Assembly: GCA_007695305.1 (NCBI GenBank)
Contig: REEA01000126.1
Location: 1-51,120 of the forward strand
Direction of reading: 5' to 3'
DNA from: Bacteroidia bacterium
GTDB taxonomy: Bacteria; Bacteroidota; Bacteroidia; Bacteroidales; UBA7960
Length of the DNA stretch: 51,120 nucleotides
Both the position numbers and the translations under genes were made by a program. The notes under the pieces are model-generated. The model saw only the letters and a program-made list of their open reading frames with translations. It was not told where the DNA came from and did not search any database. How positions within the stretch are numbered: position 1 is the stretch's first letter; each line of letters begins with the position of its first letter. Positions 1 through 51,120 of the stretch are shown here, piece by piece.

Positions 1-91
1 CGGCGGCTTTCGACGCCTCGCATCTGACCTGAATTAAAAGCATGAATAATACAGGTTAAATATCAACATCAATAATTTTTGTATATTGCAA

Positions 92-496
92 ATGATGGAA
101 CACAAAAACACAAATCGTTTTCAGGTTATGAGCTTTCTCATTAAAGTATTGGTGTCCACTTTCGCGGTGGTGATCACCTCTTATTTGTTGGGTGGAGTAG
201 GCGTTGACGACTTTATTACCGCCATTGTAGTGGCATTTGTATTGGCCGTTCTTAATGCTTTGCTGAAACCCATCCTGGTTGTGTTAACCATACCGGTTAC
301 AGTGATGAGCTTTGGTCTTTTTCTATTGGTGATCAATGCGTTTATTATCCAGCTCACCGGTGTAATTGTCCGTGGTTTTCATGTGGAGAACTTTTGGTGG
401 GCACTGCTTTTCGGGGTAATCCTCTCCATTGTGACCTGGTTTCTCGAACTTCCTGCCAGATCACAAGGACGCCCGCGCAACCGGGATTATCATTAA
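92..496 (+). CDS. Phage-holin-4 / YvlD-like family small membrane protein
   Basis: About 135 residues and almost wholly hydrophobic, with four predicted membrane helices (roughly residues 12-32, 37-57, 66-88 and 98-118 by eye). The short loop with NALLKPILVV between helices 2 and 3 is characteristic of the PF04020 (Phage_holin_4_2, YvlD) family. Members are common chromosomal inner-membrane proteins of unknown function; the name does not imply a prophage, and no phage gene is nearby. Two consecutive ATG codons (92 and 95) are the likely start; an upstream in-frame TTG at 86 is less likely. It is convergent with msrA, with only 59 nt between the stops. Confidence 0.85.
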   Translation: MMEHKNTNRFQVMSFLIKVLVSTFAVVITSYLLGGVGVDDFITAIVVAFVLAVLNALLKPILVVLTIPVTVMSFGLFLLVINAFIIQLTGVIVRGFHVENFWWALLFGVILSIVTWFLELPARSQGRPRNRDYH

Positions 497-555
497 AAGG
501 CATCCTGACAGATACCTGAAGAAAGCTGCAGCAACAGATGTTGAGGAATGTTGGC

Positions 556-1224
556 TTAATCCTGCCTGAGCATATCCTCGAACATGCTTTTGAACTTCTG
601 CACTTTCGGCATGATTACCATTTGACAGTAGGCCTGGTTCGGGTTTTTCTCAAAATAGTTCTGATGGTAATCCTCTGCCCGGTAAAAAACGTCCAGCGGC
701 GTTATTTCGGTCACGATGGGACTATCCCATATATTCTCACTGCCAAGACGCTCTTTTACCATTTGTGCCACTTCCTTTTGTTGCTCATCATGATAAAAAA
801 TGGCCGATCTGTACTGGGTTCCCACATCGGCACCCTGGCGATTCAAAGTGGTTGGGTCGTGCACACGGAAAAAGATCTCCAGCAATGAAAGGTATGATAC
901 AACCGCCGGATCATATTTTACCTGCACAACTTCAGCATGGCCAGTGGCGCCTGTGATTACCTGCTCATAGCTTGGATTGGATACATGGCCACCGGCATAT
1001 CCGGATGTGGCGGAATAAACACCGTTTAACCTGGTGAAAATGGCTTCAATGCACCAAAAACAGCCACCTCCGAAAGTGGCCAGTGAATAATCTCCGGAAA
1101 CTTCCTTTCCCTTGTTTGTCATCATATCATTGGTATTGTTTAAGTTTTTATCTCCGGCCGGTGTGCTGCATGCCGTTGCTGCAACAAAAACCAGCATTAA
1201 CCCCATTGTTTTCATACTATCCAT
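556..1224 (-). CDS. msrA: Peptide-methionine (S)-S-oxide reductase MsrA, lipoprotein form
   Basis: Reduces methionine-S-sulfoxide in proteins, with thioredoxin-type reductant. The family motif GCFWC is at residues 54-58, with the catalytic Cys55, followed by the conserved TSGYAGGH and GHAEVVQV stretches and a downstream YHQNYF block. The N-terminus is a lipoprotein signal (hydrophobic run ending A-T-A-C, lipobox Cys at about residue 19) and a polar linker, so the enzyme is probably tethered in the envelope rather than cytosolic. The start is at 1224 or the in-frame ATG at 1215; both keep the signal. It lies 63 nt downstream of the alcohol dehydrogenase on the same strand and may be cotranscribed. 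Confidence 0.95.
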   Translation of the reverse strand: MDSMKTMGLMLVFVAATACSTPAGDKNLNNTNDMMTNKGKEVSGDYSLATFGGGCFWCIEAIFTRLNGVYSATSGYAGGHVSNPSYEQVITGATGHAEVVQVKYDPAVVSYLSLLEIFFRVHDPTTLNRQGADVGTQYRSAIFYHDEQQKEVAQMVKERLGSENIWDSPIVTEITPLDVFYRAEDYHQNYFEKNPNQAYCQMVIMPKVQKFKSMFEDMLRQD

Positions 1225-1287
1225 TTATCTAAATAAACAAATATGACCATGGGAATGTTCGCGATGATCTTTTTACCCCTGGCTTTA

Positions 1288-2436
1288 TCAGATCATTTGA
1301 CGCACAAGGAGCTGATGGTCCTCCTGGGATAGCTTATGAACCATGCCGTTGACTTTATTCAGTGCCATCACTTCCAGCAGCTCATTTTGCTTATCTTCAT
1401 TCATTTGAATGCCGGCTTCTCCCAGTGAAACGGGACACCCCAGTTTGCTGAAAAAGTTCTTGAATGCTCCGATGGTATCCTCAGGAGACTGCAGTCCGAA
1501 GACTTCTTTTCCCAGGGTGCCAATTCTGCCGGGGATTCGTTGTGTTTGCAGCTCCATCCATGCTGGATAGGCCACCGACAGTGACGCACCATGGGGAATG
1601 TCCCATAACACGCTCAGGCAATGACCAATGGCATGCACGCCCCAGTCGCCGGTCTTTTTTCCCTGCGCGGTCAGTCCGTTGAGAGCCATGGTTGCTGCAT
1701 ACATGATTTTCGCCCGCAATGTATAATCATGGAGGTTTTCCATGAGTTTGGGGCCGTAATCCATTGCTTCCCTGATGATGGAGATGATGAAACGGTCGGT
1801 GAGTGTTGAATCGCCTTCTCCAAACCAGCCCTCCAATGCGTGCGCAATCAGGTCGGCAATGCCGAAGGCTGTATAGTTGGCGGGCACACCGGTGGTGAAT
1901 GCAGGATCGAGGAAGCTTGCCCTCGGAAACATCAGGTGGTGACCAAAGCCCACCTTCCTTTTTTCCGCATTGTGCTGCACAACGCCGAGGGGGTTCATCT
2001 CTGACCCGGTGGCGGCGAGGGTAAGTACACCCAGGATGGGCAGCGCCTTTCCCGGCTTTGTCTTCCCGGTGGCAAAATCCCAGCATGAGTGTGCAACAGG
2101 AATGCTGATGGCGATGTATTTCGCACTGTCAAGCACACTGCCCCCGCCAACCGCGATCACCATATCCACATTTTCGGCACGGCCAAGGGCGGCCGCAGCA
2201 TCCACATCTTCCACCACAGGGTTTGGCCTGATACCCGAATATTCAACAATGCCGATGTTTTCGGATTGTAAGCTGCTGATTACCTGTTGATAAGAACCAT
2301 TCTTCTTCACAGAGCCTTTGCCATACACCAGCAAGGCTTTCCTGCCAATGCCCGATGCAGTTTTACCGATTTTGCCGGTTACTCCCTTTCCAAAATATAA
2401 CTTTACCGGATTATAGATCACAAAATTTTCCATCAT
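1288..2436 (-). CDS. Iron-containing alcohol dehydrogenase (BdhA/YqhD-like)
   Basis: 382 residues, full length for group III metal-dependent alcohol dehydrogenases. The nucleotide-binding GGGS motif is at residues 97-100 and is followed by LDSAK. The expected metal ligands are Asp195, His199, His268 and His282. Sequence around the motifs resembles the NAD(P)H-dependent butanol/aldehyde reductases (BdhA, YqhD), which reduce short-chain aldehydes in the cytosol; the substrate cannot be read from sequence. Two adjacent Met codons make the exact start uncertain by one residue. It may form a unit with msrA downstream, consistent with handling reactive aldehydes and oxidative damage, but that is inference. 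Confidence 0.93.
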   Translation of the reverse strand: MMENFVIYNPVKLYFGKGVTGKIGKTASGIGRKALLVYGKGSVKKNGSYQQVISSLQSENIGIVEYSGIRPNPVVEDVDAAAALGRAENVDMVIAVGGGSVLDSAKYIAISIPVAHSCWDFATGKTKPGKALPILGVLTLAATGSEMNPLGVVQHNAEKRKVGFGHHLMFPRASFLDPAFTTGVPANYTAFGIADLIAHALEGWFGEGDSTLTDRFIISIIREAMDYGPKLMENLHDYTLRAKIMYAATMALNGLTAQGKKTGDWGVHAIGHCLSVLWDIPHGASLSVAYPAWMELQTQRIPGRIGTLGKEVFGLQSPEDTIGAFKNFFSKLGCPVSLGEAGIQMNEDKQNELLEVMALNKVNGMVHKLSQEDHQLLVRQMI

Positions 2437-2985
2437 AAAAATGATTATTAAGAAGCAGAATGTGTGATTAATGAAACGATCTTTGATTATCTAACCGTCA
2501 TGGCGCAATAATTGTTTATGTTCATGCCGGATTACCTTCCATGCGTCAAATAATTCAGCTTTTCCTCACATTGATATAAGTTTTTTCCGGCTGATCACAA
2601 ACACCTGCATGCCATTGTTATCAGGTTACAGGTAAGGTCACGGCAACATCCTGGAACCTTACAGCGCGTACAAATATACAATGGCAGATACCTCTATCCG
2701 GTGATTTTTTTATAACTTTACCCGCTTTTTTTTGTAAACAGATCAACAGATATTGTTAACTTATAAATGGTTAAAGGGTTTTGCTTCATTTTTTCCGGCT
2801 TTGTTGACTGCTTGAAACATTTTCCCCGGGGGTTGTTGAGAAACAAAATCACTTTATCCATACGCTTCCTGCAGGAGGTGAAAGACAGATGATTTTGCGC
2901 TTGCCGGATATGTCTTAGCCGGGCACATACAAGCCGTTCGTTTGCAAAAACAGGCATTTTAAAACCTAAAGAAAATATATTTATT
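2437..2985. other. Intergenic region between divergent genes (adh / pfk)
   Basis: A 549-nt non-coding stretch separates the divergent alcohol dehydrogenase and phosphofructokinase genes. On the minus strand a perfect TAnnTTTG box (2671-2678) would give the dehydrogenase a leader of about 230 nt. I see no convincing -7/-33 pair for the plus-strand gene, although A/T-rich DNA precedes its ATG. The open frames here are short and lack signals. No tRNA or recognisable riboswitch was found. Confidence 0.5.
2671..2678 (-). promoter_or_regulatory. Possible -7 box upstream of the alcohol dehydrogenase
   Basis: The minus strand reads TATATTTG, a perfect match to the Bacteroidota -7 consensus TAnnTTTG. 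No TTTG box lies at the right distance upstream, and the start codon is about 235 nt away, so this is weak. Confidence 0.3.
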
Positions 2986-4170
2986 ATGAAAAAAATCAAA
3001 GGAACAATAGGTATTTTAACCGGTGGTGGTGATGTGCCGGGTTTGAATCCGGCTATTCGGGCCATCACGATACGAGCCCTGCGCGAAGGTTACCGGGTGA
3101 TTGGTCTTCGCAGGGGTTGGGCCGGATTGATGGAAGTTATTCGTGACAAGAAGGCAGACAACAGCAAGAATTATATTGAGCTTTCGGAAGACCTTGTGAA
3201 CAAAGCAGGTCGTACCGGTGGGACATTCCTGCACACTTCACGCACCCGCCCCAGCCACGTACCTGCCAAACACATACCCAGCCACCTGGCTGACAAGTAC
3301 AAGGAAGAAATCAACGATTTGACACCAGAGGTGTTGAAAAACATAGATTTTCTCGGTATTGACTTCCTGATTCCCATTGGTGGTGATGACACGTTAAGCT
3401 ATGCTGTGCGTATGTACCAGGAAGGCATGAAAGTGGTGGCTATTCCAAAAACCATGGATAATGATGTGCCGGGAACAGATTACTGTATTGGTTTCAGCAC
3501 CTGTGTAACGCGTACCATTCATTTGGCCAACCTCTTGCGTACCTCTGCCGGTTCTCATGAACGAATCCTTGTTATGGAAGTGTTTGGCCGTTATGCAGGT
3601 TTTACGGCTCTGCTGCCGACCATGGCTGGTGCAGCAAACCGTTGTGTTATACCTGAGTACAAATTTGACATTGAGCATCTTACCGAACTCCTGGTGGAAG
3701 ACAGGGCAAAAAACCCCAGCAACTATTCTGTGGTTCTTGTTTCGGAGGGTGCCAGCTTTGAAGGTGTGGACATGATGTTCCAAAGTGCGGAAAAAGACAT
3801 GTACGGACACGCCAAGCTGGGAGGTATCGGTGATGCGGTATCGGTGCGGATCAAGGAACTCAGTCCCAAATTCAATAAAGGACAAAGGGTGGAAACCATT
3901 AATCAATACCTGGGTTACCTCGTTCGGTCCGGCGACCCCGATGCCATCGACAGCATCGTGCCCATGGCATACGGTAACCTTGCCCTCGACCTTGTGCTGA
4001 AAGGAATACACGGGCGGCTGGTGATACTGAAAAACGGCCGCTACGACAATATCCCGGTGGATATTGTGACCAGCACCAATAAGCTGATCGACATTCAGAA
4101 ACATTACAACACCAACCGTTTGCGTCCGGTCTATGAATCATTTATCGACAAACCCCTGTTTCTGATTTAA
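2986..4170 (+). CDS. 6-phosphofructokinase, predicted pyrophosphate-dependent type
   Basis: Phosphorylates fructose 6-phosphate in glycolysis. The family loop GGGDVPGLN is at residues 13-21, the catalytic aspartates are Asp158 and Asp160 in PKTMDND (154-160), and the substrate loop MEVFGRYAG is at 197-205. Two residues that decide the phosphoryl donor are informative. The GGDG motif of ATP enzymes is GGDD here (Asp135), and the Gly before T-x-D-N-D is Lys155. That Asp plus Lys pair is the known signature of pyrophosphate-dependent enzymes, which are reversible. The length of 394 residues also fits the longer PPi/mixed group better than the ~320-residue E. coli PfkA. It is transcribed alone and ends at a strong bidirectional terminator. 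Confidence 0.93.
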   Translation: MKKIKGTIGILTGGGDVPGLNPAIRAITIRALREGYRVIGLRRGWAGLMEVIRDKKADNSKNYIELSEDLVNKAGRTGGTFLHTSRTRPSHVPAKHIPSHLADKYKEEINDLTPEVLKNIDFLGIDFLIPIGGDDTLSYAVRMYQEGMKVVAIPKTMDNDVPGTDYCIGFSTCVTRTIHLANLLRTSAGSHERILVMEVFGRYAGFTALLPTMAGAANRCVIPEYKFDIEHLTELLVEDRAKNPSNYSVVLVSEGASFEGVDMMFQSAEKDMYGHAKLGGIGDAVSVRIKELSPKFNKGQRVETINQYLGYLVRSGDPDAIDSIVPMAYGNLALDLVLKGIHGRLVILKNGRYDNIPVDIVTSTNKLIDIQKHYNTNRLRPVYESFIDKPLFLI

Positions 4171-4203
4171 TGCATAGAATGGCTTAGGCCATTTTGAAAA
4201 TAA

Positions 4204-4242
4204 AAAAAGAGGATGATCCTGTTTTGGAATCATCCTCTTTTT
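4204..4242. terminator. Bidirectional intrinsic terminator
   Basis: A perfect 14-bp inverted repeat (arms 4204-4217 and 4229-4242, GAGGATGAT core, 11-nt loop) has an A-tract on its left arm and a T-tract on its right. It therefore yields a hairpin plus U-run in either direction. It sits between the convergent phosphofructokinase gene and the small exported-protein gene. Confidence 0.92.
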
Positions 4243-4263
4243 ATGCTTGTCAGATAATGCAGG

Positions 4264-4719
4264 CTAACGCATCAGCTCCTGTATTCTTTGCTGAAGTTCA
4301 GGGTTTTGCTGGAACTCCATCATGATCTCTTCAAATTTTTTCATTTCAAGGCCTGAATCTTCAACAGCATTTTCCAGTAAGCTCTCCTGCTCGATCTGAA
4401 TCTCTTCAATGATTGCTATGACGGCAACATATGCCTCAGCCTCTTCTTCGGTCATTTCAACATCCTCCAGGGGCAATTGCTGTGCTTGCATATTGATTTC
4501 ATTGAAACGCTGAACCGTGAGGTCATGCTCTTCAATTTCTGCAATCATTTGCTGCTGGCCCATTTGACTGATTTGCATGAGATTCATATAGACATTTGCG
4601 AAACTCATCAATTCTTCATCGCTGAAGTCACCCGGGTTCGCTTTGACAGGCAAGGCGAACAGAAACAATAATGCCATGGATAAGGCTGCAACGATTTGAT
4701 TTTTCTTGTTTAAATACAT
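4264..4719 (-). CDS. Small exported protein, DUF4168-like
   Basis: About 151 residues. The N-terminus is a Sec signal (basic MYLNKK, then a leucine-rich core ending before KANPGDFS). The mature part is acidic, glutamine-rich and wholly helical in character. It opens with FSDEELMSFANVYMNL, which resembles the start of DUF4168 domains; function is unknown. The start at 4719 is chosen because a full promoter (4768-4798) lies just upstream, whereas a start at 4797 would precede that promoter and would bury the signal peptide. It is divergent from mutS and convergent with the phosphofructokinase gene. Confidence 0.8.
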   Translation of the reverse strand: MYLNKKNQIVAALSMALLFLFALPVKANPGDFSDEELMSFANVYMNLMQISQMGQQQMIAEIEEHDLTVQRFNEINMQAQQLPLEDVEMTEEEAEAYVAVIAIIEEIQIEQESLLENAVEDSGLEMKKFEEIMMEFQQNPELQQRIQELMR

Positions 4720-4767
4720 AAGCTTTTTTTTGGTTGTAAAAAAATTAGGGTTTAACGGGTTGAATTG

Positions 4768-4798
4768 CAAAGCTACAAAACTTCGTTGAGGGCACAAA
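4768..4798 (-). promoter_or_regulatory. Bacteroidota-type promoter of the DUF4168-like gene
   Basis: Reading the minus strand, TTTG (4798-4795) is followed after 19 nt by TAGCTTTG (4775-4768). This is a perfect TTTG-N19-TAnnTTTG arrangement. Transcription would begin near 4761, giving a leader of about 42 nt to the ATG at 4719. Confidence 0.75.
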
Positions 4799-4853
4799 GG
4801 ACAGGCAGTGATTTAACATACGTTATGAAGTGAAAAAGCTCCTGTAAAATTTG

Positions 4854-4861
4854 TATTTTTG
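4854..4861 (+). promoter_or_regulatory. -7 box of mutS
   Basis: TATTTTTG matches TAnnTTTG and lies 66 nt before the GTG start of mutS. No clear -33 TTTG box is present, so this rests on the -7 element alone. Confidence 0.5.
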
Positions 4862-4927
4862 TTCATGATAGGATTTTGCAGGCGTTAAGCAAAACCTGAT
4901 ATGTTATACCAAAAGAAGACCTGATCC

Positions 4928-7552
4928 GTGGTTAAATCCGCATCAAAAATCGTAGAAACCCCCTTGATGAAACAGTATTACGGGATCAAGGCCAAGCATC
5001 CTGACGCGTTGTTGCTATTCAGGGTAGGCGATTTTTATGAAACATTTGGTGAGGATGCCATCAAAACGGCTGAAATACTTGGCATTGTACTTACCCGAAG
5101 GGCCAACGGTGCTGCTTCTTTTGTGGAGCTGGCAGGCTTTCCCTATCATGCGCTCGACACCTACTTGCCCAAACTGGTACGTGCCGGCCAGCGGGTGGCC
5201 ATCTGTGAACAGCTGGAAGATCCCAAACAGACAAAAAAAATTGTCAAACGTGGAGTCACAGAGCTGGTAACGCCGGGTATCGCTTTTAGCGACAAAGTAT
5301 TGGACCACAAGGAGAATAACTTCCTGGCTGCCCTGCACTTCGCAGGCACCCATACCGGGATCGCCTTCCTTGATGTTTCCACCGGTGAATTCCTGGCCGA
5401 CCAGGGCCATCCGGAATACATCGACAAGCTATTGCAAAGCTTCCGCCCCAGCGAGGTGATTGTCCAGAAAAAAAATCTTAAACAGCTACAGGAGACATTT
5501 CCGGGTAAATATCATACCAGTACCCTCGACGATTGGGTATATACCCGCGATTTTGCCGATGACCTTCTGTTGAAACATTTTGGCACGGTATCTTATAAAG
5601 GTTTTGGCATAGAAGAGCTTAACGAAGGGATCATTGCAGCCGGAGCGGTCATGCAATACCTGCAGGACACACGGCATGACAAGCTAAGCCATATCAATAA
5701 GATTTCCAGGATAGATGAAACACAATATGTATGGCTTGACAAATTCACCATCCGGAACCTGGAAATCCTGCATTCATTGAATGAAGATGCAACCACGCTG
5801 AAAGATGTCCTTGACCACACCATATCTCCCATGGGCAGCCGGCTGCTCAAACGTTGGATCATCCTTCCACTGAAAGACAGATCGCGTATCAATGAGCGAT
5901 ACGATGTTGTGGAATATTTGTTGAAACATTCGGAACAGGCCGAAAGGCTGGCGGGCTATCTGAGACAAATGGGCGATGTGGAACGCCTGATTTCAAAAGT
6001 AGCGGTTGGCAAGGTCAGTCCGCGCGAACTGAAACAGATCGAAAAGGCCCTGGACTGTATCGGACCGGTTAGAGATCTTTGTATGGAGAGCAACTGTGGG
6101 CCGCTGAAACAAATGGCCGACCAGTTGAATCCCTGTCAGTTGATCCGGGAGAGAATCGCCCGCGAAATTAAAGACGACCCACCGGCACTCATCAACAAAG
6201 GCAATGTGATAGCAGCAGGCGTCTCGGACGACCTGGACGAATTACGCAATATAGCCTTCTCCGGCAAGGATTACCTGGCAGCCCTGCGCAAAAGGGAAAT
6301 TGAACGCACCGGTATCCCCAGCATAAAAATATCGTTTAACCAGGTTTTCGGCTATTATCTTGAAGTCACCAATACCCACAAAGACAAGGTTCCTGACGAT
6401 TGGCAGCGAAAACAAACGCTCACCAACGCAGAACGCTATATCACCCCCGAACTCAAAGAGTATGAAGAACAGATCCTGACCGCGGAAGAAAAGATCATTG
6501 GCATTGAAGAGCGCTTGTTCATGGAACTGGTGGCATCGGTGGCCGAATATGTGGAACCGATCCAGGTGAATGCCAACGTGCTGGCCCGCATCGACTGCCT
6601 GCTTTGTTTTGCCACCATAGCCATGCAATATCGCTACAAGCGACCGGTCATCAACGATACGTTTACCCTCGACATCAAAGGAGGACGCCACCCGGTGATC
6701 GAGCAGCAGCTGCCTCCCGGCGAGGAATATGTTGCCAATGATGTCTTCCTTGATAATGAAAACCAGCAGATTATCATGATCACAGGACCGAATATGTCCG
6801 GTAAAAGTGCATTGCTGCGGCAAACCGGCCTGATTGTTCTGATGGCACAGATGGGAAGCTTTGTGCCTGTAGAGCAGGCCTCCATCGGCATTGTGGATAA
6901 GATTTTTACACGAGTGGGTGCATCCGATAATATCTCCTCCGGTGAATCAACCTTTATGGTGGAGATGAATGAAACAGCCAGCATCCTCAACAATATCTCC
7001 GACCGCAGCCTTATTCTGCTTGATGAAATTGGCAGAGGGACGAGCACCTACGATGGCATCAGCATTGCATGGGCCATTGCCGAATTTCTTCATGAACATC
7101 CGCTTTTTAAAGCAAAAACACTGTTTGCAACCCATTATCATGAACTCAATGAGATGGCCGAATCCTTCATCAGGATCAAAAACTATAACGTATCGGTTAA
7201 AGAAGTCCGCAACAACGTGATCTTTCTGAGAAAGCTGGTCCCGGGAGGAAGTGAACATTCTTTCGGGATCCATGTTGCGCGCATGGCCGGAATGCCGGTG
7301 AGTGTCATTGAACGGGCAAAGACCATCCTGGCACAGCTGGAAAAAACACATAGCCACGATGAGCTAACGGGAAAAACCGGATCGGGTCGCAAAAAACAGC
7401 GCAAGGATGATTACCAGCTGAGCTTTTTTCAGCTGGACGATCCATTGCTTGAGCAAATAAAAGAGGATATACTCAACACGAATATCGACACACTTACCCC
7501 CGTGGAGGCCTTGATGAAACTCAATGAAATCAAACGTTTATTGGGGAAATAA
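4928..7552 (+). CDS. mutS: DNA mismatch repair protein MutS
   Basis: Recognises mismatches and small loops and recruits MutL. 874 residues, the usual MutS length. The N-terminal mismatch-reading motif GDFYETF holds the Phe and Glu that wedge into the mispair. The C-terminal ATPase has Walker A GPNMSGKS at 620-627, then the DEIGRGTST Walker B/signature block and the ATHYHEL segment. The Walker A carries Ser-Gly in place of the Gly-Gly of E. coli MutS, which I believe is common in Bacteroidota. The start codon is GTG; the nearest upstream ATG in the leader runs into a stop, and A/G-rich DNA precedes the GTG. It is transcribed alone. Confidence 0.98.
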
Positions 7553-7556
7553 CCTT

Positions 7557-7588
7557 CCTTTCCGGAAAAAAATCTTTGACCGGAAGGG
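7557..7588. terminator. Weak hairpin between convergent mutS and ompH
   Basis: Nine-base arms CCTTTCCGG (7557-7565) and CCGGAAGGG (7580-7588) pair with one G-U and enclose a 14-nt A-rich loop. It lies between the two stop codons but lacks a proper T-run, so the terminator role is tentative. Confidence 0.4.
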
Positions 7589-7614
7589 CATGATTTGGTG
7601 TAAGCAAAGCAGAA

Positions 7615-8130
7615 CTAATTCCGGTATCCCATACGTCGCAATACGTCGTCGCTTAGATCGTATCGCACGTCCGTATAGATCATGGTGGCTCCGCCTGCCT
7701 TATCAAATATCACGGCATAGTTGCCCCTGGAAGCAATTTCTTCCACCGCTTCATACACCCTGTCCTGGATTGGCTGGATGAGTTCCTGTCTTTTGGCAAA
7801 CAGGTCGCCGTCGCGTCCGAAACGTCTCATTTGCAGCTCTTTGGCTGCCCGTTCTTTTTGAATGATCTCTTCTTCCCGCTGGCGCCTCATGTCTTCGGGA
7901 AGCAACGGAGCTTCAGCCTGGTATTCGCGGTAGAGCCTGTCCACTTCAGCAAATACATTCTCTATTTCCATCTGCCACTGTACGGATAGTTCTTCTACTT
8001 CTCTTTCGGCAGCCTGAAACTCAGGAATGTTGTCCAGGATATACTCAGTATCAATGTATGCAAAGCGCTGACCCCATGCCGACAGGGCCATCACCGTTAT
8101 CACTGTAAACAGAATGAGTTGTTTTTTCAT
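7615..8130 (-). CDS. OmpH/Skp-family periplasmic chaperone
   Basis: About 171 residues. A Sec signal (MKKQLILF to SAWGQ) is followed by RFAYIDTEYIL, the short beta-strand opening of Skp/OmpH proteins. A long charged coiled-coil hairpin (about residues 45-120, rich in Glu, Arg and Gln) follows, and the chain closes with YAVIFDKAGGATMIYTD. Skp-type chaperones hold unfolded outer-membrane proteins on the way to the BAM complex, which fits its place directly after bamA in the same operon. The start at 8130 is preferred: the open frame upstream translates an 8-bp repeat tract and carries no signal. A second paralog is at 22682-23194. Confidence 0.9.
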   Translation of the reverse strand: MKKQLILFTVITVMALSAWGQRFAYIDTEYILDNIPEFQAAEREVEELSVQWQMEIENVFAEVDRLYREYQAEAPLLPEDMRRQREEEIIQKERAAKELQMRRFGRDGDLFAKRQELIQPIQDRVYEAVEEIASRGNYAVIFDKAGGATMIYTDVRYDLSDDVLRRMGYRN

Positions 8131-8458
8131 GAGCTTAGTATTTTGTCGAAATGTGTGAAATGTGAAAATGTGAAAATGTGAAAATGTCAAAAGGTCAAAT
8201 GTATAATATAGCCTTTCTTTGCGCTTTTTGCGTGATGAACTTTTGCGGCCTTTGCGAGGAATAAAATCTTTCACGCACAAATGGAGTGGTATTTATTTTT
8301 TCACCACAGAGGACACAATGAACATAAAGTTTTTATCTCTGGACAGGTCAAGCCTGTTCCTGTTTTGTTTTCTGCTTACTTCTTAATTAACTACTTTTTA
8401 CTTTCTCCACCTCTTACCTTCGCTCCTTCTCACCTTCGCTCTTTACCTCATCAAAATA
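8131..8458. other. Repeat-rich spacer between bamA and ompH
   Basis: 328 nt without a gene, unusually long inside an otherwise tight operon. It contains an 8-bp tandem tract (8155-8200), a TTTGCG-rich stretch (about 8216-8260), a TTTTTCACCACAGAGGACAC element (about 8299-8320) and a pyrimidine-rich tail. These are the same low-complexity word types found at 28.4-28.6 kb and 35.45 kb. Confidence 0.6.
8155..8200. repeat. 8-bp tandem repeat tract upstream of ompH
   Basis: About six consecutive units of GTGAAAAT drifting to GTCAAAAG (one unit 7 bp long). It begins 24 nt upstream of the ompH start on the coding strand. The unit closely matches the GTCAAAAG tract at 35452-35499, also just upstream of a start codon. 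Confidence 0.85.
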
Positions 8459-10963
8459 TTAATCAATAGTTTGTCCGATGGAGAAGTGGAACTGTCCGCC
8501 ACCTGCTCCGGGCAATCCAGGAACATCATCGAAGCCATACCCCCAGTCGATTCCCAGCAGGCCGAACATGGGCAGAAAGACCCTTGCCCCAACTCCGGCC
8601 GAGCGTTTAAAGCTGAAAGGGTTAAAAGACTGAATGCTGGAATAGGAATTTCCACCCTCCATGAATGCCAGCAAATAAATTGTTGCCATTGGGTTTAGCG
8701 AGACCGGGTACCTTAACTCCATGGTGTATTTGTTGTAAGATGTGGCACCAACAAACTCACCCTGGGCATTTCTTGGGGTGAGAGCATAATTTGTATATCC
8801 CCTTAGTGCGATGATTTCGCGGCCATCGATTTCCCAGCCTGATAGTCCGTCTCCACCCAGGTAAAACCGTTCAAATGGGGGATAACCAATGTCGGAATTA
8901 TAGAATCCGAGGAAGCCAAATCTCACACGGGCCGTTACAATCAGATCACCCACGATTGGGGTGTACCAGTTCCCCCTGAAGTGCCATTTATGATATTCGA
9001 GCCAACGGTATTTTTCCTGGGGGGTAGCATCGGTGAAATCCTTGTCCCTGAATAAAGAGTAGGGTGCTGTTAGTTGCAAGGAGAGTGATACTTCAGAGCC
9101 CCGGCGGGGGAATAACAAACCATCTTTGGAGTTCCTTCCGAAAACCGCGCGGTAACTGAGGTTGTTGGATTGCCCGTTGTCAAAAATAAACCGGATAGGA
9201 CTGTTAAATATATCATAGTGCTGATAGGTGATTGACTGTTGCAGGAAGAAGTAATCATCCGGGAAAGTCAGCCTTTTTGTAAGCCCCACCGATGATCCGA
9301 GTATAGAATAATAGCCGTAATTGGGATGGTCTCTTGTGAGGTTCCTCCGGTGTGTTGTTTGATAAAAGGAAAGGCTGAGGGCATTGGGCCTTCGTCCTCC
9401 CATCCATGGTTCGGTAAATGATAAGCTGTACGAGAGGTAACCACGTCCGTAGGTTTGGGCGCGCAATGACAGCCTTTGTCCGTCGCCTGTGGGCAAGGGT
9501 CGCCAGGCCTCTCTGTTGAACATATTACGTGTGGAAAAATTGTTGAAAGAGATACCCACCGTGCCGATGATCCGGTTGGCTCCCCAGCCACCGGAGAGCT
9601 CAATCTGGTCAGAAGAGGTCTCTTCCACGATGTACTCCAGGTCCACGGTGTTATCGGCAGGATTGGGGATAGGCCGTACGTCAATGGTTTCCTGGTTGAA
9701 AAAACCCAGCTGGATAATTTCCCTCTGGCTTCTGATAATGGCTGAACGACTGAAGAGTTGTCCGGGACGTGTTCTTATTTCACGCATAATCACGTGATCA
9801 TTGGTTCGTGTATTGCCACTTACACTTACCCTGTTGATGCGCGCTTGTTCTCCCTCCCATATCCTGATCTCAATGTCGATGGAGTCGTTCACAATGGCTA
9901 CCTCAACCGGATCGAGCTGAAAGAAAAGATAGCCCACATCCATATACAGGGAGCTGACGTCACCTTCATCCATGTTCATGAAGAGGTTTTTTTCCAGCTT
10001 GGCCTGATTATAAACGTCTCCGGGACGGATATTGAGAACCTCATTGAGCACTTCTTCGGGATAAACCGTGTTTCCCACCCAATCAATGTTGCCGAAAAAA
10101 TAGGTGGGACCTTCATAAATGTGCAGGTCAATTTCTATGCGATCATCGTCCACAAAATAGATTGAATCTCTGATAATTGCTGCATCTCTTTTTCCCAGCT
10201 CATTATACCTCGCAATCAGATTACGCTTATCTTCTTCAAATTTATCATCAACAAGTTTGGAAGATGAAAAAAGGAACCGCAGGCTTCTTTCCCGGGTGTT
10301 TTTCATGATCCGTTTGATCTGCCTTTCGGAGAGTACTTCATTTCCATAGATATTGACTTCCCGGATACGTGTCCTGTTGCCCCTGTCGATCTCAAACTCA
10401 AGGATCATGCTATTCACCCGGGCAGTATCTTCCATCTGTCTTATTTCGATGGTGGGTGTAAGATACCCTTTCCCCATATAATAACTTTCAATGGCATTTT
10501 CGGCACGGAAAAGCAGGTTTTCAGTTACGACATCATTTCTAACCAAATTGAGCTTATCGCGCAAATCATCCGCTTCTGACCTGCGGATTCCTTTGAATTC
10601 GTAGCGGGTGAGCCTGGGACGTTCAACCAGCTGAATGTCAAGAAACACAACATCATCCTGTATAGAAGTGATACCGATGCTGATATGCTTGAACAGACCA
10701 TTGGCCCACAGACGTGTAATGGCGCCGGATATATCTTCACCGGGGATGGTGATACGCTGGCCTGTACTTAATCGGCTGGCCATGACCACCACACTGGGTT
10801 CAAGAAATTGTGTGCCACTGACGGTAATGCCCCCAATCTGGTATTCTCTGGGGTTCATTGGGTCAATAACGATCTGTTCGCCAGTGAGCACCTGCTGGGC
10901 GAATACCGGGGCAGATAACACAAGCAACACCGGGAGAAAAAAGCGTGGGATTAATCTCAACAT
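8459..10963 (-). CDS. bamA: Outer membrane protein assembly factor BamA
   Basis: Core of the BAM machinery that inserts beta-barrel proteins into the outer membrane. 834 residues. The signal peptide ends at about residue 22 (APVFAQQ). A string of POTRA domains spans about residues 40-440, recognisable from repeated patterns such as I-x-G-N-x-x-x-x-x-x-I and the pre-barrel VEETSSDQIELSGGWGANR. A 16-strand-type barrel makes up the C-terminal half and ends in FHFSIGQTID. The conserved barrel loop GGDGLSGW is present in the variant form found in Bacteroidota. It starts 10 nt after uppS and is followed by ompH, its periplasmic partner. Confidence 0.96.
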   Translation of the reverse strand: MLRLIPRFFLPVLLVLSAPVFAQQVLTGEQIVIDPMNPREYQIGGITVSGTQFLEPSVVVMASRLSTGQRITIPGEDISGAITRLWANGLFKHISIGITSIQDDVVFLDIQLVERPRLTRYEFKGIRRSEADDLRDKLNLVRNDVVTENLLFRAENAIESYYMGKGYLTPTIEIRQMEDTARVNSMILEFEIDRGNRTRIREVNIYGNEVLSERQIKRIMKNTRERSLRFLFSSSKLVDDKFEEDKRNLIARYNELGKRDAAIIRDSIYFVDDDRIEIDLHIYEGPTYFFGNIDWVGNTVYPEEVLNEVLNIRPGDVYNQAKLEKNLFMNMDEGDVSSLYMDVGYLFFQLDPVEVAIVNDSIDIEIRIWEGEQARINRVSVSGNTRTNDHVIMREIRTRPGQLFSRSAIIRSQREIIQLGFFNQETIDVRPIPNPADNTVDLEYIVEETSSDQIELSGGWGANRIIGTVGISFNNFSTRNMFNREAWRPLPTGDGQRLSLRAQTYGRGYLSYSLSFTEPWMGGRRPNALSLSFYQTTHRRNLTRDHPNYGYYSILGSSVGLTKRLTFPDDYFFLQQSITYQHYDIFNSPIRFIFDNGQSNNLSYRAVFGRNSKDGLLFPRRGSEVSLSLQLTAPYSLFRDKDFTDATPQEKYRWLEYHKWHFRGNWYTPIVGDLIVTARVRFGFLGFYNSDIGYPPFERFYLGGDGLSGWEIDGREIIALRGYTNYALTPRNAQGEFVGATSYNKYTMELRYPVSLNPMATIYLLAFMEGGNSYSSIQSFNPFSFKRSAGVGARVFLPMFGLLGIDWGYGFDDVPGLPGAGGGQFHFSIGQTID

Positions 10964-10973
10964 GATTCAATCC

Positions 10974-11735
10974 TTATTTCAAGATATTTTTCGATATGAC
11001 AGGCTGGTTATTGACTTTTCCGAATCGTCTTTCTCTTCTTTGATAATCAATAATTGCCTGGTAAAAATGTTTTCTTCTAAAATCGGGCCAGAAAACGGGG
11101 GTAAAATACAGTTCAGTATAAGCCATTTGCCAGAGCAGAAAGTTGCTGAGCCTCAGTTCTCCACTTGTACGGATCAGCAGGTCGGGATCAGGTATGTTTG
11201 CTGTTTCCAGATGATTTACAAACAATTCTTCATCTACTTCGTCAGGATTGATGGTTCTCTCTGCAATTTTCCTGGCAATTTTCTGGACTGCGTTCACTAC
11301 TTCCCATCTTGCGCTGTAACTGAGGGCTACCGTTACGATCAGCTTATTGTTGTTTGCTGTAAGCTCCAAAGCTTCTCTTAATTTTTCCCGGCAGACTTCC
11401 GGCAGTGACTCCAGGTCGCCAATGGCTTGCAATCTGACGCCATTCTCATTCAGTTCGGGAGTTTCATTGCCAATGGCTCTGACCAAAAGGTCCATTAATG
11501 TTTCCACCTCCTTATGCGGACGACACCAGTTTTCAGTGGAAAATGCAAAGAAGGTCAGGTACTGAACCCCCAGATCGGCAGCTGCTTTTACTGTGTCACG
11601 CACAGCTTCTATGCCGTTTTCATGGCCAAAGATCCGCTCCTTTCCCCGCTGACGGGCCCATCTTCCATTACCATCCATTATCAGTGCAACATGCATTGGA
11701 AGCTTCTCTTTGTCAATACGTTCCTTTAAATCCAT
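10974..11735 (-). CDS. uppS: Isoprenyl transferase (undecaprenyl diphosphate synthase)
   Basis: Condenses isopentenyl diphosphate onto farnesyl diphosphate in cis to make the C55 lipid carrier for peptidoglycan and surface glycans. 253 residues. The signature HVALIMDGNGRWA (15-27) contains the catalytic Asp21, followed by GHENGIEAV. The C-terminal RTSGELRLSNFLLWQ binds the homoallylic substrate. The gene lies between DUF6089 and bamA in the envelope operon, linking lipid-carrier supply with PBP2/RodA upstream. Confidence 0.97.
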   Translation of the reverse strand: MDLKERIDKEKLPMHVALIMDGNGRWARQRGKERIFGHENGIEAVRDTVKAAADLGVQYLTFFAFSTENWCRPHKEVETLMDLLVRAIGNETPELNENGVRLQAIGDLESLPEVCREKLREALELTANNNKLIVTVALSYSARWEVVNAVQKIARKIAERTINPDEVDEELFVNHLETANIPDPDLLIRTSGELRLSNFLLWQMAYTELYFTPVFWPDFRRKHFYQAIIDYQRRERRFGKVNNQPVISKNILK

Positions 11736-11831
11736 TCTTAATCAATATATTATACCTCCCAAAAGTGGCACAAATTTCTTAAATTGTTTGGATAAATAAA
11801 AGGAAAAACGCCAACTTTATGAAAATTTGTG

Positions 11832-12509
11832 TTAATAAGGACAGAAAACACTGCATCTGTCCCTGATCCGAATGGTAAAGGTAAGACCGGCAAAAGAATA
11901 CCAGTCGTTCACTTTCGGATTGCCAACACCGGGATTGGTTGCCGTATGGTAAATACCATCCAGCTCGTCAGTGGTGGTGGCCCGCATTCCCCATTCCACA
12001 CTCCCGTTGATCTTGTTGGAAATATGATACTTAAAACCCAGTCCAAGAATTAATCCCAACCGGCTGATTTTATACTCTTGTGTATATACATCTTCAAATA
12101 AAACAGCACCGCTTCCGCCGAAAATAAATGGTGAAAATTTACTCTCAGGGTCACCGGCCACATACGGCAGGAAGTTGATCTCTCCAACAAGTGACAATTC
12201 TGTAACTCCCGTGCTGAAATTTTGTTGCGTAGGGGGGATGAAATAAGTTGTATTTTCCGCTGATCCACTTATTTGACCGTATAATGCATTCAGCCGCAAG
12301 GCTACATGATCGGTATAATTGAAGCGTACGAAAGCCCCTCCCGAAATGCCGGGTTCTGTGATCAAACTGGAGGGTTCATCATAGGGATTATAATCTCCAA
12401 TGTAAGTAGATGTGCCCGCGAATAAGCCAAATTCAAAGGTTTGTGCCTTCACCACCGCAACATTCAACAGGAACAGGGCCACAAACGGTATCAGAATATT
12501 TCTTTTCAT
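11832..12509 (-). CDS. DUF6089-type outer-membrane beta-barrel protein
   Basis: 225 residues. A clear signal peptide (MKRNILIPF to VVKAQ) precedes alternating amphipathic strands with the opening FEFGLFAGTSTYIGDYNP, typical of the small barrel family DUF6089. In Bacteroidota this family sits between nadK and uppS, exactly as here. The function is unknown; the location suggests an envelope role tied to BAM or wall synthesis. Confidence 0.8.
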   Translation of the reverse strand: MKRNILIPFVALFLLNVAVVKAQTFEFGLFAGTSTYIGDYNPYDEPSSLITEPGISGGAFVRFNYTDHVALRLNALYGQISGSAENTTYFIPPTQQNFSTGVTELSLVGEINFLPYVAGDPESKFSPFIFGGSGAVLFEDVYTQEYKISRLGLILGLGFKYHISNKINGSVEWGMRATTTDELDGIYHTATNPGVGNPKVNDWYSFAGLTFTIRIRDRCSVFCPY

Positions 12510-12561
12510 GCATTTTCTGTTTCAACAAACATAACGAATGGGCGTTAATAATATTTTATGG

Positions 12562-13440
12562 TCAGTTTCTTTTATCCAGTCCCCAGGCGAGTTTATTACG
12601 GATGGTTTTGTAAAAATCTTTTTGTCCCACACAAATCAGATTCATGGGGAAACCGGCTCTTGTAACAACCAGCTCAGTGGTCTTATTAAGCGGTCTTGAT
12701 CGTGAGTCAAGCAATACGAGATAATCTTGTGTGCGGCCGGTTATTTTCAGTTTCACCAGGCTGTGGTCAGGAATCACGATGGGTCTGACAGTCAGATTGT
12801 GAGTGGCAATGGGTGTAATGACCAGGTTTCTGCTTTCAGGTGAGATTATCGGGCCGCCGCAGCTTAAAGAATAACCTGTTGATCCGGTTGGTGTAGCTAC
12901 GATCAGACCGTCAGCCCAATAGGTGTTCAGAAACAGATCGTCCACATATACACTGATGGTGATCATTGTGGCGTTGTCACGTTTCAGAACGGTCAACTCA
13001 TTGAGGGCATAATTGATGCTTCCAAACAGGTTGTCGGGCTCCACCAATTGCAAAGTTGCTCTCTTATCTATTGTATAATCTCCAGTCAACAAAGAATTTG
13101 TGGCAAAGCTGATTTCTTCCGAAGAAATGGCGGACAAAAACCCGAGTCGCCCGGTGTTTATACCCAGTACCGGAATACCTGTGTCCTGCACAAGGGTAAT
13201 AGTATCCAGCAGAGTACCATCACCACCCAGGCTGATCAAACAGAAGGTGTCGGGCTCAGTCCTGCTCTGGTCGGCAAGCACAGTAACCGGACATTTGAAC
13301 TGTACATAACTCCTGATGTGGTTGTATAAACTTTCGTAAATCTGGAAGGAGGTGGCTTTTTCTTCCAACAAATGGACAAGCAACCTGAAATTATCAAAAA
13401 ATGAAGGATCAAAAGCGCGACCGAAAAATGCAATCTTCAT
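12562..13440 (-). CDS. nadK: NAD kinase
   Basis: Phosphorylates NAD to NADP in the cytosol. 292 residues. The family motif GGDGT is at 72-76, preceded by CLISL. The second substrate loop TPTGSTGYSLSCGGPI is intact, as is the NELTVLKRD segment. The start at 13440 (MKIAFFGRAF) is standard for the phylum. It lies 52 nt upstream of the DUF6089 gene on the same strand and 112 nt downstream of rodA. Confidence 0.97.
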   Translation of the reverse strand: MKIAFFGRAFDPSFFDNFRLLVHLLEEKATSFQIYESLYNHIRSYVQFKCPVTVLADQSRTEPDTFCLISLGGDGTLLDTITLVQDTGIPVLGINTGRLGFLSAISSEEISFATNSLLTGDYTIDKRATLQLVEPDNLFGSINYALNELTVLKRDNATMITISVYVDDLFLNTYWADGLIVATPTGSTGYSLSCGGPIISPESRNLVITPIATHNLTVRPIVIPDHSLVKLKITGRTQDYLVLLDSRSRPLNKTTELVVTRAGFPMNLICVGQKDFYKTIRNKLAWGLDKRN

Positions 13441-13552
13441 TGGATGTTCTTTTTGGAGCGACCGGATCCTATATGGTGCTTGGTTGTTCGCCCGTGAATA
13501 ATTTCGTTCAAATGCGATATGATTCTCATTATGTGTATCAATTTCTTATGGC

Positions 13553-14815
13553 TTAAATCATTTCATGACGGTTGGCGTCAAATTTTAAAAAGGTAAACAA
13601 CATGAGTGTAGTTCCCCATAAAGATGAACCACCATAGCTTAACAGCGGCAAAGGTATGCCAATTACAGGCACCAGACCAACCGTCATACCGATGTTAACC
13701 GCAAAGTGAAACAATAAGACAGAGGTGATACAATAGCCAAAGACCCTGCTAAATGTAGATTTTTGCCTTTCGGCAAGATAAATCAGCCGCAATAAAAGCC
13801 ATACAAACAAGCCGATGATCACCAGGCTTCCGGCAAAACCCCATTCTTCTCCCACCGTGCAGAAGATAAAGTCGGTGGTCTGCTCGGGTACAAAATTAAA
13901 CTGTGTTTGTGTGCCCTGCAGAAAACCTTTCCCCCATAAGCCACCCGATCCGATGGCAATTTTTGACTGATGGAGGTTATAACCGGCACCCTGGAGGTCT
14001 GCGTTGCCATGCACCAGCACTTCTATTCTGGCTTTGTGGTGCGGTTGAAGGATATTGTCAAAGGCATAATCCACAGAATAAACGTAACCCGATAAAAAGA
14101 GGAATAAGGCGATCACCTGCAGAACCGCTCCTGATTTTTTTCTCATGATCACGGCGACAAAAAAAGCTATGAAAGCCAGCACACTGATAATGATGAATTC
14201 GTTCATCATTAATGTCAACACAAACAAAAACACTGCGATGCCTCCAATCACAAACACCAACAGTCCTATCCAGCCTTCTCTGAAAAGTGCCAGGGAAAAC
14301 GACAGGAACACCAGGGTGGTACCTACATCTTTTTGTAAAAGTACCAGTCCTGCCGGCAGTAAAATCAAGCAAAGGCCTTTGAGCAGGTCTTTATTGCCGG
14401 GTTTTCGGGATCTGATGCTGCTAATAATGGATGCCAGGGCGAGTGCCGTCGCATATTTGGCGATTTCTGAAGGCTGAAAAGCCAGACCGCCAATCCGGAA
14501 CCAGGCCCTTGTGGCATTAATTTCCACCCCTGCAAACAAAACGGCTATCAGCAGAAGGATAGCAACCGCGTAGATGATATTTGCAAAACCCGTAAAAAAG
14601 CGCACATCAATAAGCATCACCGCGGCTGCTACCACAAGGCTGGTAAGGATAAACACGAATTGTTTTCCGTAGCTTGTGCTGAAATTAAGCACATGTCCCA
14701 TGCCTTCAGTGAATTCAGCGGCGTATATGCTTAACCACCCGATGGTAACCATGATCAGGTACAACAGGATCACTGTTTTATCGGAATTATGTATGATACC
14801 TTGTTTATTTGTCAT
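13553..14815 (-). CDS. rodA: Rod-shape SEDS glycosyltransferase RodA
   Basis: Polymerises lipid II into glycan strands during side-wall growth, working with PBP2. 420 residues with about ten membrane helices. SEDS hallmarks include GSGGLWGKGFLQGTQTQ, the FVPEQTTDFIF segment and the C-terminal VIGIPLPLLSYGGSSLW. Its ATG overlaps the stop of mrdA by 4 nt (ATGA), indicating translational coupling to its transpeptidase partner. Confidence 0.97.
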   Translation of the reverse strand: MTNKQGIIHNSDKTVILLYLIMVTIGWLSIYAAEFTEGMGHVLNFSTSYGKQFVFILTSLVVAAAVMLIDVRFFTGFANIIYAVAILLLIAVLFAGVEINATRAWFRIGGLAFQPSEIAKYATALALASIISSIRSRKPGNKDLLKGLCLILLPAGLVLLQKDVGTTLVFLSFSLALFREGWIGLLVFVIGGIAVFLFVLTLMMNEFIIISVLAFIAFFVAVIMRKKSGAVLQVIALFLFLSGYVYSVDYAFDNILQPHHKARIEVLVHGNADLQGAGYNLHQSKIAIGSGGLWGKGFLQGTQTQFNFVPEQTTDFIFCTVGEEWGFAGSLVIIGLFVWLLLRLIYLAERQKSTFSRVFGYCITSVLLFHFAVNIGMTVGLVPVIGIPLPLLSYGGSSLWGTTLMLFTFLKFDANRHEMI

Positions 14816-16647
14816 GGTTGAGCTGTTAAAAAACTTTGATTTAACACCCTGTCTTCAAACCATTTGCGTTGCACTTTGCCTGTCAGGTATTGTTCGATCA
14901 TTAGGCTGGCGATGGGTGCGGCCCATACGGAGCCGTAGCCGGCGTTTTCCACGACTACAGAGATGGCAATTTGCGGGTCATCAACAGGTGCGAAAGCAAC
15001 AAAAACAGAATGGTTCTCGCCATGGGGATTTTGCACGGTGCCGGTTTTCCCCGCCATACTAATGCCCGGGATACGTGAAAACCGCCCGGTGCCGTCTTCA
15101 ACAACCATGTGCATAGCATATACAATGGTTTCAAAATGTTCTTTGTCGACGGGGATGTCTTGTGCCAGCGAATGCCTGGTGTTAGGGTTATCGGTCTGGC
15201 CAATGGCTTTTACCACATGGGGGGTTAAATAGTAACCTCTGTTGGCAATGGCGGCGGTCATGTTGGCAAGCTGCATGGGGGTCACACCCAACTCTCCCTG
15301 GCCTATGCCAAGCGAAAGTATGGTTTGGGATCTCCAGCCCGAGGTACCGTAGAGTCTGTCATAATAATCAGCAGTGGCAACCAATCCGGGCAGCTCAAAG
15401 GCCAGATCGGTGCCAAAAGTTCTTCCAAAACCAAAACTCAGGAGATAATCACGCCAGTGGGAAAATGAATGCTGAATACCGTTGAATATCGGATTGTTGA
15501 TTGTGTTTTGAAAAATGATGCTGGAATAGGTGTTGCAACTGTATTGGATTGCCGTAACCGCGTTTACCGGGCCGGGGTGTGACCTGCATCTGACGCTGAT
15601 GCCACCGGCATGGTAGATGCCACTGCATCCGTATCTTGTATGGGGCTCTACAACCCCTTCCTGCAGAGCGATCAGCGTACTTACCAGCTTGAATACCGAT
15701 CCCGGCGGGTATTGCGCCATCAAGGCCCTGTTGAACAGAGGCTTTAACGTGTCATTTTGAAGCATGCGGTAATTTCTGGTACGTTGCCTGCCAACCAAAA
15801 GGCCCGGGTCAAAGGAGGGTGCCGACACCAATGCCAAAACCTCTCCTGTTGCCGGTTCAATGGCCACTATGCTTCCACGCTTGTTTTGCATCAGCTTTTC
15901 GCCATATAATTGCAGCTGTGTGTCCAGCGTGGTGTAAATGTCTTTTCCGGCTATGGCAAGTGTGTCGTATCTCCCGTCGTGAAAAGGGCCGATATCGCGG
16001 TTAAAAACGTCAACCATGCGGATACGCAGGCCCTTTTGCCCCCTAAGCTCCTTCTCGTAGGCTTTTTCAATACCGCTGATGCCGATAAAGTCGCCCGGCC
16101 GGTAATAGGGATCGTTGCCGATGATACCAGGACCGGCCTCTCCAACATAACCGAAAGTGTGCGTGGCAATTGGATAGGTGTAACGCCGGAGGGTACGCGG
16201 CTGTGTGAAAAAGCCGGGAAAACGAAACATCTTTTCCTGGAATGCAGCAAAAGTAGTTTTGGAGATCTGCCGTTCAAAAACAGATGCCCTGAACATTGAA
16301 TGTCTCCTTGCCTGCAAAAGGCGGCTTTCAAAAGTGGATACATCCATGTTCAATAAACGGCAGAACTCAAGTGTGTCAATCACACCCACCTGACCTGGTA
16401 TAACCATCAAATCATAATGAACCTCATTGTAAACCAACAGTTCACCGTGCCGGTCGTAAATCAGACCGCGGGAAGGATAGTCTGTGATGTGTCGCAGGAA
16501 ATTGCTCCTGGCAAAAGCCTTGTAAGAGGGATCAACGATTTGCAACATGAACAACCGTATCAGCAAAATCAAACCAACAGCAATGATGAAGCCGGATACG
16601 ATCTTGCGTCTGCTGTTATACTGGTCCGTTTTGCCGTGAATTTGCAT
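14812..16647 (-). CDS. mrdA: Penicillin-binding protein 2 (peptidoglycan D,D-transpeptidase)
   Basis: Cross-links peptidoglycan in the periplasm as the partner of RodA. About 611 residues from the chosen start: one N-terminal membrane helix (about residues 17-37), a dimerisation region, then the transpeptidase domain. The domain has Ser317 in the SVFK motif, SCN (370-372) and a later KTGT motif; all three catalytic motifs are intact. The start at 16647 (MQIHGKTDQ) is favoured over 16758 because a TAnnTTTG box lies at 16692-16699 and the membrane anchor follows directly. No mreC/mreD genes precede it; the divergent neighbour is unrelated. Confidence 0.95.
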   Translation of the reverse strand: MQIHGKTDQYNSRRKIVSGFIIAVGLILLIRLFMLQIVDPSYKAFARSNFLRHITDYPSRGLIYDRHGELLVYNEVHYDLMVIPGQVGVIDTLEFCRLLNMDVSTFESRLLQARRHSMFRASVFERQISKTTFAAFQEKMFRFPGFFTQPRTLRRYTYPIATHTFGYVGEAGPGIIGNDPYYRPGDFIGISGIEKAYEKELRGQKGLRIRMVDVFNRDIGPFHDGRYDTLAIAGKDIYTTLDTQLQLYGEKLMQNKRGSIVAIEPATGEVLALVSAPSFDPGLLVGRQRTRNYRMLQNDTLKPLFNRALMAQYPPGSVFKLVSTLIALQEGVVEPHTRYGCSGIYHAGGISVRCRSHPGPVNAVTAIQYSCNTYSSIIFQNTINNPIFNGIQHSFSHWRDYLLSFGFGRTFGTDLAFELPGLVATADYYDRLYGTSGWRSQTILSLGIGQGELGVTPMQLANMTAAIANRGYYLTPHVVKAIGQTDNPNTRHSLAQDIPVDKEHFETIVYAMHMVVEDGTGRFSRIPGISMAGKTGTVQNPHGENHSVFVAFAPVDDPQIAISVVVENAGYGSVWAAPIASLMIEQYLTGKVQRKWFEDRVLNQSFLTAQP

Positions 16648-16691
16648 GGATAAAAACGATAGGTTAGCAATGGCCTTATTGCAATTACTTA

Positions 16692-16699
16692 CAAAATTA
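16692..16699 (-). promoter_or_regulatory. -7 box of the mrdA-rodA envelope operon
   Basis: The minus strand reads TAATTTTG, matching TAnnTTTG, with transcription expected near 16685 and a leader of about 38 nt. No -33 TTTG is seen. Confidence 0.5.
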
Positions 16700-16925
16700 A
16701 GCATTAGCATGTATTTTCCATGATCTTTTCTGAACATTTTTTTAACTTCGCCAACCAATCAGAAAGTATTGTGCATGTAGTCAAATAATTCCGGTGCGAA
16801 TTCAAAACATGATAAGGGTCATGATGGTATATAGCAATGGTGCCATCGTGCCGATACGCCCCAAATGACTTCCTTACAACCTGATTGTTCTTTTATCGGA
16901 TAATGCAACCCAAAAAGTACTTGTT

Positions 16926-18059
16926 ATGAAAAATAAAAAGATCATTGTACTTGGCGCCGGCATGGTCGGCAAAGCCATTGCCATCGATCTGGCAAAAAAG
17001 CATCATGTGTGTGCAGCAGATATCGACCAGCAATCACTTTCCTTCCTGTCAAAGAATTATGATATCGAGACAAAAGGCATTAACCTGATGGAAGAGGAAT
17101 CCGTTCAGTCATTGGTGAAAGGTTTTGACCTTGTTGTTTCTGCAGTTCCGGGTTTTATGGGATTCGACATTGTGAAAACGGTGATAGAAGCCGGAAAAAA
17201 TATCGTTGATATCTCCTTTATGCCGGAAGACTTCATGGAACTCAACACTCTGGCGGCCAGAAAAGGGGTAACCGCCATCACCGACTGTGGCGTGGCACCC
17301 GGTATGCCCAACCTGATCGTTGGTCATCATAATGAATCTATGGAAATAGAGCACTTTTCCTATTATGTTGGCGGGCTTCCTAAAGTAAAAGTTTATCCAT
17401 TCTATTACAAAGCCCCTTTTTCACCCATTGATGTGGTAGAGGAATATACACGTCCGGCACGATTTGTTGAGAAAGGTAAAAGGATGGTGAAACCTGCCAT
17501 GAGCGAGCCTGAAATGGCTTTCTTTGACAAGGTGGGAACACTGGAAGCTTTTTATACCGACGGGCTGAGGTCATTGCTGCGCAACATGGACCATATCCCC
17601 AACATGAAAGAAAAAACACTTCGCTATCCAGGTCATATCCAACTGATACAGGCACTGAAAATTGCCGGCTTTTTTGACAAGGAACCACTTACGGTCAACA
17701 ATGCTTCGATCCGCCCCATCGACTTTACCAGTAAAGTGCTGATCCGCGATTGGCAACTGGAGCCGGAAGAAAGGGAGTTTACCGTTATGCGCATTGAATT
17801 GACAGGCATTCAGGATGGAGAAGCCAAAAATATTGTTTATGAGCTATATGATGAATATGATGAAGTGGAGAAAATTACTTCCATGGCTCGTACAACAGGT
17901 TTCACCGCCACAGCCAATGCTGAGCTGGTCCTAAGCGGGCAGTTTAGCGGTAAAGGAGTATTCCCGCTGGAGCTGATCGGCATGGATGCCGATTGTTTTG
18001 AATTTGTGATGAAATACCTGAAAGAGCGAAATATCCGTTTTGAAATAACCATCTCATAA
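16926..18059 (+). CDS. Saccharopine-dehydrogenase-family oxidoreductase
   Basis: 377 residues. An N-terminal Rossmann fold has the dinucleotide motif GAGMVGKA (residues 10-17). The family block TDCGVAPGMPN is in the middle, and a C-terminal dimer/substrate domain shows the layout of saccharopine reductase (Lys9) and carboxynorspermidine synthase relatives. Cytosolic NAD(P)-dependent formation or cleavage of a secondary amine between amino acids is the family chemistry; the actual substrate is not readable. It is followed 89 nt later by gatE on the same strand, so cotranscription is possible, but no functional link is obvious. Confidence 0.85.
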   Translation: MKNKKIIVLGAGMVGKAIAIDLAKKHHVCAADIDQQSLSFLSKNYDIETKGINLMEEESVQSLVKGFDLVVSAVPGFMGFDIVKTVIEAGKNIVDISFMPEDFMELNTLAARKGVTAITDCGVAPGMPNLIVGHHNESMEIEHFSYYVGGLPKVKVYPFYYKAPFSPIDVVEEYTRPARFVEKGKRMVKPAMSEPEMAFFDKVGTLEAFYTDGLRSLLRNMDHIPNMKEKTLRYPGHIQLIQALKIAGFFDKEPLTVNNASIRPIDFTSKVLIRDWQLEPEEREFTVMRIELTGIQDGEAKNIVYELYDEYDEVEKITSMARTTGFTATANAELVLSGQFSGKGVFPLELIGMDADCFEFVMKYLKERNIRFEITIS

Positions 18060-18148
18060 ATCAGCCGTTAACAGGTCGAAAGCTGAAAAAGAAAGGGATT
18101 AAAAGCCATAGGAATCAATGCACGCCTGTTTGATGAAACCAACAACAC

Positions 18149-20131
18149 ATGAAAAAAAACGTTGAGGTCGATAACTACGAAAAAACCATGAAACGCATCG
18201 GCTATGTGCCGAGAAAAGAAGCCACACAGGCCGACTACGACCGGATCGGCTTCATGTCGGGACTGGAGGTGCATCAGCAGCTGGATACGGATGAAAAGCT
18301 CTTTTGCCGTTGCCCTGCCGGCATCTATCATGACGACGACAGTTATGATGCAGAGGTGATCCGGCACATGAGACCCACCCTCAGTGAACTGGGCGAATAC
18401 GATGGAACCGCACTCATGGAGTTCAAAACAAAAAAGAACATCATTTACCGAATTAAAAATGAAACCACCTGTACCTATGAGGTAGATGATACCCCGCCAT
18501 TTCCGGTTAACCGGAAGGCTGTGGACATTGCCATAGAGATATCACTGCTTAAAAAACTCAATATCGTTGGAGAAATCCACATCACCAGGAAACAATACCT
18601 GGATGGCAGCATTCCCACCGGCTTCCAGCGTACCGCCATTATTGGGGTTGAGGGTGCCATTCAATTAAAAAACAAAACCATTCGCCTTATACAACTTAGT
18701 CTTGAAGAGGACTCCTGCAGGGAAATTTCGGATGTAGGTCATTGGCGGGTATACAAGACCGACCGCTTGGGAATGCCCCTGATCGAAACGGTCACCTATC
18801 CCGACATGGTTAATCCTGATGAGGTGGCCGAAGCATGTCAGGTAATACGCTTTTTGAACCGCAGTGCCGGCAAGGTGCGCACGGGCATGGGTGCAGCCCG
18901 GCAGGATGTTAACGTGAGCTGCCGGGGTGGCACAAGGGTAGAAATCAAGGGCGTTTCGCGTATCAAATGGATACCCGAACTGACTCATAATGAGGCATTC
19001 CGTCAATGGGCACTGCTGCACATTCGCCAATTCCTTCTGGACAGGATCAGGCAGCCCGAAAAATGGCAAATGAACTACAAGGAACTGGATATCCAAACTT
19101 ACGGTCAGTTTTCTCAAACCTTTAAAGACCTTAAGAATAATGGTGATAAGTTGTACGGTGTCAATCTTCCCGGTTTTTTTGGTGCCATGTCACATTTCAC
19201 ACAGCCGGGTAAGGTGTTTGCCGATGAATTCAGTGACCGGCTGAAGGTGATTGCCTGCATAGAAAAGCCCAATATGTACAGTGAGGAAAGCTATTTAAAT
19301 CCCATTCCTGATGAGGCATATCAATATTTGAGAAAAAATTTGGGCAGCACTGAGGACGACAGCGTGTTGTTTTTCCGGGGGCCTGCTGCTGATATCCCTA
19401 CTGCACTGGAAACCATCGAAGAAAGGTGCAGGCTGGCATTTGAGGGAGTACCCAACGAAACCAGGAAATCTTTCCCGGATGGGACTACCATTTTTGAAAG
19501 GGTGCTTCCGGGCGCCGACAGGATGTACCCGGACACTGATTCTCCGCCAATTCCTTTGCTGGACGAAGACATTGAAAGGTTGGGGCAAAATCTTCCCACA
19601 GAAACCTTTGAAGCGTATCATACCATGAAAAAATGGGGCATTCCGGAGGATACCTATACATATATATTCCGGAACAACCTGTTTCCGCTGATCAAATGCA
19701 TGGTGGAAGAGCAGGGGGAAGATCCGGTGTTTTCGGGAACATTGTTTGGACACCGGATGAAATTTGTGGAAGGCCACTACCGGAGGGCACCCGGGTTTCG
19801 CTATCACCGGGTGGCAGATATCCTTGCCGATATCCGGAAGAAGGGACTTGACCGGGAGCTGATTAAACGAATGTTGCCTGATATTTATGAACATCCAAAG
19901 ATGGATATAGAATCACTACTGACGGGGGTCGGTTTTAGTCCCGCAGATGAGAGGAAAATCCTGGATAATTTAGGCTTTTTAAGGAAAAAGTTTGCCAATA
20001 TCCGCATTAACGGAGGAAAGGAAGTGGAAGTGAACTGGCTGATGGGGCAGCTGCGTGGCGGCGCACTGGGTAACGTTTCATTGCGTAAGCTGAGGGAGGA
20101 GATTGAGGAGGCGCTGAGTGCTGATAAATGA
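18149..20131 (+). CDS. gatE: Glu-tRNA(Gln) amidotransferase subunit E, archaeal-type GatE
   Basis: 660 residues. With GatD it converts Glu-tRNA(Gln) to Gln-tRNA(Gln): GatE binds the tRNA and activates the glutamate by ATP. It is recognised as GatE rather than bacterial GatB by the opening GLEVHQQLDTDEKLFCRCP (two Cys of the metal site). The VEGAIQLKNKTIRLIQLSLEE region and PLIETVTYPDM kinase-type core follow. A large central insertion (about residues 300-430) resembles the AspRS GAD-like domain present in GatE and absent from GatB. The GatB/YqeY-type helical tail ends in LMGQLRGGALGN. It is followed by gatD, the only other subunit needed. This pair is classically archaeal, so acquisition by transfer is likely. 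Confidence 0.93.
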   Translation: MKKNVEVDNYEKTMKRIGYVPRKEATQADYDRIGFMSGLEVHQQLDTDEKLFCRCPAGIYHDDDSYDAEVIRHMRPTLSELGEYDGTALMEFKTKKNIIYRIKNETTCTYEVDDTPPFPVNRKAVDIAIEISLLKKLNIVGEIHITRKQYLDGSIPTGFQRTAIIGVEGAIQLKNKTIRLIQLSLEEDSCREISDVGHWRVYKTDRLGMPLIETVTYPDMVNPDEVAEACQVIRFLNRSAGKVRTGMGAARQDVNVSCRGGTRVEIKGVSRIKWIPELTHNEAFRQWALLHIRQFLLDRIRQPEKWQMNYKELDIQTYGQFSQTFKDLKNNGDKLYGVNLPGFFGAMSHFTQPGKVFADEFSDRLKVIACIEKPNMYSEESYLNPIPDEAYQYLRKNLGSTEDDSVLFFRGPAADIPTALETIEERCRLAFEGVPNETRKSFPDGTTIFERVLPGADRMYPDTDSPPIPLLDEDIERLGQNLPTETFEAYHTMKKWGIPEDTYTYIFRNNLFPLIKCMVEEQGEDPVFSGTLFGHRMKFVEGHYRRAPGFRYHRVADILADIRKKGLDRELIKRMLPDIYEHPKMDIESLLTGVGFSPADERKILDNLGFLRKKFANIRINGGKEVEVNWLMGQLRGGALGNVSLRKLREEIEEALSADK

Positions 20132-20426
20132 GCGCCGGGAACTGGTTTTTAGTAATTAGCAAGCACTATGCACTAAATAGTGTGGATAATGTTCACATTT
20201 GCACATTGTCAGTGTGAATCTGCGGATTTATTCGCGTGGGTCAGAGATTTTTGCTTGCCGCCCGCGAAGTTTATAACACGCATAGGAGAGAAAAAATAAG
20301 TTTATCATTATGAGGAATACACAGCTTACAAACGAATGATTTGAAAATCAAGACAGAAAAGAGAACTGAAAACGAAGATGCAAATCGAAGGGTGAAACAA
20401 CACATTCAATTCAACAATATACACTT
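20132..20426. other. Spacer between gatE and gatD with dispersed repeat
   Basis: 295 nt separate the two subunit genes. It contains a repeat (20150-20204) also found at 35.5 kb, followed by low-complexity text-like sequence (TCTGCGGATTTATTCGCG). No clear promoter for gatD was seen, so the genes may still be cotranscribed. Confidence 0.55.
20150..20204 (+). repeat. Dispersed intergenic repeat, copy 1
   Basis: The segment from TAGTAATTAG through TAAATAGTGTGGATAAT and a following TTTGCAC recurs in inverted orientation at 35501-35546. The match is nearly exact over the last 20 bases and diverged in the middle. It is non-coding in both places. Confidence 0.8.
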
Positions 20427-21812
20427 ATGGGTGAAGACTTTTTTCAGGGATATAAAGGGCCGGCGCTGAAGGCGCTGAAAAAATTCAATGTACGGGTGTG
20501 GGGTCAGGCCACCATTGAAACCAACAGGGGTAATTTTGTAGGCACCGTCCTTCCGCGTTCCGAAAATGACGATGATTCGCACATTGTGCTCAAGATCCCT
20601 ACCGGTTACAATGTGGGCATAGATGTCCGCACACTACTCAATATGGAGGAAACGGGCTACAAGAAGGCAAATTACAAGATTCCTGAAAAGGAGTTTCCCT
20701 ACACCAAGGGTTTACCCAGGGTAAAACTCATCGGTACCGGTGGCACCATTGCCTCGCGATTGGATTATCGAACAGGCGCCGTGATTCCTGCCTTTTCTCC
20801 CGGCGAGCTGTATGGTGCTGTGCCTGAGCTGGCAGACATCTGTAACCTCACCACCGAAAAGGTATTTGCCGTGTTCAGCGAAAACATGGGCCCGGATCAG
20901 TACAAGCAGCTTGCCGTTGCCATTGGCAAGGAGATTGAAAACGGCATCGACGGTATCGTGATCGGACATGGAACAGACACCCTGCATCACACGGCTGCGG
21001 CTTTGACATATATGATACAAGATCCACCCGTACCCATTGTGCTGGTCGGATCACAGCGCTCTTCCGACCGTCCTTCATCAGATGCGGCGCTCAACCTGAT
21101 GCATGCCTGCTATACTGCCGGTCATGGCGATATTGCCGAAGTAATGGTGTGCATGTTTGGACCCACATCCGATGAGTACGGCATGTTGCACCGGGGCACA
21201 AGGGTGCGTAAAATGCACTCATCCTATCGCAGTACATTTCGAACCCTTGGTGATATACCGCTGGGCACGGTTACCACCGCCGGGGTAAAACCCATCAAAA
21301 AAGACTACAACCCACGGCGCAAAAACCGCAAGGTAAAGATCATGCCCTATTTTGAAGAAAAGGTTGCCATTCTGTATTATTATCCCAATATGTTTCCCGA
21401 CATGGTTGACTCTCTTGTGGACAATGGTTATAAGGGGATTGTGATTGCCGGAACAGGCCTGGGCCACGTAAACAAACCGCTGTATCCTGCGCTGGAGAGG
21501 GCTTCAAAAAAGGGTGTGGCTGTTTACATGACCGTGCAAACCCTTTGGGGATACGTACAGATGTTTGTGTATGAGACAGGGCGCGAGATGATGGCACTTG
21601 GTGTTGTACCCGCCGAAAACATGCTGCCGGAAGTAGCATGGGTAAAACTGGGGTGGGCACTTGGACAAACCAACGACCTGGATGAAGTAAAGAAAATCAT
21701 GCTTACACCCATGAACGATGACATCACCCGTCGTGAGCCCTACAACGGATACCTGGTTTACCAGGGAGGCGTCCCTGAAGTTGAAGAGTTTATTCGGAAG
21801 TTCAGAAAATAA
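20427..21812 (+). CDS. gatD: Glu-tRNA(Gln) amidotransferase subunit D, archaeal-type GatD
   Basis: 461 residues. This is the glutaminase/asparaginase-like subunit that releases ammonia for GatE. An N-terminal beta-barrel domain (about residues 15-85, including WGQATIETNRGNFVGTVLPR) is the GatD-specific extension missing from type I asparaginases. The AnsA-like catalytic part then has Thr107 in GTGGTIAS, Thr183-Asp184 in GHGTDT and Lys262 in GTRVRKMH, the expected tetrad. The length matches archaeal GatD and is well above the ~330 residues of AnsA. It lies 295 nt after gatE, same strand. An ordinary asparaginase is ruled out by the N-terminal domain and the neighbour. Confidence 0.94.
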   Translation: MGEDFFQGYKGPALKALKKFNVRVWGQATIETNRGNFVGTVLPRSENDDDSHIVLKIPTGYNVGIDVRTLLNMEETGYKKANYKIPEKEFPYTKGLPRVKLIGTGGTIASRLDYRTGAVIPAFSPGELYGAVPELADICNLTTEKVFAVFSENMGPDQYKQLAVAIGKEIENGIDGIVIGHGTDTLHHTAAALTYMIQDPPVPIVLVGSQRSSDRPSSDAALNLMHACYTAGHGDIAEVMVCMFGPTSDEYGMLHRGTRVRKMHSSYRSTFRTLGDIPLGTVTTAGVKPIKKDYNPRRKNRKVKIMPYFEEKVAILYYYPNMFPDMVDSLVDNGYKGIVIAGTGLGHVNKPLYPALERASKKGVAVYMTVQTLWGYVQMFVYETGREMMALGVVPAENMLPEVAWVKLGWALGQTNDLDEVKKIMLTPMNDDITRREPYNGYLVYQGGVPEVEEFIRKFRK

Positions 21813-22203
21813 CCCTTAAGTCCCTGAATTCTCAGCTCCCAGCTCTCTTGTGCGACTTATTTCCCGTGCACATATTTTGAACTAAATCCCGCCGGCCGTT
21901 TTTCCCGTTCCAAACGGCAAAAACCCCATAAACCAAAGCCCATAGCAGCTTTCATGCTGCCCAATACCACGCTTGATTTTCAAATCAAGATCACCGAAAA
22001 GCCTGGCAAAATGCATAAGCTTTCCGGGGATGTAGTTCACCCGGGAATACTCGCCGGATCTTGCAGACCGTTCTTATTCCTTAATATTGGCTGTTGTTTT
22101 TTTAAGCTTTTGTGGCAGATAAGCCTTGCGGTAACATTTTTGCGAACTGTGTTTCCTCCAAAAAAACACCCCTCAAAATCATCTGATAATGAGGGGTTTT
22201 CCG
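21813..22203. other. Intergenic region with three successive hairpins
   Basis: 391 nt between gatD and tRNA-Leu. Three inverted repeats follow each other: GCCGTTT/AAACGGC (21895-21918), GCAGC/GCTGC (21945-21960) and the perfect CTTGATTT/AAATCAAG (21972-21989). None has a T-run directly after it. The tRNA-Leu terminator lies at the right-hand end. No supportable gene was found. Confidence 0.45.
22160..22198 (-). terminator. Intrinsic terminator of tRNA-Leu
   Basis: On the minus strand an 8-bp stem (AACCCCTC with GAGGGGTG, one wobble pair) begins 5 nt after the tRNA 3' end and is followed by a run of seven T residues. Confidence 0.9.
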
Positions 22204-22288
22204 TACCCGGAGCCGGGCTCGAACCGGCACGGCCGCAATGGCCACAGGATTTTAAGTCCTGGGTGTCTACCAATTCCACCATCCGGGC
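22204..22288 (-). tRNA. tRNA-Leu (anticodon TAA)
   Basis: 85-nt class II tRNA. The acceptor GCCCGGA pairs with TCCGGGT, the anticodon stem CAGGA/TCCTG encloses loop CTTAAAA with anticodon TAA, a long variable arm follows, and the T-arm GCCGG-TTCGAGC-CCGGC is perfect. The discriminator is A, as expected for Leu, and CCA is not encoded. It reads UUA and, by wobble, UUG. Confidence 0.97.
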
Positions 22289-22311
22289 ATGAACAATACA
22301 AAGATATTCAT

Positions 22312-22334
22312 AAAAAAAAACCTCTTTGCAGAGG
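22312..22334 (-). terminator. Intrinsic terminator of tRNA-Gly
   Basis: Minus strand hairpin CCTCTGCAAAGAGG followed by nine T residues, located 15 nt after the tRNA-Gly 3' end and before tRNA-Leu. The two tRNAs therefore appear to be separate transcription units, or tRNA-Leu depends on read-through. Confidence 0.9.
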
Positions 22335-22348
22335 TGGTGAAAAAGTTG

Positions 22349-22421
<73 letters not shown>

Positions 22422-22441
22422 GTGTTTTTCATTTGCGATTG

Positions 22442-22470
22442 CAAATATACGCTTTTTTTTAAATCGCAAA
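22442..22470 (-). promoter_or_regulatory. Promoter of tRNA-Gly
   Basis: Minus strand TTTG (22470-22467), 17 nt, then TATATTTG (22449-22442). This is a complete Bacteroidota promoter ending about 20 nt before the mature tRNA 5' end, so the primary transcript has a short leader. Confidence 0.75.
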
Positions 22471-22632
22471 TTTTTTTTTCAATACTTCAAAATCAAAAAA
22501 AGACATTTTACAGTTAATAAAAACTTTCAACAACCGCTGCATGACCGCAGGCGTTAAGTGTCATTTGACTCCGATGGGAAATAGGCCCGTCTTAAATGCT
22601 GTTAAAATCATAGGTATTATATTATAATTCAT

Positions 22633-22640
22633 TAAATTTG
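22633..22640 (+). promoter_or_regulatory. -7 box of the second ompH gene
   Basis: TAAATTTG matches TAnnTTTG; transcription would start near 22647, 35 nt before the ATG at 22682. No -33 TTTG is visible. Confidence 0.55.
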
Positions 22641-22681
22641 TGCGCTAAAAGAAGTATTAACTTTAAGTGAACCAAACCGCA

Positions 22682-23194
22682 ATGAAAAAACTGCTTAATT
22701 TTTCGCTCCTTCTGTTGATTATACTGGGGAGTACACAACTACATGCCCAGGGAAACTACAAATTCGGTCATATCAACACAAACGAGCTTCTCCGGTTAAT
22801 GCCCGGTCGTGAGCAGGCAATGGCTGATCTTGAAAGATATACCAGGGAACTGGAAGAAACATTTGTTGCCATGCAGCAGGAGTTTCAAACAAAATATCAG
22901 GACTATCTCGAAAACCAGGAAAACTTCTCACAACTGGTAAGGCAGTCCAGGGAACGCGAGCTTCAAAGCCTCAATGAACGTATTATGGAGTTCCAGGAGT
23001 CAGCGCAGGAGGATCTGCTGGCGCAGGAAGAAAGACTGCTCAGCCCGATCATCGAAAAAGCCAGAAACGCCATCCAAAAAGTGGGTAGGGAACATGGATT
23101 TACATACATTTTTGATACAAGTGGCGGCTCCATGGTATTCTGGGAAAACGGGGAAGACATTATGCCCCTGGTGAAAGTTGAGTTGGGTCTTTAG
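22682..23194 (+). CDS. OmpH/Skp-family periplasmic chaperone, second paralog
   Basis: About 170 residues. The signal peptide MKKLLNFSLLLLIILGSTQ ends near HAQG. The short strand KFGHINTNELLRLMPGR follows, then a long Glu/Gln/Arg coiled-coil hairpin (about residues 40-125) and a closing HGFTYIFDTSGGSMVFW that mirrors the first OmpH. Same predicted job, holding unfolded outer-membrane proteins, but it stands alone with its own promoter rather than next to bamA, so it may be regulated separately. The ATG at 22682 is chosen over the GTG at 22667 because it starts the signal peptide cleanly. Confidence 0.9.
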   Translation: MKKLLNFSLLLLIILGSTQLHAQGNYKFGHINTNELLRLMPGREQAMADLERYTRELEETFVAMQQEFQTKYQDYLENQENFSQLVRQSRERELQSLNERIMEFQESAQEDLLAQEERLLSPIIEKARNAIQKVGREHGFTYIFDTSGGSMVFWENGEDIMPLVKVELGL

Positions 23195-23220
23195 GCCCGC
23201 TTCCGGAAAAAATAAGAGTG

Positions 23221-23261
23221 ATGCCCGTTAGTCATGCCCGTAAGGTATGACCAACGGGCAT
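23221..23261. terminator. Hairpin between convergent ompH2 and gamma-CA genes
   Basis: 15-base arms (23221-23235 and 23247-23261, core ATGCCCGTT/AACGGGCAT) pair with a single mismatch around an 11-nt loop, directly after the ompH stop. The T-run is poor (TTGTTAT), so it is a probable but not textbook terminator, usable from both sides. Confidence 0.65.
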
Positions 23262-23349
23262 TGTTATATCAGGTATTGGCAACAGCTGTAAAAATCCGGT
23301 TGCATAAGGATTTGTAGCTTCATAAACCATTTCCCGTGCGATCCAGGTA

Positions 23350-23874
23350 TTATTTGTCCTCCTCACTGTACCAGGAGGCGTATCGGATGTAGTTCCTTGA
23401 AATTCTTTCCAGAAGATGACCGGTGAGTTCTGCATCGATGTCTTTGATCTTTTTGGCCGGGATTCCCCCATAAACACTGCCTGGCTCCACGATGGTGTTT
23501 TCCAGAACCACCGCACCTGCTGCGATGATTGAATTGCTTCCAATCACGGCATTGTCCATCACAACCGCATTCATTCCCACCAGCACATTGTCCTCAATGG
23601 TACAACCGTGAACAATGGCTCTGTGGGCAATGGAAACGTTGTTGCCGATGCTGGTGGGGGCGGTTTCAAAAGTTCCGTGGATCACGGCGCCATCCTGGAT
23701 GTTCACGTTATTCCCGATGCGTATGTAATGTACATCTCCACGCACCACCGCATTAAACCAAACGCTGCAGTTTTCGCCCATCACCACATCCCCAACGATG
23801 GTAGCATTGTCGGCAAGAAAACAGCTTTTCCCGAACCTTGGCGTGATACCCCTGACTTTTTTAATCAATGCCAT
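23350..23874 (-). CDS. Gamma-carbonic anhydrase family hexapeptide-repeat protein
   Basis: 174 residues folding as a left-handed beta-helix of hexapeptide repeats (I-G-x-x-x-x pattern throughout). The three metal-binding histidines of the gamma-class are present: His66 in VIHG, His84 in IAHR and His89 in VHGC, together with RGDVHYIRIG and NIQDG. The family (YrdA, PaaY, CaiE, gamma-CA) includes active carbonic anhydrases and thioesterase-like relatives; activity cannot be decided from sequence. It lies downstream of sucA-sucB on the same strand, 99 nt after sucB. Confidence 0.9.
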   Translation of the reverse strand: MALIKKVRGITPRFGKSCFLADNATIVGDVVMGENCSVWFNAVVRGDVHYIRIGNNVNIQDGAVIHGTFETAPTSIGNNVSIAHRAIVHGCTIEDNVLVGMNAVVMDNAVIGSNSIIAAGAVVLENTIVEPGSVYGGIPAKKIKDIDAELTGHLLERISRNYIRYASWYSEEDK

Positions 23875-23973
23875 AATCTTTAATCTATTGTTCTGGTGAG
23901 AATAGTTGATGATCTCCTCCTGTATTGCGTATGAGAAAAAACGTATGCCCTCTTGCTTGCTTGTTTTCCTGAG

Positions 23974-25335
23974 CTACAAACCCAATAGCGTTTCTCCGGC
24001 CTCCTGACCGCCAAATAACATCTTTGCAGGGTTTTCAATGAACTCTTTTACTTTCACCAGGAAGCTGACTGACTCCTTTCCGTCAATAATCCGGTGATCA
24101 TAAGAAAGCGCCAGGTACATCATGGGCCTGATCTCCACTTTACCCCGGATAGCTACCGGGCGCTCAATGATATTGTGCATGCCCAGGATGGCACTTTGCG
24201 GCGGGTTGATGATGGGGGTGGATAACATGGAGCCGAATACACCTCCGTTGGTTATGGAAAAGGTCCCACCGGTGAGTTCTTCAATGGTGATCTTGTTGTT
24301 TCGCGCTTTTTCAGCCATTTCATTGATGATATGCTCCAGCTCGAATATGGATCTTTGTTCGGCATTGCGTATCACTGGCACCATTAGGCCTTTCGGTGTA
24401 CTCACAGCAATACCTACATCCGCGTAATCGGGCAGGATGATCTGGTTTCCGTCGATATATCCGTTAACCTGGGGAAAAAACGGGATACTTTCGGTTACTG
24501 CTTTCACAAAAAATGACATGAATCCCAGCTTGACACCATACTTCTCTTCAAAGCGTTCTTTGTATTGATTGCGCAAAGCAATGATGGCCGATATGTCGGC
24601 TTCGTTGAAAGTGGTCAGCATGGCGGTCTGGTTTTTGACAGCCACCAGTCTTTCGGCCACCTTCTTACGCAAGGTTGACATCTTTTGTCTTTCCACCTGC
24701 CTGGTGCCCCCCCATGAGCCTTGTATCGCAGGATATACCGGCTGCGTTAAACCGGCTTTTCCCTTTTCCGTCTTTTCTGTGCTGTCGTGCCGGCCGCTCA
24801 ATTCTGCGGCAAGAGCCACCAGGATATCTTTCTTCGTGATTCTTTTTCCTGTTGGATTGATGTCCTCCAGGCTGGCAGTAAGTCCTTCCTGCTCCAATAA
24901 CTTTCTGGCCGCGGGTGAAAGGGTAAAATCCTTCTGAACCTGGTTGCCTGACGGAGTTGTTTCTGCAACTGGCTTAGGCCTGGCGAAGGGTTCGCTTTCA
25001 GCATCCGGTTCTTTATCCGCTTGTTTTGCCTGTCTGGCCACATCGGGTTGTGATTCTTCCTGTTTAGCGGTTTTTGGATCAGCAGTTTTGCCGGCAACTT
25101 CACCAACACGGATGCGACCGATGATTTTTCCGGGTTCCACCGTTGTACCTTCTTCTACCATAATCTGTATGGTTCCGGAATCATCAGCGTTGATGGTCAG
25201 CGTGGCTTTGTCGGAGTCGATTTCGGCAATATCCTGGTCTTTTTCCACATAGGAACCGTCTTCAACCAACCATCTGGCCAGTTCAACCTGGGTAATGGAT
25301 TCACCTGCTTCGGGGACTCTGATGTCGATTGTCAT
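23974..25335 (-). CDS. sucB: 2-oxoglutarate dehydrogenase E2 (dihydrolipoyl succinyltransferase)
   Basis: Transfers the succinyl group from E1 to CoA in the TCA cycle. 453 residues. One lipoyl domain carries the lipoylated Lys43 in DSDKATL. A Pro/Ala/Gln/Glu linker follows, then a peripheral subunit-binding domain (about 140-180, LSPAARKLL) and the catalytic acyltransferase core with His414 and Asp418 in SYDHRIIDG. It starts 35 nt after the sucA stop; with sucA it forms the E1-E2 operon. E3 is not in this window. Confidence 0.96.
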
Positions 25336-25370
25336 AAGGTTTAATTTTGGCTGTTAGAATACGTTTGCTT

Positions 25371-28166
25371 TCAATCCAATACCTCTTCAAGATGGCTGAT
25401 GCATAGCTGCTTGCATTCACGGCAAACATTTGGACAGTCACACTCTTCGAAGGCTTTTTCCACGATCTTTCTTTGCTGCATGTGATGAAACTTGCTGGAA
25501 CCGCTTGCCGGGCTGGCACTTGGCGGGCGGGCGATCACACTCATTTTATAACCCTTGAGACTCATCAGGATAAATGACCAGGCACCCATGTTTTGTGGTT
25601 CTTCCTGTGCCCATATCCAGCGTTTGGCTTGCTTGTATTTCTTTTTGATGGCGTCAAGGTCCTTCACCGGAAGCGGATATAGTTGTTCCAGCCGTATAAT
25701 GGCCACATTGTGATGCCCTTTTTTGCGCTGTTCTTCCAGGAGGTCGTAATAGATCTTTCCGGAACAGATCAAAACCCTGTCTACCTGCTCCGGATTTGCA
25801 TCATGATCGTCGATCAGCGGCTGAAAACGTCCGTTGGCAAGCTCTTCCAGTGATGAGGTACATTCGGGGTGCCGCAAAAGACTTTTTGGCGTGAAAACCA
25901 CCAGGGGTTTTCTGAATGAGCGCTTCATCTGCCTCCGCAGCAAATGGTAGAAGTTGGCCGGTGTGGTGCAATTGGCAACCTGGATGTTGTTTTCAGCACA
26001 CAGGCTCAAAAAGCGTTCCATGCGTCCGCTGGAGTGCTCCGGACCTTGTCCTTCATATCCATGGGGGAGAAAAAGTACCAGGCCGTTCAGCAGCTTCCAT
26101 TTTTCTTCTGCACTGGCTATGTATTGATCAATGATGATCTGCGCACCATTGTTGAAGTCACCGAATTGTGCTTCCCATATAATCAGTTTACCCGGAGCAG
26201 CCATGGCATAACCGTAATCAAATCCAAGCACACCATATTCCGAGAGAGGTGAATTATAAATCTCAAACTGAGCCTGATCAGAACCGAGGTTCGCCAGAGG
26301 AACATATTTCTCTTCCGAATCCTCGATGGTAAGGACAGCATGCCTGTGGCTGAATGTCCCCCGCTCGGAATCCTGGCCGGAAACACGCACAGGATATCCC
26401 TCTCTAAGCAGGGTGGCATAGGCAAGGGTTTCAGCCATAGCCCAATCAAGACGGTTTTTTTCAAGCACCATTTTCTTCCTTTCCTGCATCAGCTTTACTG
26501 TCTTCCGGAAGAAATTTCTACCTCCAGGCAGACTTGTCACAGTGTCGCCGAGCTTTTTTAAAATGCCGGCATCAAAAGCTGTATCTGTTTCCTTGTTGAC
26601 ATCCTCCGGACTTACCTGACCAAAGTCTTTCCAGGTGTTTTCAAGAAAAGGGTCAATGCTACCCTTTTCAATTTTCCTCGCCACTTCAAGTTCCAATTCC
26701 ATCTTTCTGTTGAAAATGTCCTGAATTTCCCGGACCTTTTCCCGGGTGATGGCATTCTCTTTCAGCAATTTTTCTACATAGATGGAGGCAGGATCAGGAT
26801 GCTTTTCTATGATCTTGTAAAGAATGGGTTGGGTAAAACGGGGTTCATCACTTTCGTTATGTCCGTATTTTCTGTAGGAGAGGAGGTCGATGAAAACGTC
26901 GCGCTGAAATCGCTGACGAAACTCCATGGCCAGTTCTATGGTGTAAACCACCGCTTCCACATCATCGCCGTTAACATGAAAGATTGGCGACTGTATTGTT
27001 TTCGCCACATCCGTACAATAGGTGCTTGAACGGCCATCAAGATAATTGGTGGTGAAGCCCAGCTGGTTGTTGATCACCAGGTGAATGGTACCGCCTGTCT
27101 TGTAACCCGGCAATTGCGACATCTGCAACACCTCATAAACAACTCCCTGTCCGGCAATGGAAGCATCTCCGTGTATGAGAATTGGTGCTACCTTTTTGAA
27201 ATCACCATCGTGCTTCAGATCAATTTTTGCCCGGGCAATCCCTTCCGCAACCGGATTAACAGATTCCAGGTGACTGGGATTCGGGCAAATACTCAGGTTA
27301 ACCACATCACCTTCGCGTGTTGTAGTTTCCAGCGTACAACCCAGATGATATTTTACATCACCCAAAAGGGTTTCTTCGGCATATTCCTTGCCTTCAAATT
27401 CGCTGAAAATTTTATGGTACGGTTTTCTTAAAATATTACCCAGTACATTGAGACGCCCCCGATGCGCCATTCCTATCACATATTCCTGGATGCCGGCTTT
27501 TGCCCCTTGCGCTATCACAGCGTCCAGAGCAGGGATGAGGGTTTCACAGCCTTCCAGGGAAAAACGCTTTTGCCCGGGGAAACGTTTTCTTAGAAAATGC
27601 TCAAAGCCAACTGCTTCAATCAATTTGGTCAGAACCTGTGTTTTTTTTTGGTTATCGAAGAGTGGTGTGTTTTTCGCACTTTCCATGCGATGTTTCATCC
27701 ATTCAACAATTTCAGGCGTGCGGATGTACATGAATTCTGCACCAATGCTTTGACAATAGGTTTGCTGCAAATGGAGGATGATGTCCTTCAGTTTGCTTTT
27801 CCCGATGCCAATCTCATTACCCGCCTGGAAAGCCGTGTCCAGATCACTGTCCTGCAAGCCGAAATTCTGATGATCCAGCGTGGGAAAGTATTTCCTGCGT
27901 GTCCTTACCGGGTTGGTTCTGGTAAAAAGATGTCCTCGTTCTCTGTATCCATTAATCAACTCAATCACGTTAAACTCATTGCGAAACAGCAGTGTTTCCT
28001 GATCGGTGGCACTGTCAGGAGCGGGGTAACGCTTTCGGGCAAACTCGAACCCGTCAAAAAACTGTCTCCAGCCTGGTTCCAGCATGTCCGGGTTGTCCAG
28101 GTATTCCCGGTAAAAAGCCTCAACTTGAGAAGCTTCCATGTTTCCTAAATAAGAGAATTTATCCAT
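25371..28166 (-). CDS. sucA: 2-oxoglutarate dehydrogenase E1 component
   Basis: Thiamine-diphosphate enzyme that decarboxylates 2-oxoglutarate. About 931 residues from the ATG at 28166 (MDKFSYLGN), typical length. The N-terminal E2-binding segment, GMAHRGRLNVL, the ThDP motif region GDASIAGQGVVYE and the C-terminal RPPSASPASGSSKFHHMQQ are all present. Unusually, the chain runs on past the normal end (about residue 900) into a short cysteine-rich tail with five Cys in 14 residues (Cys909, 911, 915, 918, 922). The alternative start at 28196 would add ten non-conserved residues. A -7 box lies at 28258-28265. Confidence 0.95.
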   Translation of the reverse strand: MDKFSYLGNMEASQVEAFYREYLDNPDMLEPGWRQFFDGFEFARKRYPAPDSATDQETLLFRNEFNVIELINGYRERGHLFTRTNPVRTRRKYFPTLDHQNFGLQDSDLDTAFQAGNEIGIGKSKLKDIILHLQQTYCQSIGAEFMYIRTPEIVEWMKHRMESAKNTPLFDNQKKTQVLTKLIEAVGFEHFLRKRFPGQKRFSLEGCETLIPALDAVIAQGAKAGIQEYVIGMAHRGRLNVLGNILRKPYHKIFSEFEGKEYAEETLLGDVKYHLGCTLETTTREGDVVNLSICPNPSHLESVNPVAEGIARAKIDLKHDGDFKKVAPILIHGDASIAGQGVVYEVLQMSQLPGYKTGGTIHLVINNQLGFTTNYLDGRSSTYCTDVAKTIQSPIFHVNGDDVEAVVYTIELAMEFRQRFQRDVFIDLLSYRKYGHNESDEPRFTQPILYKIIEKHPDPASIYVEKLLKENAITREKVREIQDIFNRKMELELEVARKIEKGSIDPFLENTWKDFGQVSPEDVNKETDTAFDAGILKKLGDTVTSLPGGRNFFRKTVKLMQERKKMVLEKNRLDWAMAETLAYATLLREGYPVRVSGQDSERGTFSHRHAVLTIEDSEEKYVPLANLGSDQAQFEIYNSPLSEYGVLGFDYGYAMAAPGKLIIWEAQFGDFNNGAQIIIDQYIASAEEKWKLLNGLVLFLPHGYEGQGPEHSSGRMERFLSLCAENNIQVANCTTPANFYHLLRRQMKRSFRKPLVVFTPKSLLRHPECTSSLEELANGRFQPLIDDHDANPEQVDRVLICSGKIYYDLLEEQRKKGHHNVAIIRLEQLYPLPVKDLDAIKKKYKQAKRWIWAQEEPQNMGAWSFILMSLKGYKMSVIARPPSASPASGSSKFHHMQQRKIVEKAFEECDCPNVCRECKQLCISHLEEVLD

Positions 28167-28257
28167 ATACAGCAGGATCAAAATGACTTGGTTCAAAACA
28201 TTGTAACGAACGCTTCAGATAAATGACAGGTAATCTTTTTCTGTGTCAATAGATATA

Positions 28258-28265
28258 CAAAAATA
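28258..28265 (-). promoter_or_regulatory. -7 box of sucA-sucB
   Basis: The minus strand reads TATTTTTG (TAnnTTTG). Transcription would start near 28251, a leader of about 85 nt. No -33 TTTG at the usual distance. Confidence 0.5.
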
Positions 28266-28426
28266 GTGGAAAAATGTTCTATGCCCTGAAATTGTTGTGA
28301 TTTGATTGAAAACCTGATCATCATTAATATCAGAACTCCTGATCTGTCGCAGTTCTTGGTTTCGCATTTTTTGTATCCTGTGTGCCACTTCGATAAACTC
28401 AGTGCAGCACTTTGTGGCTGTTTTTT

Positions 28427-28560
28427 TACCACAAAGGACACAAAGGTTACACAAAGGAAGTTCTTTTATGAATTCTTCGTGTATTCTTTGTGTCCTCCGT
28501 GTCTTAGTGGTAAAATTTTTTCACCGCAAAGGCGCAAAGACGCAAAGAAAAACACAAAGA
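28427..28560. repeat. Low-complexity inverted repeat element with 'ACACAAAG' words
   Basis: The left arm (about 28427-28446, ACCACAAAGGACACAAAG) is matched by an inverted right arm (28484-28513, CTTTGTGTCC ... TAGTGGTAA). The adjoining 28519-28560 carries CACCGCAAAGGCGCAAAGAC and further AAAG words. The same vocabulary appears at 8216-8320. Such text-like intergenic repeats occur in many environmental bacterial genomes; their role is unknown. Confidence 0.7.
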
Positions 28561-28816
28561 ATAAAGGTTTTATAAAACAGATTGACAGTGTAGGAGCTTA
28601 TAAAACCCTTATATAAAACGCGATATTACCATTTTGCGACACAAGAGTTGTAGCTAATTGATATTCAGTGGTAGGATCAGGAGGTCCGAATATATTAATT
28701 TACTACATGTTAGAGATGTCGCAACCCTAAGCCATTCGCAGGCAACATGTCATAAAGAAAAAATTATTGAAAAACTGTCAGGCAAAACGATGGTGGTAAA
28801 ACAAAAAAAAATCATG

Positions 28817-28824
28817 TACATTTG
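28817..28824 (+). promoter_or_regulatory. -7 box of the TPR gene
   Basis: TACATTTG matches TAnnTTTG. Transcription near 28831 leaves about 38 nt to the ATG at 28869, which argues against the TTG at 28836 as start. Confidence 0.55.
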
Positions 28825-28868
28825 AGGCCGGTTTTTTGGATAAAAAGACATTTCAAAAACAATTATAT

Positions 28869-29555
28869 ATGGCAAAGCAGACCAGACCTGACAGGGATAA
28901 CCTGATTAAGCGTGCCTGGACAGCATACACCAAAAAGGATTTTGATCGCTCCCTGGAGTTATTTGAAGAGATCCTGGCGGAGGGTGATGAACCCGAAGCA
29001 ATATATGGCCGGGCATGTTCACTATTCAGAGCGGAAGACTATGAGTCCGCCCTGGAGGCCTTATCAGTACTGATCAAAACTGATCAGGCAAACCCTAAAT
29101 ATTACCATACCAGGGCAATGGTACATGGAGCCTGTGAAGATTATGAGGAGGCTTTGAAAGATTTGCAGAAACTCACCGGAATGGAAACGCATAACGTAGA
29201 AGCCTGGTGTGATCTGGGTGGTCTGTATTGGATTATGGATGATTTTGACAATGCAGCAAATGCTTTTGGAAAAGCGATTGACCTTGATCAATCCTGTGCA
29301 ATTGCATGGTTCGGTAAAGGCATGGTGTCCCTCTCCATGAAAGAAGCTCAACAATCGATCAAATATTTTGATGTGGCATTAAAATTAGATAACAAAAAGG
29401 CAGCCACCTATATGGCAAGGGCCGAAGCGGCATTTCTCAACAAGAACGACAAGGAAGCTATAAAAGATCTGACACAGGCATTGTCGCTTGACAAGGTTTT
29501 TCTTGACCAATTCCGGAAGGTTCAGGAAGGGGAAGAGGCTGATGATGATTTTTAA
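28869..29555 (+). CDS. Tetratricopeptide-repeat protein
   Basis: About 228 residues composed of roughly five to six TPR units spaced 34 residues apart (for example WTAYTKKDFDRSLELFEEIL, then AWCDLGGLYWIMDDFDNAAN and IAWFGKGMVSLSMKEAQQSI). There is no signal peptide or membrane helix, so it is a cytosolic protein-protein interaction scaffold. It ends in an acidic EEADDDF tail. Partner and pathway are unknown. It is convergent with the sulfur operon, 57 nt between stops. Confidence 0.88.
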   Translation: MAKQTRPDRDNLIKRAWTAYTKKDFDRSLELFEEILAEGDEPEAIYGRACSLFRAEDYESALEALSVLIKTDQANPKYYHTRAMVHGACEDYEEALKDLQKLTGMETHNVEAWCDLGGLYWIMDDFDNAANAFGKAIDLDQSCAIAWFGKGMVSLSMKEAQQSIKYFDVALKLDNKKAATYMARAEAAFLNKNDKEAIKDLTQALSLDKVFLDQFRKVQEGEEADDDF

Positions 29556-29612
29556 CAGTCACAAGAAAACCTTGGCTCCGGATACACCTGGTAAGTCACT
29601 TTTGTAAAACTT

Positions 29613-30212
29613 TCAGCACCCGCCTATTACCGCAGTGGGGTCCATACCTTCTCTTGAAGGGGATGTTTCCGGTTGTTTCTTTGTCTCGCCACCGCCAACA
29701 GGCATAAAACGCTGATGATCCCAGCGAGCTTTGTCCTCATTATAGAAGGCCCGCGACGGGTCAAACGCTTCTACAACATATTGCATGATGGTGGAATAGG
29801 TTCCGGGAATCACCCGAACGTTTTCGATGCCTGCCCCCAGCAACAGCATCTGTGCCGCTACCGATACTTGCTCCTGGTCGGCATACAACAGGATATTATC
29901 ATACTTTTTCAGCTTTCTCTGGTGATTGCGTTGCAGCAATTCATCAAAAGGTATGTTGTGGGCTCCCGCCAGGTGGCTTTCTTCATAATAGGCATGATAA
30001 CGCAGATCGACAAGGAGGAAGCCATTGTCAATATCTTGAAGATAATCATAATACAGGCTTTCATAGGAAACAAAGCCTTCTGTCATTGCTTTTCCTGCCA
30101 CCGCCCGGTTGCTGATTTGATAATTCCGGGAAGTGATGGCACAGAAGATTACGGCGGCCATCAAAACCGTGAAAAACAAAATTGCGCTATTGTTCAGAGT
30201 TGAGTTTTTCAT
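29613..30212 (-). CDS. Membrane-anchored rhodanese-fold protein, Cys-less active loop, C-terminal IGGC
   Basis: 199 residues. An N-terminal hydrophobic anchor (about residues 9-27) places the rest in the periplasm. The rhodanese fold (about 48-150) is recognisable from FLLVDLRYHAYYEESHLAGA, NILLY and a C-terminal GAGIENVRVI strand. The catalytic Cys that should follow NILLY is Ala111, so the domain cannot act as a normal rhodanese. A polar linker (about 160-192) leads to the last residues AVIGGC, with Cys199 the final residue and the only cysteine outside the anchor. Last gene of the sulfur operon, 15 nt after the YeeE-rhodanese fusion. I infer a persulfide carrier or docking role; a structural role is possible. 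Confidence 0.85.
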   Translation of the reverse strand: MKNSTLNNSAILFFTVLMAAVIFCAITSRNYQISNRAVAGKAMTEGFVSYESLYYDYLQDIDNGFLLVDLRYHAYYEESHLAGAHNIPFDELLQRNHQRKLKKYDNILLYADQEQVSVAAQMLLLGAGIENVRVIPGTYSTIMQYVVEAFDPSRAFYNEDKARWDHQRFMPVGGGETKKQPETSPSREGMDPTAVIGGC

Positions 30213-30227
30213 TTTCTCACTTTTTTA

Positions 30228-31454
30228 TTAACAGCCACCAATTACCGGTATAATTTCTGATTCTTCCGGAGCTTTTATTCTTTGCCTTCTATCTTCTTCC
30301 TGATCAACCAGTCCGCCCTCCAGGAAAAATTGTCTGGCCTCATAGAGGAACCGTGCATTTGATCTGTCTTGCAGGTTGTAAGCGGTTGTATCGGGCATTT
30401 CAGATTCCACGAACAATTCGCTGAACATTCTGTTGAGCCCGCCATTGAGTATATACACATTGTCGTACCCGGCTCGCGCTGCTGTGAGCCAGGCCTGCAT
30501 GGCGCTGCTGCTGCCATTGCCAAAAAAGACCTTTCGGCGGTGATCCTGTTTGAAGAGGGGCCTCCATCGGCGTTGGAGAATTTCATCTGCCCGGATGTTG
30601 ATGGCCCCCGGCAGGGAGAACCGTTCAAATTCAGACTGGTCGCGGGTATCAATCAGAATAAGATCATCGCGTCCGTGTTTAATTTCCAGAATAACACGAT
30701 GGGTACTTATATAGGCATCTTCTCCATGCACTTGCGCCAGCAATTCAGGTGGTCTGGCTTCACGTATATTACTCCTTCTTTCTTCCGGAAGAAAAAGAAA
30801 AACGATCAATGCAATGACCACCAAAAACGATGGCAACATATAGGAAGGCCTTGTTTTGATTTGCTCCGGTGAAACCTTTTTTATACGGTCTTCGATCATC
30901 TGGGTGATCGTAAAGGCCATGATTGCGACCACTGCCAATGTCAGGGCAAACCAGGCCCGCGACATACCCAGGGAGTCGTAAACAAAGATATTTCCGAGAA
31001 AATGTCCGGTATAAATGGATTCGAAACTTTGGTAAAAATGCCCAAATACAAATATGCCGATAAACATGCCGATGATGAACACCATGGCGTCAGTTTTACC
31101 GGTTACGGCCGCAACGATGCCGGTTCCGGGGCAGTATCCACCCATGATAAACCCGAAACCCATGATGATTCCTCCCAGGATGGCGGAGTACAAAAAGGTT
31201 GGGTTGACGAATACAAAATCCATATCAAGCCACCCAAGGTAGCTGAAAAACAGGATGCCTGTCATGGCTGTGATGCCGGCGGTGAAAAAAACGCGCAGAA
31301 CAACAAAGTCGTATCCATAAAACACGCCGGCGAGCTTTTTCGCTGACGAGAACCCGGCTTGTTCCAGCACGTAGCCGAATCCTATACCCAGTAAAAGGGC
31401 AAAGAACAGGTTCAGCTCCGGGTTGATGATTCCTTGTGGTATGAGGGGTGCCAT
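30228..31454 (-). CDS. YeeE/YedE sulfur-transport half fused to rhodanese domain, C-terminal IGGC
   Basis: 408 residues from the ATG at 31454, which is 16 nt after the preceding gene. Residues 10-145 are a YeeE/YedE (DUF395, thiosulfate-transporter family) half with the substrate motif GFIMGGYCPGTG, Cys108. Two more membrane helices follow (about 165-187 and 205-223), then a rhodanese domain (245-345: LILIDTRDQSEFERFSLPGAINI). In place of the active-site Cys loop the chain reads VFFGNGSSS, so there is no cysteine there. The tail ends IIPVIGGC (Cys408). Cys108 and Cys408 are the only cysteines. The Lys/Arg-rich loop before the last helix suggests a periplasmic rhodanese domain, but the flank after it also has arginines, so topology is inferred. 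Confidence 0.87.
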   Translation of the reverse strand: MAPLIPQGIINPELNLFFALLLGIGFGYVLEQAGFSSAKKLAGVFYGYDFVVLRVFFTAGITAMTGILFFSYLGWLDMDFVFVNPTFLYSAILGGIIMGFGFIMGGYCPGTGIVAAVTGKTDAMVFIIGMFIGIFVFGHFYQSFESIYTGHFLGNIFVYDSLGMSRAWFALTLAVVAIMAFTITQMIEDRIKKVSPEQIKTRPSYMLPSFLVVIALIVFLFLPEERRSNIREARPPELLAQVHGEDAYISTHRVILEIKHGRDDLILIDTRDQSEFERFSLPGAINIRADEILQRRWRPLFKQDHRRKVFFGNGSSSAMQAWLTAARAGYDNVYILNGGLNRMFSELFVESEMPDTTAYNLQDRSNARFLYEARQFFLEGGLVDQEEDRRQRIKAPEESEIIPVIGGC

Positions 31455-31470
31455 AGGTGTTGTTTTTTCG

Positions 31471-31992
31471 TTAGATCCATAGTTTTCTGAAAAAATAGGC
31501 AATGAGATAGCCGGTGCCAAAAATGGCCATCATTGTCAGCATGCCTCCGGTGGAGAGCACGGCCATTCCGCTTAGGGCGGATCCGCTGGTACATCCCCTT
31601 CCAAACTGTGCGCCCAGACCGAACAGCAGACCACCGCCAAGGGCAAAAAACATGCGGGTGCGCACTGTGATATTGGGGCCGCGATCGGTGGCAAAACGCA
31701 GCCTGTTAGCCATCGCACCGCTCAGAAAGGCGCCAAGGATCAGCCCGACCACCAGGAATACCAGCCATGACCCCATGGGGTTCACTTCGGTAAAGTATTC
31801 TGCATAAAAGGGTGATTTTTCAGCATATTCGGGTGCTGCCGAGGCCACGGTGGTTACTACCACACTCCGGGCTGCACCGCTGGCTCCGAGACCCCTGCCC
31901 GCGATAACGTAAGATGCCAGCAATACCATGCCCAGTAAAAAACCGGCCAGGTAAGGGTTCATGTAATTGTTGCGAATGGTACTCATATGCAT
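31471..31992 (-). CDS. YeeE/YedE-family half transporter
   Basis: 173 residues (or 171 from the ATG at 31986). Helices lie at about 13-31, 75-92 and 113-170. The family substrate motif appears as GLGAQFGRGCTSG with Cys134, its only cysteine. Full YeeE proteins of about 350 residues carry two such halves; here the second half is the next gene, so the two products probably assemble into one pore. A soluble loop of about 40 residues (31-70) lies between helices one and two. YeeE of Spirochaeta passes thiosulfate through conserved cysteines, which suggests import of thiosulfate or sulfane sulfur. Confidence 0.88.
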   Translation of the reverse strand: MHMSTIRNNYMNPYLAGFLLGMVLLASYVIAGRGLGASGAARSVVVTTVASAAPEYAEKSPFYAEYFTEVNPMGSWLVFLVVGLILGAFLSGAMANRLRFATDRGPNITVRTRMFFALGGGLLFGLGAQFGRGCTSGSALSGMAVLSTGGMLTMMAIFGTGYLIAYFFRKLWI

Positions 31993-32020
31993 TGTTTTTA
32001 AGTTTCAATAATATTGTATG

Positions 32021-33115
32021 CTAACAACCACCAATGATGGGGACCGCCACTTCTTCCTCTTCTTTTTCAGGAAGCGCAACCTCTGAGTGATCTTTCCCCA
32101 CCAGCGGAAGCTGGTGGATGCTAGCCTCTGTAAATGAACGTGTTGATACCTGGGTAGTTAACATGGTTGTGTGAATAAAAGTATTGGCACCGTATGGCAG
32201 ATTGAGGGCATCATATCCCAGCATCCGGAGGAAGGGTGTTACGTAAGCACTGTGCTGTCCGGTAAAACAATAAACAACCACCGGTTTGTCTGTTGGCAGC
32301 GTATGTATATATTCTTCGCTGTGCAACGAGGACTTGGGTGTATACTGGATAGCCCCCGGCAAGTGACCGGCTTCGTACAGCGGCCTGGGCCAGTAGTTGA
32401 TAATATAGAAATCCTCCGGCCTTTCCATCAGTTCGTTCACCGTGATTATGTTTCCGGGAATGTGCTCCTGGAGCACCTTTTGGGCCCTGGCCCTGAGTAT
32501 TCGGTAGCCATTGGTTTCACCGGTGGCAATGGCAGGTAACTCCCCGGCGGAACGTTTGGGGTTGTCTGTGAGCTCCAGCTGCCCTTCCAGGTGGCTGCTC
32601 ATCGCCCCAAGCCAGTTGCCGGCTGCAATAGCACTGTCCCAGCTGCTAAGACCAAAGCGTAATGTCAACACATTGTCGTAACCCAACATGAGCAAAACAG
32701 AGTGAACATACGCACTTGTCATGGCATTTTCGCATACAAGAACAATGAAGTCAAAACTCCGGGGGTCGATGACCTGTTCAAAGTGGTCGAGTATATGGGA
32801 CGGCCTCACATTGATGCTGTGTTGGATGTGTCCTTCACGATATGCATCAAGAGGTCGTACATCAATGACGTGTATGTTTTGTGCGTGTAATGACCTGAAA
32901 AGATCATCGGCATTGATCAAAGCCGGCAGAGCCGGACTGTTCAGCAGGTTACCGTTCTCTTCAAGGTACTGCAGCAGGGTAGCCGTTTCTTCTTTTGAAG
33001 GTGCAGGGTCTGCAGGTTGTCGTTTGCCGGTGCAGGCCGTTGTCATCAAAATCAGAAAAATAAACAGCATATTGCTTGCTGTTTTGTATGGTATTTTTTG
33101 CCATTTGAGGTTCAT
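32021..33115 (-). CDS. Lipoprotein with two rhodanese domains and C-terminal IGGC
   Basis: 364 residues. A lipoprotein signal ends LMTTAC (lipid-bearing Cys28). Rhodanese domain 1 (about 65-165) has an active-loop cysteine, Cys128 in VLVCENAMTS. Domain 2 (about 222-320) has Cys283 in VVYCFTGQHS, the closer match to the CxxGxxS consensus. A long polar, acidic linker (KEEEEVAVP) leads to the terminal PIIGGC, Cys364. Rhodaneses move sulfane sulfur from thiosulfate or persulfides to thiols. Unlike the two other operon members, both active-site cysteines are kept, so this is the likely catalyst that loads the tails. It lies 20 nt after the cytochrome b gene and 28 nt before the YeeE half. Confidence 0.9.
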   Translation of the reverse strand: MNLKWQKIPYKTASNMLFIFLILMTTACTGKRQPADPAPSKEETATLLQYLEENGNLLNSPALPALINADDLFRSLHAQNIHVIDVRPLDAYREGHIQHSINVRPSHILDHFEQVIDPRSFDFIVLVCENAMTSAYVHSVLLMLGYDNVLTLRFGLSSWDSAIAAGNWLGAMSSHLEGQLELTDNPKRSAGELPAIATGETNGYRILRARAQKVLQEHIPGNIITVNELMERPEDFYIINYWPRPLYEAGHLPGAIQYTPKSSLHSEEYIHTLPTDKPVVVYCFTGQHSAYVTPFLRMLGYDALNLPYGANTFIHTTMLTTQVSTRSFTEASIHQLPLVGKDHSEVALPEKEEEEVAVPIIGGC

Positions 33116-33135
33116 ATCTTAATCTTTTTTTATGA

Positions 33136-33798
33136 TCAATCACTCTGGATGCTTTCCTTTTTTTCTTCTATGGCAACTGCTTTTTCCACTTCCTCCTCTT
33201 CAAGTTCCTCCCAGCCTGTGATCATCGCTTTCAGGTTGGAAGTGAGCGTATGCCCGGTGGTGATCAGGTAAACATGTACGATAACAAAAGCCAGCAATAT
33301 ATAGGCACCAAGGGTATGGGTATATGCGATCAGATTCAGGTTGTTGATGCCCAATGATGTGATGGCTCCATCCAGTTGATAGCGGTAAAACATGTATAAT
33401 AGTCCTGTAATAACCATAACAGGAATAAACAGGATCTTTAGCCCCAGATAAACAAGTCTTTGCATGGGATTGAGTTTACTTAGACTGCTTTTCTTGGTTG
33501 GATGGGGTGCATTGCGAAAGATACCGGTGACGTAGTATGCGATCTGTGCACGGAGGTTTTCTGCCGTGGGCAGGTATTGTCGCCATTCGCCGGTCGTAAA
33601 ATGCCAGAAGATGGTAAAAATGATCAGTACGATTAGTATCCACGCTGCATTGTTGTGCAGGTGTACAGCGTTTTCAAACCCAAACATCCGGTATGACCCG
33701 TGAATTTCAAAGCCTGTGAGCGCAAGGAACAATATCAGGAAGGCCTGTGTCCAGTGCCAGAATCTTTCGTATCGTGAGTATAAATAGACTTTTTGCAT
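33136..33798 (-). CDS. Membrane cytochrome b (thiosulfate-reductase/b561-type)
   Basis: 220 residues with four to five membrane helices (about 15-33, 50-68, 120-138, 158-182). Histidines are placed for two b-hemes (His15, His46 or His48, His66, His161, His175, His183), as in the di-heme cytochrome b subunits of thiosulfate reductase, formate dehydrogenase and Ni-Fe hydrogenase. It would pass electrons between menaquinol and the octaheme cytochrome encoded 64 nt upstream. The C-terminus is a charged cytoplasmic tail (EELEEEEVEKAVAIEEKK). Confidence 0.9.
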   Translation of the reverse strand: MQKVYLYSRYERFWHWTQAFLILFLALTGFEIHGSYRMFGFENAVHLHNNAAWILIVLIIFTIFWHFTTGEWRQYLPTAENLRAQIAYYVTGIFRNAPHPTKKSSLSKLNPMQRLVYLGLKILFIPVMVITGLLYMFYRYQLDGAITSLGINNLNLIAYTHTLGAYILLAFVIVHVYLITTGHTLTSNLKAMITGWEELEEEEVEKAVAIEEKKESIQSD

Positions 33799-33862
33799 GG
33801 CAGAATGATTTATGATCAGGGCTAAATCTTGTCACTTTTTGTTTGAAGGTGATTTATTTGGC

Positions 33863-35437
33863 TCACACCGGGATTTTTATTCTTTTTTTCCAGGCAAGAT
33901 ATCGGAGTATCGCATGGATGCAGACACCTGCACCGGCAAACAACAGCATCAGGATACCGAAGTAGTCAATGGCTGCATGGGTAGTTTGGGCCGGTATATA
34001 GATACCTTCAATGCCCGCCAGACGTCCTCCGTTCCGGGTATGACAGTCTTCACATGAAAGAGCCTGATCGGCAGGTGAAACCATGTGGTTGACCATGAGA
34101 AACATTTTGGAATCGATAAAGTCCCAATGACCTGAGAAAGGCATACCCACATATTCCATACCTGCGGCCAGGGCTTCTTCCCATTCAAGATCAACCCAAA
34201 GTGCCCCCATCCCGGGGTCTTTATCCCACAGCTTGGCCTGTATGATGGTGCGATACTCGGTGTCGTAGGGCTGGCGTCCGGTATGAATTTTTACCGGATA
34301 AATGCGAGAATTTGGATCCCCGGCCTCGCCCAAAAGGGTGTTGATATAGATCACACTGTCGTCTTCACCAATGATATCGGAGATCAGATGATGGTCTGCC
34401 GTGCCGTTGAACCAAACATAGCTTGGCACGGCATTCTGAACCCAGTGAAAGTCTCCCTTGGCAGAAGTGTATAGCAAATTACCCAGTGTGTCAATGATTT
34501 CATAGGGTTGACCGTCAATCCTGTCGGTGGCTGTCGACCAGTCCCAGTGCATTTTGGTGGGATTTACCTTGGCATATACAGGTATATGACATGTTTGGCA
34601 GGCAACGGTTACAACATGCTCATTAAGAATCCGGTCCACATGCGGCATACTGGTATGGCAGTCTTCGCAGGTTGCCCGCATGGTGTTGTCACTGGATACG
34701 CCATAATACCGGCCCAGCATCTGATGGTTGGTGGTTTTGTGACAATCGATGCAGTGCAGATTTCCACCCTCAACCGACATGTGTATGTCCACGTCACGTG
34801 AAGCGGTGAGCAGGGCATTTTCCAAATCCCCGTGTTTTACGTTATTGCCGCCGCCACCATAAAAATGGCAGTAACCGCAATTATCCATTTCCGGCCTGCC
34901 AACATTTTGTACGATGGTTTGAAAGTCAAGACCGGGAACGGGATATCCCGCACCACCGCGCTGCTTGTCATATAAGCCGCTGTTGTCGTGACAAATCAAA
35001 CAATCGATGTTCAACGGGTCGCTGTGGTCAAAAGTGTCGTCGGCCCAACCATAACCAATATGGCAACGGTTGCACGTGGCTTCATTGGATAAAATGCCGG
35101 TACAGAAATTATTGACCAGGTTCTTTTTCCCAAGGTAGGTAACACCACGTCCCTCGATGTATGCTTCCCGCTCCCAGTTCCAGTGCGCGTTTGCCAGAAC
35201 CTCATTGCCACGTTCAGTATGACAGGAAATACAGGCTTCCGTAATCTCATGGGGATTGTCAAAATCACGCTGCAGTTCCTTGTGCTTACTATGGTCCACC
35301 GACGGAATGTGCGGAATGGAATATTCTGCCCTTAATGCTTCCAAAGCAACATTGTCTTTGGAGGCATCACGGAGCATCACCGTTACTATGACAATGGGAA
35401 AAATAACCGTCAGAATAAATGTAGCGATGTTTTTCAT
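33863..35437 (-). CDS. Octaheme c-type cytochrome, tetrathionate reductase (OTR) family
   Basis: 524 residues with exactly eight CxxCH heme sites (starting at Cys69, 122, 146, 187, 229, 257, 280 and 462). The long gap before the last, and the motif CLICHDNSGLYDKQRGGAG with a lysine after the third site, match octaheme tetrathionate reductases, where a lysine ligates the active-site heme; Lys158 is the candidate. An N-terminal anchor (6-22) and a C-terminal helix (about 490-512) would fix it to the inner membrane, facing the periplasm. Substrates reduced by characterised relatives include tetrathionate, nitrite and hydroxylamine; the sulfur-handling neighbours favour a sulfur substrate. First gene of the operon. 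Confidence 0.92.
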   Translation of the reverse strand: MKNIATFILTVIFPIVIVTVMLRDASKDNVALEALRAEYSIPHIPSVDHSKHKELQRDFDNPHEITEACISCHTERGNEVLANAHWNWEREAYIEGRGVTYLGKKNLVNNFCTGILSNEATCNRCHIGYGWADDTFDHSDPLNIDCLICHDNSGLYDKQRGGAGYPVPGLDFQTIVQNVGRPEMDNCGYCHFYGGGGNNVKHGDLENALLTASRDVDIHMSVEGGNLHCIDCHKTTNHQMLGRYYGVSSDNTMRATCEDCHTSMPHVDRILNEHVVTVACQTCHIPVYAKVNPTKMHWDWSTATDRIDGQPYEIIDTLGNLLYTSAKGDFHWVQNAVPSYVWFNGTADHHLISDIIGEDDSVIYINTLLGEAGDPNSRIYPVKIHTGRQPYDTEYRTIIQAKLWDKDPGMGALWVDLEWEEALAAGMEYVGMPFSGHWDFIDSKMFLMVNHMVSPADQALSCEDCHTRNGGRLAGIEGIYIPAQTTHAAIDYFGILMLLFAGAGVCIHAILRYLAWKKRIKIPV

Positions 35438-35451
35438 GGATGTTTAGTTTT

Positions 35452-35499
35452 GTCAAAAGGTCAAAAGGTCAAAAAGTCAAAAGGTCAAAATGTCAAAAG
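35452..35499. repeat. 8-bp tandem repeat tract upstream of the octaheme cytochrome gene
   Basis: Six perfect-length units GTCAAAAN (last base G, G, A, G, T, G). The tract ends 14 nt before the start codon; on the coding strand it reads repeated TTTTGAC. It is nearly the same unit as the tract at 8155-8200. Confidence 0.92.
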
Positions 35500-35500
35500 G

Positions 35501-35546
35501 TGCAAATTATCCACACTATTTACTGCATACTGCATACTAATTACTA
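35501..35546 (-). repeat. Dispersed intergenic repeat, copy 2
   Basis: Inverted relative to copy 1 at 20150-20204. It shares TAGTAATTAG, then a diverged TATGCA-type stretch, then TAAATAGTGTGGATAAT and TTTGCAC. It abuts the 8-bp tandem tract. Confidence 0.8.
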
Positions 35547-35658
35547 AATACCACCTCCCATCACCTATCTCCCGGCCCGCAATTTTCGACACGAGCGTTG
35601 CATCTGGTTTGCAATTACTGCCCCGGGATATCCCGTTATTATGACAAGGCCATGTTTT

Positions 35659-35699
35659 CAAACATACAAATATATAAATACCAATTAGAATAAAACAAA
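35659..35699 (-). promoter_or_regulatory. Promoter of the sulfur operon, tandem -7 boxes
   Basis: Minus strand: TTTG (35699-35696), 21 nt, then TATATTTG (35674-35667), directly followed by a second match TATGTTTG (35666-35659). Transcription would begin near 35660 or 35652, giving a leader of about 220 nt that spans both repeats. Confidence 0.7.
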
Positions 35700-35815
35700 G
35701 TATTGCGCTACATGTATGTGTATCGGGTTTTTATAAAAACCTGATAACATGGCAAATAAGTCTTATTGAGAATGTGTCTAAACTTTTGTGTTTCGTTTTT
35801 TTGGTGGGGATAGAA

Positions 35816-37180
35816 TCAAAAACTGGCCTTTACATGCAAGCGCAGCATATTTTTGTCCTTCATGCCAACAAAAAAGTTATTGCCTTTTCCATCAAAGAAA
35901 TATCCGCCTAAAGTAATTTCCAGGTTATCGATTCCCTGCCAGGTTACTTCCGGCGTGATGAACCAGGCATAGTCACCGGAGATATTACTCCAGTCACTAA
36001 CTGTAAGCCCACCTGCCAGCGGTTGGATTTTTAATCTGTTTTGCAAAAAGCTGCGTTCGGTTTGTATGACGAAATAATCGTTGAGTTCGCCTTTGCCACT
36101 TTCGTGCAAAAAGCCCCTGATGAACTGCACATTCATATAGGTGCCGCCCGAAAATGTGTAATCGGCGCCAAGTACGTATTTCAGGTAAGGGTCCTCGTGC
36201 AAGGCAACCACCTTTTCATTTATCACCGTTTCGGCAAAATGTATGGTAATATCCGTATCAAAACCGGACTTCGGTATAAACAGTGCTGCTTCACCCCATA
36301 TGCCTATCCTTCTGATACTTCCTGAAAAGTCGCCGCCGGCAATATGATGACGGGGATACTCCATGACTGCCGAAGCTTCTGCCTCATTGGTCAAGGGGTC
36401 GATCATGATGTCCACAGCAGTGGCCAAGGGAAGCGGATCCCTGGCATATACATAGCTGAGCGAAAAATCGGTGTTCAACAGGAAGCTGCGCCACCTGAGC
36501 CCCACATTTGACCCTTCCTCCAGATTATTTTTTGGCAGGATCAGCGTGGTTTCATTTACGGGGATCAGCATTTTCGCATTTGGCAAATCCACTGGTACGG
36601 AAAGATCGAACACCCCGGCAAAAGCACCCCTGGGCATGCTTGCCGGCTGAAAACGCGGAATATAAACCATTTGCAGGGAGCTGTTGCGGGTGAAATACCA
36701 TTGCATGTTCAGGGCATCAGAACCCATTGCCCGGCCAAAATCCAAAATGTCTTCCAGGTCATAGGGGTTCAGGTTGTCGGTCGGATTGAACCGGTCGGCC
36801 GTACCCCACGCAATGCGCTGACGACCAACTGTGAGGTCCATGTTCTCAGATATAAATCCATGCACTTCCGCATAAAGCTCCCTGATATCAAGGTCCCACG
36901 GACTGACTTTTTCCTTGTTTTGCAGGTCGGTATAGGTTTCCGCTATGGAAGGACCCAGGTGTCGAAGCCAGATGTTTCCCCTGATATGCAGAGGACTGAC
37001 TCTCTTTTCCAGCGAAAGGTCTAGCCGGTTTTCGTTCCATGCCCATTCACGCTCATCCTGCAAAAACAATCTTTGATCTGATTCTACAGAACCCCGCCAC
37101 AGTAGCGGGTTTTCCTGCGATGCCAGAGGCATTGAATGAACCATAAAAACGGCAACTAAAACAAATGCAGCAGTTTTCAT
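35816..37180 (-). CDS. Outer-membrane beta-barrel protein of an RND/LolA-like module
   Basis: 454 residues. A signal peptide (to about residue 21, MPLASQ) is followed by amphipathic strands throughout, ending in an aromatic-containing strand RLHVKASF, the usual outer-membrane barrel signal. The stretch VGRQRIAWGTADRFNPTDNL resembles DUF1302-type barrels, which in other bacteria are encoded beside RND permeases and LolA-like proteins, as here. It probably forms the outer-membrane part of a lipid or small-molecule trafficking system. It lies 92 nt after the LolA-like gene, same strand. Confidence 0.78.
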   Translation of the reverse strand: MKTAAFVLVAVFMVHSMPLASQENPLLWRGSVESDQRLFLQDEREWAWNENRLDLSLEKRVSPLHIRGNIWLRHLGPSIAETYTDLQNKEKVSPWDLDIRELYAEVHGFISENMDLTVGRQRIAWGTADRFNPTDNLNPYDLEDILDFGRAMGSDALNMQWYFTRNSSLQMVYIPRFQPASMPRGAFAGVFDLSVPVDLPNAKMLIPVNETTLILPKNNLEEGSNVGLRWRSFLLNTDFSLSYVYARDPLPLATAVDIMIDPLTNEAEASAVMEYPRHHIAGGDFSGSIRRIGIWGEAALFIPKSGFDTDITIHFAETVINEKVVALHEDPYLKYVLGADYTFSGGTYMNVQFIRGFLHESGKGELNDYFVIQTERSFLQNRLKIQPLAGGLTVSDWSNISGDYAWFITPEVTWQGIDNLEITLGGYFFDGKGNNFFVGMKDKNMLRLHVKASF

Positions 37181-37272
37181 AAATCATTTATTTTGATATT
37201 TGATTGGTTCTAAGTATTTATCTGCATATTCAAAACATAAACGAGGCTTATTTAGGATTTTCCCGGATATCA

Positions 37273-38010
37273 TCAGTGCCTGGTAAGGTTCCTGACAGAA
37301 AACACACTGTCATCGAGCCCTGTATCGAAGGCCACTCCCTCAAAGATCATGCGCGTGTTGTGGTCACGCCTCAGGTTGGTCATTTTTATTTCAGCGGTGT
37401 ACCAGTAGTCTTCTTGTTTTCTGAAGGTATACTCGGCTACTTTAAAGGGCTGTCCGCCCCGGTCGAAGGATTCCATTTTCAGGGGGTAATAATGTGTTTT
37501 ATGAATGTGTGCAATGATTTTGGAGTAATCGCTTCGCATGTCGGGTAGGGGAGTCAGTTCCAAAATATATGTTTCGTCGGTCTCTTCCAGTAATTTTGGT
37601 GTAAATCTGTTCACATATTTCTCTACTTCCAGATCTTCATAGGAAAAGTCTGTCCCTGCGAACGACTGGTTTTTCACATGGGATGCGATACGTCGCTCGC
37701 GCCCGTAAGCGGGCATATACAAATACATTACGTCATCGGGAAGAGACAGGAAGGCGATGCCGGCCTCGGCGGCAGGTGCGGTAAAGCGAAACAACCGCTT
37801 GCTTGACCCTTTTTGCCAAACTTGCGCTTCTCTGACGCGTTCGTTTCCGTTCCTGTCTGTCAGGATCATGCGTATGTTACTGGTTTGATCTTCGCCGGCA
37901 AACAAAACCTCATCCATTTCCCTGAGTATGGTGCCGGCATCTTCAGCAAAGGTTGTGTTTGCCAAAAAACTTGTAAACAATAGGGTGATCATGATTTTCA
38001 GTGTTTTCAT
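37273..38010 (-). CDS. LolA-like periplasmic protein (outer membrane lipoprotein-sorting family)
   Basis: 245 residues. The signal peptide MKTLKIMITLLFTSFLANT ends near TFAED. The mature domain is of the half-barrel LolA/LolB fold class, recognised from the succession RNGNERVREAQVWQKGSSKRLFRF, PDDVMYLYMPAYGR and YYPLKMESF (shown in parts; the family is annotated as outer membrane lipoprotein-sorting protein). Members paired with RND permeases are thought to carry lipophilic cargo across the periplasm. It sits between the RND gene (41 nt) and the barrel gene. Confidence 0.85.
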   Translation of the reverse strand: MKTLKIMITLLFTSFLANTTFAEDAGTILREMDEVLFAGEDQTSNIRMILTDRNGNERVREAQVWQKGSSKRLFRFTAPAAEAGIAFLSLPDDVMYLYMPAYGRERRIASHVKNQSFAGTDFSYEDLEVEKYVNRFTPKLLEETDETYILELTPLPDMRSDYSKIIAHIHKTHYYPLKMESFDRGGQPFKVAEYTFRKQEDYWYTAEIKMTNLRRDHNTRMIFEGVAFDTGLDDSVFSVRNLTRH

Positions 38011-38051
38011 ATTCGTTCGTTTTTAAGATGTATGTTTTTCATGATGAAGGA

Positions 38052-40295
38052 TTATTTGTTTCCCTCTTTTCGCCAAAATACCATCGGCAGGATGGTCAGT
38101 GTGGCCATACCGGATGTTAGCATGGTGATGGCGATCAAAAACCCAAACCGTTGCAGCGGAACAAGGTTGGAGAATACGAGCATGGCAAAACCGGCACTCA
38201 CCGCGATCATGTTGATAAAAATGGCTTTTCCGCTGACTCGGATTGCTTTTTCCAGGCTTTCCTTTACCCCCAGGCCTTCATTTTCACCTTCCCCAAAGCG
38301 GCTTATAAAATGAATGGAGTAGTCGATGCCAATGCCGATGGTAACACTGCCGCTGAGCACGGTGGCAATGTCAAGCGGTACTCCTGTAATACCCATGGTG
38401 CCAAACAGCACAATCAGCGTGACCCCGATGGGGATAATAGCCACCAGGCCCCTGTTAGCTGACCTCAGCAGTAAACTGGTCATCACCATCACCAAAATCA
38501 TGGCAATGATCAGGCTGTATGTCTGGCTGCTGATGATGCTGTCGTCAAGCCGTTTCAGCATCAGCGGAATCCCGGTAAAGGCCAGCTTGTGTTTCTCGTT
38601 GCTGTTGTTCTGTGCATATTCGGTAAAGCTGGTTTCTATTTCTCTCAGGACATCCAGCTCTTTGGATGTGACATATGCCTGTATGACCCCCTCTTCTAAT
38701 CCGGGGCTCACCAGTTGTTCCATTATTTCCTGTCCATCCAGCAAAAACCAGAGCTGTGCAATTTTGTATGGTTCATCAGGGATGATCTCCCCTTCGCCCA
38801 TCACATCATTCATCTGTTTGATAAGGTCTGCTACCGACTGGCTGTATGGGATATATGGGAATTGCTGCATGAAGTTTTGCGCGTCTTCCATCGCCCGGAG
38901 CACTTCAGGGTCTTGCACATTGCCTTGTATGTGCAGATAAAGTGGGGTGCTGCCGTTGAATTTTTCTTTCAGCAGCTCTTCCCCTTTTTTCACCATGCTG
39001 TCGTCCCTGAAATAATCGATGATGTCAACCCGCCGCTCAATGCGCGTCATGCCCCAAACACTTATCATGACAATGGCGAGCCAGATGGTGAGCAGCTTTC
39101 CCCGGTGATCAAACACCATCATGGATAACTTTGCCGGGATCTTGTCAAACAGGGTGGGGGGCTTCGGGTGTTTTGGGGCTTTCAGGGGCTTTTCAAAAAC
39201 CGCCAGTAAGGCAGGCACAAAACTGATGGTAAGCAAAAGCGCAAAGAGAATGCCAATGGCGGAAAAAACGCCGAATTCCCTGATCATCATCAGATAAGAT
39301 CCGGCAATGAAAGAAAGAAACCCAAACATGGTTGTTATGGAAGCCAAAATCACCGGTGCCACAATGTATGTGACGCCCCTCTTTAGTGCACCTTCTGGAT
39401 TTACAGATTGCTCTGCCATGGCAGCGTTTACCACATGAATGGCATAAGCGCTTCCCACAGCCAGCAATATTACAGGGATGATGTTTGTCATCATGGTGAT
39501 TTGGTATCCCAACATGGCAATCAAACCCATGGTCCAAACAACCGCGATCAACACGGTTAGCATGGGTAGGATCAATCCCCGCGCGTTGCGGAAGCCCGCC
39601 AGCAAAACCAGGCTGATGATGATGAAGGTGAGCGGGGCAATAAACCGGATATCGTGAAGGATCGTGCGGCTCAGTTCCAGCAAGGTAACCGGCATCCCGC
39701 CATAATGGATGTTCCCCTCAAAAGGAAATCCCTGAAGCTTCTCCATGATCATCTCTACCACCCCGGCACGGTTAACACCGGTCAGTATTTTACCTATAAC
39801 GAGGGTAGCCATGGCATCCTCAGAAACAAGGTTGCCACGGTACATATCTTTTGAAAGGGTATATCTTTTCAGCGAATCCAAAACTACCGGATCCTGCGGT
39901 ATGTCATACTCATCAATCAGTCTGCCCATCTCGATACCCCAATCAGAACCCTTGATATCCAACACATTGGTCAGGCTGGTAACATATCCGATGCCGGGTG
40001 TCGATCGAATGCTGTCTGTTACCTGCCTGATGATGTCAAGCGTTCCGGGGTCAAAAACGTATTGCCCCTCAAGACCAACGATCACCATCTCATTGCCGCC
40101 ATAAGTATCGCCGATCCGGTTGAATAAAGCGGCCGCAGGATCATCATCCGGAAGATAGCTCATCACATCTGCATTCACCTCCAGGTCTTTCAGAAAATAA
40201 GCCATCAAAACAGTAATCATTAATACGGATACAATTACCCAATACCGGAATCGGATCACCCATCCTGCATATTTTTCCATAAAACCATTCCGCAT
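38052..40295 (-). CDS. RND-superfamily (MMPL-type) transporter
   Basis: 747 residues with the doubled six-helix plan of the family: helix 1 (about 17-35), a periplasmic domain (40-220), five helices (about 225-365), then the same again from about 400. The second half has the hallmark GIGIDYSIHFISRF. It is the short, two-domain MMPL/HpnN-like kind that typically moves lipids or hydrophobic compounds using the proton gradient, not the trimeric AcrB drug pump, and no membrane-fusion gene is present. It may start at 40295 or at the ATG at 40280. First structural gene after the TetR regulator. Confidence 0.9.
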   Translation of the reverse strand: MRNGFMEKYAGWVIRFRYWVIVSVLMITVLMAYFLKDLEVNADVMSYLPDDDPAAALFNRIGDTYGGNEMVIVGLEGQYVFDPGTLDIIRQVTDSIRSTPGIGYVTSLTNVLDIKGSDWGIEMGRLIDEYDIPQDPVVLDSLKRYTLSKDMYRGNLVSEDAMATLVIGKILTGVNRAGVVEMIMEKLQGFPFEGNIHYGGMPVTLLELSRTILHDIRFIAPLTFIIISLVLLAGFRNARGLILPMLTVLIAVVWTMGLIAMLGYQITMMTNIIPVILLAVGSAYAIHVVNAAMAEQSVNPEGALKRGVTYIVAPVILASITTMFGFLSFIAGSYLMMIREFGVFSAIGILFALLLTISFVPALLAVFEKPLKAPKHPKPPTLFDKIPAKLSMMVFDHRGKLLTIWLAIVMISVWGMTRIERRVDIIDYFRDDSMVKKGEELLKEKFNGSTPLYLHIQGNVQDPEVLRAMEDAQNFMQQFPYIPYSQSVADLIKQMNDVMGEGEIIPDEPYKIAQLWFLLDGQEIMEQLVSPGLEEGVIQAYVTSKELDVLREIETSFTEYAQNNSNEKHKLAFTGIPLMLKRLDDSIISSQTYSLIIAMILVMVMTSLLLRSANRGLVAIIPIGVTLIVLFGTMGITGVPLDIATVLSGSVTIGIGIDYSIHFISRFGEGENEGLGVKESLEKAIRVSGKAIFINMIAVSAGFAMLVFSNLVPLQRFGFLIAITMLTSGMATLTILPMVFWRKEGNK

Positions 40296-40418
40296 AACCC
40301 TGTTGTTATTTTAAAATCCAATACACACAGTGTTTTTTTATGGTCAACCGACTATGCTTTTAACCATCATCATATTGAGAACAACAATGCTTTTCCCGGC
40401 ATTTCAGACGCAGTGATG

Positions 40419-40991
40419 TCATTTTTTCCGCTTGATTCCGTTGTATAAAGTGCTGATCAGCGGATCAATGAGCCGATCATGGTCAAAGTCGCTGCGTCCC
40501 ATAAAAATGGGAAGCTCAAAGCCTTTTGTGGCCAGCACAATGGCATCCGCCACCAGCTGAGTGTCAGGAATGTCGAACGTCCCTTTCTCATTACCCTCGT
40601 CAAGTATGGTTTTGATCAGCTGCGTTTCCCTGGCATCATATTCGATCCGCAGGTTCTCCACCAGTCCCATCTTGTTTAACAGATCATGCCGCAGCGCATC
40701 ATAATACATGGTAAGCTCTTTGATACCATTCATGCGGATGTGCATATACTGCCGAAGCTTTTCATCGGGCGGAATATCAGCACGCACCAGCTTTTCAAGG
40801 TTTTCAGCCAGCACCTCCACCTCTGTGTCAATCACTGCTTTAAACACTTCTTCCTTGCTGGTGAAATAGCTGTATATGGTGCGCCGCCCCTGGCGAGCTG
40901 CCATGGCAATATCGGCCATGGATGCCTTGCTGAAGCCGAAGCGCTCGAAAACTTTACGGGCACCAAGCAATATGTTTTCTCTTGTTGTCAT
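40419..40991 (-). CDS. TetR-family transcriptional regulator
   Basis: 190 residues. The N-terminal helix-turn-helix (about 6-52) reads ARKVFERFGFSKASMADIA then RRTIYSYFTSKEEVF, the standard TetR recognition region. The helical ligand domain follows. The gene heads the RND/LolA-like/barrel cluster on the same strand, so it probably represses that cluster and itself. A perfect 8-bp inverted repeat overlaps its own -7 box (41043-41067) and is the likely operator. The ligand is unknown; fatty-acid-like effectors are common for regulators beside MMPL transporters. Confidence 0.92.
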   Translation of the reverse strand: MTTRENILLGARKVFERFGFSKASMADIAMAARQGRRTIYSYFTSKEEVFKAVIDTEVEVLAENLEKLVRADIPPDEKLRQYMHIRMNGIKELTMYYDALRHDLLNKMGLVENLRIEYDARETQLIKTILDEGNEKGTFDIPDTQLVADAIVLATKGFELPIFMGRSDFDHDRLIDPLISTLYNGIKRKK

Positions 40992-41042
40992 TGAGTTGAT
41001 GTGTGTGTTGCATCACATTACCTGAAAGCGGCAATGATCATT

Positions 41043-41067
41043 TGCACAAATATAGTGCTTTTGTGCA
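41043..41067. promoter_or_regulatory. Candidate TetR operator overlapping the tetR -7 box
   Basis: Perfect inverted repeat TGCACAAA (41043-41050), 9-nt spacer, TTTGTGCA (41060-41067). The minus-strand -7 box TATATTTG (41054-41047) lies inside it, so a bound dimer would block transcription of the regulator and of the transporter genes downstream. Confidence 0.65.
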
Positions 41068-41095
41068 TTAATAACAACATTCAACGAAAGTTTTT

Positions 41096-41103
41096 TATTT
41101 TTG
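41096..41103 (+). promoter_or_regulatory. -7 box of the sirtuin gene
   Basis: TATTTTTG matches TAnnTTTG, 22 nt before the ATG at 41126. No -33 TTTG is seen at normal spacing. Confidence 0.5.
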
Positions 41104-41125
41104 TTGAAAACCAAACCGGACAACC

Positions 41126-41830
41126 ATGAAAAAGAAACGGATCGTTGTATTGACAGGCGCAGGTGTAAGCGCGGAGAGCGGCATAAAAACCTTTCGCGAC
41201 AGTGGCGGATTATGGGAGGAATATGATATTATGGATGTGGCCACGTTCGAGGCATGGGAGCGAAACCAGGAACTGGTCCTGGATTTTTACAACCAGCGTC
41301 GCAAACAATTATACGAAGTGGAGCCCAATGCGGCCCATTACGCGTTGGCAGAGCTTGAAAAAGACTTTGATGTCCGGATTATCACCCAAAATGTGGACGA
41401 CCTGCATGAACGGGCAGGTTCAACGCACGTGATGCATCTGCATGGTGAACTGAAAAAGGTACGCTCAACGGTTGATGAATCGTTGGTATATGATCTGGAT
41501 GGGTGGGAGCTCAAGCTGGGTGACAAGTGTGAGAAAGGATCCCAGTTACGTCCCCATATAGTATGGTTCGGTGAGCCGGTGGATATGATCCCGGCAGCGG
41601 CTGACCTGAGTTCTACGGCAGACATTTATGTGATCATCGGTACTTCACTCAATGTATATCCGGCTGCGGGTCTTGTCCATTACGTGCGGCCGGGAACACC
41701 GATTTACCTCATCGATCCCAATGAACTGAGTGTGGGGCATATTCACGGAGTGCGTATTATCAAAGAAAAGGCAAGTACAGGAACGAAAAAGCTGGTTGAT
41801 GAGCTCACCGGAAAAAAGTCGATACCATAA
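41126..41830 (+). CDS. NAD-dependent protein deacylase, class III sirtuin lacking the zinc cysteines
   Basis: Removes acyl groups from lysines with NAD. 234 residues. GAGVSAESGIKTFRD (11-25) binds NAD, ITQNVDDLHERAGS is intact, and the catalytic base is His106 in HLHGE. Tyr55 and Arg58 in FYNQRR match the pair that accepts succinyl/malonyl groups in SIRT5/CobB. The small domain normally carries two CxxC pairs for structural zinc, but here only one cysteine (Cys135, DKCEKG) remains, so no tetrahedral Cys4 zinc site can form. It is followed 70 nt later by an RNA methyltransferase gene, likely cotranscribed. Confidence 0.93.
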   Translation: MKKKRIVVLTGAGVSAESGIKTFRDSGGLWEEYDIMDVATFEAWERNQELVLDFYNQRRKQLYEVEPNAAHYALAELEKDFDVRIITQNVDDLHERAGSTHVMHLHGELKKVRSTVDESLVYDLDGWELKLGDKCEKGSQLRPHIVWFGEPVDMIPAAADLSSTADIYVIIGTSLNVYPAAGLVHYVRPGTPIYLIDPNELSVGHIHGVRIIKEKASTGTKKLVDELTGKKSIP

Positions 41831-41900
41831 ATCGCCCGTATACCGGCAAGTTTCTGAAATAATCCATACCGGTAAAACCTCAAAATGGACATATTAAGCA

Positions 41901-42473
41901 ATGAATGTACATGATGCACCACAAAATAATGAAGTGCGAAAGCTTTCCATGGGTGAGCTGGGCAGAAAAACACCGGAGCTTTTCAAATCTTCGGAGAAAT
42001 TTCCGCTGGTGCTGGTTCTGGACAATGTGCGCAGCATGATGAACACCGGTTCGGTATTTCGTACCGCCGATGCTTTTTTGCTGGAGAGAATATTGCTTTG
42101 CGGACTTACCGCCACCCCACCGCACAGGGAGATCCACAAAACAGCCCTGGGTGCTACCGAGTCCGTCGCCTGGACATACTTCGAAAATACCACAGATGCT
42201 ATCCAACATTTAAAAGAAAACGGATACACCGTAATTGCCATGGAGCAGACCACAGAAAGCATGAGTCTCCGGTCGTTCTGTCCTGAAGCCGGAGCAAAAT
42301 ATGCCATTGTTTTTGGCAACGAGGTGAAAGGCGTGCAGGATAAGGTGCTGGCAATGTGTGACCTTTGTCTCGAAATCCCCCAGTTTGGTACCAAACACTC
42401 ACTGAATATCAGCGTGACAGCAGGCATAGTGGTTTGGGACTTCTTCTGCAAGACATCCCCGACCCAAAAATAA
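41901..42473 (+). CDS. TrmH/SpoU-family RNA 2'-O-methyltransferase
   Basis: 190 residues of SPOUT fold. Motif 1 is NVRSMMNTGSVFRTAD (42-57) with the catalytic Arg54, motif 2 is FGNEVKGV and motif 3 is KHSLNISVTAG, which together form the knotted S-adenosylmethionine site. It is close to the minimal single-domain size, lacking an N-terminal RNA-binding extension, so whether the target is tRNA or rRNA cannot be told. Same strand as the sirtuin gene. Confidence 0.93.
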   Translation: MNVHDAPQNNEVRKLSMGELGRKTPELFKSSEKFPLVLVLDNVRSMMNTGSVFRTADAFLLERILLCGLTATPPHREIHKTALGATESVAWTYFENTTDAIQHLKENGYTVIAMEQTTESMSLRSFCPEAGAKYAIVFGNEVKGVQDKVLAMCDLCLEIPQFGTKHSLNISVTAGIVVWDFFCKTSPTQK

Positions 42474-42519
42474 ACCCTGGATTTCAACAGGCCATTCAGG
42501 GCAATTCAAAGGGTTTTAT

Positions 42520-42527
42520 TATCTTTG
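42520..42527 (+). promoter_or_regulatory. -7 box of the subtilase gene
   Basis: TATCTTTG matches TAnnTTTG; transcription near 42534 gives a leader of about 95 nt to the ATG at 42629. Confidence 0.5.
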
Positions 42528-42628
42528 TTGTTCGATTTTCATGAATGTGATCTTTGCAGATCCCCTGCTTAAATACTAACGAAAACACATTCTCAATCAT
42601 AAACAACCCATCATCAAAAATCTAAAAC

Positions 42629-45600
42629 ATGTTATTTCATTACAAAAGATTATTGCCGCATGGTCCAAATCATGCCAGGATTGCATTGTTTACGGCCTTT
42701 ATCATGCTTTTTCTTATTGGCATGGAGGCAAAAGCACAGTTTAAAACGGTTAAAAGGGGAGAACGGCCGCCCATAGACCTCTCCAATGTGCCGGAAGATG
42801 CTTATGAAAAAGGGATCATCCGGATCAAATTTGACAAGACAGCCGAAAGAACCCTTTCAGAGAACGAAATGAGCCGCACCGGTGAAGGTACGATCATCTT
42901 TGGCGTGCCTGCCGTGGATGCCCTCAATGAAACTTACGGTGTATTCAATGCGCGGAAGTCTTTCGACTCACCGGCGTTGAATAATCGCTACACGGAAAGG
43001 CACAGGAAATGGGGATTTCATCTGTGGTACGACCTTACGGTGGATGAATCTGCCGACATCATAGCCATGGTGATCGATTATATGGGGCTTGCTGAAGTAA
43101 CCATTGCCGAGCCACATTATACCAAAGAATTGATTGGGAATGTTCCCAACGAGTGGGAGGATTATACCGCCGATACTGCGCTGGAGCATCACACGCGGGA
43201 GGGGAGGGGATGGTTTCCGAACGATCCTGATTTTGATGCGCAGTGGCATTATCACAATACCGGTCAGACCAATGGCACGCCTGGTGCCGACATCAGCCTT
43301 CCTGAGGCATGGACCATTGAAACCGGGGATATACAGGTAGTTGTTGCTGTGGTTGACGGTGGCATCGCCATCAACCATCCCGATCTGGCCGGTAATATTT
43401 GGGATGGTGTTGGTTACAACTTTGTAAGCAACACACCCAACATTGTTCCCCATAACCATGGATCTCACGTGGCGGGCACCATTGCCGCTGTTAACAACAA
43501 CGCAGTAGGTGTCAGCGGTATTGCCGGCGGTTGGGGCGACATACCGGGTGTCAGCCTGATGTCGGCCCAGGTTTTTGAGCCCGGCTGGGGCCAGTCGGGT
43601 GGTTTTCATCTTGCTCCCGTTTACGCCGCTGACAATGGCGCTGCGATCTCCCAAAACAGCTGGGGTTATACATCAGCAGGGTTTTATGAACAGGCCGTAC
43701 TCGATGCCATCGACTATTTTAATGTTAACGGTGGTGGTGACGTGATGGACGGTGGCTTGACCATCTTTGCCGCCGGGAACAGTGGCAACGCAGGTGCCAA
43801 CTATCCCGGTTACTACTCCGGTGCCATGGCTGTTGCCGCCCTCAACCACAACGACCAGCTTGCCTGGTATTCCAACTTTGGTACACATATAGAAATATCT
43901 GCTCCCGGCGGAGAAACAAACACAAATCCTATAGAAGGCGTGCTTAGTGCAGTAAATGTGGGTTATGACTTTTACCAGGGAACTTCCATGGCCTGCCCCC
44001 ATGTGTCTGGTGTGGTAGCACTCATGCTGTCGATGGCCCCGGGAGAGTTTGAAGTGGAAGAGATCAGGGACATGCTGCTCTCCACCACAGATGATATTTA
44101 TGGCAGCAACCCCAACTATATCGGTTTGCTGGGCACAGGTCGGGTGAATGCCTACGCTGCACTGTCTGAAACGCTTTTCAACATGGCTGACCCGGAAGCC
44201 CCCGCCGCACCGTTAAACCTCACCGTAACTGCTGATCCGGAAGGAGCACTGGCAGCTGAGATCACCTGGACTAACCCGGTTGAAGCAGCCGGTGGAGAAA
44301 CCCTTACAGAACTCGACACCATCCATGTTTTCCGTGGCGACGTGCTCATTTATTCCATGCTCGATCCTGTGATAGGTGAAGAAGTCTCTTATACCGATAA
44401 TGATATTGAACAAGATGGCGCCTACCTCTATGTTGTCAGGGGAGCCAATTTTGCAGGTACCGGATTGGCGGCCACCGGAAGTGCTTATGTTGGCCATGAC
44501 GTTCCGGCAGCTCCTGCTGATGTCGTCCTGGAAGCAGCCGGCGACAATGCCATCCTTAGCTGGCAGGCACCGGATGAAGGATTGAACAACGGTTTTTTCG
44601 ATGGCAGTAATCTTACCTACAATGTTTACAGGAACCCCGGTAACGTTGAAGTGGCCACCGCTCTCACCAATCCGGTGTTTTTTGATCAAAATATTCCCAA
44701 TGTAGGCAACTATTATTATACCGTCACCGCCTATAACCTCGTCGGAGAGGGGGGCACTGCCACCTCAAATGTAACCACCCTGGGTGCTGAAGGCCTGCTC
44801 ATATATGAGCCCTTCGACCTGCCGTTAGGGGACTTGCCTACGGGATGGTATATCGATGGTCCCGGTGCAGGCAACTGGGGCGTGCACAATTCTGAAACCG
44901 CCGGGGGTGAGGCACCGCAGATGCGCCTGAACTGGAGCCCTTCATTTACAGCAGTTTCAAAACTTATCACCCATACCGTAGATATTTCCGATTATGAACA
45001 GGTAAGACTGACATTCCGTCAGTACCTGAGAAACTTCGGTTCAGTCGCCGGTGAAATATCCGTCAACTATAGCCTCGATGGTGCGGAAGAATGGGAAGAG
45101 CTGATGTCATTCAATGGAACCCCTGATTATGGTCCACTCTTTGAAGAGTTCTTTATTGATCTGACTGATGAAAATGAGTCGATACGGTTTGCCTTCAGAT
45201 GGGAAGGAAATACATGGAACATATGGGACTGGAATATAGACGATGTGGTGCTCGAAGGGATTGGCGACTTTTATGAGGTGACCTTCGATGTGCGGGATGA
45301 AGAAGAAATGCCAATACAGGATGCAACCGTAAAACTGGATGGCGACCATGGGATGGAAGTAATACCGGGTCTTTATCTTTACACCCGGGTTGAACCCGGT
45401 TTGTATACTGTTTTTATCGAAAAAGAAGGATATGAGTCCTATGAAGGGGAAGTGGAAGTAGTGGACGACCATGTGGCTGAAAATATAGTGCTGATGCACG
45501 AGCGGTTTTTGGTGACCTTCGATGTCCGCGATCAGGATGATACAGCACTGCATGGTGCCGTCATCACGCTTGATGAGCAGACCAATGCTGCCGGCGACTA

Positions 45601-46213
45601 TGTATTTGATGATATTATCGGAGGCATTTATCCCTATGTTGTGGAGAAGGAAGGGTATCATCCCGTTGCCGATACACTGGTGGTAGGCCTTGAAGATGTT
45701 ACTGAGCTGGTAACTTTGGATCTGATCGTTTACACGGTGACTTTTGAACCGGTTGACATTCATGGAGAGCCAATCCATGGGGCAGTGGTTGTATTCGAAG
45801 GCACAGAACACCAGGCAGGCCACTACACCCTCGACGACATTGTGCCGGGTAGCTATGACTATACGGTTTTGAAAGAAGACTACTTTCCTGCGCACGGCAC
45901 ATTAGATATTATTAATGATGATGTGTGGGAAGAAGTTGTATTACATGTTGACGATACAGGCTTAGGCCATTTATCTGACCATAACCTTGTTGTTTATCCG
46001 AACCCTGCATCCAGCAAGGTGAAACTGGAGGCAGACGCCCGTATAAGTAAAATCGTGTTGTCCGACATCGCCGGGAACACCATAAAAACCATTCTTGTTG
46101 ATGCCATGCAAGCCGGTATAGATGTTCAACATCTGGATACAGGCATTTACTTTATCCGGGTTTATATTACGGATGAGGAAGTGATCACGAGAAGATTACA
46201 GATTATAAGATAA
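42629..46213 (+). CDS. Secreted subtilisin-like (S8) protease with T9SS sorting domain
   Basis: 1194 residues. The signal peptide ends near residue 37 (MEAKAQ). A prodomain-like region runs to about 195. The S8 domain (about 200-520) has Asp243 in VVDGG, His280 in HGSHVAGT, oxyanion Asn384 in AAGNSG and Ser453 in GTSMACPH. Fibronectin III-like modules and a jelly-roll-type adhesion domain (about 725-880) follow, then three tandem repeats of about 78 residues (about 882-1112) of the carboxypeptidase-regulatory type (FDVRDE... EKEGY). The C-terminal domain (1115-1194, LVVYPNPASSKV to RRLQIIR) is a type A T9SS sorting signal. It is probably cell-surface bound or released to degrade proteins. Confidence 0.95.
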   Translation: MLFHYKRLLPHGPNHARIALFTAFIMLFLIGMEAKAQFKTVKRGERPPIDLSNVPEDAYEKGIIRIKFDKTAERTLSENEMSRTGEGTIIFGVPAVDALNETYGVFNARKSFDSPALNNRYTERHRKWGFHLWYDLTVDESADIIAMVIDYMGLAEVTIAEPHYTKELIGNVPNEWEDYTADTALEHHTREGRGWFPNDPDFDAQWHYHNTGQTNGTPGADISLPEAWTIETGDIQVVVAVVDGGIAINHPDLAGNIWDGVGYNFVSNTPNIVPHNHGSHVAGTIAAVNNNAVGVSGIAGGWGDIPGVSLMSAQVFEPGWGQSGGFHLAPVYAADNGAAISQNSWGYTSAGFYEQAVLDAIDYFNVNGGGDVMDGGLTIFAAGNSGNAGANYPGYYSGAMAVAALNHNDQLAWYSNFGTHIEISAPGGETNTNPIEGVLSAVNVGYDFYQGTSMACPHVSGVVALMLSMAPGEFEVEEIRDMLLSTTDDIYGSNPNYIGLLGTGRVNAYAALSETLFNMADPEAPAAPLNLTVTADPEGALAAEITWTNPVEAAGGETLTELDTIHVFRGDVLIYSMLDPVIGEEVSYTDNDIEQDGAYLYVVRGANFAGTGLAATGSAYVGHDVPAAPADVVLEAAGDNAILSWQAPDEGLNNGFFDGSNLTYNVYRNPGNVEVATALTNPVFFDQNIPNVGNYYYTVTAYNLVGEGGTATSNVTTLGAEGLLIYEPFDLPLGDLPTGWYIDGPGAGNWGVHNSETAGGEAPQMRLNWSPSFTAVSKLITHTVDISDYEQVRLTFRQYLRNFGSVAGEISVNYSLDGAEEWEELMSFNGTPDYGPLFEEFFIDLTDENESIRFAFRWEGNTWNIWDWNIDDVVLEGIGDFYEVTFDVRDEEEMPIQDATVKLDGDHGMEVIPGLYLYTRVEPGLYTVFIEKEGYESYEGEVEVVDDHVAENIVLMHERFLVTFDVRDQDDTALHGAVITLDEQTNAAGDYVFDDIIGGIYPYVVEKEGYHPVADTLVVGLEDVTELVTLDLIVYTVTFEPVDIHGEPIHGAVVVFEGTEHQAGHYTLDDIVPGSYDYTVLKEDYFPAHGTLDIINDDVWEEVVLHVDDTGLGHLSDHNLVVYPNPASSKVKLEADARISKIVLSDIAGNTIKTILVDAMQAGIDVQHLDTGIYFIRVYITDEEVITRRLQIIR

Positions 46214-46221
46214 TCAGACCT

Positions 46222-47019
46222 TTATTCAAAGGTAAATGAGATCATGATGCTGCGTGAATTCAGGCGGTCGATGGAGGTATAATATTTTTCGAATGCAATA
46301 TTATCTTCACCCGGTCTGATTAGGTTGGTCAGCCCGAAAGATGCCTTTATTTCTGCCGAGAATTTGAAATAAAAGAAGTAGTGATCCATTCCCACACCAA
46401 ATTCATAATGAAGGTCATTACGGGCTACCCGGGCAAGTATCTCATCACCAACACCCAGCTCAATGGAAGCCAGGTCATGCGTGTATTTGACACCACCGAT
46501 CACGTATGCCCTTGAGTTGTTCATTCGTGCAGATTTATATTTGAGGTGTAATGGAAACTCCAGCAAGGTTAATTCCAGGTCTTGAGTATCCGAGGGTCTT
46601 CTCAACTCCCAGTCGCTTAAACCGGGGCCTCCGTTTATCTCTCCCCCATCGGCTGCCGGCATATAGTATTCCAGATATCTGTCTCCAAAGGTTATCGTGG
46701 GAATGAAACGCAGATCCATATGCGGCGTAAGATTCAGGTTGGACACAATGCCGATATGAAATCCGTAGTCTTTTTCCGGCAAAACGTATTCAAAACCGAA
46801 ATCTTCGCTCATACCTTCAACCGGTCTTAAAGCGTAATTTTGTGAGTTGAATCCAAGGGTAAAGCCAAAATGGTAAGGCCTTTCATCGTGGTCCAGCCGG
46901 TTCAGAAATCTGAATGCCCTGTCTCTGTGCTGCGCTGAGAGCTCCTCCGGTAATGCGAACAGGATACAGCAGATGATTAGAATGGTGCTTGAGAAATATG
47001 TTCGTTTCACGTTTTTCAT
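46222..47019 (-). CDS. porT: Type IX secretion outer-membrane protein PorT
   Basis: 265 residues. The signal peptide ends near EELSAQ. The barrel has PorT-typical segments: FGFTLGFNSQNYAL, DYGFHIGIVSNLNL, DLRFIPTITFGDRYLEY, LEFPLHLKYKSARMNNSRAY and VIGGVKYTHDLAS. PorT is needed for export and maturation of T9SS cargo. It is convergent with the T9SS-tagged subtilase gene, only 8 nt between stops, a suggestive neighbourhood. Confidence 0.9.
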   Translation of the reverse strand: MKNVKRTYFSSTILIICCILFALPEELSAQHRDRAFRFLNRLDHDERPYHFGFTLGFNSQNYALRPVEGMSEDFGFEYVLPEKDYGFHIGIVSNLNLTPHMDLRFIPTITFGDRYLEYYMPAADGGEINGGPGLSDWELRRPSDTQDLELTLLEFPLHLKYKSARMNNSRAYVIGGVKYTHDLASIELGVGDEILARVARNDLHYEFGVGMDHYFFYFKFSAEIKASFGLTNLIRPGEDNIAFEKYYTSIDRLNSRSIMISFTFE

Positions 47020-47107
47020 TAATTATTATATCCGAATTGCCTGTAAAAGTTTGCTTCTGATAAACGCACAAAAGTCCGGCTTATTTTGTGACATTTTTAA
47101 AGCCGGC

Positions 47108-47749
47108 TTATGGCGCCAGGCGTTTGATTGTCCAACCGTTGTCTTTTTTCAGGTAAAGGATTCTGTCGTGCAGGCGGCTTTCTCTTCCCTGCCAAAATTC
47201 AACACGATCAGGGATTAACTGATACCCTCCCCAGTACTTCGGCCGGTGCAGATGCGGGTCATTGTTATTTTTCAGGATGTTGAATACCTTTTCCAGTTCT
47301 TCGCGGCTCTCAATGACCTGGCTTTGCGGCGAAACAATGGCTCCTATCCGGCTGTTTCTTGGTCTGGAAGCATAATACTCGTCCGATACGCTTTCACCCA
47401 CTTTTTCCACTTTCCCTTCTACGCGCACTTGTCGTTGCAGCTCGAGCCAAAGAAACACCAGTGCTGCATGCGGGTTTGCCTGCAGCTCAACTCCTTTGCG
47501 GCTGTTGTAATTGGTGTAGAACACAAAACGGTCGTCAATCACTTCCTTTAGCAACACCACCCTTGCTGCCGCTTTTCCGCCGGGGGTAACAGTAGCCAAT
47601 GTCATGGCATTGGGCTCAGGCAGCTTACGGGCGATGGCTTCATCAAGCCAGCGATTAAACAATTCAATGGGATCGCGGGGAACATCGGCAGTGTCCAATG
47701 ATGCCAGGTTGTATTCTTTACGAAAAGAAGTCAGGTCTTTTTTTTTCAA
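47108..47749 (-). CDS. pdxH: Pyridoxamine 5'-phosphate oxidase
   Basis: FMN enzyme that oxidises pyridoxine/pyridoxamine 5'-phosphate to PLP. 213 residues. The PdxH blocks AMTLATVTPGGKAAARVVLLK, the substrate/FMN region YTNYNSRKG and the C-terminal PDRVEFWQGRESRLHDRI with WTIKRLAP are all present. The start codon is TTG and overlaps the hldE stop as TTGA, so translation is probably coupled. PLP made here would serve the aminotransferase encoded further upstream in the same direction. Confidence 0.95.
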   Translation of the reverse strand: MKKKDLTSFRKEYNLASLDTADVPRDPIELFNRWLDEAIARKLPEPNAMTLATVTPGGKAAARVVLLKEVIDDRFVFYTNYNSRKGVELQANPHAALVFLWLELQRQVRVEGKVEKVGESVSDEYYASRPRNSRIGAIVSPQSQVIESREELEKVFNILKNNNDPHLHRPKYWGGYQLIPDRVEFWQGRESRLHDRILYLKKDNGWTIKRLAP

Positions 47750-48765
47750 TTCTGGCAGAATTTTTTCAGAGCTTCAAAAAGCAGCTTGTCTTTGTTTACA
47801 GGTACAACGCCCACCATTTCACACACCAGTCCGCCGCCCAGGTTGCATATCCTTGCCATCAGTTCCACCGGTGCCCCAACAGCCACGCAAAGGGCTGCCA
47901 GACTGATCACGGTATCACCGGCTCCGGAAACGTCCGCCACATCACGGATGTAGGCTGGTATAGAACCGGTTTCGATGTTCCCGTTGGCTGTGCGCCTACT
48001 GTAATAAATGCCCTTGTCGGAAAGGGTTGCCAGGACAATCTCCACCTCCAGCTTATCCTGCAAAGCAAGTACGGCTTTGTTGATCTGTTCCGGACCTATC
48101 AGCTCACCGTTGAGATTGAGGCCTTCTCTTAGTTCTTTCAGGTTGGGCTTGATGAGGGTGACTCCCTTGTATTGAGAGAAATTTTTCTTTTTTGGATCCA
48201 CAACAACAGGTATATCGTGCTTGCCGGCAAGTTTTAATACATTTTCTATCATTGTGGGCGAAATCACGCCTTTGTCGTAATCTTCGAATACGATGGCGTC
48301 AATCCCGTTTGAATTGATGAGCCCGCTGATAGTTTCCATCAGCTTTGCCGCTTCATCTTCTTTAAGGTAATGGGCTACCTCTTCATCTACGCGCAACATC
48401 TGCACATTGTTCCCGAATACGCGAAACTTCACGGTGGTCAGCCTGTTGTCGCTGGTGATGATGCCCTCATTGGTGAGGCCTTCCTCATCGAGCAGCTCCA
48501 GGAAAAGCTCACCCTTGCTGTCGCTGCCAATCACGGAGCACAGCACGGGTATGCCTCCCATGTTCTGGATATTCATAGCCACATTGGCTGCGCCGCCTAA
48601 ACGGCTTTCCCTTTTGTTAAGGGTGACGATAGGAACCGGTGCTTCCGGTGATACCCTGTCGACACTCCCCCAAAGGTAGGCATCAATCATCACGTCGCCG
48701 ATGATCAACAATTTTTTACCCTCAAAAGAGTGAAATAAACGGGTAATGGTATTCTTGTCTGTCAT
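47746..48765 (-). CDS. D-glycero-beta-D-manno-heptose-7-phosphate kinase (HldE kinase domain)
   Basis: PfkB-family sugar kinase, 339 residues. The N-terminal GDVMIDAYLWGSVDRVSPEAP is specific to RfaE/HldE domain I. GGAANVAMN lines the sugar site, and the C-terminal DVSGAGDT (278-285) contains the anion hole and catalytic Asp284. It makes heptose 1,7-bisphosphate for LPS core or S-layer/glycoprotein heptose. The adenylyltransferase half of E. coli HldE is absent, so the second step must be encoded elsewhere. It overlaps pdxH by 4 nt. Confidence 0.92.
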   Translation of the reverse strand: MTDKNTITRLFHSFEGKKLLIIGDVMIDAYLWGSVDRVSPEAPVPIVTLNKRESRLGGAANVAMNIQNMGGIPVLCSVIGSDSKGELFLELLDEEGLTNEGIITSDNRLTTVKFRVFGNNVQMLRVDEEVAHYLKEDEAAKLMETISGLINSNGIDAIVFEDYDKGVISPTMIENVLKLAGKHDIPVVVDPKKKNFSQYKGVTLIKPNLKELREGLNLNGELIGPEQINKAVLALQDKLEVEIVLATLSDKGIYYSRRTANGNIETGSIPAYIRDVADVSGAGDTVISLAALCVAVGAPVELMARICNLGGGLVCEMVGVVPVNKDKLLFEALKKFCQN

Positions 48766-48920
48766 ATAACTGTTTGGTTATAAGTTCAAACAGCCCGTAA
48801 AGAGAAATGTAGGGTTGTTGTTGGATTATGTTGTTTGGTTTTAATGGATGATCGGTTGTCACGGATATTAACTTCGTGGTGATACAACCAATTAAGTTGG
48901 AAACGGCATATCAGCCATGT

Positions 48921-50114
48921 TTATTTTAACACTGCCAGTGCTTTTTTCATTCTTTCCACTGCTTCAATCAAAAGATCCTGTGAAGTAGCATAGGAGAAAC
49001 GAACACACTGGTCGTCGCCGAAGGCACTCCCCGGCACAAGTGCAATGTGCGCTTTCTTTAGCAAGTACATGCAAAAGTCGTTATCATTCTGAATGATTTC
49101 CGTTCCATCTGATTTGCCAAAGTAGGATTTCACATTGATGAACAGATAAAATGCACCCTGCGGTTCATTGGTGCTGGTGCCCGGCACTTCCCTGAGCAAA
49201 TCAATGACCAGGTTCCTTCGCTCCCTGAACTTTTCAAGCATGCCGGTGGTAACTGAAGGATCCATTTCCATGGCTTCAAGGGCGGCCCGCTGGGCTATGG
49301 AGCATGTCCCCGATGTGATCTGACCCTGTAACTTGGTGCAGGCTTTGGCAATTTGCGGATGGGCAGCCATATAACCAAGACGCCAGCCGGTCATGGCAAA
49401 ACCTTTCGAAACACCGTTGATCAGAATCACCCGGTCTTTGATGGAGTCAAACTGCGCGATGCTTTCATGTTTGCCCGCAAAATTAATATGCTCGTAAATC
49501 TCATCCGAGATGATGTAAATCCGTGGGTGTTTTGCAAATACCTCAGCAAGTTCACCCAGCTCTTCACGCGAATACACTGATCCGGTAGGGTTGCAGGGAC
49601 TGGAAAACATGAACAGCCTGGTTTTTTCCGTAATGGCATTCTCCAGCTGCTGAGGGGTAATTTTGAAATCGTTCTCAATGCCTGCTTTTACATATACGGC
49701 TTCGGCTTCGGCCATTTTGACAAGCTCCCTGTAGCTCACCCAGTATGGTGCCGGGACGATCACTTCGTCGCCGGGGTTGGCCAGGCAGAGAACGGCATTG
49801 GCAATAGATTGTTTTGCCCCTGTGCTAACCACTACCTGCTCGGGCGTATAATGCAAATTATTGTCGCGCAGCAGTTTCCTGCATACGGCTTCTCGAAGGT
49901 CTTGATAACCATTCACAGGCGTGTAAAATGAATAGTTTTCTTCGATGGCTCTTTTACCGGCCTCCTTAATCGGATCGAGGGTAAAAAAATCGGGCTCCCC
50001 AACGCTCAGGTTGATCACGTCGTGCCCCTCAGCCTTCAACTCCCTGCTCATCCTCGACATGGCGAGAGTTTCAGATTCTGACAAACGGTTAATTCGATCG
50101 GATAATGTTATCAT
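48921..50114 (-). CDS. PLP-dependent class I aminotransferase (aspartate aminotransferase-like)
   Basis: 397 residues, the size of bacterial Ib aspartate aminotransferases. The PLP lysine is Lys237 in NGVSKGFAMTGWR, Arg245 binds phosphate, Asn175 lies in CNPTGS, and Asp204 and Tyr207 in SDEIYEHI stack and bond the cofactor. The N-terminal NLSVGEPDFFT block is standard for subgroup Ib. Aspartate/2-oxoglutarate is the probable pair, but related prephenate aminotransferases look similar. It is monocistronic, with a full promoter at 50177-50207. Confidence 0.93.
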   Translation of the reverse strand: MITLSDRINRLSESETLAMSRMSRELKAEGHDVINLSVGEPDFFTLDPIKEAGKRAIEENYSFYTPVNGYQDLREAVCRKLLRDNNLHYTPEQVVVSTGAKQSIANAVLCLANPGDEVIVPAPYWVSYRELVKMAEAEAVYVKAGIENDFKITPQQLENAITEKTRLFMFSSPCNPTGSVYSREELGELAEVFAKHPRIYIISDEIYEHINFAGKHESIAQFDSIKDRVILINGVSKGFAMTGWRLGYMAAHPQIAKACTKLQGQITSGTCSIAQRAALEAMEMDPSVTTGMLEKFRERRNLVIDLLREVPGTSTNEPQGAFYLFINVKSYFGKSDGTEIIQNDNDFCMYLLKKAHIALVPGSAFGDDQCVRFSYATSQDLLIEAVERMKKALAVLK

Positions 50115-50176
50115 GATGGTGTGATAAAAAGGTAAATACTTTAATTGTCAGGTTGTATGGTTGATTTGTTGAGCGG

Positions 50177-50207
50177 CAAAAATAGCAAATTAAAGCCATT
50201 TGCCAAA
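50177..50207 (-). promoter_or_regulatory. Promoter of the aminotransferase gene
   Basis: Minus strand TTTG (50207-50204), 19 nt, then TATTTTTG (50184-50177): complete Bacteroidota promoter. Transcription near 50170 leaves a 56-nt leader. It lies back to back with the -7 box of the divergent gene. Confidence 0.75.
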
Positions 50208-50213
50208 AGGGAT

Positions 50214-50221
50214 TATCTTTG
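50214..50221 (+). promoter_or_regulatory. -7 box of the small membrane-protein gene
   Basis: TATCTTTG matches TAnnTTTG; transcription near 50228 leaves a leader of only about 13 nt before the ATG at 50241, which supports that start over 50145. Confidence 0.5.
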
Positions 50222-50240
50222 TGTGAAAAATCATACAGTC

Positions 50241-50756
50241 ATGGGCGAGATATTTTATATTCTTAGATACACCGTTCCTTCGATAATTGTTTTCATTACC
50301 GCGTGGTTTCTTTTGAAAGAGTTTTTTCAGCAGGAGAATAAGAAACGCCACGCCGACCTCATGTCCGACAGGATGAGGATATCACTGCCATTGCGTTTGC
50401 AGGCCTATGAACGCTTGGTGCTTTTCCTGGAGCGTATATCTCCCAATAATTTAATAATGAGGGTTTATCAGCCTGATTTGACAGCTGCCGAACTGCAAAA
50501 ACTACTGATCAGGAGTATTCGCGACGAATACACCCATAATTTGTCGCAGCAGCTATACATTTCTCCCAGGGCATGGGAGCTTATCAACCGGGCCTATGAA
50601 GAAAGTATGGGGCAGATCAACTCTCTTGCCTCTGCATTAAAAGAAGGTGCAACAGGAACAGAGCTGAGCGGGAAAATCCTGGAAACCGACCTGGAAAGGT
50701 CCGCCACCAAAACCGCCATGGATTTTTTAAAAAGCGAGGCAAGAAAAAGTTTTTGA
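50241..50756 (+). CDS. Small membrane-anchored protein of unknown function (DUF7935-like)
   Basis: About 171 residues. One N-terminal membrane helix (about 7-24, VPSIIVFITAWFLL) is followed by a helical, charged cytoplasmic domain containing LPLRLQAYERLVLFLERISP and RDEYTHNLSQQLYIS. This pattern recurs in uncharacterised Bacteroidota proteins. No enzyme motif is visible. It is followed 28 nt later by thiS, so cotranscription is likely, but I see no direct functional tie. Confidence 0.75.
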   Translation: MGEIFYILRYTVPSIIVFITAWFLLKEFFQQENKKRHADLMSDRMRISLPLRLQAYERLVLFLERISPNNLIMRVYQPDLTAAELQKLLIRSIRDEYTHNLSQQLYISPRAWELINRAYEESMGQINSLASALKEGATGTELSGKILETDLERSATKTAMDFLKSEARKSF

Positions 50757-50784
50757 TGAAACACGGAGGCACAAACGAGTTTTG

Positions 50785-50994
50785 ATGATGAAAATCACCT
50801 TGAATAACCGACCCGAAACCATACCGGATAAGGATAGCCTGTCCATAAGTGAGTTGCTGGTATATAAAAATTTTACCTTTAAATTCCTGGTGGTTCGTGT
50901 CAATGAGAAAGCCATACGGAGAGAAGACTATGATCGTGTTATGATCAGAGAGGGGGATGACGTAAAGGTTATCCACCTGATCAGTGGCGGGTAG
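50785..50994 (+). CDS. thiS: Sulfur carrier protein ThiS
   Basis: About 69 residues of ubiquitin-like beta-grasp type ending in the obligatory Gly-Gly (HLISGG). The terminal glycine is adenylated by ThiF and converted to a thiocarboxylate that donates sulfur to the thiazole ring of thiamine. The opening MKITLNNRPETIPD and central FLVVRVNEKAIRREDYD are typical. The start is at 50785 or 50788 (tandem ATGs) with a GGAGG about 15 nt upstream. No other thi gene follows within the 126 nt left in the window. Confidence 0.92.
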   Translation: MMKITLNNRPETIPDKDSLSISELLVYKNFTFKFLVVRVNEKAIRREDYDRVMIREGDDVKVIHLISGG

Positions 50995-51064
50995 GGTTGG
51001 TTTTTACCTCGTTTATTGTCTGCATCTGGAATCGTAACAACATTGAGTTGAAAAAAAAATAATA

Positions 51065-51115
51065 TGCCACGAATTCACGAATGAAAGAAGAAAAGATATT
51101 CGTGCATTCGTGGCA
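51065..51115. repeat. Inverted repeat with 'CACGAATTCACGAAT' words
   Basis: 18-base arms (51065-51082 TGCCACGAATTCACGAAT and 51098-51115) pair with one mismatch around a 15-nt A/G-rich loop, followed by A6. It could act as a terminator for a minus-strand unit beyond the window, or be another copy of the text-like repeat class seen at 28.4 kb. Confidence 0.75.
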
Positions 51116-51120
51116 AAAAA

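Follow-up and report, generated by a model that had tools for sequence, protein, structure and literature searches.

A conserved C-terminal Gly-Gly-Cys tail on YeeE-linked pseudo-rhodaneses of Bacteroidota: a candidate sulfur-carrying arm

The operon and its products

The window, by which we mean the whole stretch of DNA that was analysed (51,120 nucleotides; positions 1-51,120 of the forward strand of contig REEA01000126.1, assembly GCA_007695305.1, from a Bacteroidia bacterium of UBA7960), carries the following genes and features:

29613..30212, reverse strand: P1, with an N-terminal membrane anchor, one rhodanese domain without active-site Cys, and a tail of about 30 residues ending VIGGC
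29616..29627, reverse strand: tail codons for I-G-G-C, P1 residues 196-199
29880..29882, reverse strand: P1 residue 111 (Ala), in the column of the canonical rhodanese Cys
30228..31454, reverse strand: P2, a YeeE/YedE half (PF04143), an extra transmembrane helix, then a rhodanese domain without active-site Cys; the tail ends VIGGC
30231..30242, reverse strand: tail codons for I-G-G-C, P2 residues 405-408
30519..30521, reverse strand: P2 residue 312 (Gly), in the column of the canonical rhodanese Cys
31131..31133, reverse strand: P2 Cys108 in GGYCPGT (for the role of such a Cys, see the relevant part of PMC10812762)
31471..31992, reverse strand: YeeB, which completes the split YeeE/YedE transporter; its Cys134 (31591-31593) lies within GRGCTSG
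32021..33115, reverse strand: P3, which has two rhodanese domains and, from a lipobox (Cys28) recognized by eye, is probably a lipoprotein; the tail ends PIIGGC
32024..32035, reverse strand: tail codons for I-G-G-C, P3 residues 361-364
33136..33798, reverse strand: cytochrome b561-type membrane subunit (PF01292)
33863..35437, reverse strand: octaheme c-type cytochrome of the tetrathionate reductase family TIGR04315 (542 bits, cut-off 375), with eight CXXCH motifs

The ORFs of P1, P2 and P3 end AVIGGC, PVIGGC and PIIGGC, followed by TGA, TAA and TAG, respectively, with the codons that the initial annotation had given. All three products have the rhodanese fold, scoring 39, 52 and 91 bits against PF00581 (cut-off 22.2), with one domain each in P1 and P2 and two in P3; a Pfam scan of the three at E 0.001 returned rhodanese and Sulf_transp, plus a weak DUF6691 in P2, and nothing else. 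The two YeeE/YedE halves score 50 and 65 bits against PF04143 (cut-off 27), and the octaheme cytochrome matches TIGR04315 over its full length (positions 1-440 of 440). A Cys in the active-site loop, the mark of a catalytic rhodanese, is present in both domains of P3 (Cys128 and Cys283) and absent from P1 and P2. The only Cys residues of P1 are C24 in the anchor and C199 in the tail, and those of P2 are C108 and C408; since the pocket Cys is missing, the tail Cys is the sole Cys of the soluble part of either protein. The lipobox of P3 and a basic loop preceding the last helix of P2, both recognized by eye, suggest that the tailed domains are periplasmic.

The AlphaFold model of P1 matches solved rhodanese structures. 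Confidence is low for P1 residues 171-199 (ten-residue means 47-55) and falls below 50 for P2 residues 386-408, and the models are thus consistent with the tails of P1 and P2 being flexible linkers. The P2 model is weak in its membrane half (mean pLDDT 66.7), and we draw no conclusion from it on the pore.

Conservation of the tail

The tail was followed through 87 loci (the window, 80 relatives and 6 earlier loci), the relatives being sampled within Bacteroidota. GGC forms the exact C-terminus of 58 of 63 P1-type, 87 of 97 P2-type and 47 of 61 P3-type proteins, and in a further three, three and four ORFs, respectively, one to three residues lie beyond it. Across the 192 exact tails, 29 of the 32 codon triplets that could encode GGC occur, along with each of the three stops, whereas only 6 of the 6,729 other ORFs of these loci end in GGC, two of the six being missed relatives. 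A DNA repeat or chance is thereby ruled out as the source of the tails, and the initial annotation was right to see conservation at the protein level. Its choice of IGGC as the motif was too narrow: the Ile is lineage-specific and the position preceding GGC is free, so that the wider rule is a terminal GGC or xGC.

The exceptions are few for P1, namely, a tail-less protein in L037 and an AGC end in L056. Among P2-type proteins, those of L043 and L044 and the second copy of L028 are tail-less, and those of L031, L032 and L047 end GC rather than GGC; a further exception in L031 (1294-2169) is a profile match outside the operon. The tail is missing from P3-type proteins of L039, L043, L044, L027 (two), L109 (two), L029, L060 (second copy) and L032 (a weak match), and from five of the seven P3-like proteins of loci that have only a PhsA-like enzyme. 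L043 has no octaheme or cytochrome b gene between the porin and P3, and its P2 and P3 have lost their tails, with that of P1 retained; L044 is near-identical, likewise without an octaheme or cytochrome b match, and we therefore count the two as one case of loss. A further protein, in L294, is seemingly tail-less, and its tail was found in another frame.

In an alignment of 51 P1 sequences (19-82% identity to that of the window), no column is invariant except G128 and G197-G198-C199; this invariance applies to the selected set, which was drawn from 62 candidates (the P1 of L037 not among them) and leaves out L043, L044, L056, L065, L067, L074, L075, L083, L093, L105 and L112. The alignment of fusion proteins holds 31 of 67 fusion ORFs and omits L043, L044 and L047, all without GGC. 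A separate, even draw across the phylum gave matches in 65 of 395 genomes (60 fetched first and three later, of which two were tailed and one frameshifted), and all 59 scored YeeE-linked rhodaneses have a Cys among their last two residues. The draw includes the window's own genome and G392, both also in the earlier set, and leaves uncounted a locus with two tails in which no YeeE half was recognized (L209). The glycines are not absolute in this draw, as 15 of the 59 end EGC, four MGC, one DGC and two GGLCS.

Elsewhere the motif is rare. In the 2.93 Mb genome of the window, [VIM]GGC followed by T-purine-purine has six matches: the three tails, two that read TGG and the end of a 48-codon frame. 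GGC followed by TAA or TGA has 28, of which only P1 and P2 terminate open frames longer than 200 residues, the next being 130 and 118. The initial annotation would have yielded to homologous operons that had lost the tail or its Cys, or to a motif common on unrelated proteins; the Cys proved conserved, with the exceptions above, and the motif scarce. Neither is the tail a general feature of rhodaneses. Among 30 loci returned of 89 domain matches in 10 operon-bearing genomes (two of the 30 being one protein), six had a Cys in the last three residues: four of the operon type, L232 beside an octaheme cytochrome, and L257, with a Cys-rich end in another setting. The L257 gene is the same as the L291 gene. 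The L232 gene, which is also the L290 gene, encodes a different rhodanese that has its pocket Cys and ends GGC. The literature searched yielded no description of GGC-tailed pseudo-rhodaneses.

Two explanations may be weighed on these data. The tail could be a functionless relic inherited by paralogues, as the rhodanese domains of P1 and P2 are related (about 30 bits) and one tail may have been duplicated; yet GGC is constant while the linkers vary, synonymous codons are nearly saturated, and the different rhodanese of L290, pocket Cys included, is also GGC-ended, making a relic extremely improbable. That the Cys lies at or beside the last residue would fit a signal for modification or processing, such as lipidation or C-terminal anchoring. 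Sorting signals have a hydrophobic segment with a basic end, however, which the tails do not show; moreover, transmembrane helices are present in P1 and P2 anyway, as is a lipobox (by eye) in P3, and some of the proteins carry an extra residue beyond the Cys. We consider such a signal very unlikely.

Loss of the pocket Cys

The canonical active-site Cys is retained in 2 of 62 P1-type and none of 95 P2-type proteins, the latter having Ser (53), Gly (29), Ala (12) or Asp (1) in its column, and in the independent phylum set the column holds Cys in 1 of 59. In the two domains of P3-type proteins, it is kept in 55 and 57 of 60.

Operon partners and distribution

The link to rhodanese, YeeE and octaheme genes that the initial annotation anticipated holds across the 87 loci, with a second redox partner found only beyond the window: an octaheme cytochrome is encoded in 56 loci, a PhsA-like enzyme in 19 and both in two; 14 have neither, of which 11 are shorter than 10 kb. 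The Cys positions of the transporter are kept, with the CPGT motif in 148 of 148 YeeA halves and a Cys in the aligned column of 146 of 146 YeeB halves. Octaheme family members occur in 56 of the phylum genomes examined, 40 of which also match the YeeE-rhodanese profile. The tail is not a general trait of octaheme enzymes: in 20 inspected octaheme clusters (from 25 without an adjacent YeeE-rhodanese), no GC-tailed rhodanese was found within 4.5 kb. In two of these 20 clusters, an ORF of an unrelated kind has GC close to its terminus. A plasmid search returned only two partial YeeE matches, and the viral contigs searched gave no confirmed occurrence. TusA is the usual cytoplasmic partner of YeeE; it was not found in the window's genome, a point against the function proposed below, which does not account for the fate of imported sulfur.

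Some PhsA-type loci point to a different chemistry, in which the tail would be a metal- or heme-docking or selenium-handling thiol. ExtM-like and ExtI-like proteins, of families tied to selenite and tellurite reduction, occur in 8 and 3, respectively, of the 17 PhsA-only loci; in L109, the neighbours of the operon include rhodanese proteins, a 12-heme cytochrome resembling ExtM and a porin resembling ExtI. The scores are far under the family cut-offs, however (in L109, 246 bits against 800 for ExtM and 56 against 150 for ExtI), there is no match among the 54 octaheme-only loci, and one Cys by itself would bind metal poorly. Despite the implication of extI in selenite reduction by Geobacter, as given in part of PMC5877670, we regard this role as unlikely. 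A single conserved thiol would by itself be compatible with a disulfide or metal role as well.

Similarity of tails within operons

The tails of P1 and P2 from one operon are alike beyond chance. At residues -10 to -4, their within-operon match exceeds that of every one of 2,000 shuffles made within clades (z 4.5 in 32 operons), whereas 141 columns of the rhodanese domains, put through the same test, show no clear excess (z 1.0); when these columns are shuffled over all 35 operons, z is 1.6, a value reached by 107 of 2,000 shuffles, and a weak domain signal is therefore possible. For this test, the 58 operons were clustered at 60% identity and each cluster was represented once, giving 35, of which 32 lay in clades of two or more; PhsA and unassigned loci fall together in the stratum without octaheme. 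In the linker from -20 to -10, an operon excess is seen for P1-P2 and P1-P3 (0 of 5,000 shuffles) and, weakly, for P2-P3 (0.038).

Such likeness is what docking to a common partner predicts, and the tail Cys might accordingly be structural, with intermolecular disulfides or non-chemical docking keeping P1, P2 and P3 assembled around the redox enzyme and the pore of YeeE; each tail has one Cys, and 68 operons encode two or three tailed proteins. Nevertheless, the tail is still present where there is only a single tailed protein, as in eleven octaheme loci (L086, L094-L098, L100, L101, L103, L108 and L110; some lie on short contigs). In the second, phylum-wide draw, each of the 35 octaheme loci has one rhodanese-like ORF only, again tailed. 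A structural Cys would also leave the loss of the pocket Cys unexplained, and we think this account unlikely. As P1 and P3 are not universal in that second draw, neither can be essential to the mechanism.

Proposed function

The reading that we prefer, and hold to be probably correct, is that the terminal Cys is the working sulfur-binding thiol of a periplasmic carrier, a SoxY-like arm on a pseudo-rhodanese. It builds on what the sequences themselves establish, namely, the tail and its conservation, the loss of the pocket Cys, the operon partners and the co-variation of the P1, P2 and P3 tails. The rhodanese domain of P1 and P2, its catalytic Cys lost, would serve as a holder from which a flexible arm of about 30 residues extends, with the thiol at its end. 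On that thiol, sulfane sulfur would be taken up in persulfide or thiosulfonate form; its source would probably be polysulfide, thiosulfate or tetrathionate and, in the window operon, it may arrive via P3 with its two active-site Cys residues. Recipients of this sulfur would be a periplasmic redox enzyme, either the octaheme cytochrome with cytochrome b or the PhsA/FeS/NrfD enzyme, and the split YeeE channel, of which P2 contains one half. For the redox step we favour reduction, as when Sud feeds polysulfide reductase, over oxidation, as with SoxY, on data that would allow either. The persulfide-bearing swinging arm of the initial annotation thus gains from the conserved tail Cys, the lost pocket Cys and the SoxY precedent; that it carries sulfur, to which partners and in which direction, we infer.

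A bolder version, which we offer tentatively, is that the catalytic Cys has moved from the rhodanese pocket to the tip of the C-terminal arm, and that one arm serves an active rhodanese, the YeeE channel and an enzyme of the multi-heme or molybdenum type; the true substrate of that enzyme may be protein-bound sulfur rather than free tetrathionate or thiosulfate. If true, a simple tool-kit part would be at hand, a brief terminal tag able to make a sulfur carrier out of an inactive fold, and the occurrence of pseudo-rhodaneses beside sulfur transporters would be explained. A physiological substrate for octaheme tetrathionate reductase could then be proposed in concrete terms, and the import of sulfur would be tied to respiration in Bacteroidota, SoxY being missing from nearly all of those examined.

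Comparison with known systems

The initial annotation had pointed to ThiS/MoaD and DsrC. ThiS and MoaD have a beta-grasp fold and a terminal Gly-Gly, unlike the tailed proteins with their rhodanese fold and last-residue Cys; DsrC has its own fold with C-terminal cysteines, and the families listed at E 0.001 include no DsrC-type match. The closest precedent is SoxY, which has its sulfur-carrying Cys in a C-terminal Gly-Gly-Cys: its carrier arm ends GGCGG, and the Cys binds the sulfur substrate (PMC6067878, in the part concerned with the arm). At SoxY loci of the phylum, 18 of 30 have an ORF ending VTIGGCGG and two VSVGGCG. The tailed proteins differ in having a rhodanese fold and no PF13501 match, and in the window and the exact-GGC relatives GGC is terminal, the trailing GG being missing. 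In part of PMC11237559, soxY is described as adjoining an otr gene in lucinid symbionts. A Sox system in disguise can be rejected: no SoxY was found in 22 operon-bearing genomes by a profile search (in which no positive control matched), though among the 65 YeeE-rhodanese genomes SoxY exceeds the cut-off in G414 and has a match below it in G601. The wider phylum search found the family in 47 of 390 genomes, 45 over the cut-off.

In Sud, the catalytic Cys sits in the rhodanese pocket; in P1 and P2, that Cys is gone, a tail Cys standing instead, and Sud's single pocket Cys has no counterpart. PDB entry 1qxn, listed as sulfide dehydrogenase and presumably Sud, matches the P1 profile at 5.3e-6. 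The Sud of Wolinella, a rhodanese-like transferase of polysulfide sulfur, is periplasmic and passes sulfur through one functional Cys to polysulfide reductase (as outlined in part of PMC2754497), and a PhsA-like enzyme is present in 19 of the 87 loci.

The transporter resembles YedE1E2/PmpAB in being made of two halves that both contain a conserved Cys. Zero-valent sulfur is the cargo that split YedE1E2 imports, and one Cys per half is required (PMC10812762, in the part on these residues). The difference is that here a tailed pseudo-rhodanese is joined to one half or comes after it, and the window halves stay below the NCBIfam cut-offs for TsuA and YedE. The cytochrome resembles the Shewanella-type octaheme tetrathionate reductase in its TIGR04315 score and eight hemes, whereas its operon, as read from the DNA, has cytochrome b, rhodaneses and YeeE; the substrates named for the enzyme in part of PMC11237559 are tetrathionate, nitrite and hydroxylamine. 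The surroundings of L109 recall, at scores below cut-off, the Geobacter ext cluster (ExtH rhodanese lipoprotein, ExtI porin and ExtM cytochrome), the main texts of the two papers on which make no mention of YeeE. Overall, while having the tested defining features of neither, the tailed proteins would resemble SoxY and Sud in use.

Operon organization

The genes for P1, P2 and P3, the three rhodaneses with cysteine tails, lie in a single operon, which comprises in order:

33863-35437, minus strand, octaheme cytochrome, the first gene of the operon
33136-33798, minus strand, cytochrome b, 64 bases after the octaheme gene
32021-33115, minus strand, P3, two rhodanese domains, ending IGGC, 20 bases after the cytochrome b gene
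31471-31992, minus strand, YeeB, a YeeE half, 28 bases after P3
30228-31454, minus strand, P2, a YeeE half fused to a rhodanese, ending IGGC, 16 bases after YeeB
29613-30212, minus strand, P1, a membrane-anchored rhodanese, ending IGGC, 15 bases after P2

Translation of the ORFs bears out the initial annotation that all three proteins terminate in IGGC. P1 and P2 contain two cysteines each, one of them terminal (C199 in P1, C408 in P2); the other lies within the membrane anchor of P1 (C24) and within the YeeE portion of P2 (C108). P3 has Cys28 in a lipobox (judged by eye), two cysteines in the rhodanese pockets and C364 at its end. On the same strand, the octaheme gene is preceded (35816-40991) by genes for a DUF1302 porin, a LolA-like protein and an MMPL protein, with a TetR-like gene recognized by eye; the order porin, LolA-like, MMPL appears, also by eye, to be kept in L035 and L043, two loci from relatives.

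Conservation of the tail

The tail was followed in 87 loci, namely the best 80 of 287 P2 relatives from a contig scan, six further loci and the window; these are interrelated, some being near copies, and are not independent. Among the ORFs recognized by profile, an exact GGC end is seen in 58 of 63 P1-type, 87 of 97 P2-type and 47 of 61 P3-type sequences, with one to three residues beyond it in a further three, three and four, respectively. No such end occurs in the neighbouring octaheme (0/57), cytochrome b (0/59), YeeB (0/87) or lone YeeA (0/21) ORFs. In 51 chosen P1 proteins the only invariant columns are G128 and the last three residues, and in 31 chosen P2 fusions GGC is invariant and the linker variable. 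GGC is encoded by 29 different codon triplets among 192 tails: synonymous changes are nearly saturated.

A second sample was an even draw of the phylum, in which 65 of 395 genomes matched the YeeE-rhodanese profile; 60 loci were fetched and 59 YeeE-linked rhodaneses scored. All 59 have a cysteine among the last two residues, the ends being GGC (30), GGC plus one residue (7), EGC (15), MGC (4), DGC (1) and GGLCS (2); the cysteine is therefore near-universal, and Gly-Gly is typical of octaheme operons and less so of others. Conservation of the tail cysteine across homologous operons, on which the initial annotation had made its proposal depend, thus holds in the second draw, and GGC is the majority end in the 87 loci.

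The motif is also rare elsewhere. In the window genome, six sites match [VIM]GGC-stop (those of P1, P2 and P3, two that read TGG and the end of one 48-codon frame), and of 28 GGC-TAA/TGA sites, only those of P1 and P2 close frames of >200 aa. Just 6 of 6,729 other ORFs in the 87 loci (closed, at least 60 aa) end in GGC with at most three residues beyond, and two of these six are relatives overlooked by the first search; the motif is not, then, common on unrelated proteins, which the initial annotation had named as grounds against its proposal. Separately, GGC within the last 12 residues of a 100-320 aa ORF is absent at 10 of 30 SoxY loci (L278, L280, L282-L289). One of these ten, L278, holds the SoxY of a genome (G414) that also carries a YeeE-rhodanese operon.

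P1 and P2 of one operon are more alike at residues -10 to -4 than in any of 2,000 shuffles, whether these were made over all 35 representatives (z 6.8), among loci of one operon type (z 5.1) or inside clades (z 4.5); for 141 aligned domain columns, the corresponding values are 1.6, 0.6 and 1.0. A version with all three pairings of P1, P2 and P3 agrees, and the excess extends partly into the linker. From these alignments we read the P1-P2 likeness as probable adaptation to a common partner; alternatively, local gene conversion of the tail would account for it.

Redox partners and operon types

Among the 87 loci, the octaheme enzyme alone is encoded in 54, and 17 have instead a PhsA-like molybdoenzyme accompanied by FeS and NrfD subunits; two loci have both kinds, and neither is seen in 14, of which 11 are <10 kb. 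Cultured relatives carry both types of operon: the PhsA type occurs in Lutibacter maritimus (L109), Maribacter polysaccharolyticus (L102) and Yeosuana aromativorans (L104), and the octaheme type in Perlabentimonas gracilis (L082). The scores of the two PhsA-like proteins that were scanned, 466 and 490 bits, lie below the PhsA cut-off of 694, and these proteins are therefore regarded as PhsA relatives rather than proven PhsA. A single tailed or rhodanese-like protein, at the YeeE half, is found in 11 of the octaheme loci among the 87 and in all 35 octaheme loci of the second draw; one tailed rhodanese at this position may be the minimal set.

The octaheme family is present in 56 of 390 phylum genomes, 40 of which also match the YeeE-rhodanese profile; 14 of the remaining 16 belong to one family, f85. 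No tailed rhodanese was found near 20 octaheme clusters (12 from f85) that have no adjacent YeeE-rhodanese, so the tail tracks the YeeE-rhodanese module and not the octaheme enzyme as such. The near-identical operons L043 (8414-11717) and L044 (3016-6319) lack the octaheme and cytochrome b genes, and have kept the P1 tail and lost those of P2 and P3: this single case hints at the redox enzyme as the partner that the tails serve. The octaheme operon of L290 encodes a rhodanese of another kind, which looks like a lipoprotein and has a pocket cysteine and a GGC end; YeeE is not visible on this contig, which ends there.

Two further arrangements were observed. In the PhsA-type operon of L209 (7-5157), two rhodaneses, both ending EEGGC, directly follow NrfD, with no YeeE half recognized in between; the contig starts there, and YeeE may be elsewhere. 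In L292, a MerR-type regulator (2311-2793) directly precedes the PhsA-like gene, and look-alike ORFs occur in L293 and L294.

Pocket cysteine and rhodanese fold

None of the 95 P2-type domains has the canonical pocket cysteine, its column holding Ser, Gly, Ala or Asp; among 62 P1-type domains, 60 have Ala, Gly or Ser there. P3 differs, with the cysteine kept in the first domain of 55 of 60 proteins and in the second domain of 57. In the second draw it is kept in 1 of 59, and 2 of 59 have a cysteine anywhere in the loop. The rhodanese fold of P1 is predicted to be intact: residues 41-160 of the model have a ten-residue mean pLDDT of at least 84, and the model resembles solved rhodaneses.

Outside these operons, a rhodanese in L291 (6201-6662) has a pocket cysteine and a Cys-rich end, CDTEGGCC, perhaps metal-binding, and lies in no YeeE or octaheme operon as far as the locus was covered. 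The window genome's other rhodanese protein (L001, 190-1479) has three domains, ends GVPKK and is followed by a methyltransferase-like gene; the two are possibly an ergothioneine pair.

Proposed role and known sulfur carriers

Most likely, the tail would act as an arm that relays sulfane sulfur among the active rhodanese (where present), the redox enzyme and the channel; we infer its sulfur load, its hand-over partners and the direction of transfer. TusA, the common cytoplasmic partner of YeeE, was not found with PF01206 in the window genome, the control giving matches in 11 of 14 genomes. Such tails are not described in the portions consulted of the open-licence literature searched on rhodanese, SoxY/SoxYZ, YeeE, octaheme tetrathionate reductase and PmpA/PmpB.

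The proposal of a relay combines several precedents, as described in the excerpts drawn on here. SoxY bears sulfur on the cysteine of its C-terminal GGCGG (PMC6067878), and the split transporter YedE1E2 imports, rather than exports, zero-valent sulfur (PMC10812762). Passage of sulfur from the SoxY cysteine by way of the channel Cys of SoxT is considered conceivable, yet has been questioned on distances (PMC11582611). Polysulfide reductase is fed by Sud (PMC2754497), and the secreted rhodaneses of a sulfur disproportionator, which occur next to YeeE and Psr, are assumed to pass sulfur on (PMC12142623).
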